A stretch of DNA of 42,240 nucleotides from an uncultured Clostridia bacterium (GTDB lineage Bacteria > Bacillota > Clostridia > Christensenellales > Borkfalkiaceae). The position numbers were made by a program, and so were the translations under genes. Shown here one piece after another: positions 1-42,240 of this stretch (position 1 is the first letter of the stretch; every line of letters starts with the position of its first letter). The DNA is taken from NCBI GenBank assembly GCA_944372075.1, contig CALVYJ010000001.1, positions 1 through 42,240 of the forward strand. Reading direction: 5' to 3'. The notes beneath the pieces were generated by a model that did not search any database, had not been told where the DNA came from, and saw nothing but the letters and a program-made list of their open reading frames with translations.

Positions 1-151
1 TCTTACGACCGAACGGACAATAAAAGTTAATCTCTGCAATAGAGTTTTTTTCACAACTTGATTTTTCTCTTGTTAAAACAGGAATTTGTTATTCTTCCCT
101 TCTTTTTCATATTCTTATTGTCGACTTCTTAATTGCATAAATAAACCAGGT

Positions 152-724
152 CTATTTCTCGTTTGCTAAATCAAAGTCAAAAAGATGCAGTTTATAATCC
201 TTCACCATAAGCGAACGGTTATTAACGCCACAAGGGACTATCGTCAACCCTTCACGTTCAAGCCTCTCTTGTTGCAACTCCCGAGACATCAGTCTTGAAT
301 CCGATAGAACTCCCCGCGTAGATACCACCCTCCATAGAGGCACTTCCTGACTTCGCCACCAATCCTCGGTTCCGTGTACGAACTCTACTCGCTCCGCTTT
401 GTACTTTCGGCAAAGATAATCGCATATGTCGTCATATCGCGTAATAAATCCCTGCGGCACTTTCGCTACCAAATCGAGAAATTCTTCATATCGAACTTGC
501 TTTGCAGGCTTTGCCGGAATATAGGTAATTGTGCCTCTTGCTCCCTTCCCGTCTTTCGGAAGATTGATATTGAAAGGAATACCGTCCTCCGCAACGATGC
601 GTTTCAAAAACACTCGAATTGCCGTCGGCATATCTATCCCTATCTTATCCAAAACCTTCATTGCATCCCGTTTCAAATCCTCTTCCACTCGTACCTGTAT
701 AATAACACTCTGCGGCTCTTTCAT
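152..724 (-). CDS. Fusion of RelB/DinJ-type ribbon-helix-helix domain with alkyltransferase-like (ATL/MGMT-fold) domain
   Basis: This 190-residue protein has two recognisable parts. Residues about 5-55 (VRVEEDLKRDAMKVLDKIGI, then MPTAIRVFLKRIV...GIPF) match the RelB/DinJ antitoxin N-terminus, a ribbon-helix-helix DNA-binding dimeriser. Residues about 78-170 match the DNA-binding domain of O6-alkylguanine-DNA alkyltransferases: VPQGFITRYDDI, then PLWRVVSTRGVLS, then RLEREGL. The PCHR active site of the enzymes is replaced by P129-L-W-R132, so the alkyl-accepting cysteine is absent, as in alkyltransferase-like proteins, which bind damaged bases without repairing them. No toxin gene is adjacent. 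A TATAAT lies upstream at about 764-769 and an AAGGA site lies about 11 nt before the ATG. DNA-lesion sensing, or an antitoxin with an added DNA-binding domain, are possible roles. The domain calls are fairly secure; the function is not. Confidence 0.75.
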   Translation of the reverse strand: MKEPQSVIIQVRVEEDLKRDAMKVLDKIGIDMPTAIRVFLKRIVAEDGIPFNINLPKDGKGARGTITYIPAKPAKQVRYEEFLDLVAKVPQGFITRYDDICDYLCRKYKAERVEFVHGTEDWWRSQEVPLWRVVSTRGVLSDSRLMSRELQQERLEREGLTIVPCGVNNRSLMVKDYKLHLFDFDLANEK

Positions 725-806
725 TTCTTTTGGTTCCTTTGTATTAGTTTTTCATACAGAATTATATCATATTTGTTTTTGGAAAACAATAAATTTTCAA
801 AATATC

Positions 807-835
807 TTTACAACTTTATAATTCTCTCATATAAT
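807..835 (+). promoter_or_regulatory. Sigma-A-type promoter ahead of a 22-codon ORF
   Basis: TTTACA (807-812), a 17-nt spacer and TATAAT (830-835) form a near-consensus promoter on the plus strand, opposite to the neighbouring genes. The only open frame downstream is the short one at 915. Confidence 0.55.
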
Positions 836-914
836 GAAATCGAAAGTAAAAACCGACCTCGCAACAAAGTCGATCCGTGTTCGGCTGTATTCTACGGCAA
901 GGAGGATCATTCCG

Positions 915-983
915 ATGCACATTTTACTTTCCGTTGCTGATTTTGAACAATACGAGTTTTCTATTTCAATCTTCATCGCTTAA
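915..983 (+). CDS. Possible 22-residue small protein
   Basis: An ATG at 915 follows an ideal AAGGAGG site (899-905) with 9-nt spacing and lies about 80 nt downstream of a consensus promoter. The peptide (starts MHILLSVADF, ends SIFIA) is acidic in the middle and hydrophobic at both ends. It lies in the otherwise gene-free stretch 725-1074. No family is recognised. The promoter and ribosome site are the only support; they could serve a leader peptide, a small toxin-like peptide or a non-coding RNA. Confidence 0.35.
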   Translation: MHILLSVADFEQYEFSISIFIA

Positions 984-1074
984 GCTCTTTTTTCCCTGCA
1001 GACTTTCCGCGGGTTTTCCTATGCAAAAAAGCAGATCGCTTTTCAACGAACTGCTTTATATATTCTTCTCAATT

Positions 1075-1431
1075 TCAAATAAAATCGAAATGAGCCAAAG
1101 TTTCCTTGATTGCCGCTACCATCCGCTCGGTAGGATGCGGTCTCGGATGTTTTAATTCCTCTACTACATTGGGCGCATCATACATCGGCAAGCCTAAACT
1201 TCTTTTAACTTCTGCAATATACGCCGTATGCACTTTGAAGCCATAATTTTCTTCAATGTACTGCTGTATCATCTTATAAGTTACTCTATCTTTCGGCTTA
1301 CGCGCTTCCGCTCGTTTTTCTACTTCTTTCAGAGAGATTTGCCCCTCCCCTTCGCCGAACTCAATATTTACGCTGATATGACTGTCCGGTTCTTTGTGGG
1401 ACAAAAGAACCAGCGTCTCCACATTGGTCAT
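1075..1431 (-). CDS. Stand-alone C-terminal-type domain of clostridial 23S rRNA uracil-C5 methyltransferase (RlmD/RumA)
   Basis: The 118-residue product begins MTNVETLVLLSHKEPDSHI. The VET-x-VLLS string is the strand that normally ends the methyltransferase fold of RlmD/RumA enzymes. What follows (FGEGEG, VTYKMIQQYIE, GFKVHTAYIAEVKRSLGLPM, then PHPTERM) resembles an extra domain I remember at the C-terminus of many clostridial RumA proteins. The catalytic SAM and cysteine motifs are absent, so this piece cannot methylate RNA. It has its own GGAGG site 4 nt before the ATG, so it is probably translated rather than being a plain remnant. The extra domain may bind nucleic acid; that is inference. 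It could also be a decayed fragment left by recombination. Confidence 0.6.
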   Translation of the reverse strand: MTNVETLVLLSHKEPDSHISVNIEFGEGEGQISLKEVEKRAEARKPKDRVTYKMIQQYIEENYGFKVHTAYIAEVKRSLGLPMYDAPNVVEELKHPRPHPTERMVAAIKETLAHFDFI

Positions 1432-1567
1432 TTGCCTCCATATATCTATGCTGCTGCTAAAACATTTTCCCTACCTCCCCACCCACCGGGATTGCCGGTA
1501 GGTTCCTTTTTAGACAAAAGGCAGGCTTGCTCACAGCAAGCCTGCTCTGTCATTTTTCTCAATATAT

Positions 1568-1783
1568 TTATAATGGGTACTTCTTTTCGATTTCGTAGTC
1601 CAAGCCGTTCTTTTCCGACTCTGACCACAACTGTATCACTTCCAGGCATTCCGCATACGCCGTCTTTTCTCCGTAAGCAAATTGATCTGCAGCCTCGCCC
1701 GTCGCAAAATTCAGTTCGTCCAAATTGTCCGTCAATAAATCAATCAGATACAGAAGCGTTTCTCTCTCCGTCAGCCTTTTCAT
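1568..1783 (-). CDS. Small hypothetical protein of mobile elements
   Basis: The start chosen is the ATG at 1783 (MKRLTERETL), which overlaps the stop codon of the upstream gene in an ATGA; a GAGGG lies about 9 nt before it. The frame is open further upstream, but that would lie inside the neighbour. The 71-residue acidic product (LLYLIDLLTDNLDEL, then GEKTAYAECLEVIQ, ending IEKKYPL) looks like a conserved small protein seen on clostridial phages and conjugative elements, but I cannot name a function. The ATGA overlap indicates translational coupling. Confidence 0.6.
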   Translation of the reverse strand: MKRLTERETLLYLIDLLTDNLDELNFATGEAADQFAYGEKTAYAECLEVIQLWSESEKNGLDYEIEKKYPL

Positions 1784-2148
1784 ATCCCGATTCCCTCGTT
1801 CAGTATTTCGTCGTATGTTACCAGTTTCCAAAAGATACAGCAATTGTATATCTTTTCAATGAACCTGTGCTTTCTGTCGTAATATGCGTTCTTCTCCCAC
1901 GGCAATCTGCGTATCAGCATTCTGTCGGTCATCCCCTTTTTCAATCCGTCTATCATGATCCGCATCCATTTGTTTTCCCTTTCGTATATCTCGTCCACGA
2001 CCCTATACACCGTCCTGACCGCCTCGGTTATCATTACCGTCTGTTTTCTGTTGCCGATATAAAAGCTCGCCACGGTTTCGCCGTCTTTTACATAACGTTC
2101 AAGATTGGAATATCTTCGGATTATATCTTCGATACCCTCTTTCGTCAT
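1780..2148 (-). CDS. Phage-type transcription regulator-like protein (ArpU/DUF1492-like, tentative)
   Basis: This is a 122-residue basic protein. The centre (AVRTVYRVVDEIYERENKWM) is helical and the end (LPWEKNAYYDRKHRFIEKIYNCC) resembles the helix-turn-helix end of ArpU-type late-gene regulators of phages, where a short recognition helix precedes FIEKIY. It is followed with a 4-bp ATGA overlap by the next small gene, so the two form a coupled pair. A GGGAAAAAGAG stretch precedes the ATG. The family assignment rests on this pattern alone. Phage or conjugative-element origin fits the tRNA fragment nearby. Confidence 0.5.
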   Translation of the reverse strand: MTKEGIEDIIRRYSNLERYVKDGETVASFYIGNRKQTVMITEAVRTVYRVVDEIYERENKWMRIMIDGLKKGMTDRMLIRRLPWEKNAYYDRKHRFIEKIYNCCIFWKLVTYDEILNEGIGI

Positions 2149-2252
2149 AATAATCTCTTTTTCCCTTGATTTCGATATTATTATAACTCTTATTTTTCCG
2201 CAAATTTTCCCAACTTTTTGCGGATTTACCGTTTATTGCCAATTTTTCGGGC

Positions 2253-2292
2253 ATAAAAAAACACCCTTGCAAGATTTTCTCCCCACGGGTGT
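2253..2292 (-). terminator. Hairpin with T-run, minus strand
   Basis: ACACCC at 2261-2266 pairs with GGGTGT at 2287-2292. On the minus strand the stem is followed by about eight T residues. It would stop leftward transcription before the small gene pair. The stretch 2149-2992 has no gene; it holds this and the following terminators, the att-like repeats and the tRNA fragment. Confidence 0.5.
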
Positions 2293-2614
2293 CCTTTTGC
2301 TTTGTTCTTATATATCTTCTTTGGGGAAATCTTTTTGTCCGTTATCGCGCTCTGTCTTTTATCGTCCAAAAAAAATCGTTTATCTGCTCAACTCAGATAA
2401 ATCCCTTTGCCACAAACATCGTCCGCAGTCCTCCCGTCTCGGAAAACATTTATGTTTTTACGCAACATTTTTATTATAATTCATTTTGACCTAAATGTAA
2501 AGAAATATTACACCTTATTCCTGTTTAACCGGCAGATTCGCTCTAAAACGGCCTTGCATACAAATTGACCTGTTCTAATGTCTTACCACCTATGCCAATA
2601 CGGAATTTTACACC

Positions 2615-2642
2615 CTCGGTCATTTCGACCGAAGGCTTTTTT
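2615..2642 (+). terminator. Hairpin with T-run, plus strand
   Basis: CGGTC (2617-2621) pairs with GACCG (2627-2631), extended by flanking pairs, and is followed by TTTTTT at 2637-2642. No plus-strand gene is visible before it. Confidence 0.4.
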
Positions 2643-2656
2643 GTATTATAAAAAAA

Positions 2657-2678
2657 CGCGGATAGTCCGCGGGTTTTC
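2657..2678 (+). terminator. Short GC hairpin followed by T residues
   Basis: CGCGGA (2657-2662), loop TAG and TCCGCG (2666-2671) form a perfect stem followed by GGTTTTC on the plus strand. A related CCGCGGGTTTTCCTAT string occurs at about 1008-1023. Confidence 0.35.
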
Positions 2679-2683
2679 TTATA

Positions 2684-2713
2684 CAAAAAATCGTCGAGTT
2701 ATTTCTCGACGAT
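2684..2713 (-). terminator. Strong minus-strand terminator
   Basis: ATCGTCGAG (2690-2698) and CTCGACGAT (2705-2713) form a perfect 9-bp stem with a 6-nt loop. On the minus strand it is followed by six T residues (2685-2690). Confidence 0.7.
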
Positions 2714-2764
2714 CTTCGCATTTTTATTGATTGTTATATGGATATTTCACCATCTTGGAAACGC

Positions 2765-2782
2765 GGTGTCACTTTGGTGTCA
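2765..2782 (+). repeat. Direct repeat GGTGTCA x2, 11-bp period
   Basis: GGTGTCA occurs at 2765-2771 and 2776-2782. About 55-75 bp further, ACACCAAT (2836-2843) and TTGATGT (2847-2853) give inverted partners of a similar core. Such short repeats next to a tRNA 3' fragment are typical of tyrosine-integrase arm sites. Confidence 0.4.
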
Positions 2783-2861
2783 ATATGCGAGCAATGCTTT
2801 TAACCACTGTATATAGTATTTAATTAGCATATTCAACACCAATATATTGATGTATAGGTGC

Positions 2862-2906
2862 TTCGTAATCAGCAGGTCGCCGGTTCAAGTCCGGCCAGTA
2901 GCTCCA
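2862..2906 (+). tRNA. 3' fragment of tRNA-Thr(CGT), probable attachment site
   Basis: The sequence runs from the anticodon loop TTCGTAA (anticodon CGT) through the 3' strand of the anticodon stem (TCAGC), the T arm (GCCGG, loop TTCAAGT, CCGGC at 2879-2895) and the acceptor strand to CCA at 2904-2906. The 5' half (acceptor 5' strand, D arm, 5' anticodon strand) is missing; the bases before 2862 do not pair correctly. A fragment cut at the anticodon loop is the usual footprint of integration into a tRNA gene. An independent terminator follows. Confidence 0.75.
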
Positions 2907-2908
2907 AA

Positions 2909-2935
2909 CAAAAAGACACCCCTTAGGGTGTCTTT
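2909..2935. terminator. Bidirectional terminator between tRNA fragment and recombinase gene
   Basis: AAAGACACCC (2912-2921) and GGGTGTCTTT (2926-2935) make a perfect 10-bp stem flanked by A-rich and T-rich runs. It can end the tRNA transcript on the plus strand and the recombinase transcript on the minus strand. Confidence 0.7.
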
Positions 2936-2948
2936 CATAGGGATTTTT

Positions 2949-2983
2949 GAGTAAGGCATAGTCGAAAGGCTATGCCTTAACTC
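2949..2983. repeat. Hairpin after the recombinase gene
   Basis: AAGGCATAG (2953-2961) pairs with CTATGCCTT (2970-2978), extended by GAGT/ACTC. TTTTT follows on the plus strand. It may be a terminator or part of the recombinase attachment end. Confidence 0.4.
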
Positions 2984-2992
2984 ATTTTTGCC

Positions 2993-4800
<1,808 letters not shown>

Positions 4801-4904
4801 ATTTTTTGTGTTCTATGTAGGTTGCAAGGTTTATGACTCAATTCCCTTATGCACTATGGCGGGCGTACATTACCTTGCAGTTCCTTTGCTTCTCATTATT
4901 CCCT

Positions 4905-4933
4905 CTGCGCGTACAACGGAAAGGTACGCGCAG
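4905..4933. repeat. Perfect 10-bp hairpin in the gap between RHH gene and TnpW-like gene
   Basis: CTGCGCGTAC (4905-4914) and GTACGCGCAG (4924-4933) pair perfectly across a 9-nt loop. No T-run follows on either strand, so it is not a simple terminator. An AT-rich inverted repeat (AATATTT...AAATATT) lies about 20 bp to the right. Confidence 0.5.
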
Positions 4934-4995
4934 TTTGCCCTATCACACAATATTTCCCCCAAAATATTCCCGACGTTACGGGTGTAATAAGCACC

Positions 4996-5283
4996 TTATA
5001 GTGTTCCGCTGTTTTTCTTTTCACTCTCAAAGAAGTCATCATAACCGTCCATAAGTTTGGCGAGGTTAGTATCGTGCCGAGATAACAGCTCCTCATAACC
5101 CGCCTGTATAAGCTCAACCTTCGTATAACCGTATTTTTTCAGAAATGAATTTATCTCGTTCAATAATTCTCTCGGTATCATTGTCTGAAAATTGCCACAC
5201 TTATTACGGCGTTCTTCCTTGTGAGTTTCCTCGTATTTCCTATTCGCTTTGCGAGTAGGCGTGTCCTCTTTTCTCGTTACCAT
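4996..5283 (-). CDS. Ribbon-helix-helix-like DNA-binding protein (probable autorepressor)
   Basis: This is a 95-residue protein with a basic N-terminal tail (KEDTPTRKANRKYEE). A strand-helix-helix pattern follows: GNFQTMIPRELLNEINSFLKK, then YTKVELIQAGYEELL. An acidic tail ends it (DGYDDFFESEKK). RHH proteins on clostridial mobilizable elements commonly repress their own operon. Its promoter carries a 20-bp perfect palindrome overlapping the -10 box, which fits binding by an RHH dimer of dimers. A GGGAGG lies 6 nt before the ATG. It probably controls its own expression and may influence the recombinase genes downstream. Confidence 0.65.
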   Translation of the reverse strand: MVTRKEDTPTRKANRKYEETHKEERRNKCGNFQTMIPRELLNEINSFLKKYGYTKVELIQAGYEELLSRHDTNLAKLMDGYDDFFESEKKNSGTL

Positions 5284-5304
5284 AGCAAACCTCCCAAAAT
5301 ATCT

Positions 5305-5346
5305 GTATAGTATATATACTATACTCTATCTCGGAAGGTTTGTCAA
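5305..5346 (-). promoter_or_regulatory. Consensus promoter with 20-bp palindromic operator
   Basis: On the minus strand TTGACA (5346-5341), a 17-nt spacer and TATAGT (5323-5318) drive the RHH gene. GTATAGTATA/TATACTATAC at 5305-5324 is a perfect palindrome that contains the whole -10 box, so a bound repressor would block polymerase directly. Confidence 0.8.
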
Positions 5347-5356
5347 TGGTTTTTTG

Positions 5357-6001
5357 TTATTTCAGCAATAAAAATGCCGTGATGACTGTCTGCACCAAGA
5401 GTAGTACAGGTGTCGCCCAAAACATAAACTTTCTAAAGCCGCGCTCGTAGTGTATGTCGTCTTTCACGCCGTCTATTTCTTTTTCAGCGGCTTTGACTTT
5501 CTTCGAGATTTCTTCTGCCTGCTTATCCATTTTTGCAATGGCACTGTCTGCAGCTTCGTTTATCTTCTTATTGAAAAGGGCGGTAGCTTCGTTAGTCGCC
5601 TTTGCCGTAGCTGTACTTACTTCTTCCTGTATTTGAGTTGCTATTTCCGTCATCCGGCGTATTAACTTCCTCAACACTTCCGACAGGTTGTTGTTGCTCT
5701 CTTTCAGCTCTTTCAGCATATTCTCTATGTCTTCTTTCAGATTCTTCACGAGCCCTTTGTTGTTCCATTTCACGTTCGACACTTGCTGCGTCAGTTCCTC
5801 GACTTGCGCAATTAGCTTCAAAATTAAGCCGTTGCATTTCTCGTTCGATACTGTCAAGGCTTGCTGCAATAAGGCTTCCCGCGCTTGCGCCGTGAGTAGC
5901 TGTACCTGTTCGCACAATTCTTGTGCCGGCAGATTGTCCTCGATAGTTACCGTTTCGTCCGCTATGGGCTGCGGACTTTTGCCTGTTAGTTTGTTCTCCA
6001 A
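5357..6001 (-). CDS. mobB: MobB-like coiled-coil membrane protein, overprinted on the relaxase gene
   Basis: This 214-residue protein has a mostly helical, charged body (about residues 45-185, with runs such as LTQQVSNVKWNNKGLVKNL and KMDKQAEEISKKVKAAEKEI) and one C-terminal membrane helix (FMFWATPVLLLVQTVITAFLLLK). This layout matches MobB-type mobilization proteins, which anchor the relaxosome to the membrane and stabilise relaxase-oriT complexes. The first 410 nt lie inside the 3' end of the relaxase gene in a different frame, as mobB does within mobA of several plasmids. An AGATATTGAGAAAACTTGG stretch precedes the ATG, without a strong ribosome site, so coupling to relaxase translation is likely. 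Confidence 0.75.
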   Translation of the reverse strand: MENKLTGKSPQPIADETVTIEDNLPAQELCEQVQLLTAQAREALLQQALTVSNEKCNGLILKLIAQVEELTQQVSNVKWNNKGLVKNLKEDIENMLKELKESNNNLSEVLRKLIRRMTEIATQIQEEVSTATAKATNEATALFNKKINEAADSAIAKMDKQAEEISKKVKAAEKEIDGVKDDIHYERGFRKFMFWATPVLLLVQTVITAFLLLK

Positions 6002-6734
6002 GTTTTCTCAATATCTCCTTTTTTGTGTAGTTTGTTCCGAGCTTTTCCCCTCGGATAGGTTTCTTTTTCTGCGGATGAAGGTAGGAATAGTCCTTACCGT
6101 CCTGCGTGATTTTTACGCCGTAACAACTGTCAAGGTATTCTTTGAACTCATCCGCCGTTTTACATTTACCTACGGCTTCCTGAATTACCTCGCGCAATTC
6201 TTCTTTCCAAGATACGCCGCCGTTCTTCATTATCTTTTGCTCCGTCGCCGTTCTGCTGTTCTTGCCGCGTTTACGGAAGTCCGTTTCGGTAAATCCGTAC
6301 TGCTTGCCGATACGATTAGCCTCGTCCTTCATAGCAACATAATCTTTGGGGCTGAATTGCAATTTCTTCCCCGTGAGCGGATCGACGGCGTTCACGATTA
6401 TGTGGCTATGTACGGTCTGCGTGTCGGTGTGGGTAGCGATTACGCACTCATAGTCCCGGAACAATTTTTCCGCAAGTTCTTCGGCGTACTTATGCGCTTG
6501 CAGTGGACTGACGTTATCTTTTCTCGCGCACGATAGTTTGAAGTGATAATACTTGCGCTCTTTGTAGTCCGTACCTTTTCCGTACATAGCCGCCGTTTCC
6601 TCAAACTGCTTGGCGTAGTCCTCATCCTCGAATAAATTACGGACGGATACATACGCCGCCTTTTCGGGCTTCGTAATATAAGTGATCGCGTTTTTTGGTC
6701 TTGCTTTGCCTGCGGTACATTTGAGTAACGGCAT
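5592..6734 (-). CDS. mobA: MobA/VirD2-family relaxase
   Basis: This 380-residue mobilization endonuclease would nick oriT and pilot the single strand during transfer. The relaxase domain spans residues about 1-240. The start MPLLKCTAGKARPKNAITYI contains the ITYI motif with the likely catalytic Tyr. The histidine triad is in THTDTQTVHSHIIVNAV (motif III). The LHPQKKKPIRGEKLG segment and KEILRKL follow. The C-terminal third is low-complexity, Gln/Glu/Arg-rich and is where the second frame encodes the MobB-like protein. Its ATG overlaps the MobC stop by one base (6734). The family is MOB-P-like by motif layout. Confidence 0.9.
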   Translation of the reverse strand: MPLLKCTAGKARPKNAITYITKPEKAAYVSVRNLFEDEDYAKQFEETAAMYGKGTDYKERKYYHFKLSCARKDNVSPLQAHKYAEELAEKLFRDYECVIATHTDTQTVHSHIIVNAVDPLTGKKLQFSPKDYVAMKDEANRIGKQYGFTETDFRKRGKNSRTATEQKIMKNGGVSWKEELREVIQEAVGKCKTADEFKEYLDSCYGVKITQDGKDYSYLHPQKKKPIRGEKLGTNYTKKEILRKLGEQTNRQKSAAHSGRNGNYRGQSAGTRIVRTGTATHGASAGSLIAASLDSIEREMQRLNFEANCASRGTDAASVEREMEQQRAREESERRHREYAERAEREQQQPVGSVEEVNTPDDGNSNSNTGRSKYSYGKGD

Positions 6735-7048
6735 TATCCACCCCCAACGGCGGTAGTGATTGCTTTATACGTTTTCTTTAATTCTTCGGCGCAAGATAAA
6801 ATGCGCCGCTGTTCCGCATCACCGTAGTAGCAATACTTTAACGCCTGATTAAGATTGTTTCCTTGCCGTTTCAACTCGGCTAACATCTCGCTCGCGTGTT
6901 CCACCACGATAATCGGTTTATCGGTGATTGCCCGTATTACAAACTCCGTCATAGAACGTCCGCTCGTCGCTATCGCTTTGTCTATTAAGTTTTTCTCTTG
7001 TTCGCTTGCCCTGAATATGTAAGCGAACGGTCTTGTTCTGTTGCCTAT
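6734..7048 (-). CDS. mobC: MobC relaxosome accessory protein, with a non-standard start
   Basis: From a conventional ATG at 6952 only 72 residues are coded, but the same frame continues upstream with clear MobC sequence: GNRTRPFAYIFRASEQEKN, then LIDKAIATSGRSMTEFVIRA. That is the RHH domain of MobC, followed by LAELKRQGNNLNQALKYC, the family's signature helix. The only codons at a proper distance from the GGAGG at about 7053-7057 are ATT and ATA (7048), so either ATA starts the 104-residue protein or an ATG was mutated. MobC binds oriT and assists relaxase nicking. The stop overlaps the relaxase ATG. The ORF could be partly inactivated. Confidence 0.75.
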   Translation of the reverse strand: MGNRTRPFAYIFRASEQEKNLIDKAIATSGRSMTEFVIRAITDKPIIVVEHASEMLAELKRQGNNLNQALKYCYYGDAEQRRILSCAEELKKTYKAITTAVGGG

Positions 7049-7093
7049 AATTTTTCCCTCCTCATCAATTTTGTTCGTCGGATTATCGGGGTA

Positions 7094-7152
7094 TTAGGGG
7101 CTTGCCCCTAACGAGGCGAGCGCCTGCGCTCGGTATTTGGCAATCCAAATAC
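7094..7152. other. Candidate oriT: three contiguous perfect hairpins
   Basis: TTAGGGG/CCCCTAA (7094-7111), CGAGCGC/GCGCTCG (7117-7132) and GTATTTGG/CCAAATAC (7133-7152) follow one another directly upstream of mobC. Blocks of inverted repeats upstream of mobC-mobA are where relaxase nick sites lie. I do not recognise a known nick consensus, so the assignment rests on position and structure. Confidence 0.5.
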
Positions 7153-7251
7153 GTTCCTCGCTATAACCGATAAACCAACTTCTTCCCCTGATATTAAATT
7201 GTCGTTTCGCCGTCGTTTTAAGGCTATCGGCTGCGCCTTTTTTGATTTCAT
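7108..7251 (-). CDS. Doubtful 47-codon ORF with a slippery A-run, upstream of mobC
   Basis: An ATG at 7251 lies directly behind ACGGAGGTG and opens a 47-codon basic frame (MKSKKAQPIALKRRR). Its fifth codon ends an A-AAA-AAG heptamer (7243-7237). A -1 slip there enters the frame that leads, through a single in-frame TAA (7096-7094), into mobC. That second frame codes KTTAKRQFNIRGRSWFIGY and SEERIWIAKYRAQALASLG, which looks protein-like. So this may be a frameshifted N-terminal extension of MobC, a recoded gene or simply oriT DNA. The gap 7049-7512 otherwise holds the hairpins and terminators. Confidence 0.3.
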   Translation of the reverse strand: MKSKKAQPIALKRRRNDNLISGEEVGLSVIARNVFGLPNTERRRSPR

Positions 7252-7289
7252 CACCTCCGTAATTTTTATTTTTTGTCCTGTGCGGGCAT

Positions 7290-7320
7290 AGAAAAAGCCC
7301 GACCAATGTTCTTGGTCGAG
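7290..7320 (-). terminator. Terminator-like hairpin, minus strand
   Basis: CGACCAA and TTGGTCG pair across a short loop, and the minus strand continues GGGCTTTTTC. It separates the polymerase gene from the mobilization genes. Confidence 0.6.
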
Positions 7321-7463
7321 CCGAGATTTTACCGATCTGTACGCTCGGTGTCTATAACGCCGATTAGAGCTTTTTTATTTACGTTTGTGTTTTTCCAAAA
7401 TTGTCCCCGAAAAACAACCGATTCTGCCCGAAAATACGGGGGTTTTTAGAGGTTTTTTCAAAA

Positions 7464-7502
7464 TAACGGGCTACCGTTATATACGCTAAAAAATAGCGAT
7501 TC
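7464..7502 (-). terminator. Hairpins directly after the polymerase gene
   Basis: Minus strand: CGCTATTTTTTAGCG, then AACGG-TAGC-CCGTT followed by ATTTTG, lie within 50 nt after the stop codon. These are weaker terminator candidates. Confidence 0.35.
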
Positions 7503-7512
7503 TCACTTTTCG

Positions 7513-10071
7513 CTACTTAATTGCAAATTTCATACCGTACATTTCGTATTTGCCGTTTTTATCTTCAACCACTTTGGGTGTAACGATAGTATCGTCGTCC
7601 ACGTCCCACATAAACTTTTCATATACGGGGCTGTTCATCAAGGCGGCGTAGATATGCCAATCCGAAGCAGCGTTCTTTTCATAATGCCGCAGGACGAGGA
7701 TAAGCACGTTTTTGTTCGTAAGCCATTTTGAGGCTTGCTCGTCGCGCTCGTTCTTTTCCTGTTCTATCCTGTCGTAGAGGACTTCTTTTTCATCATCGTC
7801 GGCAGAGCGCAGAGCGCTGTATAACTGCTTTATCCGAGCCTTTGCGGTGTCGCAGATTTCCACGATTTTATCCTTGTGCCTGTACTCGGTTGCATTACCT
7901 ATGACTAACGCGCTGCCGAGCTGAACGGATATGGGAATAAAGAATTTCTTTTGTTTTCTGCCTTCGCGGAAAGAAATTTTATTTGCCGCCTCATAGATAT
8001 AATCCATTGCGGTTTTATGAAAGCGGTATTGCCGTTCCTTATCTTTTATGCGGTGTATCTCTTTGAAAAAGACCGGCGCGGGAACACTATATTTCTTTTG
8101 CAGAGCCGTTATTTCCTTGCCGACATTTACATTGTCATAGGCGCGTTTTGCTTTGTCTATCTCAATACCAGACAATACGGCGAGCTTACACACGTCCTCG
8201 TAAACAGGAAGTATATCCTTTTCGTTTGCGCCGTTGTTGAATTTATCCCAAATAATGCTGTTGAGCCGTTGCGATAGATTTACGATCTCTCCGATTTTGT
8301 TCTCGCTTGTTTCATAATCGAGCAAGGCAACAGATGACTTTGACTTGCTCACGGAAGGGATATTGCATACAGGCACTTTGAATAGGCTTTTATATTTTTC
8401 TGCGGCTTCCACCAAAAGCGCGTCGTCCGTTACAAGCATAGCATCCGAGTCATAATCGCAACCATTCAGGCGCTGCTGTATATTCTCCCCGATGGCATTG
8501 ACGCAGACTATATTTTCGCCCAAGTCAAAGTAGTCCCATATATCTCCGTCAAGATTATTTTCCACGCAGTAGAGATTGCCCATAGTGATATGCGGTGAAC
8601 GGGCGCAAAGCAATTTTGCGCCATCGGCAAATCGTTCACAATAGATTTGCCCCGATTGCAAAATGCTCTTTATTTCTTCACCGGCTATGTATTGCAACAG
8701 TTCGGGACCGTTTCCGAAAAGAGTAGCATTTGTGCCGTTAAAAAGAATATGACCTTTTTTCAACCTGTCTTTCAGACTTCTGACCACGTCGTTACGGAAG
8801 TTTTCGTAAAGCGCCGTGTAGCTGAAATGCGGCGATTGGAACATAAGAGTAAACAGCACGTCCGCTCTGTCCGCAAGACCTTCGGCACGTTCTTCCGAAT
8901 CTTCGTCCTTATCTCTCGCAAAAGCGTCCGTAAAATGGTAACGCATAAAGTGTATTTCTTTGCGGACGATGGCGATATAATCTATGCTCGGTTGAAGCAA
9001 ACGGGCAACCTGTTCTTCCCCAAGAGGTAGTGTATTAAGCACCTGATAACTGCTCTGTACCGTTTTGCCGTGGAAAAAATGCGTAGGTTTATCCCATTTG
9101 ACCACGCCGAAGGTGCTATTTACATTGTCCGCCCACTTGCGGATATTCTTTTCGTTCAGGTCGCCGACGAATTTTAAGTATTTCAGGCTGTTGGGCGTTG
9201 TTACCATTACGATCTGACTTATATCCGTCGCAAGCGTAAAGCCGCGAGTTTTAAGGTCGTCAAGCGTTATGCCTTTGTCTTTTATCCATTGTTGTAGCTT
9301 TGTACGGAAGGCGCACGACTTGAAAAACTTGTTGCGAAGAAGCAGGAAGTGCTTGTCCGAATACTCGCCCGAAAACAGGCTTTCGTCCAAAAGGCTTTCT
9401 CCGTCCCATATATCGTTGGTTATCTGCGTTTCCTTTTCTGTGGCTATGAGCTTGCCGTCCTGCATTTCTACCGATACGACTTTATCTGTAAAAGTGCTTT
9501 TGTAGTCCGGCACAAAGAGGATACCGTCAAGCGGAATATCTATAACGCCCTTGATAGAGGAAAGAGATAAGGCGCGATAAGATTCCCACGACGCGAGGTC
9601 TGAACTTTGTTTAATGCCGCACTCGCTCCATTTGGTCATATACTTGTAAAGCCGCTCATCAATGAAAAGGCATTTACCTTCGCGTGAGCTGCCCGCGCTA
9701 CGCTTGTATCTTACATAGTGAACGCTATCCAAGTTAAAGCCGTTAGAGTAAAAGTGATCGCGCAGAGCCTTTTTGTTTATTACCTTACCGCCATCGGCTT
9801 TGTATGTATAATTGAACTTTACATTTACTACGGCGAGGGTGTAGGAATTATTGTGTTTGTCCACAAAGGAAAACTTTTTGCGGCAGATACGAGTATATGC
9901 CTTTTCAAGCTCTACCGTGTCAAGCGAATAATCCAATGTGTTTTTGAACAACCAAAAATAGGCGTCCGATTTGTATTCGGGCATTTTGTATCCGACTTCG
10001 ACGCCGTATTCCTGTTCGTGCTTGTATAGGTCGCAAGCCTCTATTGAAATTATCCGATAGCCCTTTACCAT
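7513..10071 (-). CDS. Single-chain RNA polymerase of the YonO/QDE-1 (RDR) double-psi beta-barrel family
   Basis: This 852-residue protein (start ATG 10071) carries the active-site signature of two-barrel RNA polymerases. NGCDYDSDAML at about 536-546 aligns with the beta' NADFDGDQM and with the DxDGD of eukaryotic RDRs, giving D539, D541 and D543 as metal ligands; the usual Gly is Ser. Just before it lies ARSPHITMGNLYCVEN, matching the RDR pattern RNPCLHPGD. The upstream barrel shows WDGESLLD (222-229) and RNKFFKSCAFRTKL (246-259), whose lysines would match the beta-subunit pair. SYQVLNTL (341-348) and the N-terminal RYKRSAGSSREGKCLF match RDR segments. Residues 550-852 are an uncharacterised helical tail. 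The enzyme could make RNA from DNA (as YonO does) or from RNA. It sits alone between terminators, opposite no partner. Exact template and role are unknown. Confidence 0.8.
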   Translation of the reverse strand: MVKGYRIISIEACDLYKHEQEYGVEVGYKMPEYKSDAYFWLFKNTLDYSLDTVELEKAYTRICRKKFSFVDKHNNSYTLAVVNVKFNYTYKADGGKVINKKALRDHFYSNGFNLDSVHYVRYKRSAGSSREGKCLFIDERLYKYMTKWSECGIKQSSDLASWESYRALSLSSIKGVIDIPLDGILFVPDYKSTFTDKVVSVEMQDGKLIATEKETQITNDIWDGESLLDESLFSGEYSDKHFLLLRNKFFKSCAFRTKLQQWIKDKGITLDDLKTRGFTLATDISQIVMVTTPNSLKYLKFVGDLNEKNIRKWADNVNSTFGVVKWDKPTHFFHGKTVQSSYQVLNTLPLGEEQVARLLQPSIDYIAIVRKEIHFMRYHFTDAFARDKDEDSEERAEGLADRADVLFTLMFQSPHFSYTALYENFRNDVVRSLKDRLKKGHILFNGTNATLFGNGPELLQYIAGEEIKSILQSGQIYCERFADGAKLLCARSPHITMGNLYCVENNLDGDIWDYFDLGENIVCVNAIGENIQQRLNGCDYDSDAMLVTDDALLVEAAEKYKSLFKVPVCNIPSVSKSKSSVALLDYETSENKIGEIVNLSQRLNSIIWDKFNNGANEKDILPVYEDVCKLAVLSGIEIDKAKRAYDNVNVGKEITALQKKYSVPAPVFFKEIHRIKDKERQYRFHKTAMDYIYEAANKISFREGRKQKKFFIPISVQLGSALVIGNATEYRHKDKIVEICDTAKARIKQLYSALRSADDDEKEVLYDRIEQEKNERDEQASKWLTNKNVLILVLRHYEKNAASDWHIYAALMNSPVYEKFMWDVDDDTIVTPKVVEDKNGKYEMYGMKFAIK

Positions 10072-10110
10072 AAAGCTATTATAACATATTATTGTTGACA
10101 ATAGTTGTCA
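10072..10110 (-). promoter_or_regulatory. Extended -10 promoter giving a leaderless mRNA, with upstream inverted repeat
   Basis: On the minus strand TGTTATAAT (TG at 10086-10085, TATAAT at 10083-10078) is a perfect extended -10 box placed 6 nt before the polymerase ATG. Transcription would begin at or next to the A of the start codon, and no ribosome site exists. TGACAA-TAG-TTGTCA (10096-10110) is a perfect inverted repeat where a -35 box would be, so an activator or repressor may bind there. Confidence 0.65.
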
Positions 10111-10205
10111 TAATTAAAAAGTTTTTTATAAATGTACCATTATAGGGACAAGGTATGTTTTCCGCTTAAAAGGGTTCCGCTCTTACCGCTGAACAGCACC
10201 TTCTA

Positions 10206-10243
10206 AAAACGGACAGACAATTTATTATGCCTGCCCGTTTTGC
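10206..10243. terminator. Imperfect hairpin flanked by A and T runs
   Basis: AAAACGGACAG and CTGCCCGTTTT pair with one mismatch. It lies in the 10,102-10,462 gap, which also contains the polymerase promoter on the left and the marR promoter on the right. It may mark the right end of the mobilizable element. Confidence 0.4.
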
Positions 10244-10391
10244 TTTTGACTATTCTGCTCGGCGGTGATACTTACCCTTATTATAGCATAAAAGTAGTTT
10301 AGGAGATCTTGTCGATTAAAGAGAAAAACGATAGTAGTCCTATCATTTAAAGTCTTTATTTTTCGTAAATTTTTATTTAGCCTTTTAATGG

Positions 10392-10450
10392 TTGACAAAT
10401 GTCCGAATTCGGACTATAATATTTGTGTCCGAATTCGGACTGTCGGAGGG
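10392..10450 (+). promoter_or_regulatory. marR-cfr promoter with two identical palindromic operators
   Basis: TTGACA (10392-10397), a 17-nt spacer and TATAAT (10415-10420) form a consensus promoter. GTCCGAATTCGGAC, a perfect 14-bp palindrome, fills the spacer at 10401-10414 and recurs at 10427-10440, 26 bp away and over the start of transcription. This is a textbook repressor arrangement for a MarR dimer. GGAGGG (10445-10450) is the ribosome site. Confidence 0.85.
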
Positions 10451-10462
10451 TTAGAATAAGAA

Positions 10463-10912
10463 ATGAATATTAGAGAACAATTATCTGAATTAAATAAAAT
10501 GTCTAAACGTAGTGTCGCACTTTACCATAAATTTGCAAATTCTATCGGAATTTCAGATAGTTCGCTTGGCGTTTTATATGCGTTAGCGGAAGGCGCTCCT
10601 TGTTCGCAATACGATTTATGTAATAAATGGGCAATTCCAAAACAAACCGTAAATACCGCCTTAGCCTCTTTGCAAAATAAAGGATTTATAACTCTTTCCA
10701 CGATTAGCGGAACAAGAAAAAAGAAAAGTATTTCTTTAACCGCCGCAGGAAAGGAATTTGCCGCAAAGACAATCAATGTATTACTTGATACGGAGCTTGC
10801 CGCCCTTGCCTCTTTAACGCCCGAAGAAAGAGAGCTTTATATCAGCTTAAATAAGAAATATAACGAACATTTAACAGAGAAACTCCAAAATATTATTATG
10901 GGAACAAGTTAA
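10463..10912 (+). CDS. MarR-family transcriptional regulator
   Basis: This 149-residue protein has the MarR winged helix-turn-helix layout. The dimerisation helix comes first (LSELNKMSKRSVALYHKFAN), then SSLGVLYALAEGA, the recognition helix region (QYDLCNKWAIPKQTVNTALASL), the wing (KGFITLSTISGTRKKKSISL) and the C-terminal helix (TPEERELYISLNKKYNEHL). Two identical palindromes in its promoter are the obvious operators, so it probably represses itself and the downstream Cfr-like gene, which begins 3 nt after its stop codon. The inducer is unknown; a ribosome-targeting antibiotic is a reasonable guess because of the neighbour. Confidence 0.85.
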   Translation: MNIREQLSELNKMSKRSVALYHKFANSIGISDSSLGVLYALAEGAPCSQYDLCNKWAIPKQTVNTALASLQNKGFITLSTISGTRKKKSISLTAAGKEFAAKTINVLLDTELAALASLTPEERELYISLNKKYNEHLTEKLQNIIMGTS

Positions 10913-10915
10913 ATT

Positions 10916-12157
10916 ATGTCAAAATTTCTAAAAATGAAAGAGCTTATAGCCGAGATGAACTTGCCCGATTATCGCTATAAGCAATTATTGGACGCTGTCT
11001 TCCGACAACACACAATACGCTTTGAAGATATGAAACCGCTCCCAAAAGAACTGCGGGGAAAACTTATCGAGCAATTTGGGGAAACGGTAATAGGAATTAA
11101 AGCTATTCATCACGAAAAATCAACGCAAACTGACAAGGTACTGTTTGAACTGCCCGACGGCAACCGCGTTGAAACGGTAGGCTTGTTTTACAAAGAGGGT
11201 TGGAATTCATTTTGTATATCCTCGCAGAGCGGTTGTGCATTTGGTTGTAAATTCTGTGCTACGGGCACGCTGGGTTTACATAGAAATATGACGTCAGATG
11301 AGATATGCGACCAAGTTCTTTACTTTATGCAGCAGGGGTTTACGATAAACAGCATTTCCTTTATGGGTATGGGCGAGCCGTTTGCAAACCCGAATTTGTT
11401 TGAAGCTCTGCGCGACTTGACGGATACTGAATTATTCGGCTTATCTCAAAGACGAATAACCATCTCTACTATCGGCATAGTTCCAAGTATTAAAAGATTG
11501 ACAAAAGAATTTCCGCAGATTAATTTAGCATATTCACTACACGCGCCGACTAATCAGTTGAGGGAAACGCTTATGCCGATTACAAAAACGTACTCTCTTG
11601 ATTTGGTACTTGACACGTTAGATAACCATATACGACAAACAAATCGAAAAGTATTTTTAGCATATATAATGCTGAAAGGTATAAATGACAGCGAAAAACA
11701 CGCCGAGCAACTTATAGAACTATTATTCCGGCACAAAAAATATCTTGCACTATATCATTTAGACTTAATTCCGTATAATCAGACAACGGTTGCTCAAAAA
11801 CTAACGCCACCAAGCAACAAGTGCATACAAGCTTTTTGCAAAGTTTTGCACGGTGCGGGAATAAGCGTAAATATAAGGACGCAATTCGGTTCTGATATAA
11901 ATGCCGCTTGCGGTCAGTTGGCTGGAACATACAACAATAAATCAGAAAAAGGAGAAACAAAAATGTTACAAGAACAAGAAAAATCATTACAGTGGTTATT
12001 GTGTCCTGTGTGTAAAAACAAAACACGGGTAAAAATAAGAGATGATACCGTACTTGAAAAATTTCCGCTGTTTTGTCCAAAATGTAAAAACGAAACGCTT
12101 ATCAATGTTAAACAATTTAATATAACCGTCATCAAAGAGCCAAACGCAAAGACGTAG
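10916..12157 (+). CDS. Cfr-like 23S rRNA (adenine2503-C8) methyltransferase fused to a cysteine-rich KTR domain
   Basis: Residues 1-340 resemble Cfr more than RlmN: RFEDMKPLPKELR, WNSFCISSQSGC, FGCKFCATG, and ISTIGIVPSIKRLTKEFPQ. The radical-SAM cluster cysteines are C107, C111 and C114; the methyl-carrying C100 and C332 (AACGQL) match the two catalytic cysteines of Cfr. Cfr enzymes methylate A2503 at C8 and give resistance to phenicols, lincosamides, oxazolidinones, pleuromutilins and streptogramin A. Residues 360-413 form the KTR zinc ribbon (CPVC at 363-366, CPKC at 387-390), usually a separate small protein of conjugative elements. The frame is continuous, but a GGAG (11951-11954) before the ATG at 11963 (residue 350) could also give free KTR protein. 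No ribosome site precedes 10916, so translation is likely coupled to marR. Activity is not proven. Confidence 0.85.
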   Translation: MSKFLKMKELIAEMNLPDYRYKQLLDAVFRQHTIRFEDMKPLPKELRGKLIEQFGETVIGIKAIHHEKSTQTDKVLFELPDGNRVETVGLFYKEGWNSFCISSQSGCAFGCKFCATGTLGLHRNMTSDEICDQVLYFMQQGFTINSISFMGMGEPFANPNLFEALRDLTDTELFGLSQRRITISTIGIVPSIKRLTKEFPQINLAYSLHAPTNQLRETLMPITKTYSLDLVLDTLDNHIRQTNRKVFLAYIMLKGINDSEKHAEQLIELLFRHKKYLALYHLDLIPYNQTTVAQKLTPPSNKCIQAFCKVLHGAGISVNIRTQFGSDINAACGQLAGTYNNKSEKGETKMLQEQEKSLQWLLCPVCKNKTRVKIRDDTVLEKFPLFCPKCKNETLINVKQFNITVIKEPNAKT

Positions 12158-12201
12158 AGCCGATAATTCACAAAGTTCAAATTGTGTTTATCGGCTTTTT
12201 T
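12158..12201 (+). terminator. Terminator of the marR-cfr operon
   Basis: AGCCGATAA pairs with TTATCGGCT (12188-12196), with an inner CACAA/TTGTG, followed by TTTTTT. It begins directly after the stop codon. Confidence 0.85.
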
Positions 12202-12292
12202 ATTTATAATGCATTGCTTGATATTGATATTTTTTAGAGTTCGCATTTGAGGATACAAAACGGGCGGATTTATTCATTTAACGGACATACTA

Positions 12293-12312
12293 TTTCTACA
12301 ATTTTTCTACAA
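12293..12312 (+). repeat. Direct repeat TTTCTACAA x2, 11-bp period
   Basis: TTTCTACAA occurs at 12293-12301 and 12304-12312. It lies in the gene-free stretch 12,158-12,661 near the accessory/core border and may be part of an old integrase site. The rest of this stretch holds terminators; no gene is seen. Confidence 0.3.
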
Positions 12313-12370
12313 AATGCGTTTGAGTTTGCGAAAAAGCAGACGATATTAGAAATTACATAATATAGTAACG

Positions 12371-12407
12371 CAAAAACAGCGATCTCATTATGAAATCGCT
12401 GTTTTTG
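12371..12407. terminator. Bidirectional terminator
   Basis: CAAAAACAGCGAT (12371-12383) and ATCGCTGTTTTTG (12395-12407) form a perfect 13-bp stem with A and T flanks. Confidence 0.7.
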
Positions 12408-12469
12408 TTGACTCGCCTTTGGGTGTACCCATATAAAATTTAGTTTTTTGTAAATTCCCTATGGAATAC

Positions 12470-12491
12470 ACCCTTTGCGGGTGTCTTTTTG
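12470..12491 (+). terminator. Hairpin ACACCC-TTTGC-GGGTGT with T-run
   Basis: The stem is followed by CTTTTTG on the plus strand. No plus-strand gene ends nearby, so it may belong to a lost gene. Confidence 0.45.
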
Positions 12492-12661
12492 TTTGGTTTT
12501 TATTGCCCTGCCCGCTTTGAATCCGTCAGGCCGAGGATTAAACAGACGGGGTTCCCGAAAACAGATCGCCTTTTCCCTTGCTCTTTCGCGCAGTTTTCCA
12601 TCATCAAAAATAATCCATGCCTTACTCGGCTTTGCGCCTATGCCTGCGCAAATTTCCGTTG

Positions 12662-14227
12662 CTAACCTGCCGAAACGTTAAATTCTTCGCCCTCTTCGTC
12701 CGTTATGTCGTAAAGTCCGCTCTGCTCCGCAAGCGCAACGATCTGCAAAAATTCTTGCTTATATACGTCCTCAGCCAAATAACTTTCCAAACCATTCAGC
12801 CGCGCAAGAACATTCTCAAGCGATGCGTCGCCACGATAGCTTGATTGCCGAAGCACAAGCGCAAACTCCGCAACGCATGCGGCAAACTGCGTATCCTCGG
12901 CGCTCGATTCCTCGCCCGTAACAGTCAGTACGACTTCACGATTTAGATCTTCCGCATCACGATACCGTACGGAAACTTGCGCAAGCGCCGTTTCCGTATC
13001 GGCGTTTGAAGGCAACAACTCCAATTCATATAGAGCCGTTACACAGAGATTGCTGCCGATCTCGCCCGTATCTTTATTCGGATTGTCAAAATCGTCTTCA
13101 GAGATGGTCTTCATGTCGTACCCCAAAAGCCGATACGAAGACACCCGCTCGCCATTGAACGTGACCCCCGCCTTCGCATCGTACGCGACGGTATACAACG
13201 TCCCGGCAAGCTCTTCCGTAAATATTTTCTCCGATTCAAGCTGCGTATCCATATAAGAATAATTGCCGTTACCGTTCAAAGCAAGCGTCTGCATCAAATC
13301 ATCCCTCGTATTGCCCAACCCTACGCCGACGACGGAAAGAGCGATACCGCTTCGCGCTTTTTCCTGAATAAATTCCGTCAATTCATCGGTATCGTAAATG
13401 CCGACATTGAAATCGCCGTCCGTAAGCAGAATCACGCGATTGTTGCCATTCTCTGCCTTATGCGCCTCTGCCTGCTCATAAGCCAGCCCCAATCCGTCAG
13501 AACCGCTCGTCGACCCATATGCCGTAAGACGCGACAGCGCATTGCGTATTGCCGTCTTTCCGCTTTGCGTAGCAGCCGTGCTTTCCAACACCGTTTTCAC
13601 TCCGCTCGCATACGTCACGATGGATACTCTGTCGTTCTCTCCCAACCCGTCGATCAATTTGTTCGCTCCGTATTTGACCAAATCAAGACGGCTCATGCCT
13701 TCGCTGCCATATACCGAACCGCCCATCGAACCGGAGACGTCTATCAGCAAAACATAATTGGTATCCCCGCCGACAACCGCTTCTTCCGTCCGTATGCCGA
13801 TCGTCATCAACGCATGATCGGTATTCCAGGGACATTCGGAAAAATACGCCGAAACGCCTACCGCTTCCCCTTCTTGCGGCAAAGGATAATCGTAATCAAA
13901 GTAGTTGACAAGCTCCTCCAATCGTACCGAATCGGGTGAAACGAAAACGTTTTGCCTGATCTGCGCGCGCACAAACGAATATCCCGCCGTATTGCGATCC
14001 AACGAAAAATAAGAGGACGGCGTCGTTTGCACATCGTAAAATCCCTGTTCGATTATGCTGTCATATTGATAATTCTCTCCGTCGGATATCCAAGGCGCAC
14101 CCTCCATCGCTCCTCCCCAAACACCTTCGCCCGCATCCGGAGCAGCGTTGAGACTGCCGTATGCGCACCCGCAAAAAAACACGACCGCCATTAAACAACC
14201 AAACAATGAGACAAGATACTTTTTCAT
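12662..14227 (-). CDS. von Willebrand A-domain lipoprotein (YfbK-type)
   Basis: This is a 521-residue exported protein. MKKYLVSLFGCLMAVVFFCG then C21 is a lipoprotein signal with a relaxed lipobox. Residues about 50-130 match the YfbK N-terminal domain (SSYFSLDRNTAGYSFVRAQI, then LEELVNYFDYDYP). The VWA domain follows with an intact metal site: DVSGSMGG, then TYASGV, then LTDGDFNVG. The C-terminal region resembles DUF3520 (SNLCVTALYELELLP, FALVLRQSSYRG). VWA domains of this type bind proteins through a magnesium ion at the cell surface. It follows a sigma-factor gene and a broken probable anti-sigma gene on the same strand, which suggests a shared envelope-response operon. GGAGGG precedes the ATG. 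Confidence 0.85.
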   Translation of the reverse strand: MKKYLVSLFGCLMAVVFFCGCAYGSLNAAPDAGEGVWGGAMEGAPWISDGENYQYDSIIEQGFYDVQTTPSSYFSLDRNTAGYSFVRAQIRQNVFVSPDSVRLEELVNYFDYDYPLPQEGEAVGVSAYFSECPWNTDHALMTIGIRTEEAVVGGDTNYVLLIDVSGSMGGSVYGSEGMSRLDLVKYGANKLIDGLGENDRVSIVTYASGVKTVLESTAATQSGKTAIRNALSRLTAYGSTSGSDGLGLAYEQAEAHKAENGNNRVILLTDGDFNVGIYDTDELTEFIQEKARSGIALSVVGVGLGNTRDDLMQTLALNGNGNYSYMDTQLESEKIFTEELAGTLYTVAYDAKAGVTFNGERVSSYRLLGYDMKTISEDDFDNPNKDTGEIGSNLCVTALYELELLPSNADTETALAQVSVRYRDAEDLNREVVLTVTGEESSAEDTQFAACVAEFALVLRQSSYRGDASLENVLARLNGLESYLAEDVYKQEFLQIVALAEQSGLYDITDEEGEEFNVSAG

Positions 14228-14303
14228 CTTTTTTCCCTCCTTACACCTCTACAACGATTATCGATGTTGCTCTGTCCCGCTTATGTTCAAGTTTATATGA
14301 TTT

Positions 14304-14992
14304 TCAGGAATTTTTTGCAAGAAGTCCCAACAGAAAAAATACCGAATCTTTATTTTGCCCCATCACCGTCATATAATAGTCGGCTGCCGGCAGTGAAATT
14401 TTCGCATCGGAAACATACTCGCCGTTTTCATACCGTGTCGTATAACGATATACCTTGCCTGTTAATTTTCCCCCTTCGTCCAGTCCGTCAAACGAACGCA
14501 ACTGCTCGGGTATGCTCTTCCCGTCCGTAAGATCGATATACAGCTCCCCTTCCCAAAACAGCAGTCCTCGCAAATACCGCAGCTGCACCCTGATCAACAC
14601 CTCTTCCCCCTCCCGAACATACAAGTTGTACTGCGCATGCCCGTTCTCAGACCCGGCAAACGGCGCTAGACCACTTAACTCTGCACCAACTGCGTATATG
14701 TGACATTCTTCTCCTGCGCATCCGAAAGGGCATAATATTCCGTCGAGGGCTCCTCTGCCTGCGACGAATCGTTCGGTATTTGATCTCTGTCTGCCAAAAT
14801 GCCGACAAACGCGGCGCATACGATCAAGACACATACAAAAGCAGAGGCGATCTTCCATACAATCCCTCTTCTCTGCGGCGATTGCAAAACCACTCTTTTC
14901 GCTCTTTCTAAATCGCCGGAGGGCGCCTCGCTCCCTTCAAAATATTCGCTAAATGCTCGTTCGATCTCTTTATCCTTTCTCATCTTCTTCAT
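14304..14992 (-). pseudogene. Probable anti-sigma factor, frameshifted
   Basis: The first frame (14992-14675) gives a charged cytoplasmic start (MRKDKEIERAFSEYFEG), a membrane helix (WKIASAFVCVLIVCAAFVGIL) and the start of an outer domain (DQIPNDSSQAEEPSTEYYAL), then stops after 105 residues. A second frame continues the outer domain to 14304: YNLYVREGEEVLIRVQL, YIDLTDGKSIPEQLRSF, YRYTTRYENGEYVSDAKI, YYMTVMGQNKDSVF. One missing base near 14703-14712 would join them to about 229 residues. Position between a sigma factor and a VWA lipoprotein, and the single membrane pass, suggest an anti-sigma factor, but no known anti-sigma domain is recognised. A sequencing error would also explain the shift. 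Confidence 0.6.
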
Positions 14993-15004
14993 CCTTACAA
15001 CGTT

Positions 15005-15556
15005 TCACTCGCCGTTTTGTCCCTCTGAAAGGAATTTTCGCAGCTTTTCTTCCGCCCCTGCCGTTTGCCTTTGTACCGCCGACTTACTTATGCCCGTTTC
15101 CTTCGCTACCTCCCGAACGGTAAAATCCAAATAATATCGATAATAGATCATCTTGCGCTCTTCTGGCGTAAGTCTGCCGATCGCTTCCTCCAAAACAACC
15201 GCCCGCTCAATACGCGCCCCGTCATACCGCTCGTCCGTCAGATGAAAAAACGCGTCGATATCCTCTTCCGCCCGAACCTTTCTCTTCCGCAACAGGTCGA
15301 AAGCGCTGTTTCGCACGATCCGCATAATAAACGCATATCCGTTTGTACCCTCTCGGTATCCCCCGATCCCGCGCGCAAGTTTTAAGAAACTTTCGTCTAC
15401 AACGTCTTCCGCGTCCGCACGGTTTTTCACGATCCCGCGCGCCAACGCAAACATCCGCTTGCCTATACACGCATAGATCCCGTCCAGTGCGTTCGCATTC
15501 CCTCCGCGCAACGCTCGCAAAAGCACATTGAGTTGTTCCTTTTCGAAAGGCGCCAT
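15005..15556 (-). CDS. ECF-type RNA polymerase sigma factor
   Basis: From MAPFEKEQL the product has 183 residues. Region 2 is LDGIYACIGKRMFALARGIV, then DAEDVVDESFLKLARGI, then NGYAFIMRIVRNSAFDLLRKRK. Region 4 is LTPEERKMIYYRYYLDFTVREVAKETGISKSAVQ. There is no region 1 or 3, as in extracytoplasmic-function sigmas. I chose the ATG at 15556 because the earlier ATG at 15586 lies inside the -10 box of a good promoter. The next gene downstream, 12 nt away, is the frameshifted membrane protein. If that protein was the inhibitor, this sigma may be unregulated in this strain. Confidence 0.85.
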   Translation of the reverse strand: MAPFEKEQLNVLLRALRGGNANALDGIYACIGKRMFALARGIVKNRADAEDVVDESFLKLARGIGGYREGTNGYAFIMRIVRNSAFDLLRKRKVRAEEDIDAFFHLTDERYDGARIERAVVLEEAIGRLTPEERKMIYYRYYLDFTVREVAKETGISKSAVQRQTAGAEEKLRKFLSEGQNGE

Positions 15557-15584
15557 ACCTCTTACCCCATAACAATCTCTTTTC

Positions 15585-15613
15585 ATTCTAGCATATCTCT
15601 TTTTATTTGTAAA
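15585..15613 (-). promoter_or_regulatory. Promoter of the sigma-factor gene
   Basis: TTTACA (15613-15608), 17 nt, TAGAAT (15590-15585) on the minus strand. It is an ordinary sigma-A promoter, not an obvious ECF autoregulatory one. Confidence 0.65.
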
Positions 15614-15674
15614 GAGATGATATGTACACACGTTTAACTTCATCTTGCCGAGCCTCCCTATTCCCCAATTTGAC

Positions 15675-15708
15675 AAAAGGACGGCGCCGGATCTCTCCGA
15701 CGCCGCCC
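15675..15708 (-). terminator. Terminator after the 15769-16176 gene
   Basis: GGACGGCGCCGG (15679-15690) and CCGACGCCGCCC (15697-15708) form a 12-bp stem with two G-U pairs; on the minus strand TTTTG follows. Confidence 0.7.
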
Positions 15709-15768
15709 TGTTCCAAGCTTCCCGCTCGCCACCTCCGCGCGGCAAGCCCTAAATTCGCTGCCTATCGC

Positions 15769-16176
15769 CTATTCTTTCCATACACGCTTGAGACACTCGC
15801 AAAATCCCTGCATCGTGTTCTCCCGTAAATCCAGATAATAACACCTGCCCCGATATCCGCCTTCATAATACCGCTCTATATTGAACCCGCTGTACTCTTC
15901 CTTGCAACAGATCAACAGCCTCTCGAACGGCATCTCCGATACCGTGTACTCTTCGTCAAATAAAAATTCCGCCCAAAGCCCCTCCTGCCTCTGCTTCTGC
16001 GTCCATTCGTCGATACTCACCCCGAACGCCGGCATCTCGTTCGCTCCGCTCGTCATCGCTTCCCAGCCGCGCAGTATCTGCCCGTATTGCGTACTCTCCC
16101 TTCCGTATTCCCGTATCGCCCCGTCTTGATATATCCGTATCGCTTGCGCTTCCGACGCCACTTTCTCTATCATCAT
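15769..16176 (-). CDS. Hypothetical protein, 135 residues
   Basis: The start at 16176 (MMIEKVASEAQAIRIYQDG) is set by GAGGAG 9 nt upstream and by a promoter just before it. The product is acidic, has no signal or membrane helix, and contains QYGQILRGWEAMTSGA, then LLICCKEEYSGFNIERYYEGGY, then a C-terminal LRENTMQGFCECLKRVW. I do not recognise a family. It is a single-gene unit with its own promoter and terminator. Confidence 0.7.
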   Translation of the reverse strand: MMIEKVASEAQAIRIYQDGAIREYGRESTQYGQILRGWEAMTSGANEMPAFGVSIDEWTQKQRQEGLWAEFLFDEEYTVSEMPFERLLICCKEEYSGFNIERYYEGGYRGRCYYLDLRENTMQGFCECLKRVWKE

Positions 16177-16201
16177 CCCGTACTTCTCCTCTTTTTTTTG
16201 T

Positions 16202-16230
16202 ATTATACCAAACTCTCCCCCCCTTGGCAA
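16202..16230 (-). promoter_or_regulatory. Promoter of the 15769-16176 gene
   Basis: TTGCCA (16230-16225), 17 nt containing seven G residues, TATAAT (16207-16202), minus strand. Confidence 0.65.
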
Positions 16231-16272
16231 GTAATTTTTTTGAAAATTTGTGTAAATTTTTATATAAAATTG

Positions 16273-16323
16273 TTGACAAATTTAGAAAATGAGGTATAAT
16301 AGTAGCGAAAAACGATAAGGAGG
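16273..16323 (+). promoter_or_regulatory. Promoter of the RHH regulator-clpB operon
   Basis: TTGACA (16273-16278), 16 nt, TATAAT (16295-16300), then AAGGAGG (16317-16323) before the ATG at 16332. No CIRCE or CtsR heptad repeat is seen. Confidence 0.8.
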
Positions 16324-16331
16324 ACTATCTC

Positions 16332-16988
16332 ATGAAAAAGAGCATGTACAGTTTGATGCTTGCCGAGGACGTGATCCGAGCGATCGATCGAATTGCGGAA
16401 GAGAAAGACACAAACCGTTCCAATCTTATCAATCAAATTTTGGCGGAATATGTTTCTCTGACGACGCCGGAAAAGCATGTGCAAAACATTTTTGATATCA
16501 TTGAAAATTTTATAGGAAAGCAAAACGGATATCTCCTGTATTCGCAGCCGAACGATATGACAATGAGCATCAAAAGTTCCCTGCAGTACCATTACCGTCC
16601 CACCATTCGCTACGAAGTCGAGATGTATCGAACGCCCTCGCAGACCATCGGGCAGCTGAAGATCATTTTCCGCACGACGTCTGCGGAGCTTTTGGTGGAG
16701 CTTACGCGGTTTTTCAAAATTTGGATGCAGTTGGAAAATATTTACATTCGGCAGTTTTTCCCGAAAGACTCGATCGAATACGGCATGGAATCGGGCAAAT
16801 TTTTGCGTACCTTTGCCGTACCAAACGATTCCGACTATACGGAAGAACAGATCGGCAACGCCATCAGCCATTATATAGCGACTTTCGACGAAATGCTGAA
16901 AGCCTTTCTCGCCGGAAAATTTTCTTCGACGGAAGAAATCGAATCGAGATACTTACAATATCTCAACAGCGGCGTGCAGTTGATTTAA
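16332..16988 (+). CDS. Ribbon-helix-helix regulator-like protein upstream of clpB
   Basis: This is a 218-residue protein. The first about 45 residues (MYSLMLAEDVIRAIDRIAEEKDTNRSNLINQILAEYV) form a CopG-like ribbon-helix-helix DNA-binding unit. The remaining about 170 residues are a domain I do not recognise, with YRPTIRYEVEMYRTPSQTIGQ, LTRFFKIWMQLENIYI and YTEEQIGNAISHYIATFDEML; it might sense a ligand or protein. The stop codon lies 19 nt before the clpB start, and no terminator separates them, so they are one operon. Since clpB in Clostridia is commonly under CtsR or HrcA, this protein may be a lineage-specific regulator of the chaperone; this is inference from position. Confidence 0.7.
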   Translation: MKKSMYSLMLAEDVIRAIDRIAEEKDTNRSNLINQILAEYVSLTTPEKHVQNIFDIIENFIGKQNGYLLYSQPNDMTMSIKSSLQYHYRPTIRYEVEMYRTPSQTIGQLKIIFRTTSAELLVELTRFFKIWMQLENIYIRQFFPKDSIEYGMESGKFLRTFAVPNDSDYTEEQIGNAISHYIATFDEMLKAFLAGKFSSTEEIESRYLQYLNSGVQLI

Positions 16989-17007
16989 CCCCAAGGAGGT
17001 GATTTTT

Positions 17008-19602
17008 ATGAACGCACAAAAATTTACAAAAAAGGCTCTGGAAGCTGTCAACGCAGCGCAGAGTATCGCACTTGAAAACCAAAATATGCAAATTATGCCC
17101 GAGCATCTGCTCTATGCGCTCGTGGATCAAGAAGGAGGTTTAATCCCGCAGCTTTTGAAAAAAATGGGAAAGGACACCGACAACCTCCTCGCCCTGCTCG
17201 ACGAAGCCATTCGAAAAATCCCGGCTGTCAGCGGCAGCGGAAGAGAACCGGATAAAATTTATATATCCCCCGTCACCGACAAAATTTTCAACGGCGCGGA
17301 ACGGCTCGCTTCTTCCTTAAAGGACGAATACGTTTCCGTTGAACATCTCATGCTCGCACTCTTTGATTATGCGCCGGATACCGTTCGCTCGATCTTTCGT
17401 TCGCTCGGAATTACCAAAGACGCCTTCCTTACGGAATTGAAAAAAGTGAAAACCGATCGCGTTACGAGCGATGAACCCGAAAATACCTACGACGCCCTTT
17501 CGAAATACGGCTTTGACCTCGTTCAACGCGCCAAAGAGCAAAAACTCGACCCGGTCATCGGGCGTGACAACGAAATTCGTAACGTCATCCGTATCCTTTC
17601 GCGCAAATCCAAAAACAATCCCGTTTTGATCGGCGAACCGGGCGTGGGCAAAACCGCCATCGCGGAAGGTTTGGCGCAGCGAATCGTTCGCGGCGACGTG
17701 CCGGAAGGTTTGAAAAATAAAACTATCTTTGCTTTGGATATGGGCGCACTCATCGCCGGCGCAAAGTTCAGAGGCGAATTCGAAGAGCGCTTAAAAGCCG
17801 TGCTCAATGAAATCAAAAAGAGCGAAGGAAAAATCCTGCTCTTTATCGATGAGCTGCATACCATCGTCGGCGCAGGGAAATCCGACGGCGCAATGGATGC
17901 GGGCAACCTCTTAAAACCGATGCTGGCACGCGGCGAGCTGCACTGCATCGGCGCAACGACCTTGGACGAGTACAGAAAATATATCGAAAAAGACGCCGCG
18001 CTCGAACGCAGATTCCAGCCCGTTATGGTCGACGAGCCGACCGTTGAAGATACGATCTCCATTCTGCGCGGATTGAAAGAACGCTATGAAGTTTTCCACG
18101 GCGTGCAGATCCACGACCAGGCGCTGATCGCCGCCGCTACCCTTTCCCATCGCTATATCTCCGACCGCTTCCTGCCGGATAAAGCCATCGACTTGGTCGA
18201 TGAGGCTTGCGCGACCATTCGCACCGAAATCGATTCGATGCCCAGCGAAATGGACGATATCGCACGCAAGATCATGCAGCTGGAAATCGAAGAGATGGCT
18301 TTGAAAAAAGAAACGGATTCCCTTTCGAAAGAACGGCTGTCCGCTTTGCAGAAAGAATTGGCGGAGCTGCGCGATCAGTTTAACGCCATGAAGACGCAGT
18401 GGAACAATGAGAAAGCCAGCATCCATATCGTTTCCGATACAAAGGCGGAGATCGAAAAAGTCAACGGCGAAATCGAAGCCGCTCAACGCGAAGGAGATTA
18501 CGAACGCGCCGCTAAATTGAAGTACAGCAAACTGCCGGAGTTGCAGAAAACATTGGAAAAGGCGCAAACCGAAAGCAGTACGGCTAAACACACGCTCTTG
18601 CGCGATACGGTAACCGAAGAGGAAATCGCGCGCGTCGTCGCGCGCTGGACGGGCATCCCGCTCGCAAAACTCATGGAAGGCGAACGCGAAAAAATCTTGC
18701 ACTTGGACGATATTTTGCATAAACGCGTGATCGGTCAGGACGAAGCCGTTACAAAAGTGACCGAAGCGATCTTGCGTTCCCGCGCCGGCATCGCCGACCC
18801 CAACCGACCGATCGGTTCCTTCTTGTTCTTGGGCCCTACCGGCGTTGGAAAGACAGAACTCGCAAAAGCGCTCGCTGAAAGTTTGTTCGATGACGAGCAT
18901 AACCTCGTCCGCATCGATATGACCGAATATATGGAAAAATTTTCCGTGTCCAGATTGATCGGCGCCCCTCCCGGATACGTCGGATACGACGAAGGCGGTC
19001 AGCTGACCGAGGCCGTGCGCAGAAAACCGTATTCGGTCGTCCTGTTCGATGAAATCGAAAAGGCGCACCCCGACGTGTTTAATATCCTCTTGCAGGTTTT
19101 GGATGACGGAAGAATTACCGATTCGCAGGGCAGAACCGTGGATTTCAAAAATACGATCATCATTTTAACGTCTAACCTCGGCTCGTCCTATCTGTTGGAC
19201 GGCATCGAGGAAAACGGCGAAATCTCCGAATCCGCCAAAGAACAGGTTTCCGCTTTGCTGAAACAGAGCTTCCGCCCGGAATTTTTGAATCGACTCGACG
19301 AGATCGTTTATTATAAACCGCTTACAAAAGACAACATCACCAAAATTATCGATCTCTTAATTCAAGATCTCACGACCCGCCTCGAAGACAAACAGTTGAA
19401 GCTCGTCATTACGCCGCTCGCAAAAGATTTGATCATCGAAAACGGCTACGATCCCGTTTACGGCGCTCGCCCGCTCAAACGCTATCTGCAAAGCAAGGTG
19501 GAAACGTTGATCGCTAAAACGATTATCGCCAACGACCTGCAACCGGGAAATACCATCGAAATCGGCGCAATGAACGGAGATTTTACGGTCAATATCTTGT
19601 GA
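17008..19602 (+). CDS. clpB: ATP-dependent disaggregase ClpB
   Basis: This 864-residue hexameric AAA+ chaperone pulls polypeptides out of aggregates together with DnaK. Domains run in standard order: the Clp N domain ([18 protein letters not shown], repeats to about 145), NBD1 with Walker [14 protein letters not shown] and Walker [11 protein letters not shown], the coiled-coil middle domain (about 395-530) that defines ClpB rather than ClpC, and NBD2 with [12 protein letters not shown] and [15 protein letters not shown], ending in a small domain ([22 protein letters not shown]). The start at 17008 follows AAGGAGGTG with proper spacing. The length is normal. Confidence 0.98.
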
Positions 19603-19716
19603 TTTGAAGTTGCCAAACGCTTCTCCTTTGATGGTTTTTATAAACCTGAAATTTATCTCTTTTTAACTTTTGTCAATCGGTTGCGCGTATCTTCTTTACG
19701 CTTTTTGCAACCGGTT

Positions 19717-19805
19717 GCAGAGAGAAGGGCGCCTCGCAGATATGCGAGGCGCCCTCTCTCTGCATAATGAGCGCGGAGCCTTGTAGCTTTACAATGCTCC
19801 GCGCT
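19717..19805 (+). terminator. Two large hairpins after clpB, the second a terminator
   Basis: The first hairpin (19717-19763) has a stem of about 21 bp with one bulge (arms ending GCGCCTCGCA/TGCGAGGCGC). The second (19770-19805) pairs AGCGCGGAGC with GCTCCGCGCT and is followed by TTTTG. GCAACCGGTTGC just before (19707-19718) is a perfect 12-bp palindrome. Confidence 0.8.
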
Positions 19806-19851
19806 TTTGATCGGTCTTAAAAACCGCATTTTATCCCGTCAAAATCCCGGC

Positions 19852-21081
19852 TTATTCATTTTGCGACCCCTTCACAGATCGGTCTGTTTCTTTTTCGGAT
19901 TGCCTTGACTTTGTAAACAGTAACACGAAAAACATCAGCAGCGGGAATATAACCCCGACCCCGATTCCGACCGACAAACTCCCCCCGAATTGATCGGCGA
20001 CGCCCCCTACCATGGAAGGGCCTGACATACAGCCCAGATCTCCCGCCAGGGCCAACAGCGCAAACAGAGCCGTACCCCCCTTCGGGATACGTTCCGTCGC
20101 ATAGGAAAAAATGCCGGGCCACATGATCGCAACAAACAATCCGACGACGCCGCAGCCTACCAATCCCAGCCATGCCTGCGATTGCGGCGCCAACGCGCAG
20201 AGCAGATATCCGCCGACACATCCGACCGAAGCGACCGTCAGCGCCTTTTTCAAATCAATCTTTCCGCCGATTACGGAAAACATGACGCGAGATATTCCCA
20301 TGCAGACGGCAAACAGACAGGGCCCCAGCAGATCGCCCACCGTCTTTGAAACTTTTAATCCAGATTCCGCAAACGCAGACGCCCACTGCCCGATCGCAAT
20401 TTCACTGCTTCCGGCACAGATCATCAAGATTACGCAAAGCCAGAAGGTTCGTCCCCGCAACAATTCGCGGATTTTAATGGGATTTTCACCCTCTCGCACA
20501 AGTCTATGGATCGGCACAAACATGAACAACACGGCATTCAAGAGCGGTACAACCGCCCAAATACACGCCAAAATCATCCAGTTCTGCACGCCCGCCAGTA
20601 CGAAAAACAACGTAGAGATCGCTACGACGCTCACCTGCCCCCAACAATAAAAAGAATGCAGCAAGCTCATCGCCGCCTTTTTATTTTGAGTCGGACAAGC
20701 CTCTATCACCGGACTGACCAACACCTCGATCAGTCCGCCGCCGATCGCATACAGCGCCGATGCGGCAAACAGTCCGATGACCGGTATCGGCAGTACATTC
20801 GGCAGCACCGCTAACAATATCAAACCCGTTCCGCAAAGAATATGCGCAATAACCAGACATTTTCGATATCCGATCGCATCCGCATACTTCGTAGCCAGCA
20901 GATCTACCAATAATTGCACTCCGAAATTGACCGTTATCATCGTCCCGATCAGCGTAAGTGAAATGCCGTAATCGCTCTGAAAGGTCAAAAATAACAGCGG
21001 CGCAAAATTATTGATGATCGCTTGCGTTATGTATCCGGTATAACACGACAGTATCGTTGAACGCACGCCTAACCTTCTCAT
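19852..21081 (-). CDS. Major facilitator superfamily transporter
   Basis: This 409-residue integral membrane protein has about 12 membrane helices, including FAPLLFLTF, LVIAHILCGTGLILLAVL, VIGLFAASALYAIGGGLIEVL, VVAISTLFFVLAG, LCVILMICAGSSEIAIG, GLVGCGVVGLFVAIMWPGIF and VGIGVGVIFPLLMFFVLLF. The loop TKYADAIGYRKCL between helices 2 and 3 is the MFS signature. The C-terminus is charged. The pattern resembles sugar/fucose-type MFS permeases, but the substrate is not evident. The ATG at 21081 is preferred over the upstream GTG because GAGGG precedes it. It follows a GNAT gene by about 30 nt in the same operon. Confidence 0.85.
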   Translation of the reverse strand: MRRLGVRSTILSCYTGYITQAIINNFAPLLFLTFQSDYGISLTLIGTMITVNFGVQLLVDLLATKYADAIGYRKCLVIAHILCGTGLILLAVLPNVLPIPVIGLFAASALYAIGGGLIEVLVSPVIEACPTQNKKAAMSLLHSFYCWGQVSVVAISTLFFVLAGVQNWMILACIWAVVPLLNAVLFMFVPIHRLVREGENPIKIRELLRGRTFWLCVILMICAGSSEIAIGQWASAFAESGLKVSKTVGDLLGPCLFAVCMGISRVMFSVIGGKIDLKKALTVASVGCVGGYLLCALAPQSQAWLGLVGCGVVGLFVAIMWPGIFSYATERIPKGGTALFALLALAGDLGCMSGPSMVGGVADQFGGSLSVGIGVGVIFPLLMFFVLLFTKSRQSEKETDRSVKGSQNE

Positions 21082-21109
21082 TGTTTCCCTCACTCGCCGG
21101 CTTCGCGAA

Positions 21110-21565
21110 CTATTCTTCAGACCGCAGTTCCTTTACCATCTGTTTATATTCCAACCCTCGATATCCCAACCGCTCATACAGCGCGCGCGCCCGCAAATTG
21201 TTCGCTTCCAGCTCCAATCGGATGCGCGCAAACCCTTCCCGCTCCGCTTGCTCTTCAATTGCGGAAAAAAACGCCTTCCCGATCCCGTGCGATCGGTATT
21301 CCGGCAAAATATACATTTCCTCCAACCACATTACCTTTCCGCCCGCTTCCCGCGAAAAAGTCTTTGCCAGCAACGCATACCCGATCACCGCGCCTTCCAG
21401 CTCCGCAACATATCCCTCCGCATATCGATCCGAGCGCATCAGTTCCTCAAACATCCCTTCGTGATACGTTCGCGGCAATGCGTGCAAAACTGCCGAAGAC
21501 GAATAAAACATCTCCGATAGGCGCAAAAAATCTCTTCGGTCAGCCTTCCGTAATTTCCGTATCAT
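21110..21565 (-). CDS. GNAT-family N-acetyltransferase
   Basis: This 151-residue protein has the GNAT fold: MIRKLRKADRRDFLRL, then VAELEGAVIGYALLA, then MWLEEMYILPEYRSHGIGKAFFSAI, where RSHGIG is the acetyl-CoA pyrophosphate loop, and RLELEANNLRARALYERLGYR, the family's C-terminal motif. It is full length. Substrate unknown. GAGAGG precedes the ATG and a TTGACA-N18-TATAAT promoter lies at 21619-21590. It is co-transcribed with the MFS gene. Confidence 0.9.
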   Translation of the reverse strand: MIRKLRKADRRDFLRLSEMFYSSSAVLHALPRTYHEGMFEELMRSDRYAEGYVAELEGAVIGYALLAKTFSREAGGKVMWLEEMYILPEYRSHGIGKAFFSAIEEQAEREGFARIRLELEANNLRARALYERLGYRGLEYKQMVKELRSEE

Positions 21566-21589
21566 ACTCTACCTCTCAAAATATTTGCT

Positions 21590-21619
21590 ATTATACCATG
21601 AATCGAGCAACCTTGTCAA
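21590..21619 (-). promoter_or_regulatory. Promoter of the GNAT-MFS operon
   Basis: TTGACA (21619-21614), 18 nt, TATAAT (21595-21590), minus strand. Confidence 0.75.
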
Positions 21620-21710
21620 CAAATATAATCGCAACCGACTTGCATTTCCTCCGCAATCGTATGCGTTATTGTATTCCTCGAATCTCCCGCCAACGGGCAC
21701 TTTTATAATA

Positions 21711-21740
21711 AAAAAAACAGAGGAATTGTGCATCCCTCTG
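21711..21740 (-). terminator. Terminator of rny
   Basis: CAGAGG (21718-21723) pairs with CCTCTG (21735-21740), and the minus strand then runs into eight or more T residues. Confidence 0.75.
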
Positions 21741-21787
21741 CTCATTCTTTCCGTTTTTGTACCGCTCCTGCTCGGAACGCGCTCCCG

Positions 21788-23401
21788 TTATTTCGCGTAT
21801 TCTACTCCGCGAAATTCGCGAATCACATTGACTTTGATCTGACCGGGATATTCCAATTCCTGCTCGATCTTTTTGGCAATGTCCTTTGCCAAAAACAAAG
21901 TATGCGCGTCGTCGATCTGCTCCGGCTTTACGATCACTCGGATTTCACGCCCCGCCTGAATGGCATAGCTCTTGTCCACACCCTTAAAGGAGGAAGCGAT
22001 ACTCTCCAACTGCTCCAATCGCTTGACGTAATTCGTGCTCGTTTCCCTGCGCGCACCCGGTCTCGCACCCGAGATCGCATCCGCCGCCTGCACCAATACC
22101 GCCTCGATCGTTTTCGGCTCAACGTCGCCATGATGCGCCATGATCGCATTGACAATGTTGTTGTTCTCTTTATATTTCTTCGCTATATCCGCACCGATTT
22201 GTATATGCGTGCCTTCCTGCTCGTGATCGACTGCCTTTCCGATATCGTGCAAGAGTCCGGCGCGCTTCGCCAAATTCACATCTAACCCCAGTTCAGCCGC
22301 CATCATGCCGGCCAACTGCGCAACTTCGATGGAGTGCTTATACACGTTTTGTCCGTAACTCGTTCTGTATTTCAACCGACCCAAAAGTTTGATAAGCTCC
22401 GGATGCAATCCGAAAATTCCCACCTCAAACATCGCCGCTTCGCCGTTTTCTTTGATCTGTTGATCCAGCTCCTTGCGGACTTTTTCGACCGTCTCTTCGA
22501 TCCTTGCCGGATGAATTCTTCCGTCCGCGATCAGCTTTTCCAAAGACAGTCTCGCAACTTCCCGCCGCACGGGATCAAACCCCGACAAAATTACGACTTC
22601 CGGCGTATCGTCGATGATCAATTCAATGCCCGTCGCGTTTTCCAACGCGCGGATGTTTCTCCCTTCTCTGCCGATGATCCGCGCCTTCATGTCGTCGTTC
22701 GGCAACGGCACAACCGAAACCGTGATCTCCGACGCATGGTCGCTCGCACAGCGCTGTATCGCAAGGCTGATGATCTTTTTGGCGTTTTGATCCGCCTCGT
22801 CCTTCGCCTGCTGCTCGATATTCCGTACCTGCAACGCCACGTCGTGCCGCGTTTCATCCAAAATGTTTTCCGTAAGCGCCTTCTTCGCCTCTTCCCGCGT
22901 AAGCTGCGCTACCTTTTCCAGCTCCTGCAACATCAAATCGTGTTGATGATTGACCTTTTCCTGCATCTTCTTGATCTCGCCTTCCTGGCGCACAAGATTC
23001 TTTTGCTGCTGTTCCAAAGAGTCCGATTTCTTTTGCAGAGAATCTTCCTTCTTATCGAGGTTATCCTCCTTTTGCATCAAGCGTTGCTCCGCTTTTTGCA
23101 GTTCGATCTTCTTCTCTTTGGTCTCTCTTTCAAATTCGTTCCTTAATTTTAAGTCCTGTTCCTTAGCCTCTAAAATAGCTTCTTTCTTTAATGCTTTCGC
23201 TTCATTCTCCGCTTCGTCAAGCATTAATTTAATTCTTTGATTCACTTCTCCCACTTTCCGCTCTTCGGCCTTTTTATACAAAATCCGACCGGCAAAAAAG
23301 CAGGCTGCACCAACAACTACTATAGCGACGGCGAGCACAACGACGATCCAAACTTGCACCGTTGCCGCCAGAAACAGGGTGCTTAAATTCGCTTTATACA
23401 T
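21788..23401 (-). CDS. rny: Ribonuclease Y
   Basis: This 537-residue membrane-anchored endoribonuclease initiates mRNA decay in Firmicutes. An N-terminal membrane helix ([21 protein letters not shown]) is followed by a long coiled coil (about 40-190, many K/E/Q). The KH domain includes [26 protein letters not shown]. The HD phosphodiesterase domain includes [12 protein letters not shown] (metal ligands) and MAHHGDVEP. The end [14 protein letters not shown] is the family's usual C-terminus. AGGAGG lies 7 nt before the ATG, and a promoter lies at 23550-23522. Confidence 0.98.
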
Positions 23402-23521
23402 CGAACAGCCTCCTGTAATATGACTTCAATATAAATGCTAAAATTCGCCTTTTTGTCTCTTTTTATGCTCTTTTTTCTTCTCAGCGGCAAAAATGCACTT
23501 TTTTCCATTTATATCATATCA

Positions 23522-23550
23522 ATTATAACGTATTTTTGTATAAAAGTCAA
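23522..23550 (-). promoter_or_regulatory. Promoter of rny
   Basis: TTGACT (23550-23545), 17 nt, TATAAT (23527-23522), minus strand, with an untranslated leader of about 110 nt. Confidence 0.75.
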
Positions 23551-23577
23551 CGCTATGCCTAAAATTTACGCGCGAGT

Positions 23578-23617
23578 TAAAAAAAAATCGCTCCGATTGC
23601 TCGAAGCGATTTTTTTC
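23578..23617. terminator. Terminator of gap, usable on both strands
   Basis: AAAAAATCGCT and AGCGATTTTTTT pair around a 12-nt loop. It lies just after the gap stop codon. Confidence 0.8.
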
Positions 23618-23628
23618 CTTCGGAACGA

Positions 23629-24645
23629 TTACTTCAATTCCGCAAAATATTTAATGGTGCGTACCATCTGGCTCGTATAAGAATTTTCATTGTCGTACCA
23701 GGATACTACTTTGACAAGCGTAGTGCCGTCTCCCATCGGCATGCACTTGGTCTGCGTAGCATCAAACAACGAACCGTACGTGATACCGATTACGTCGGAA
23801 GATACGATCTCGTCTTCGGTATAACCGAACGAATCGCTCGCCGCCGCCTTCATCGCCGCATTGACGCCCGCGTTGTCTACTTCGCCTTCAACTACAGCAA
23901 CCAGCTGCGTCAAAGAACCCGTGGGAACCGGTACGCGCTGCGCGCAACCGTCCAAAACTCCGTTCAGCTCGGGGATAACAAGACCGATCGCCTTTGCCGC
24001 TCCGGTGCTGTTCGGCGTAATGTTCACCGCCGCCGCACGCGCACGGCGCAAATCACCTTTGCGATGAGGCCCGTCCAACGTCATCTGGTCGCCCGTATAT
24101 GCGTGGATCGTCGTCATATAACCCTTTTTGATCTTCGCAAATTTGTTGAGCGCGTTCGCCATCGGAGCAAGACAGTTCGTCGTGCAAGATGCCGCAGAGA
24201 TAATCGTATCCGTCGCCTTCAACGTCTTTTCGTTGACGCTGTAAACGATCGTCGGCAGATCGTTGCCGGCAGGAGCCGATATTACGACCTTCTTTGCCCC
24301 GGCATCAATGTGCGCCTGGCTCTTTGCTTTCGAGCAGTAGAAGCCCGTGCATTCCAATACAACGTCTACGCCGATCTCGCCCCAAGGCAGATCCTTCGCA
24401 TCCTTCTCGGCATAAATCTTGATCTCTTTGCCGTCTACGATGATCGAATTTTCGGTCGCGGAAACTTTGTCTGCCAGCGCATATCTGCCCTGCGCAGAAT
24501 CGTACTTCAGCAAGTGCGCAAGCATTACCGGGCTGGTCAAATCGTTGATCGCTACCACATCATACCCCTTCGCGTTGAACATCTGACGGAATGCCAGACG
24601 TCCGATCCGACCAAATCCATTGATCGCTACTCTTACATTAGCCAT
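23629..24645 (-). CDS. gap: Glyceraldehyde-3-phosphate dehydrogenase
   Basis: This 338-residue glycolytic enzyme oxidises glyceraldehyde-3-phosphate with NAD and phosphate. The NAD-binding start is [19 protein letters not shown]. The catalytic cysteine lies in [19 protein letters not shown] and [20 protein letters not shown] bind phosphate, and the C-terminal WYDNENSY is canonical. The length is normal. Aldolase gene fba lies 2 kb away, so two lower-glycolysis genes are near each other though not in one operon. GGAGG precedes the ATG. Confidence 0.98.
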
Positions 24646-24704
24646 TTGAATATCCTCCGTTCTCTAAATATATTTTATATTATTTGTCTGTTTTTAGCAG
24701 TATT

Positions 24705-24733
24705 ATTATACCAAATGCGTAAAATTTAGTCAA
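24705..24733 (-). promoter_or_regulatory. Promoter of gap
   Basis: TTGACT (24733-24728), 17 nt, TATAAT (24710-24705), minus strand. Confidence 0.8.
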
Positions 24734-24811
24734 TAGTTTGCACGAAATACTTTTTCTGCACCGTTCTTTATGAAAATTTTGCACAAAACATTTCTCTTTC
24801 GTGCATTTGCC

Positions 24812-25927
24812 TTATTTCAAATTTTCCGCATTCAAGCATTTCAACTCTTCCGGTACAAACGCCCCGTCCTTGCGGATCAATACGTCGTCAAAATAGATCT
24901 CTCCGCCGCCGTACTCGGGTCGCTGGATCAAAACCATATCCCAATGCACGCTCGATTTGTTGCCGTTGAACGCGTCTTCATAACTGCATCCCGGCGTAAA
25001 ATGAATGGAGCCGCTGATCTTTTCGTCAAACAAGATGTCCAGCATCGGACTGGTCACATACGGATTTACCCCGATCGCAAACTCCCCTACATACCGCGCT
25101 CCGGCATCCGTATCCAATACCGCGTTCAACGCCTCCGTATTGGACGACGTCGCCTCTACAATTTTCCCGTCCTTAAATACGAGCCGCACCTGTTCGTGCT
25201 TGATCCCGTTTTGCAGCGTCGGCGCATTGTACGTGATCACTCCGTTGACGCTTTCCTTGACCGGCGCCGTATAGACTTCTCCGTCCGGTATATTCATGTG
25301 ACCCGCACACTTGATCGCCGGAATCCCCTTGATCGAAAACGTAAGATCCGTCCCCTGCGCAACCAGCCGGACTTTGTCCGTCCTCTCCATCAACGACTGC
25401 AACGCGTCCATCGCCTTGTCCATTTTCGAATAATCCAACGTGCAAACATTAAAATAATAATCTTCAAACTTCTCCGTAGACATGCCCGCATTCTGCGCCA
25501 TCGACGGGTTCGGATACCGCAATACCACCCACTTCGTCTTCTTTACGCGAATTTCATGATGCACCGGGAAGGAAAACTCGCGATCGTATTGCTGCATTTT
25601 CTCCGCAGGAACATCCGATAATTCAAACGTGTTTTCTCCGCCGCGGATGCCGATATAACAATCCATATCCTCCATCCGATATTTCGCATAGTTCGCGCGC
25701 AGTTTGCAATGCTCTTCGCTCGTTCCCATCAGCATCGCACGCTCTACCGATAAATCGATCACGTCCGCAAACGGATACCCGCCCGCCGCAAATACCTTCT
25801 CTATGCAGGCGTTCACCAGCTCATGATCAATTCCTCTCGCTTCAATCAATACCTTTTCGCCCTTCTGACAATGCACCGAATAGTTTACCAGCACATCCGC
25901 CAATTTGTCAATCCTCGGATCTCGCAT
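24812..25927 (-). CDS. M29-family metallo-aminopeptidase
   Basis: This is a 371-residue cytoplasmic aminopeptidase of the AmpS/aminopeptidase T family. It starts MRDPRIDKLADVLVNYSV, continues KGEKVLIEARGIDHELV, and holds the conserved metal-site region late in the protein: EFAIGVNPYV, LFDEKISGSIHFTPG and NKSSVHWDMVLI. The ATG at 25927 follows AAAGGAG. The frame is open 32 codons further upstream, but that part reads over the promoter (TTTATA-N17-TATAAT at 26019-25991). It probably trims N-terminal residues from peptides. Confidence 0.93.
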   Translation of the reverse strand: MRDPRIDKLADVLVNYSVHCQKGEKVLIEARGIDHELVNACIEKVFAAGGYPFADVIDLSVERAMLMGTSEEHCKLRANYAKYRMEDMDCYIGIRGGENTFELSDVPAEKMQQYDREFSFPVHHEIRVKKTKWVVLRYPNPSMAQNAGMSTEKFEDYYFNVCTLDYSKMDKAMDALQSLMERTDKVRLVAQGTDLTFSIKGIPAIKCAGHMNIPDGEVYTAPVKESVNGVITYNAPTLQNGIKHEQVRLVFKDGKIVEATSSNTEALNAVLDTDAGARYVGEFAIGVNPYVTSPMLDILFDEKISGSIHFTPGCSYEDAFNGNKSSVHWDMVLIQRPEYGGGEIYFDDVLIRKDGAFVPEELKCLNAENLK

Positions 25928-25990
25928 TTGTGTACTCTCCTTTTTTTCCGCAATGCGCTCGCACATTGCTCTTTTTTCTTTCCACTCTCT

Positions 25991-26019
25991 ATTATAATAC
26001 TCCCTTAAAAATTTATAAA
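25991..26019 (-). promoter_or_regulatory. Promoter of the M29 aminopeptidase gene
   Basis: TTTATA (26019-26014), 17 nt, TATAAT (25996-25991), minus strand. Confidence 0.6.
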
Positions 26020-26047
26020 GCAAATTTTAGTTATTTTTCAAATTATA

Positions 26048-26076
26048 TTGATTTTTCTCGCGTTTTGTTGTAAAAT
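26048..26076 (+). promoter_or_regulatory. Promoter of fba
   Basis: TTGATT (26048-26053), 17 nt, TAAAAT (26071-26076), plus strand, divergent from the aminopeptidase promoter. Confidence 0.65.
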
Positions 26077-26110
26077 AATGAAGGATAATTTATTTATGGA
26101 GGTTCTTATT

Positions 26111-27046
26111 ATGCCTTTGGTTACTTCGACCGAAATGTTCAAAAAAGCGTATAGCGGCGGCTACGCGATCGGCGCGTTTAACGTCAATAATATGGAAACC
26201 ATTCAGGGTATCGTTGAAGCAGGTAAAGAATGCAACTCGCCCCTCATCCTTCAGGTCAGCGCCGGCGCAAGAAAATACGCCAATCCCGTATACCTGAAAC
26301 ACCTCATTCAGGCTGCCGTCGAAACGACCGGATTGCCCATCGTGATGCACCTCGACCACGGCGCCGATTTCGAAGCCTGCAAATCTGCCATCGACGACGG
26401 CTTTACCTCCGTCATGATCGATGCCTCCCACCATTCTTTCCAGGAAAATATCGAAATCACAAAAAAAGTCGTCGCTTATGCGCATGACCGCGGCGTTGTC
26501 GTTGAAGCCGAACTCGGTCAGTTGGCCGGCATCGAAGATGCCGTAAACGTGAAAGCCGAAGACGCTTGCTTTACACAGCCCGACGAAGTGTTCGAATTTA
26601 CACAGAAAACCGGCTGCGATTCCCTCGCTATCGCCATCGGGACAAGCCACGGCGCCTATAAATTCAAACCCGGTCAGAAACCCAGGCTGCGCTTCGATAT
26701 CCTCGAAGAAGTCGGGAAACGCTTGCCCGGATTCCCTATCGTCTTGCACGGCGCCTCTTCCGTACCCCAGGATCGCGTTGCGATCATCAATCAGTTCGGC
26801 GGCAAAATGCCCGATGCAATCGGAATCCCCGAAGAAATGCTCCGCAAAGCAGCTTCTATGGCCGTGTGCAAAATCAACATCGATTCCGATTTGCGCGTCG
26901 CTTGCACCGCCGCCATTCGCAAACACTTCGCCGAACACCCCGACCATTTCGATCCCCGCCAGTACCTCGGCGATGCGCGCGCTGCCGTCAAAGAAATCGT
27001 CAAACATAAAATCATCGACGTTCTCGGCAGCAACGATAAAGCTTAA
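26111..27046 (+). CDS. fba: Class II fructose-bisphosphate aldolase
   Basis: This 311-residue zinc-dependent enzyme cleaves fructose-1,6-bisphosphate to dihydroxyacetone phosphate and glyceraldehyde-3-phosphate. It starts MPLVTSTEMFKKAYSGGYA. Zinc ligands lie in MHLDHGADFE and in VLHGASSVP; EAELGQLAGIED and AIGTSHGAYKF are further conserved segments; KINIDSDLR ends the barrel. The ATG at 26111 follows GGAGG with 8-nt spacing; an earlier in-frame ATG lies upstream without a good site. It is followed by two hairpins. Confidence 0.97.
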   Translation: MPLVTSTEMFKKAYSGGYAIGAFNVNNMETIQGIVEAGKECNSPLILQVSAGARKYANPVYLKHLIQAAVETTGLPIVMHLDHGADFEACKSAIDDGFTSVMIDASHHSFQENIEITKKVVAYAHDRGVVVEAELGQLAGIEDAVNVKAEDACFTQPDEVFEFTQKTGCDSLAIAIGTSHGAYKFKPGQKPRLRFDILEEVGKRLPGFPIVLHGASSVPQDRVAIINQFGGKMPDAIGIPEEMLRKAASMAVCKINIDSDLRVACTAAIRKHFAEHPDHFDPRQYLGDARAAVKEIVKHKIIDVLGSNDKA

Positions 27047-27070
27047 TTTTCATCCGAATTTTTCCATTTC

Positions 27071-27099
27071 GGCGCGGTCTCTGCCGCGCCGACTTTTTT
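27071..27099 (+). terminator. Terminator of fba
   Basis: GGCGCGG (27071-27077), 6-nt loop, CCGCGCC (27084-27090), then GACTTTTTT. Confidence 0.85.
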
Positions 27100-27100
27100 C

Positions 27101-27160
27101 GCCCTCCTTCCGATTTTTCCGCCCTCCTTCCGATTTTTTTCGCACCCATTCCGATCCTTT
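27101..27160 (+). repeat. 20-bp tandem repeat, three copies
   Basis: The unit GCCCTCCTTCCGATTTTT plus two bases occurs at 27101-27120 and 27121-27140 with two differences at the end, and in a degenerate form at about 27141-27160. It lies between the two terminators after fba. No coding role is seen. Confidence 0.7.
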
Positions 27161-27174
27161 CCCTCCGCGACACG

Positions 27175-27223
27175 AAAAAAGGGGCATGCGTTTGCAACCT
27201 GCTGCAAACGCATGCCCCTTTTT
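27175..27223. terminator. Large bidirectional terminator
   Basis: GGGGCATGCGTTTGCA (27181-27196) pairs perfectly with TGCAAACGCATGCCCC (27203-27218), flanked by A6 and T5. Confidence 0.85.
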
Positions 27224-27305
27224 CCCCTCATCTTCCAAACCAAAGCCGCATCCGAAAAATCAAACTCGAAATTTTTTCGCCTTCTCTTGCGAGATACCAG
27301 CAACG

Positions 27306-27935
27306 CTATTGCTTTTTCTTTTTGCTCCTTTCCCCTTTGCAAAAACAAAATTCACAGCTATCATACCCGCGCGCAATCACGCCGCCTCGCTCACATACGA
27401 CCTGCGGCAAAAGCCCTTCAAACGCTATCTGTTCAAATTCGCAAAAGATTTGCGCCAATTCCGGACATCCGAATTTTAACGTCATCGTAACGTACAAACA
27501 TTTCGTTACTTTGAACCCTATCTGCTTCCCCTTGACTTGCAACCCCTCCGTCACCCATCCGCTCGACGGAAATTTGTATTCGATAAAGTTCCGTATGTTT
27601 CTCTTAAACGCACTGTACGGAAATACCGGCCGCATCTGGCTCGCTAACCGCTCCCCGCTCTCTTTCGCCGCCTTCTCCGTTTCGCTCCGCACCAATCCCA
27701 ACGCAGATTCTTCCCGATACCCGTACGCCAACAGCGTCTTGTAATACGCTATCACCGGATATACCAGCTTCCGCAACTGCCGCTCATACGTCGGACTCTT
27801 ATGATAGTCCGTCGTCACTACCAGCTCCGCATATAGCTTCGATGCCCGCTGAAATATCTTATTCCCTTGCTCTTCTCCAAAATTTCGCACTACGTCCTTC
27901 TCTAAAAAATATAAAACTGTCTTCTCGTATTCCAT
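27306..27935 (-). CDS. L-2-amino-thiazoline-4-carboxylic acid hydrolase-like protein
   Basis: This is a 209-residue soluble protein. The C-terminal half shows the pattern of the ATC-hydrolase family: NFIEYKFPSSGW, FKVTKCLYVTMTLKFGCPELAQIFCEFEQIAFEGL, then a small-residue strand and GYDSCEFCFCKGE. Family members hydrolyse a cyclic cysteine precursor, but most relatives are uncharacterised, and a cysteine-rich metal or thiol site seems to be the shared feature. The gene stands alone, between terminator-type hairpins and the perR promoter. Its C-terminal KKKKQ is lysine-rich. Confidence 0.7.
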   Translation of the reverse strand: MEYEKTVLYFLEKDVVRNFGEEQGNKIFQRASKLYAELVVTTDYHKSPTYERQLRKLVYPVIAYYKTLLAYGYREESALGLVRSETEKAAKESGERLASQMRPVFPYSAFKRNIRNFIEYKFPSSGWVTEGLQVKGKQIGFKVTKCLYVTMTLKFGCPELAQIFCEFEQIAFEGLLPQVVCERGGVIARGYDSCEFCFCKGERSKKKKQ

Positions 27936-28016
27936 CTCTGCTCCCCTCTTTCCCCTTTATTATAAATCAATTCGTTTCCCCTTGTCAATATTTCAAAAAT
28001 ATTTTTGCTTTTTCAG

Positions 28017-28068
28017 TTGACAAATTTTCTTTTTATGATATAATATCAATTAAGAATTATTATTATTT
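28017..28068 (+). promoter_or_regulatory. Promoter of perR operon with an AT-rich operator candidate
   Basis: TTGACA (28017-28022), 16 nt, TGATATAAT (extended -10, TATAAT at 28039-28044). TTAAGAATTATTATTATTT at 28050-28068 loosely resembles a PerR/Fur box, which would allow autorepression; the match is imperfect. Confidence 0.65.
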
Positions 28069-28080
28069 GGAAGAAAATTT

Positions 28081-28488
28081 ATGGACAGACGAAATACGAT
28101 TCAACGGCAACTGGTCTTTGGCGTTGTCTGCAAGCTGAATCATCCCGATGCGGACGAAGTTTACGCCGCAATTTCAAAGGAGCATCCGCACATCAGCAAA
28201 GCGACGGTCTACCGAAACTTAAATCTGCTTGCCGAACAAAACATCATTCAAAAAATCGAAACGGGCTGCGGAGCCGATAAATTTGACTACCGCACTCCCG
28301 CACACCCGCACCTGCGTTGTCGCAGATGCGGCAAACTTGTCGATGCGCAATTCCCGGCGCTCGATCTTGCCAAGGCGATCGAACAGAATGCCGACTTTGC
28401 CGTCGAGCGGTATAATTTGGAATTCATCGGACTTTGTTCCGAATGTAAGAATATTCTTAACAAAGAACAGGAGGATCTACAAAAATGA
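28081..28488 (+). CDS. perR: Fur-family peroxide-type regulator PerR
   Basis: This 135-residue metal-dependent repressor has the winged helix ([31 protein letters not shown], with the recognition helix TVYRNL) and a dimerisation/metal domain. It contains [22 protein letters not shown], with CRRC, and LCSECKN, the second CxxC; the four cysteines bind structural zinc. The sensing histidines and aspartates fit the HPHL region. The next gene, rubrerythrin, starts in the last codon (ATGA), so PerR probably governs this oxygen-defence operon. Fur, Zur and PerR are hard to separate by eye; PerR is chosen because of the operon. Confidence 0.85.
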
Positions 28489-29030
28489 CAAAAAAACTGA
28501 AAGGCACCAAAACGGAGGCTAATTTGCAAACCGCCTTTGCGGGAGAATCGCAGGCAAGGAACAAGTACACCTATTATGCAAGCAAAGCAAAAAAGGACGG
28601 CTTTGTTCAGATCGCCGCACTTTTTGAAGAGACGGCAAACAACGAAAAAGAACACGCTAAAATTTGGTTCAAACTTTTGCACGGCGGAGACGTCCCTTCC
28701 ACCGAAGAAAATTTGGCAGATGCCGCCGCGGGCGAAAACTACGAATGGACGGATATGTACGCCACCTTTGCAAAGGAAGCCAAGGAAGAAGGCTTTAACG
28801 ACATCGCTTTCTTATTCGAAAAGGTCGCAGAGATCGAAAAAGAACACGAAAAACGCTATCTCGCCCTGCTCAATAACGTGAAAAACGATTTGGTGTTCTC
28901 GCGCGATCAGGATTGCATCTGGCAATGCTCCAACTGCGGACATATCGTCATCGGCAAAAAAGCGCCGGAAATTTGCCCGGTTTGCTCGCATCCGAAAGCA
29001 TATTTCCAGTTGAAAGCGGAAAACTATTGA
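28485..29030 (+). CDS. rbr: Rubrerythrin
   Basis: This 181-residue non-haem iron peroxidase reduces hydrogen peroxide in anaerobes. Its di-iron four-helix bundle is shown by [31 protein letters not shown] and [11 protein letters not shown], carrying the E-E-xxH ligands. The C-terminal rubredoxin domain binds one iron through WQCSNCGHI and CPVCSHPKA (two CxxC pairs). The start overlaps the perR stop. The flavin reductase-rubredoxin downstream is a likely electron donor. Confidence 0.97.
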
Positions 29031-29046
29031 TTGTTTGAGGTCAATC

Positions 29047-29694
29047 ATGAATCCTTTTACCTTTCATGCCATGTCCTATGGCGTCTACATTGTTTCTACT
29101 TGGGATCACGGCAGACCGACCGGATGTACGGCGAATTGTGCCGCGCAGATCACGGCTAATCCGGCTACCGTCATGGTAAGCATCAATAAAGAAAATTTTA
29201 CCAATCGCTGTATCTTCGACTGCGGGCATTTCGCTATCTCCGTGCTGGCCGAAAACTCCGATCCTTCCGTCATCGGAACCTTCGGATTCCGCTCCGGCAA
29301 GGATTTCAACAAGTTCGATTCCGTCCCCTACCAGGTACGCGATACTTTGCCTATCGTTTCCGATTCCTGCGCATATATCGCCTGCCGCGTGATCGATACG
29401 ATGGATTCGCCTACGCATACCGTTTTTTTGGGCGAAGTGATCGGCGCTGAAAAACTCAGCGATAATCCGCCCATGACGTACGCGTATTACCATTCCGTCA
29501 TCAAAGGCAAAACGGCAAAAAACGCGCCGACGTATTTGGAAGAGAAAACAGAACCTGCGCCCGAAGCAAAAGAACGCTACGTCTGCTCGGTTTGCGGTTA
29601 CGAATACAACGGCAATATCCCCTTCGAACAGCTGCCCGAGGACTGGAAATGTCCCGTTTGCGGTCAGCCTAAAAAGGTGTTTCGGAAAAAATAA
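29047..29694 (+). CDS. hrb: Flavin reductase-rubredoxin fusion (high-molecular-weight rubredoxin, Hrb)
   Basis: This is a 215-residue protein with two domains. Residues 1-160 are an FMN-binding flavin-reductase-like domain ([20 protein letters not shown], then [23 protein letters not shown], then [12 protein letters not shown]). Residues about 175-215 are a rubredoxin ([13 protein letters not shown], then [17 protein letters not shown]). Such Hrb proteins pass electrons from NADH-linked reductases to rubrerythrin or flavodiiron proteins. It is the third gene of the operon, 16 nt after rbr. The ATG at 29047 with GAGG upstream is preferred to the TTG at 29035. Confidence 0.95.
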
Positions 29695-29799
29695 GCTCGA
29701 TGCGCATTCGTTCGATCGGACGCGCCGTGTCTTTTCTTCCTTCCGAAAATAAACGCACTTTCCCCCGATGAAGCGGGAAACTGTTTAAGTCAGATAAAA

Positions 29800-29835
29800 C
29801 GGCAGCAAAACCGCACGGTTTTGCTGCCGCTTTTT
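29800..29835 (+). terminator. Terminator of the perR operon
   Basis: CGGCAGCAAAACCG and CGGTTTTGCTGCCG form a perfect 14-bp stem around CA, followed by CTTTTT. Confidence 0.9.
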
Positions 29836-29882
29836 ACGCCCGGACTTTTCTGCCGCCCGACACGCATTTCTCTCCTTCAATC

Positions 29883-29913
29883 AAAAAAGCAGAACGCACG
29901 TTCTGCTTTTTTT
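29883..29913. terminator. Terminator of pnp, bidirectional
   Basis: AAAAAAGCAGAACG and CGTTCTGCTTTTTT pair around CA. It follows the pnp stop on the minus strand. Confidence 0.85.
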
Positions 29914-29914
29914 G

Positions 29915-32014
29915 TTAACCTTCTATCTTTTCGAGAAGTTTTAAGTCGATTCCCTTTTCGCCGATCTTGATGATCTCTACCTTTACGGTATCCCCGATAT
30001 TCAAAACGTCTTCCACTTGATTGATGCGCTTCTCGCTCATCTTGGAAATATGCACCATTCCGTCTTTGCCCGGAGCAAGCTCGACAAACGCACCCACCTT
30101 TGAAAGAATACGAACGACCGATCCGATAAACATATCGCCCACTTCCGGTTCGCGCGCAATCGAAAGGATGATCGCCTTCGCGCGCTCCGCATTGTCCGTA
30201 TTTTCTCCATACGTCGCAATGCAGACCTTTCCGTCGTCGTCGATATCGATCTTGACGCCCGTCTCTTCGATGATCTTATTGATCACCTTGCCGCCGCTGC
30301 CGATCACTTCACGGATCTTTTCCGGATCAATGCTGAACGACAAAATCTTCGGAGCATACTTGGACAATTCGCTGCGCGGCGCCGGCAACGTTTCCAACAT
30401 TTTATGCAGTATAAACTGGCGACCTTCGTTCGCCTGCGCGATCGCACGGCGCAAAATATCCTCCGAAATACCCTTGATCTTGATATCCATTTGGATGGCC
30501 GTGATCCCCTTCTCCGTTCCGGCTACTTTGAAATCCATGTCGCCCAGGAAATCTTCCAATCCCTGAATATCCGTCAGGATCGCCACCTTGTCGCTGTTCG
30601 CGTCCTTGATCAGACCCATCGCGCAGCCCGCAACCGGAGCCTTGATCGGCACGCCCGCATCCATCAGCGCCAACGTAGAACCGCATACGCTCGCTTGCGA
30701 CGTAGAACCGTTCGAACTCATCACCTCGGAAACCATGCGGATCGCATACGGGAATTCCGCTTCACTCGGCACCACAGGCTCCAACGCCCGCTCCGCCAAT
30801 GCTCCGTGCCCGATCTCGCGGCGACCCGGACTCTTTAAGCCCTTCGCTTCACCCGTAGAATAGCCGGGGAAGTTGTATTGGTGCATGTAACGCTTGCTGA
30901 CTTCTTCGTCTAACCCGTCCAGCTTTTGCACTTCGCTCAACGTGCCCAACGTACACGTCGTCAAAACCTGCGTCTGCCCTCTGGTGAATACTCCCGATCC
31001 GTGTACGCGCGGCAATACGCCCGTTTCACACCAGATCGGCCGGATCTCTTTCAATCCCCTTCCGTCCGGACGAATTCCCTTCTCCAAGATCTTCGTACGG
31101 ACTTTTTCTTTCGTCAAATAATATAAACTGTCCTTGATCTCGCGCGCCTTATCGCCATAAACGTCCGCAAAATGCGCCAGAACGTCTTTCTCTACTTCGT
31201 TCTGCTTCTCTTCGCGCGCCTGCCGATCAAATTCCTCCAACGCCTTGTCCAACTTCTCCGACGCATAGGCGCGTACCGCCGCATCGATATCCTCCGGCAC
31301 ATGATACAGCTCCATCTCGCGCTTGGGCTTTCCGATCTCGCGCTGAATCTCTTCAATAAACGCGCATTGCTTCTTGATCTCTTCGTGCCCGAACAGGATC
31401 GCGCCGACCATCTCTTCGTCGGAAATTTCCTTCGCTCCCGCTTCTACCATCATGATCGCGTCTTTCGTGCCGCTGAGGCCGAGATTCAATACGCTCTTTT
31501 CACGCTGCGCATTGTCCGGATTGATGACGTATTCCCCGTCTACCAGTCCCACTTGCACTGACCCCGTAGGCCCCGCCCACGGAATGTCCGATATGCTCAA
31601 CGCGATCGAGCTGCCCATCATCGCAAACGGCTCCGGAGGTATATTCGTATCGACCGACAACGCCGTGGCAATGACCACGACATCGTTGTATAATCCCTTC
31701 GGGAAAAGCGGACGGATCGGCCTGTCGATCAGACGAGAGGTCAAAATACCCTTGTCGCTCGCCCTGCCCTCGCGCTTCTTGAAACCGCCCGGGATCTTGC
31801 CGACTGCATACATCTTCTCCTCAAAATCTACCTGCAACGGGAAAAAATCCATCCCCTCTCTGGGTGATTCGGACATCGTCACGTTTACCATGACAACCGT
31901 GTCGCCGCAACGAACTACGCACGAACCGTTCGCCTGTTCGGCATATTTCCCCGTCTCTACGATCACTTTCCTTCCGCCCACTTCCGTTTCGAATTGCCTG
32001 AAATTCTTTGTCAT
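29915..32014 (-). CDS. pnp: Polynucleotide phosphorylase
   Basis: This 699-residue trimeric 3'-5' exoribonuclease degrades RNA with phosphate. Its two RNase PH domains include the N-terminal GMDFFPLQVDFEEKMYAVGKIPGGF and the second-domain FTRGQTQVLTTCTLG and RREIGHGALAERALEPV. The linker helix lies between. The KH domain has REVIGSGGKVINKIIEETG and the S1 domain has DMFIGSVVRILSKVGAFVELAPGKDGMVHISKM. The length and order are normal. It lies 130 nt after rpsO with a hairpin between, the classical rpsO-pnp pair. AAGGAG precedes the ATG. Confidence 0.98.
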   Translation of the reverse strand: MTKNFRQFETEVGGRKVIVETGKYAEQANGSCVVRCGDTVVMVNVTMSESPREGMDFFPLQVDFEEKMYAVGKIPGGFKKREGRASDKGILTSRLIDRPIRPLFPKGLYNDVVVIATALSVDTNIPPEPFAMMGSSIALSISDIPWAGPTGSVQVGLVDGEYVINPDNAQREKSVLNLGLSGTKDAIMMVEAGAKEISDEEMVGAILFGHEEIKKQCAFIEEIQREIGKPKREMELYHVPEDIDAAVRAYASEKLDKALEEFDRQAREEKQNEVEKDVLAHFADVYGDKAREIKDSLYYLTKEKVRTKILEKGIRPDGRGLKEIRPIWCETGVLPRVHGSGVFTRGQTQVLTTCTLGTLSEVQKLDGLDEEVSKRYMHQYNFPGYSTGEAKGLKSPGRREIGHGALAERALEPVVPSEAEFPYAIRMVSEVMSSNGSTSQASVCGSTLALMDAGVPIKAPVAGCAMGLIKDANSDKVAILTDIQGLEDFLGDMDFKVAGTEKGITAIQMDIKIKGISEDILRRAIAQANEGRQFILHKMLETLPAPRSELSKYAPKILSFSIDPEKIREVIGSGGKVINKIIEETGVKIDIDDDGKVCIATYGENTDNAERAKAIILSIAREPEVGDMFIGSVVRILSKVGAFVELAPGKDGMVHISKMSEKRINQVEDVLNIGDTVKVEIIKIGEKGIDLKLLEKIEG

Positions 32015-32106
32015 TATTTACTCCTTCACTCTATACTCGCGGAAATCCCTGACCCCCGCATTCTTTTACCCTTCGTTTCGATCGGGTTTCCCCGCTCGCC
32101 GAAATT

Positions 32107-32138
32107 TATAAAAGGGCCGAACTGCGTTCCGCCCTTAT
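32107..32138 (-). terminator. Hairpin between rpsO and pnp
   Basis: Minus strand: AAGGGCGGAAC pairs with GTTCGGCCCTT (one bulge), followed by TTATAAATTTC. It may attenuate transcription from rpsO into pnp. Confidence 0.65.
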
Positions 32139-32144
32139 CTTTCC

Positions 32145-32408
32145 TTACTTTCTCAGCTCAAGGCGAGAAACAATCTCTCTGTACTTTTCAATATCTTTGC
32201 TCTTGATATAGTCGAGCAGTCCGCGGCGCTGACCTACCATCTTCAAAAGTCCGCGACGGCTGTGATTGTCCTGCGGATGCTGCTGCAAATGCTCGTTCAA
32301 GTGATTGATCCGCTCCGTCAAAAGCGCGATCTGTACCTCCGACGAACCCGTATCGCCGTCGTGACGCTTGAACTCTTCAATAATTTGACTCTTCTTCGCT
32401 TTTTCCAT
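32145..32408 (-). CDS. rpsO: 30S ribosomal protein S15
   Basis: This is an 87-residue protein with the S15 signature: [53 protein letters not shown]. It binds 16S rRNA helices 20-22 early in small-subunit assembly. AAGGAG precedes the ATG. Its leader of about 85 nt contains an inverted repeat that may be a binding site for S15 itself. Confidence 0.98.
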
Positions 32409-32438
32409 TGTTTTACTCCTTGGAAATTATTTTTTCAC

Positions 32439-32478
32439 GTCAATCAACGTTCGGCGAGGAGATCCGCTCGACATTGAC
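32439..32478 (-). promoter_or_regulatory. Candidate S15 autoregulatory leader structure
   Basis: On the minus strand GTCAAT (32478-32473) pairs with ATTGAC (32444-32439), enclosing CGAG/CTCG. S15 represses its own translation in several bacterial groups through different leader folds, so this is a candidate, not a match to a known structure. Confidence 0.35.
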
Positions 32479-32491
32479 TGCGCATATTTTA

Positions 32492-32520
32492 ATTTTAGCA
32501 TACTTTTCTGCTTTTGTAAA
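32492..32520 (-). promoter_or_regulatory. Promoter of rpsO
   Basis: TTTACA (32520-32515), 17 nt, TAAAAT (32497-32492), minus strand. Confidence 0.7.
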
Positions 32521-32538
32521 CTGAATCAGCACCGTAAT

Positions 32539-33912
32539 TTATCTTTTACAATATAATTTCTCTTTCTCCGCTAATATCGCATCGATTTTTCGGATATACG
32601 TGGGGATATCCTTGGGCGAGCCGATTCGTTCGATCCTGCCTTCCGCCGGAAATATCTTTTTCCCGACCGCATTCGCTCCGCAAGCCAGATTGTCCGTGAT
32701 CTCTTCCATCACGTCGATATTGTAGACGCACGCTTTCCCCGGCTTCGTCCAGCCCGTGTTTTCACAATTTCCCGCCATGTATTTTTGACGATACATGTAA
32801 TACGGAACGTATCCCGCCTCTTCCAGCTTCCGCCTCGAATAGCCGATCATCTCCGAAATGCCGGCCACGCACAAATATTGCTCCTGCTCCTTAAGTTTGG
32901 CGCCCTTTTTCAAACACAACGTATGCACCGTTATGTTTTCGGGCGAAAGCTCGATCGCCCGATCGATACTCTCGCAGAACGAAGCCACGCTCTCCCCCGT
33001 AAGCCCCGCGATCAGATCGCAATTTACGTCAAATTCAAATTGCTTCGCCATCGAAAACGCCCGATAAATATCCGCCGACGTATGATTCCTTCCGATACGC
33101 GCCAACGTTTCATCGTTGAAGCTCTGCGGATTGACGCAAATCCGCGTGACGCCGTATTTCTTCAAAAGCTCCAGCTTTTCCGCCGTAAACACATCCGGCC
33201 TTCCCGCTTCCACCGTGTATTCCCCGCATTCCGCCGCGTACGGCGCAGCCGCCTGCAACACGCGCTCCAATGCGGTTTCGGGAAGAACCAACGGCGTCCC
33301 TCCGCCGATATAAACGCTCTTCAATCGCCCGTACAATCCCTTGCAACCGGCGATCTCCCGCTCCAACGCCGCCAGATATCCGCTCAAATATTGCCCCGTA
33401 TATTTGATGTCCGCCGTAATAAACGAACAATAATTGCACTTGGAAGGACAAAACGGAATGCCGATATACAGATCCGCCACATCCGACGCGCGCTCATAAA
33501 CGCCGCGCTGCGCTTCCAGTATCTGCCGAACCAGACGTATGTTTTCAGCGCTCACTCCGAACGAAGCAAACAGTTCCTCAAACGCGCGACCCTCCGCCTC
33601 TTCCGCATACGCCAACTTCGTAGGGCGTATTCCGGTCAGCGCGCCCCACGGCATGCTCTTGCCCGTTTCTTCCCGCAATGCCTTGTACAGCGCCAACTTC
33701 GCATACCGCCTGGCATACCGCTTAAATTCAATTTCGCCCGTATAGGCTTTTTCCTCAAAAAACGCATACCTGCGCTCGCCGATGCGCACGCGATTCGCAA
33801 AGACATTTCCTTCGCAGGTAAATGTCAATTCGATATCCGAATCCGCCACACTTTCCCCGAACAGGCGCAGCACGTCCATCAGTTCTGCACGCAAAAATTC
33901 CGCATTTACCAT
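32539..33912 (-). CDS. hemZ: HemZ-type radical SAM protein (oxygen-independent coproporphyrinogen oxidase-like)
   Basis: The product has 457 residues. The cluster motif is CPSKCNYCSF (CxxxCxxC with the phenylalanine typical of the HemN group), following DLYIGIPF. LKSVYIGGGTPLVL and VEAGRPDVF are the usual second and third motifs, and NPQSFNDETLARIGRNHT follows. The N-terminal about 150 residues are the extra region seen in HemZ and not in HemN. Whether it makes protoporphyrinogen or serves another radical-SAM role (HemW-like) is open, as no other haem genes are nearby. The start at 33912 is a choice; TTG at 33930 and ATG at 33921 are also in frame. Confidence 0.88.
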   Translation of the reverse strand: MVNAEFLRAELMDVLRLFGESVADSDIELTFTCEGNVFANRVRIGERRYAFFEEKAYTGEIEFKRYARRYAKLALYKALREETGKSMPWGALTGIRPTKLAYAEEAEGRAFEELFASFGVSAENIRLVRQILEAQRGVYERASDVADLYIGIPFCPSKCNYCSFITADIKYTGQYLSGYLAALEREIAGCKGLYGRLKSVYIGGGTPLVLPETALERVLQAAAPYAAECGEYTVEAGRPDVFTAEKLELLKKYGVTRICVNPQSFNDETLARIGRNHTSADIYRAFSMAKQFEFDVNCDLIAGLTGESVASFCESIDRAIELSPENITVHTLCLKKGAKLKEQEQYLCVAGISEMIGYSRRKLEEAGYVPYYMYRQKYMAGNCENTGWTKPGKACVYNIDVMEEITDNLACGANAVGKKIFPAEGRIERIGSPKDIPTYIRKIDAILAEKEKLYCKR

Positions 33913-33955
33913 ATTGCCCATCCCAACCAAAACTTATCCGTTTATGTCACACATA

Positions 33956-34558
33956 CTACTGCGCATACGGATTAAAATCTTTCTCATGACCGATCGAAGT
34001 GGGATCGTCATGCCCGGGATATACGATATACTCGTTCGGATACTGCAGCAATTTGCGTACGCTCGACACCAGCGCCTGCATGCTCCCGCCGGGAAAATCC
34101 GTTCTGCCGATACTCTCCAAAAACAAGGTGTCCCCCGTAAATAAATTTTCTCCGCATCGATAGGTCACGCCGCCCGGCGTATGACCGGGCGTTTCGATCA
34201 CCTCGAATTCCATTCCGCAAAGAGACAGCGTCTGCCCGCCTTCAAAGCTGAAATCGACGCTAAAAGGAGGAATGCGGAGTCCCATCTCCGATGCCAGATT
34301 TCCCTCTCCGTCTATCAGGGAAAGCTCCTTCGTGCAGCACCCGATCTTGGCGCCGCATCCTTGCAACGCCGAACACCCCAAGATATGATCGAAATGCCCG
34401 TGCGTCAGCAATACATATTCGATCGTTATATCCAACTTTTTCGCAAACGCCATCGGCTCCGTGCCGCCGCAATCGATCAGCACCGCCGTCTTTTTGTCCT
34501 GCGTTACAAGATAACTATTTGCTTGCAATACTCCCGAAGGTATCGTATATATCTTCAC
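33956..34558 (-). CDS. MBL-fold hydrolase (glyoxalase II-like)
   Basis: This is a 200-residue metallo-beta-lactamase-fold protein. The metal motif is THGHFDHILG (HxHxDH), followed by PGHTPGG, FTGDTLF and YPGHDDPTSIGHE with the remaining ligands. It lacks the C-terminal substrate domain of true hydroxyacylglutathione hydrolases, so it belongs to the short YcbL-like group. It lies between rel and hemZ, 26-44 nt before hemZ on the same strand, and is a regular partner of this gene order in Clostridia. Confidence 0.92.
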   Translation of the reverse strand: MKIYTIPSGVLQANSYLVTQDKKTAVLIDCGGTEPMAFAKKLDITIEYVLLTHGHFDHILGCSALQGCGAKIGCCTKELSLIDGEGNLASEMGLRIPPFSVDFSFEGGQTLSLCGMEFEVIETPGHTPGGVTYRCGENLFTGDTLFLESIGRTDFPGGSMQALVSSVRKLLQYPNEYIVYPGHDDPTSIGHEKDFNPYAQ

Positions 34559-34688
34559 CTGTCCTCTCCTTTTACAGACGCTCCCGATTTGATCGACAAA
34601 ACCTGCCTTCGCGATTACAGACCCTGAACCGACGGAATCGCGGGGCGACCCCCATCAACCGAATCACGAGTCTGCTTTATGAAAAAAA

Positions 34689-36824
34689 TCATTTCGTCGC
34701 CGTGCGGAATACTTCGCTGATGCGTTCGTCCGCTTGAATCTTCTTAATCAAAAGATCGATGTCTTCCTTTCCGTTTAAGCGGATCGTCGCTTCGATCACG
34801 GCGTCTTTGTTTTTATCAAAACGAGAGTTGACGCCCGTTATCATCAGACGCAGATCGCTCACAACGTTCGTCAGCACCGATAACGCGACACCCTGATCTT
34901 TCGCCTTGATCACGATTCCCGCAACAAACCGGCCGCCGTTCGTATCCGCCCACTCCGCCGGCAGGATCCTTCCCTCTTCATTTTCCAACGATTTGACGTT
35001 CGGACAATCCGCCCTGTGAATGACAACCCCTCTGCCGCGCGATACAAACCCTACGATTTCATCGCCGGGCACAGGATTGCAGCAACCTGCAAATCGCGTC
35101 AGCAGCCCGCTCATCCCTTTCACGATCACGCCGCCCGAATCGCCGCTCGTTCCCGTTCCGTAATAGATCGGTTTTTTCGGAATCTCTTTCTTGTAAAAGT
35201 CGATCAGCTTAAACAGAACCTGATTGACGGTAATGGCGCCGTATCCGACCGAAGCAAACATTTCATCCTGCGAGAAAAAGGAGAATTTTTCGGATATCTT
35301 TGCGAAACTTTCCTCCGTCAGAATATCCGACAACGTGTAGCCGCGATGTTTCGCCTCCGCCTCCAGCATGCTCTTGCCGATCTTAATGTTCTCTTCCTTC
35401 ATCTCGCGCTTGAAGAATTGCTTGATCTTCGCGCGCGCACTCGACGACTTTACGATCTTCAGCCAGTCCCATGAAGGTCCCTTCGAGTTCGAGGACGTGA
35501 TCACTTCCACAACATCGCCCGTCTGCAACGTCGAATTGAGCGGTACGATCTTCGAGTTGACCCGCGCCCCTACGCACCGATTGCCGATCTCACTGTGGAT
35601 CGCATAGGCAAAATCGATGGGCGTAGCGTCCTTCGGCAACGATATGACCTTCCCTTTCGGCGTAAAGACCAACAGCTCGTTGGAATATAACTCCGTTTTC
35701 AGCGATTGCATGAAGTCCTTTGAGTCCTTCAGTCCGCCTTCCCAGTCCAAAACTTCCCGTATCCACGAAAGACGCTCCGTAAACGTGGAGTCTTCCGATT
35801 TCTTCTCCTTGTACTTCCAATGCGCAGCAATACCGAATTCCGCCGTTCGGTGCATCTCAAACGTTCGGATCTGAATTTCAAACGGCTGCCCGAAATTGGT
35901 TACGACCGTCGTATGAAGCGATTGGTACATGTTCGCCTTCGGCGTCGCAATGTAATCCTTGATCCTGCCCGGTATCGGCTTCCATCGCTTGTGAATCTTT
36001 CCGAATACCTCGTAACATTCGTCGACCGTTCCCACAATGACGCGCACCGCCGTCAAATCGTAGATCTGATCCAACGACTTGTTCTGCGTCTTCATCTTCT
36101 TATAGATCGAATAAAAATGCTTCGGTCTGCCGAATACCTCCCCTTCGATCTTGCTCTCGTCCAAAATGTTCTTGATCTCTTTGACGACAAAATCGACAAA
36201 ATTATGGCGCTCGTATAGCTTTTGATGAATATTCTCCACCAAAAATTCATACGCTTCCGGCTCCAGATATTTCAAGCACAGATCTTCCAGTTCACACTTG
36301 ATCTGCGATATACCGAGCCTGCCCGCCAACGGCGTGTAGATGTCCAGCGTCTCCTGCGCCATCTTCACCTGCCGTTCCTTGGAAAGAAAATTCAGCGAAC
36401 GCATATTGTGCAGCCGATCCGCTAATTTTATGATGATCACCCGAATGTCTTTTGCCATTGCGACAAAAATTTTTCGGAAATTTTCCGCTTCCTCTTCCTC
36501 GCGCGACTTGAATACGATCTTATCCAACTTCGTAACGCCGGATACAAGATTCAGCACCTCTTCGCCGAAATTCGAGCGTATGTCCTCTTCCGTGACCGGC
36601 GTATCCTCGATCACATCGTGCAGAAACGCCGCCGCTACCGTAGCGCAATCCAGACCCAGTTCGATCAAGATCTGCGCCACGGCGCACGGATGTATAAAGT
36701 ACGCCTCGCCTGAAGCGCGCTTTTGCCCGCTGTGCGCCGATTCCGCATAGTGGTATGCTCGGATCAGCATCTCTCGCTCCGAGCCGATATAGTTGTCATA
36801 AATCATCTGCAGTACAGTGTTCAT
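34689..36824 (-). CDS. rel: Bifunctional (p)ppGpp synthetase/hydrolase Rel
   Basis: This 711-residue stringent-response enzyme starts MNTVLQMIYDNYIG. The hydrolase HD domain has HPCAVAQILIEL, AFLHDVIEDT and LADRLHNMRSL. The synthetase domain has GRPKHFYSIYKKM and YQSLHTTVV. The TGS domain starts ELLVFTPKGKVISLPKDATPIDFAYAIHSEIG. A zinc-finger-like region (RFAGCCNPVPGDEIVGFVSRGRGVVIHRADCPN) and an ACT domain end the protein. The ATG at 36824 overlaps the recJ stop (ATGA) and follows AAAGGAAGG, so the two are coupled. Confidence 0.97.
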   Translation of the reverse strand: MNTVLQMIYDNYIGSEREMLIRAYHYAESAHSGQKRASGEAYFIHPCAVAQILIELGLDCATVAAAFLHDVIEDTPVTEEDIRSNFGEEVLNLVSGVTKLDKIVFKSREEEEAENFRKIFVAMAKDIRVIIIKLADRLHNMRSLNFLSKERQVKMAQETLDIYTPLAGRLGISQIKCELEDLCLKYLEPEAYEFLVENIHQKLYERHNFVDFVVKEIKNILDESKIEGEVFGRPKHFYSIYKKMKTQNKSLDQIYDLTAVRVIVGTVDECYEVFGKIHKRWKPIPGRIKDYIATPKANMYQSLHTTVVTNFGQPFEIQIRTFEMHRTAEFGIAAHWKYKEKKSEDSTFTERLSWIREVLDWEGGLKDSKDFMQSLKTELYSNELLVFTPKGKVISLPKDATPIDFAYAIHSEIGNRCVGARVNSKIVPLNSTLQTGDVVEVITSSNSKGPSWDWLKIVKSSSARAKIKQFFKREMKEENIKIGKSMLEAEAKHRGYTLSDILTEESFAKISEKFSFFSQDEMFASVGYGAITVNQVLFKLIDFYKKEIPKKPIYYGTGTSGDSGGVIVKGMSGLLTRFAGCCNPVPGDEIVGFVSRGRGVVIHRADCPNVKSLENEEGRILPAEWADTNGGRFVAGIVIKAKDQGVALSVLTNVVSDLRLMITGVNSRFDKNKDAVIEATIRLNGKEDIDLLIKKIQADERISEVFRTATK

Positions 36825-39136
36825 GAACCTTCCTTTAACGCGTTGACCGCACAATAAATTTCCGAATGTTTCAAATCAGACTTCTTGCCCTTGACCACGA
36901 CAAGCCGCCCGCCATGAAACCGCAACAGACCGAGTTCCGTAAATACCTCGATCGCAAAAATCAACTGCTTCGCCGACTCTGCGTCCTTGAGCGCCATGGC
37001 GCACGCCACGCTGTCTTCCCCTTCTACGCCTTCCCGCAACAGGCAATACAGCTCGCCCATGCGCTCTCGGCTCGTCGCCAAATCCTTGATTTCATTATAC
37101 CCGCAAACGTCGCCGTTGACAACAATTTTTTTGCCTTCCAGCTCTTTCATATGAAAATCCGCCGGCGTGTCCAAATAGAAAACGTCCCTGTACAGACTGA
37201 TTTCCGCATCGGCTGCCGGAGAAATCAAGATCGCGTTCCCGACATTCTGCGAATTCATGCGAAATATATCTTGCTCTAAACCTTCGACACTGTCCGAAAA
37301 TTCTTCCGGCACTTTCCCGGAACTCAACAACAGCAGCCCGTAATTGCTCGCCGATCGCGCGGCGGCGATCCGCCCTTGCAACTCGCTCGCCCGCACATAT
37401 TCGACTTGCACCTTCGCCGCCGGTTGACGCAATCGCAGCAGATTGTTCCGAAATACGTAGAGCAGCGTATTGTCGCCGTCCGGCGCGCCGCACATCATGT
37501 CTTTTACCACGCCGCGCACGCTCTCGCTCCCGCGATACCGCGATACGCTGCACTCATAGACTATCGTCTTACATATATCCGAGCTCAACAGCGGAATGGA
37601 ACGCTCCCCGCCAAACCATACGAGCTCCATCCCGTCCGTCCGTATATTGATATGCGGCGATCCCTCCTTCAGGCGCCGTACATTCGCCTTTTGTACGTCC
37701 ATACAGAAGAGCGGACGCTTGTTCCCTACTCCATACGGCTCCAATCGCTCCAATTCCTTCGCCAACGCCAAGTCCGGCTTCATGCTCCGATCGCCGCATA
37801 CGCTCACGCAGGGAACGAAATCTTCCGTCCGATAGGTTTCGCCGATATACCGATCCAGCGCATCCGCCAACGCCGCAAAATTCTCCGTCCGTATGTTGAC
37901 GCCCGCCGCCTGCGCATGCCCGCCGAATTCTTCGATATATTCGGAACACGCCTTTAAGGATTCGTAAATGTTGACCGTTTCGATCGTCCGCGCCGATCCC
38001 TTGAGCGTTTCGCCTTTCTTGACAAACAAAATCGCCGGTCGGTTGAATTCCTCCGCGATCCGAGCCGCAACAATGCCCACCAGCCCCGTATTCCAACTCT
38101 CGTCACAGAGCATGATAATGTTGCGATACGCCCCCTGGCGCCTTAATTGCTCCTTCGCGCTCCTGTAAACTTCGTCGCACAGTTGCTGCCGCTCTATGTT
38201 GTATTCGTTTAACTGACACGCCAACGAATTGACTTCCGCTTCGTCTTGCGTCGTAAACAGGCGCAGCGCGCAATTCGCGTCGCCCATCCTGCCCGCCGCG
38301 TTGACGCGCGGCGCGATCGTGAACGCCAGTGTCTGCGCCGACGTTTCATCCTTCCTGCCTGCCAACAGCGCGCCGATCGCTGCGCGCGGCTTGCGGTTGA
38401 TCAGCTTTAAGCCTTCATAGACGATGTCGCGATTTTCTCCGATCAGAGGCACGCTGTCCGCAACCGTGGATATCGCAGCCAAATCCAAAAACTGATACGC
38501 CTGCTCACCCAACAGCGCGCATGCGATCTTAAACGCAACCCCCGCCCCGCACAAATTATCATACGGATATTCGTCCGCCAACTTCGGGTTTACGACCACG
38601 CAATCGGGCAAAGCGTCCGGCAATTCGTGATGATCGGTTACCGCTACCGCTATCCCCTTCGCCTGTATATACGCGACCTCCGCTCGGTTCGAAATGCCGC
38701 AGTCTACCGTCACAATCAGCGACGGATCGCTTTCTTCCAGAATCCTGTCGATCGCCTCGATCGACATGCCGTACCCCTCCGATCGCTCCGGTATGTGCGC
38801 CTTGCATCGCACTCCGTACGCGCGCAGCGCCAACAGCAATATCGACGCCGCCCCGATGCCGTCGGCATCGTAATCGCCGTACACCACGATCAATCCGTCT
38901 CTTTTTCGCACGTCGTCGATCGCTTCCTTCAGCTCTCGCATCCCGCGCATCAAAAACGGCGATAACAAATGCTTCCTCGACGGCTCTAAAAATTGTTTGA
39001 CCTTCTCCGGCGTGTCTATGCCGCGCGCATACAGGATCGACGCCGTCAGCGTGTGCAAACAACATTCCTTTGCCAATGCCTGCACCCGCTCGCATTGTTC
39101 GGCCGTAAAATTATATTCAGCTATTATTTTCTTCAT
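36821..39136 (-). CDS. recJ: Single-stranded-DNA exonuclease RecJ
   Basis: This 771-residue 5'-3' exonuclease works in recombination and mismatch repair. The DHH domain has VVYGDYDADGIGAASIL, LIVTVDCGISNRAE, VTDHHELPDALP and NLCGAGVAFKIACAL. The DHHA1 domain contains NTGLVGIVAARIAEEFNRPAILF and GGHAQAAGVNI. The C-terminal extension (about 550-771) with a low-conservation region is normal for Firmicutes. rel follows with a 4-bp overlap. A GAGG lies upstream of the ATG. Confidence 0.96.
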   Translation of the reverse strand: MKKIIAEYNFTAEQCERVQALAKECCLHTLTASILYARGIDTPEKVKQFLEPSRKHLLSPFLMRGMRELKEAIDDVRKRDGLIVVYGDYDADGIGAASILLLALRAYGVRCKAHIPERSEGYGMSIEAIDRILEESDPSLIVTVDCGISNRAEVAYIQAKGIAVAVTDHHELPDALPDCVVVNPKLADEYPYDNLCGAGVAFKIACALLGEQAYQFLDLAAISTVADSVPLIGENRDIVYEGLKLINRKPRAAIGALLAGRKDETSAQTLAFTIAPRVNAAGRMGDANCALRLFTTQDEAEVNSLACQLNEYNIERQQLCDEVYRSAKEQLRRQGAYRNIIMLCDESWNTGLVGIVAARIAEEFNRPAILFVKKGETLKGSARTIETVNIYESLKACSEYIEEFGGHAQAAGVNIRTENFAALADALDRYIGETYRTEDFVPCVSVCGDRSMKPDLALAKELERLEPYGVGNKRPLFCMDVQKANVRRLKEGSPHINIRTDGMELVWFGGERSIPLLSSDICKTIVYECSVSRYRGSESVRGVVKDMMCGAPDGDNTLLYVFRNNLLRLRQPAAKVQVEYVRASELQGRIAAARSASNYGLLLLSSGKVPEEFSDSVEGLEQDIFRMNSQNVGNAILISPAADAEISLYRDVFYLDTPADFHMKELEGKKIVVNGDVCGYNEIKDLATSRERMGELYCLLREGVEGEDSVACAMALKDAESAKQLIFAIEVFTELGLLRFHGGRLVVVKGKKSDLKHSEIYCAVNALKEGS

Positions 39137-39225
39137 ACCGCGTTTTCCTCACACCGAACCGACGCCAATCGGGCGCTGCCTTTCTGCCGCCTTTTTACTG
39201 AATTTCCTTTTTTCGGAAATGTTCA

Positions 39226-39253
39226 AAGGGGGCGGATTTCAAACCGCCCCCTA
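39226..39253 (-). terminator. GC hairpin between secF and recJ
   Basis: GGGGGCGG (39228-39235) and CCGCCCCC (39244-39251) pair around an 8-nt loop; on the minus strand only TTTGAA follows, so termination may be partial. Confidence 0.55.
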
Positions 39254-39267
39254 CGAAAAAAATTTCA

Positions 39268-40290
39268 TTATTGAATCTCATCGGCAGATTCTTTCTCTTT
39301 TGCCGATTTTTCCTTTTTCTTTTCGGAAGCGTAGTTATACTTCGCTTTCTCGGCACGAGCCGCATCCCATTTTTCCTTGATCGCGGCATAGATCGACGGC
39401 GAAAGCATGAGCGACGAATACCCCGCAATCAACGTTCCGATCAACGCTGCCAACATGTTCCATGTGAGATCCGCGCCGATAAACGCGCCGACGATTCCGC
39501 ATACGATCAAGATAGCCGCGATTCCCGCCGCGACCATGCAAATCACCGCTTTGCTCTCGCCTACGGAGAGTTCCGTCAATTCGCGCACAGGCATCCCTTT
39601 CTTCTCTTCCGAACGCGCATTGCGGCGTATTTTTCCGTATACGAACAGATTAAACGCGGCGGACAAAAATACCGTCATTACCGCAACGCCTGCCAACGAC
39701 ACTCCCGCAGGAATTCGGAAAATTCCGACGATCGCAAGCATCAGCAAGACATCGTGTACCGCAGCAATCAATGCCGTTACACCCAAACCGAGCCTGAAAC
39801 GAATGGCCACATACGCAAATACAATTACAAATGCAACTGCCAACGCTACGGCCGTCCGCCAAATATAATCGGTGTACGGCGCATCCTCTACAACATGATA
39901 AGCAACCGTCACCAATTCGCCCGTCACGCCTTCGATCCCGGCGCCCTCTATCGCCGTCTGCAACGACTCGCAAAACTCTGCCGTGGGCGTTCCGCTTGCC
40001 AACCGATACCGTATGACCGCACCGCCCGTAGACATGTTCTCCACGACCTCTACCTGCGCTACGCGGTATTGCTTCTCGATCTCCGTTTCGCAAAAATCAC
40101 GCAACTGCGTCTGCGCCTGCTCGCTGTGCGACATATACCCTACATCCGTAATCTCTACGGAAGAATAATCCTTCTTCGTGCTGTCTGCATTAAACCCGAG
40201 GAATCCGACGATGAACGCTCCCGCCAAAATCAGCGCGATGCTCAATGCCAGGCTAACGAAAAGACTCTTCTTGGAAAATACCTTACTCAT
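39268..40290 (-). CDS. secF: Protein-export membrane protein SecF
   Basis: This 340-residue protein has six membrane helices and one periplasm-side domain. It starts VFSKKSLFVSLALSIALILAGA, and shows GADLTWN and an RFRLGLGVTALIAAVHDVLLMLAI segment (the SecF D/V-H-D motif), then GVAVMTVFLSAAFNLFVYGKIRR. With SecD it uses the proton gradient to help polypeptides complete SecYEG-dependent export. Its ATG overlaps the secD stop by 8 nt and follows GAGGGAGG. The C-terminal tail is lysine/glutamate-rich. Confidence 0.93.
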   Translation of the reverse strand: MSKVFSKKSLFVSLALSIALILAGAFIVGFLGFNADSTKKDYSSVEITDVGYMSHSEQAQTQLRDFCETEIEKQYRVAQVEVVENMSTGGAVIRYRLASGTPTAEFCESLQTAIEGAGIEGVTGELVTVAYHVVEDAPYTDYIWRTAVALAVAFVIVFAYVAIRFRLGLGVTALIAAVHDVLLMLAIVGIFRIPAGVSLAGVAVMTVFLSAAFNLFVYGKIRRNARSEEKKGMPVRELTELSVGESKAVICMVAAGIAAILIVCGIVGAFIGADLTWNMLAALIGTLIAGYSSLMLSPSIYAAIKEKWDAARAEKAKYNYASEKKKEKSAKEKESADEIQ

Positions 40291-41767
40291 CTTCCGTTTC
40301 CTCCCTCTTGAAGCTGCAGAATGCGATCTTGTTCTTCGGCTGCGCCAGGAACATGTACAAATAGAACCGCGTTACCGCCAACGTGCATGCCGCCGAAATC
40401 GCCGTGCCCAGCATCAGAATCAACGCCATGTATTGCGCCGACCCCAACGCGATCAGATAGACGATCAGAGAAATCAGGAACAATACGGCGTGCGCGTCGA
40501 TCGTCAGCGCCAAGCTCTTTTTATATCCCGATTTGATCGCCGCCGTCAGCGTCTTGCCCGTATAAAATTCGTCGCGAATATTTCTGAACGCATAAAAGTT
40601 GAACCCGACCATCAGCACCGCCGAAATCACGATCGCCAACAGCCCTGCCGCACTCACGCATACCGCATCGATCAGCGCTATGCACAATACCATTGCCAAC
40701 GCATACGTCAAAAATCCGTAAACGTGCGCCAATCCCATGCCCTTGTACCGAACCAGAGCATAGATAATCATGATCAGTATCGCCGCGCCGATCACGATCG
40801 CCGCGATCAACGCTACGTTTTCACCCATCGTAGGCGCAAACGTGTAGATCTGCGATGCGTCTAAATGCAAATCGAATACGTTGTCTTCATCCAACAGCGA
40901 ATTGATCACGCAAGCAACCGTCTCCGCCGATTCACGCGTCGTAAACGATCCGCTGATATAAATCGTGCTTTGATCCAACGTGCTCGATACGCCCGCCTGC
41001 ATCAGGACTTCCGTCCCCACATACATGTAAAGCGTAGCCGATCCGCTGTCTCCCGCAGCCGACGCCAAATCCGCCGTGATCTGCGCAAATTGCGATCTGC
41101 CCTCTTTCGTCAGGTTTATCGCTACGGCAAAACCGCCTGCGTCTTCTCCCGAATCAACGACCTTCGCACTCTTGATCGTCGATGCGTCGCCCGTCATCAG
41201 TATGTTCTTCGTGTTCGTACTCGTATCCGTATCGCTGAAGATCAGACTGCCCGAATACGCAAGCTGCGTAAACATGTCGCTGACCGATTCTTTGTCTTGT
41301 ACGTCCGGTACTTCCACTACGATCGTATAGTCGTCCTGCAACTTGATCGTGTAATCGGTAAAATTCTTCCCTTCGTAGCGTATCTGCAATGCGCGAAATG
41401 CACTTTCAAATTCCGTACGGAATTTTTCCGTAACCGAATCTCCGTCTACAATCGTGTCGGACAGATAAATTCCCTTGTGCGCCGTGTACTCATCCGCAGG
41501 ATCGGTTACTTCGGTATCCCCGTCCGCTTTCGATTCTTCATAATTCGCCACCATGCCTACATACTCTTCTCCCGATATTACCCCCTCCGGATAATATACC
41601 ACCGAGTATCCGCCGCCCAGATCCGCACCCAGATCGACCGTGCTGAGCAGCGAAGTGAGTTTTTGCGTGGCGTTCACATAAAACGGCGGCGTTACACTGA
41701 TAAATAACAGAGCCGCCAATACGACGGTAACAAGTATGATCAGTGCCACCGATTTTTTCTTGCCCAT
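40283..41767 (-). CDS. secD: Protein-export membrane protein SecD
   Basis: This 494-residue partner of SecF has an N-terminal membrane helix (KKKSVALIILVTVVLAALLFIS) and LGADLGGGYSVVYYPEG, the D1 motif in an LGxDLxGG variant. An extracytoplasmic domain (about 60-320) follows, including VPDVQDKESV and a region of conserved INLTKEGRSQFAQIT and YISGSFTTRESAETVACVIN. Then there are five membrane helices from GENVALIAAIVIGAAILIMI onward. The ATG at 41767 follows GGAGGAGG. The reading frame is open 12 codons further upstream with a TTG and no site. Confidence 0.93.
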   Translation of the reverse strand: MGKKKSVALIILVTVVLAALLFISVTPPFYVNATQKLTSLLSTVDLGADLGGGYSVVYYPEGVISGEEYVGMVANYEESKADGDTEVTDPADEYTAHKGIYLSDTIVDGDSVTEKFRTEFESAFRALQIRYEGKNFTDYTIKLQDDYTIVVEVPDVQDKESVSDMFTQLAYSGSLIFSDTDTSTNTKNILMTGDASTIKSAKVVDSGEDAGGFAVAINLTKEGRSQFAQITADLASAAGDSGSATLYMYVGTEVLMQAGVSSTLDQSTIYISGSFTTRESAETVACVINSLLDEDNVFDLHLDASQIYTFAPTMGENVALIAAIVIGAAILIMIIYALVRYKGMGLAHVYGFLTYALAMVLCIALIDAVCVSAAGLLAIVISAVLMVGFNFYAFRNIRDEFYTGKTLTAAIKSGYKKSLALTIDAHAVLFLISLIVYLIALGSAQYMALILMLGTAISAACTLAVTRFYLYMFLAQPKNKIAFCSFKREETEDE

Positions 41768-41866
41768 TGCCTCCTCCTGCATCTTAAAAGTGTTTTCTTC
41801 CAAACAGATGCGCTCGCACTGCCGCGCTCGCGCAAGATTGTCCAGTAAAAAGAAATATACTCAATT

Positions 41867-41895
41867 ATTATAATAAAGTTGAGATATTTAGTCAA
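41867..41895 (-). promoter_or_regulatory. Promoter of secDF
   Basis: TTGACT (41895-41890), 17 nt, TATAAT (41872-41867), minus strand, about 95 nt upstream of the start. Confidence 0.75.
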
Positions 41896-41958
41896 GTGTA
41901 AATTGTTCGTTTTTACGGAATTTTACTCGATTATCATAATTTCTCCGCCAAATCCCGC

Positions 41959-42240
41959 TCAGAACGTCCCTTCTCCTTCCTCCGCATATCGCTTTGCCAA
42001 ACTAAGATATTCTTCCGCATTCCTGCCGATACCCTCTTGCTCCTCTCGCGTCAAACTCCGCACGATCCGATACGGATTTCCATACACCAGACTCCCGCTC
42101 GGTATCTCTTTCTTGCCCGGTATCAGCGTCCCCGCTCCGATCAGACTCCCGCTCCCGATCTTCGCTCCGTCCAAAACAATGCTGCCCATGCCGATCAGCA
42201 CATTGTCTCCGAGCTCGCAACCGTGCAAAATCGCATTGTG
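41959..42240 (-). CDS. Gamma-carbonic-anhydrase-like hexapeptide-repeat protein (C-terminal part)
   Basis: Only the C-terminal 93 residues lie in the window; the gene continues past the right edge. HNAILHGCELGDNVLIGMGSIVLDGAKIG is the left-handed beta-helix repeat with the HxxxLHGC zinc-binding histidines of gamma-carbonic anhydrases (CaiE/YrdA group). GSLIGAGTLIPGKKEIPSGSLVYGNPYRIVR is the usual end, followed by a C-terminal helix. Family members form trimers with zinc or iron at the interfaces. Catalytic activity cannot be judged from this fragment. Confidence 0.85.
   Translation of the reverse strand, partial: HNAILHGCELGDNVLIGMGSIVLDGAKIGSGSLIGAGTLIPGKKEIPSGSLVYGNPYRIVRSLTREEQEGIGRNAEEYLSLAKRYAEEGEGTF

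Follow-up and report, generated by a model that had tools for sequence, protein, structure and literature searches.

A YonO-family RNA polymerase gene on a mobilizable island, with a candidate promoter element before the transfer operon

Introduction

What does a single-chain RNA polymerase do on a mobilizable island? The question arises from a 42,240-nucleotide stretch of DNA of an uncultured Clostridia bacterium (the window), in which a sequence-only reading had recognised a polymerase gene of the YonO/QDE-1 type. Its product, according to that reading, could transcribe element genes, copy the transferred single strand or act in RNA-based defence. Biochemically, YonO of phage SPbeta is a strict DNA-dependent enzyme (PMC5467207) that is less responsive to pausing (PMC5467207), and YonO-like proteins occur in phages and bacterial chromosomes (PMC5467207). 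The part of PMC7824862 available to us mentions, in general terms, superfamily polymerases (YonO-like, NCgl1702-like) on transposons and mobile elements.

Results

The polymerase gene lies on the minus strand at 7513..10071 and encodes 852 amino acids from an ATG at 10071 that matches the starts of relatives in our alignment; a TTG at 10101 would give 862 amino acids (7513-10101). The sequence-only reading had placed an open frame here, on this strand, and every motif it listed is present: RSPHITMGN, a lysine segment (RNKFFKSCAFRTKL) and a DxDxD polymerase triad within NGCDYDSDAML (D539/D541/D543 counted from the ATG, D549/D551/D553 from the TTG). The three aspartates are invariant in 80 relatives (28-74% identity), as are R501, P503, H504, K261, K307, K335, I648-D649 and A651-K652. 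The serine of DYDSD, which the reading had seen to replace the glycine of DxDGD, is nearly invariant across the same 80 relatives, while YonO itself has DNDGD.

To place the protein, we compared it with sequence profiles and solved structures. PHROG 8308 matched residues 109-823 (E 5.9e-86); this is the YonO family, as phi3T YonO matches it at 2e-303, and among 14 control genomes it matched B. subtilis only. Comparison of the 80-sequence alignment with SPbeta YonO by hhalign (probability 98.4, E 1e-14, 512 columns) paired NGCDYDSDAML with LLQFDNDGDKALI. An AlphaFold model of the polymerase (pLDDT 89.9, pTM 0.89) was searched with Foldseek against the PDB, and the top matches were maize and Arabidopsis RDR2 and QDE-1 (E 4e-16 to 1e-12, probability 1.0). 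These alignments covered nearly the whole polymerase (TM ~0.5, ~850-930 columns) and were followed by a drop to multisubunit polymerases at E 0.01. The best match among viral models was a podovirus protein labelled "RNA dependent RNA polymerase" (1e-52, TM 0.79). Since searches of Pfam, NCBIfam and PDB sequences returned nothing credible, the identification rests on PHROGs, hhalign and the fold. The RdRP family PF05183 also gave no match, in a genome search that had no positive control.

By profile and predicted fold, the protein is almost certainly a YonO-family single-chain RNA polymerase with an RDR-like fold, which bears out the earlier assignment and places it with, not outside, the double-psi-barrel RDR/QDE-1 polymerases. 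From the full-length alignments to QDE-1 and RDR2, the modelled structure has two catalytic barrels in one chain. Like YonO (SPbeta, NP_046615), it combines PHROG 8308 membership, a single chain, two barrels and DxDxD, and YonO also has a served operon downstream (PMC5467207). The two proteins are ~20% identical, the glycine of DxDGD is serine in the island enzyme, and YonO resides on a phage with late genes downstream whereas the island polymerases reside on mobilizable islands with transfer genes downstream. QDE-1 and RDR2 share the overall fold and active-site architecture in the Foldseek comparison, but are only 11-13% identical and belong to eukaryotic RNA silencing. DNA-dependent RNA synthesis is a predicted activity of the island enzyme.

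The polymerase gene is present once in its own genome, with an intact frame, and matches were found in 22 of 201 genomes of the same family, many of them fragments. For pairs of close relatives, dN/dS was 0.06-0.15. The polymerase is under strong purifying selection, and these ratios argue that it is kept for its function; together with the single copy and the recurrence in 22 of the 201 genomes, they argue that the gene is not there by chance. A host sigma-A-type -10 box, TATAAT, lies six bases before the ATG (10078..10083, minus strand). In a hexamer survey of island relatives, 15 of 20 had a -10-like hexamer (one mismatch allowed) near the polymerase start, versus 5.7 expected by shuffling. 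This suggests that the host polymerase transcribes the gene and that the transcript has hardly any leader or none.

The polymerase sits on a ~9-kb mobilizable island that carries a serine recombinase, a MobA relaxase, a NikA-like MobC, MarR and Cfr. On the minus strand, together with the polymerase and the element R1 described below, are genes for a NikA/MobC-like mobilization protein (6734..~7078, a frame open from an RxRPFAY motif, whose relatives match the NikA-like family PF21983), a MobA/VirD2-type relaxase (5592..6734; PF03432, E 1.7e-27), a small conserved element protein and a large TnpX-like serine recombinase (2993..4615; PF00239, PF07508, PF13408 and PF14287, that is, Resolvase, Recombinase, zinc ribbon and DUF4368). 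The small protein (4996..5283) belongs to a cluster, C14, of 73-95 amino acids that accompanies the module in 11 loci and matched no Pfam family. The cargo, on the plus strand, consists of a MarR-type regulator (10463..10912; PF12802, E 2.3e-10) and a Cfr-family 23S rRNA A2503-C8 methyltransferase fused to Cys_rich_KTR (10916..12157; CfrAB, PF14205) that scored 549.9 bits with NCBIfam CfrAB against a cut-off of 530. Pfam matches confirmed the serine-recombinase and MobA neighbours named in the sequence-only reading, and this context recurs in many genomes. The gene had also been described as large and isolated; isolated it is not, since it is co-directional with nikA, relaxase and recombinase genes downstream.

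The island has features of an integrative mobilizable element (a relaxase with an accessory protein, and a site-specific recombinase), and its left flank holds a tRNA 3′ fragment. A search via the right-flank gene found no clean empty site among 40 genomes of the genus. TnpX-type serine-recombinase mobilizable elements with MobA are Tn4451-like. Our island resembles them in its large serine recombinase and MobA relaxase and, in relatives, a TnpV-like gene, but differs in having the polymerase and R1 between the transfer genes and the cargo.

The gene order in relatives is cargo, polymerase, R1, NikA and MobA (PF03432) or DUF6291 and MobL (PF18555), a TnpV-like gene and a recombinase. The two relaxase types are unrelated, and most of the cargo serves defence or resistance. 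The polymerase, R1 and transfer genes are co-directional in the window, L052-L054, L056, L061-L064 and L070; L052 is Pumilibacter muris, which has been cultured. Defence models of PADLOC matched 8 of 9 hand-picked cargo proteins, with type III, IIG and IV restriction, DrmD-like, TmtA, SpbK/type II restriction, Tmn and PDC-S53 represented; the polymerase itself had no PADLOC match. Other cargo included polysaccharide genes and a Tet(M/W/O)-type gene immediately next to a truncated polymerase.

We collected 76 polymerase loci from a scan of genome contigs and 76 from a scan of viral contigs. The viral loci came from an alignment query, as a search of the viral contigs with a single polymerase sequence returned nothing. 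Contigs often break off within the polymerase gene, which would fit near-identical copies in the genome or population, if such exist. Neighbouring genes were scored with models built in this analysis. Phage relatives have terminase, portal, HU and phosphoesterase genes beside the polymerase, and the window clade has relaxases, NikA-like or DUF6291 proteins, TnpV-like proteins and recombinases. In a tree, the window fell in a set of 24 rows (support 88, not starred) that held no phage row; 12 of these rows have relaxases, 3 have DUF6291, 4 lie beside an AAA ATPase gene and 5 are other. A set of 53 rows (support 96, starred) held 33 phage-marked rows and no relaxase row. We rejected the idea that the window clade is a phage gene, as terminase and portal genes occurred in no row and relaxases were found instead. 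L034, a very distant polymerase, likewise has a relaxase and a serine recombinase beside it, and relaxases of still other types occur at L044/L102 and L116. From these contexts, polymerases of this family may have been recruited to mobilizable elements more than once.

The polymerase is an optional part of these islands. When 201 genomes were surveyed starting from the relaxases, related MobA relaxases turned up in 18 and MobL relaxases in 28, in most cases without the polymerase. The polymerase-free islands that we read carry NikA-MobA-recombinase or DUF6291-MobL modules beside other genes, although some of the contigs end close by. Constant travel of the polymerase with MobA/TnpX, for which the sequence-only reading had proposed a survey, was rejected by these many related relaxase islands. 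Some relatives occupy fixed chromosomal places beside an AAA ATPase gene, and decayed copies also occur.

Between the polymerase gene and the transfer operon, we found a cis element, R1 (7267..7370, minus strand), made up of a linear motif and two to three hairpins. It scored 89.7 bits (E 8e-17) with a covariance model that the window itself had helped to build, and was the sole strong hit in its genome. R1 lies 90-170 nt past the polymerase stop, with variable sequence between. Its consensus is CTAATcrrCGTAatAGrA followed by hairpin 1, hairpin 2 with a T run and often a third hairpin, the loops being mostly GAACA pentaloops. In the window, the conserved linear motif (TAATCGGCGTTATAG), a putative start-site or promoter signal, is at 7352..7366, hairpin 1 at 7331..7349 (two-sided changes in 6 of 7 pairs, 17 sequences) and hairpin 2, a GAACA loop and then a T run, at 7296..7322 (96% of cells paired), all on the minus strand. 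Hairpin 2 resembles an intrinsic terminator of the host. Over the 17 sequences, whose alignment also served to build the covariance model, the R1 stems had 38 cells with two-sided changes versus 17 in shuffles (0 of 500 shuffles was as high), and the signal collapsed when the structure was slid. Rfam gave no credible match on the window.

How closely is R1 tied to the polymerase? Within 154 sources, including polymerase-free islands and 50-odd phage contigs, model hits of at least 38 bits were confined to the position immediately 3′ of the polymerase gene in its clade. L065/L067 had a weak hit (23 bits) at the corresponding place, and among these sources R1 was absent from islands with related relaxases but without the polymerase. 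However, a survey of 201 genomes recovered three more true copies that have no adjacent polymerase (L304-L306); one of the three genomes has a polymerase-bearing island elsewhere (G060). We rejected the notion that R1 occurs solely beside the polymerase, and these three copies genuinely limit how far R1 can be assigned to it. Hits below 37 bits in this survey were ordinary terminators, those adjacent to polymerases aside. Since R1 is common to two relaxase types and missing from related polymerase-free relaxase islands, it is disfavoured as the oriT of the relaxase.

A motif of the R1 type was found at the same place, before the late genes, in the nearest phages: CTAATAGGCGTATAGGGAGA in L128, CTAATTGTCGTATAGGGAGA in L081, CTAATTGCCGTATAGGGGAGA in L123, TTAATTGCCGTATATGGAGA in L122, CTAATTGGTGTAAATGGAGA in L132 and TAATTGCCGTATAGGGGAGA in both L182 and L163. 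Downstream are tRNA genes, or a phosphoesterase gene and other late genes. Among the YonO-like polymerases of gut Firmicutes phages (L081, L122, L123, L128), it is the closest that share the motif downstream of the gene; those of the L081 type are 38-43% identical to the window polymerase, while polymerases of Enterocloster/Thomasclavelia phages are only ~21% identical. The phage loci differ from the islands in being linked to terminase, portal and HU genes and in having neither a relaxase nor the R1 hairpin array. At most 330 nt past the stop, the exact word TAATNNNCGTA occurs in 14 of 18 islands (0.1 expected), a circular figure as the islands defined the word, in 3 of 6 loci of the closest phage group against 0.02 expected, and in 1 of the 80 other loci. 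The motif was defined post hoc, which makes any enrichment in its defining sets circular; the exact phage counts and SPbeta are only partly independent checks. A recognisable motif was absent at that place from most other phage groups and from chromosomal relatives, and a search for a repeated promoter word in the other phage groups gave tRNA genes or nothing.

The late start used by YonO has been mapped to 2225998 in strain 168, ahead of yonK and a non-coding RNA, with the promoter sequence left unknown (PMC5467207). We converted this position to L051:6426 using two mutations in SP1 coordinates (PMC10516654), SPBc2 gene starts and, for the step from 168 to SP1, the net +5 bases of an indel table (PMC7409865). 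The SPbeta sequence there is CGGATAATAGTCATTTATGAGGG, and a word of the form TAATNNNC[GA]T[AT] begins at 6424. The coding strand from yonO to yonK holds four words of this form against an expectation of ~0.2, and a TAATNNNCAT word lies in the segment L051:6380-6460. As a partial check, the word at the mapped YonO start agrees with the idea of a promoter. The mapped start, however, lies within the word, unlike in T7-type promoters, where it follows, and of the SPbeta words the one closest to the island consensus is at L051:5634, not at the mapped start.

Discussion

We lean, by little more than an even chance, towards a model drawn from the sequence comparisons in which the polymerase and R1 form a dedicated polymerase-promoter pair for the transfer operon of the island. 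The host polymerase would make the island enzyme from the sigma-A-type promoter that immediately precedes its start codon. This enzyme would then recognise R1 downstream of its own gene, start there and transcribe the co-directional transfer operon of nikA, relaxase and recombinase, much as YonO transcribes the SPbeta late operon downstream of its gene; transfer would then depend on the enzyme. Because YonO is little affected by pausing, the R1 hairpin could hold back the host polymerase but not the island enzyme. Our guess is that the terminator-like hairpin stops the host polymerase and that a YonO-type enzyme reads through, a scheme that would insulate the transfer genes from cargo and host transcription. 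Of the three functions put forward in the sequence-only reading, these data favour transcription of element genes most, though only by inference. Against a dedicated promoter stand the facultative presence of the polymerase, the solitary copies in L304-L306, the circularity of the enrichments and the lack of the motif in most other phage groups.

Some of these points suit a polymerase that serves the island or host in another way, such as cargo expression or anti-phage activity, and owes its place by the transfer module to history. The facultative presence of the gene, its position at the border of a defence-rich cargo, the relatives at fixed chromosomal places by an AAA ATPase gene and the decayed copies would all fit accessory cargo. 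We nevertheless consider this unlikely, as the polymerase keeps the same place and direction with respect to R1 and the transfer operon across two relaxase modules, R1 is conserved together with the polymerase, and the enzyme has no PADLOC match. Taking R1 as a mere structured 3′ end, a terminator and a transfer-operon leader with no bearing on polymerase specificity, would account for the resemblance of hairpin 2 to a good intrinsic terminator, for the weak model hits elsewhere that are ordinary terminators and for the three copies without an adjacent polymerase. But the 16-nt linear motif, whose conservation goes beyond that of terminators, recurs at the same place in phages, and a similar word lies at the SPbeta start site, making such an explanation very unlikely.

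In another reading, R1, with hairpins that resemble single-strand origins or the Frpo single-stranded DNA promoter, would work on the transferred single strand, and the enzyme would make a primer or the first transcripts in the recipient; we regard this as quite unlikely. R1 is a tandem hairpin array with covarying stems that adjoins the mobilization genes, the link to transfer genes recurs with several relaxase types, and QDE-1-type enzymes accept single-stranded DNA. However, the motif also occurs in phage relatives, which have no conjugative step, what islands and phages share is the linear motif and not the hairpins, the recipient would need to be supplied with the enzyme or to make it from single-stranded DNA, and polymerase-free islands exist. 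Improbable in our view is the specific proposal that a QDE-1-like enzyme of the element recognises the hairpin array on the incoming strand and primes or transcribes it, allowing establishment independent of the host polymerase. Least credible is an RNA-dependent polymerase in RNA-based defence, akin to eukaryotic RDR and QDE-1. RDR2 and QDE-1 are indeed the nearest solved structures, but the sequence family is that of YonO, a strict DNA-dependent enzyme (PMC5467207), the Pfam family PF05183 had no match and small-RNA machinery was not seen beside the polymerase; on family, PF05183 result and neighbours, an RNA-silencing enzyme is strongly disfavoured.

The sequence-only reading knew of no description of such a system. 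YonO-like polymerases on mobile elements had been noted before in general (PMC7824862, PMC5467207), so only the specific arrangement can count as undescribed in the literature searched. NCgl1702-like polymerases, which we compared by description, are likewise single-chain two-barrel enzymes on a mobile element, and the available part of PMC7824862 describes neither a promoter nor a link to a transfer operon for them. The literature searched links no such polymerase to relaxase islands and proposes no promoter. The arrangement of polymerase, R1 and transfer operon therefore appears undescribed in this literature.

If the dedicated-promoter model is true, these mobilizable islands would express their transfer genes through an RNA polymerase of their own, something credited until now to phages. 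Through such islands, multidrug resistance (Cfr, Tet) and anti-phage systems spread in the gut. With a candidate motif, the matter that the YonO paper left open, which promoter sequence this ancient class of RDR-like polymerases uses, also becomes testable; SPbeta in B. subtilis 168 offers a laboratory system that is at hand, and the islands and phages would provide independent test templates.

Likely resistance genes near the polymerase

The island in the window encodes an in-frame fusion of a Cfr-type 23S rRNA methyltransferase, whose score exceeds the cut-off of the NCBIfam CfrAB model, and a Cys_rich_KTR domain (10916-12157, forward strand). This fusion is likely multidrug-resistance cargo in the genome of a gut Clostridia bacterium. 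A MarR gene precedes it.

Resistance genes also occur with relatives of the YonO-family polymerase. On contigs L037 and L038, a truncated polymerase (about residues 406-827) directly adjoins a gene for ribosomal protection of the Tet(M/W/O) type, and contig L036 stops inside the same stretch. These sheep and deer gut contigs hold near-identical copies, which suggests recent spread. In locus L044 (MT835887), a YonO-like polymerase and a tet ribosomal-protection gene occur together with tyrosine integrases and a MobP3-like relaxase; its database record is labelled bacteriophage, but to judge from its genes it is probably a mobile element rather than a phage. In two other loci (L055 and L076, 8529-8873), the full polymerase gene comes after an N-terminal polymerase fragment of 114 aa and a gene of 318 aa, a layout that looks as if cargo had been gained through recombination at the polymerase gene start.

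Features around the window island and in phages

Immediately left of the recombinase end lies a partial tRNA gene that comprises the 3′ portion, with the T arm and acceptor (about 2865-2907, forward strand); no complete tRNA gene is present in the whole 42,240-nt stretch. Sequences that resemble terminators (GACACCC/GGGTGTC) are found near 2913 and, in inverted form, near 12475. The NikA-like frame (6734-7078, reverse strand) lacks a usual start codon ahead of its first conserved motif. The sequence there has GAGGAGG followed by ATT or ATA, as it does in relatives (island L054).

In SPbeta (L051, 7393-7467), TAATCAGCGTAAT exactly matches the motif of island L063; it is found in the non-coding stretch ahead of yonK, at the margin of a match to the Rfam DUF3800-VIII RNA. 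In the phage relatives L081, L128, and L131, tRNA genes lie immediately 3′ of the putative start site, before the late genes.

Distant and chromosomal polymerases

L034 encodes a YonO-like polymerase of 1008 aa that is very distantly related (about 20% identity; 7886-10912, reverse strand). Next to it are a relaxase and a serine recombinase, together with a ParM-like gene and restriction-like genes. At five chromosomal loci (L069, L117, L072, L074, and L109), a YonO-like polymerase gene is followed by an AAA ATPase gene (neighbour cluster C67); in L069 and L117 the polymerase gene is itself preceded by an RlmCD-like methyltransferase gene. From this gene order, it is possible that the polymerase and ATPase form a pair outside mobile elements.

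Follow-up and report, generated by a model that had tools for sequence, protein, structure and literature searches.

A putative MarR-repressed cfr(C)-like resistance operon on a probable integrative mobilizable element of an uncultured Clostridia bacterium

Cfr enzymes are known to confer cross-resistance to several classes of drugs, including the last-line drug linezolid, and the level of their expression sets the resistance as well as its cost. Members of one Cfr class share at least about 80% amino-acid identity, and cfr(C) and cfr(E) are suspected to have a reservoir in Clostridia. A published phylogeny unites these two in one clade with several gut Clostridia (PMC11047308), and cfr(C) is present in linezolid-resistant isolates (PMC13041314). 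The described cfr genes are found behind different neighbors. A TetR/AcrR gene is located about 630 bp upstream of cfr(B), and cfr(D) follows poxtA2 in a plasmid record. A cfr gene that is regulated by MarR was not found in the open literature.

Here we describe a cfr(C)-like gene that is preceded by a marR gene and lies in a window (the whole stretch of DNA that was analyzed) of 42,240 nucleotides from an uncultured Clostridia bacterium. Read from the sequence, the order on the plus strand is a promoter, two identical palindromes, marR, the cfr(C)-like gene, which runs into a KTR ORF, and a terminator. The gap between marR and cfr is only 3 bp, with both genes on the same strand. The coordinates of the first-pass annotation proved exact, with cfr (10916-12157) encoding 413 amino acids in one frame. 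With a probability of roughly 75%, we interpret the locus as a resistance operon composed of promoter, two operators, marR, cfr(C)-like gene and terminator, which is repressed by MarR, released by a ligand and travels as cargo on what is probably an integrative mobilizable element. What is new is, on the best reading, a Cfr(C)-like member under a new control that is probably inducible.

The promoter TTGACA-17-TATAAT (10392-10420, plus strand) matches the consensus in 12 of 12 positions and is the only strong promoter on the operon strand. As the first-pass annotation had noticed, two identical perfect palindromes lie over it, both with the 14-bp sequence GTCCGAATTCGGAC. Operator 1 (10401-10414) occupies most of the 17-bp spacer between -35 and -10, and operator 2 (10427-10440) is located 26 bp downstream of operator 1, beginning about 7 bp beyond the -10 hexamer, which ends at 10420, and lying at the expected transcription start. 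No other copy with zero or one mismatch is present in the whole 1.88-Mb genome, and the backwards pattern, which served as control, gave zero genome matches. When three mismatches were allowed in the window, the two exact copies were joined by only a single site with three mismatches, and therefore the number of palindromes at this tolerance is at chance level. It is the exactness and the position of the two copies, not their count, that exceed chance. In the RNA leader no Rfam family reached the gathering score, and a single sub-threshold match to a plant miRNA was ignored.

The marR gene (10463-10912, plus strand) has the ribosome-binding site GGAGGG (10445-10450, plus strand) and encodes a 149-aa regulator of the MarR family, the presumed autorepressor of the operon, whose MarR_2 domain (Pfam, E 2.3e-10) scores 40.9 bits and thus exceeds the gathering score of 27. 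A MarR gene before cfr had been part of the first-pass annotation; the kinship of this regulator with exporter-linked MarR proteins goes beyond it. Besides this genome, 20 of 391 genomes of the class contain homologs (E<=1e-15), of which 19 were taken as loci for counting neighborhoods and operators. The largest gene downstream of the homolog encodes a MatE (MATE) exporter at 12 of the 19 loci and an ABC exporter at two, and a MATE-linked homolog is annotated on a replicon of Pusillibacter faecalis as well. We used the operator of the window as a prediction and compared the best two matches in 120 bases around the start of each homolog with dinucleotide shuffles. A window-like operator pair was present at p<=0.02 in 14 of the 19 homologs, the paired sites being mostly 23-30 bp apart. 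In many of them (e.g., L099, L105, L107, L114, and L115), the first site lies within a TTGACA-17-TATAAT spacer, as it does here. The exporter neighbors and the paired operators of the homologs suggest that the promoter-operator-marR unit is an exporter-type autorepressor unit. Apparently, the controlled gene was swapped and cfr was placed behind it. The anatomy of the operators and its conservation in the homologs strongly suggest that the operon is under MarR control. Since the nearest homologs found are just 29-42% identical, the ligand and even the sign of regulation are what we infer.

The alternative that survives best, although we hold it to be improbable, is that cfr landed beside an unrelated marR by chance, so that its expression is effectively constitutive and MarR acts elsewhere or is non-functional. 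Known cfr(C) indeed sits behind other genes, e.g., aph(3')-IIIa, and its context varies. Furthermore, close before cfr there is no near-consensus promoter equal to the 12/12 one, but a 10/12 promoter-like match is present inside the end of marR (10871-10899). Such matches occur there in near chance number, and some constitutive transcription of cfr could start from this one. However, a chance pairing has to be reconciled with the short gap and common strand of the two genes, with a perfect promoter and two identical operators before both of them, and with an intact operator layout of the MarR family. A point against our own reading is the weak ribosome-binding site at the start of cfr, whose translation is therefore probably coupled to that of marR.

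A feature that was added to the first-pass annotation is the C-terminal KTR domain, which is fused in frame to the Cfr core. The core comprises about residues 1-345 of the 413-aa ORF, and the Pfam domain Cys_rich_KTR covers residues 359-411 (100.5-105 bits; cut-off 25.5). The cfr frame is not terminated where the core ends, but passes an AGGAG (11950-11954) and an ATG into a “cysteine-rich KTR” ORF of the Tn916 type. From this internal ATG, a separate Cys-rich KTR protein of 64 amino acids may be translated (11963-12157, plus strand). As the frame crosses both the AGGAG and the ATG at 11963 unstopped, the KTR product could be fused, separate, or both. On plasmids, free-standing KTR ORFs with 64-70% identity immediately follow tet(M), tet(O), and tet(S). 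The end of the ORF overlaps the hairpin of a strong Rho-independent terminator with a T run (12156-12198, plus strand; fold -18.7 kcal/mol, z -6.2), which closes the operon. The KTR ORFs that follow the three tet genes (L129-L132) end in GACGCAAAGACGCAGAGCCGATAA or a near variant. A stretch of the same type also ends the KTR ORF of the window and serves there as 5' arm of the terminator.

One could argue that fusion to the tail has cost the enzyme its activity, or that the tail is neutral read-through, and that the locus is merely a decaying resistance gene, since a stop codon is missing at the end of Cfr and the KTR ORF has a ribosome-binding site and a start of its own. We consider this explanation slightly less probable still than a chance pairing. 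In known Cfr(C) the core is likewise followed in frame by AGGAGA and ATG, and then by unrelated tails of different lengths, and linezolid-resistant isolates carry cfr(C) (PMC13041314). In addition, the frame of the window gene is otherwise intact and all catalytic residues are present. The published Cfr(C) proteins have no stop at the core end and cross a ribosome-binding site and ATG in frame (L003, 3260-3335; L004, 5030-5137). Because the core runs unstopped through both into unrelated tails, the variable C-termini of Cfr(C) are probably no part of the enzyme. The simplest explanation would be a loss of the stop in the Cfr(C) lineage at a time when a downstream ORF was linked to it, with the KTR partner being retained by the window gene. 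Nevertheless, a KTR read-through tail could lower the activity of Cfr.

The enzyme itself can very probably be regarded as a Cfr-type C8 methylase, i.e., as a cfr(C)-like 23S rRNA A2503-C8 methyltransferase, as profiles, residues, and tree suggest. Three Cfr models of NCBIfam top the profile list for the 413-aa ORF, which lies above the curated cut-offs of CfrAB (549.9 vs. 530) and PRK14453 (524.2 vs. 468), whereas the RlmN model TIGR00048 stays below its own cut-off (281 vs. 290). A true RlmN reaches no more than about half of any of the Cfr cut-offs. The catalytic cysteines C100 and C332 correspond to C105 and C338 of Cfr(A), and the radical-SAM triad CxxxCxxC (C107, C111, and C114) aligns with that of Cfr(A) too, so that the residues named in the first-pass annotation are all kept. 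Identities were compared with Cfr(A), Cfr(B), Cfr(C), Cfr(D), and the RlmN of the genome itself. Of these, the closest over the 345 residues of the core is Cfr(C) of Clostridioides difficile with 79.1%, a borderline value given the class limit of about 80%; Cfr(A), Cfr(B), and Cfr(D) follow with 55.4%, 51.0%, and 47.8%, and the genome's own RlmN with 37.7%. In a maximum-likelihood tree it is the sister of Cfr(C) with a support of 100/99, within a Cfr clade supported by 100/100, and the genome's own RlmN groups with the RlmNs of its relatives. The place beside Cfr(C) agrees with the published phylogeny (PMC11047308). Hence, the first-pass description of a Cfr-like rather than RlmN-like protein is borne out by alignment, profiles, and tree; its “divergent” member does belong to the Cfr family, but with 79% identity to a known Cfr(C) it stands only moderately apart. 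An identity as RlmN was rejected, as profiles and tree are against it. That the protein is a housekeeping-type or RlmN-like A2503 methylase without a role in resistance is very improbable, because, despite some RlmN-like letters (MGMGEP) and a score too low for one of the Cfr models (TIGR04432), the resistance gene product Cfr(C), which passes CfrAB and PRK14453, also misses the cut-off of this model (523 vs. 550) and RlmN scores 234 on it, the protein falls into Cfr in the tree, and the genome has its own RlmN.

The surroundings of the operon point to a mobile element. A large serine recombinase (2993-4615, minus strand) with the Pfam domains Resolvase, Recombinase, Zn_ribbon_recom, and DUF4368 is Ccr/XisF-like, and a relaxase of the MobA/VirD2 type (5592-6734, minus strand) matches Pfam Relaxase with E 1.7e-27. 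Recombinase and relaxase, by which an integrative mobilizable element is recognized, thus lie between 2.9 and 6.8 kb, and no genes of a transfer machinery were recognized among the ORFs examined. The cargo adjoins an 862-aa ORF of the element backbone (7513-10101, minus strand; phrog_8308). Two congeneric genomes contain 68-69% identical relatives of this ORF, there accompanied by different cargo or by none. On the cargo side there is a glycosyltransferase-like gene at a distance of about 190 bp in one of them (G001), and in the other (G002) a frame that, read by eye, resembles the end of a restriction enzyme; the slot next to the 862-aa ORF is therefore variable. The first-pass annotation had spoken of an AT-rich acquired cassette on a mobile background. 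Both are supported, the former by a GC content of 0.36-0.42, compared with about 0.5 for the chromosomal DNA that follows on the right, and the latter by serine recombinase, relaxase, and variable cargo. From about 12.75 kb rightward the window aligns at 70-74% DNA identity with the chromosome of a congener, and therefore the operon belongs to this genome and is no stray contig. Between 2.5-3.0 and 12.1-12.7 kb no convincing direct repeat (att) was found that would mark the ends of the element, and no empty site was found either.

The 862-aa ORF has no match in Pfam or PADLOC and no credible sequence match in the PDB, and an AlphaFold model made without alignment was uninformative (pLDDT 35). 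Its motif NGCDYDSDAMLVTD (NGCDYDSDTMLITD in the G001 relative) is by eye like the DxDxD center of two-barrel RNA polymerases (QDE-1/YonO-like). At 2856-2906, the window contains a 3' fragment of tRNA-Thr(CGT) that is 96% identical to the intact gene on another contig (C64, 2291-2366), where the latter is followed by an integrase-like frame, as read by eye. A second element, whose other end lies on C64, probably has this fragment as its att site. Finally, at 152-724 (minus strand) a RelB antitoxin domain is in one frame with a 6-O-methylguanine-DNA methyltransferase-like domain (DNA_binding_1), the latter barely above its gathering score.

For the regulation of the operon we propose the following. 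MarR dimers would occupy both palindromes, one between -35 and -10 and the other at the start site, and thereby shut off their own operon. Repression by this MarR at the two palindromes is, given the operator anatomy, a likely assumption. The repressor would then be released by a small molecule, probably one to which the ancestral MarR responded with induction of an exporter, and by analogy we lean towards induction by such a ligand of exporter-type regulators. Upon release the Cfr enzyme would be made and would transfer a methyl group to C8 of A2503 in 23S rRNA, which would block phenicols, lincosamides, oxazolidinones, pleuromutilins, and streptogramin A. In the repressed state, the cell would be spared the cost of high Cfr levels. 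A reason for repressing cfr can be seen in E. coli, where strong production of Cfr goes along with a fitness defect (PMC8752094). A more far-reaching idea, which we regard as rather doubtful, is that through the re-use of a drug-sensing exporter regulator Cfr, with its five-class cross-resistance, became inducible, whether by a drug that targets the ribosome or by some unrelated compound of the gut that binds MarR, and that the fused KTR zinc-ribbon, common to ribosome-protection tet genes, is a functional accessory of resistance proteins acting on the ribosome. Under a repressor that responds to a ligand, a cfr gene could remain unexpressed during routine susceptibility testing and still be turned on by an unrelated compound. 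Moreover, it would show a modular route in Clostridia by which the regulator of an exporter is reused for a target-modifying enzyme.

A second MarR-cfr pair was found in none of 391 genomes of the class, 201 of the family, and 398 of the phylum, with one genome per species. The best matches in plasmid DNA align from the end of marR or the start of cfr on and not with the marR-promoter part, and IMG/VR contained no relative. A scan of genome contigs returned mostly RlmN; the only Cfr, with 56%, was in Tissierella and had no MarR homolog nearby.

Compared to the described systems, the locus is closest to Cfr(C) of C. difficile and Campylobacter coli, with which it shares 79% identity in the core, the catalytic residues, the pattern of NCBIfam profiles, a core end without stop, and the carriage on mobile elements of anaerobes. 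Unlike here, Cfr(C) has no MarR or operator pair upstream, but aph(3')-IIIa at a distance of 52 bp in plasmid records, and its differing tails lack a KTR domain. Cfr(A), Cfr(B), and Cfr(D) belong to the same family and clade, but are only 55%, 51%, and 48% identical, and no MarR adjoins them in the records compared, that of Cfr(A) starting at the gene. The first-pass statement that known cfr genes are without MarR is thus correct for the records of Cfr(A) to Cfr(D) compared here. In the Tn916-type units that combine tet(M), tet(O), or tet(S) with KTR, the same KTR ORF comes right after a ribosome-targeting resistance gene, there as a separate ORF and here in frame with the resistance gene. The autoregulated MarR-MATE exporter operons of Clostridia, finally, share with the locus a homologous regulator and a consensus promoter with one palindrome within its spacer and another further downstream, but the neighboring gene encodes an exporter there and an rRNA methyltransferase here.
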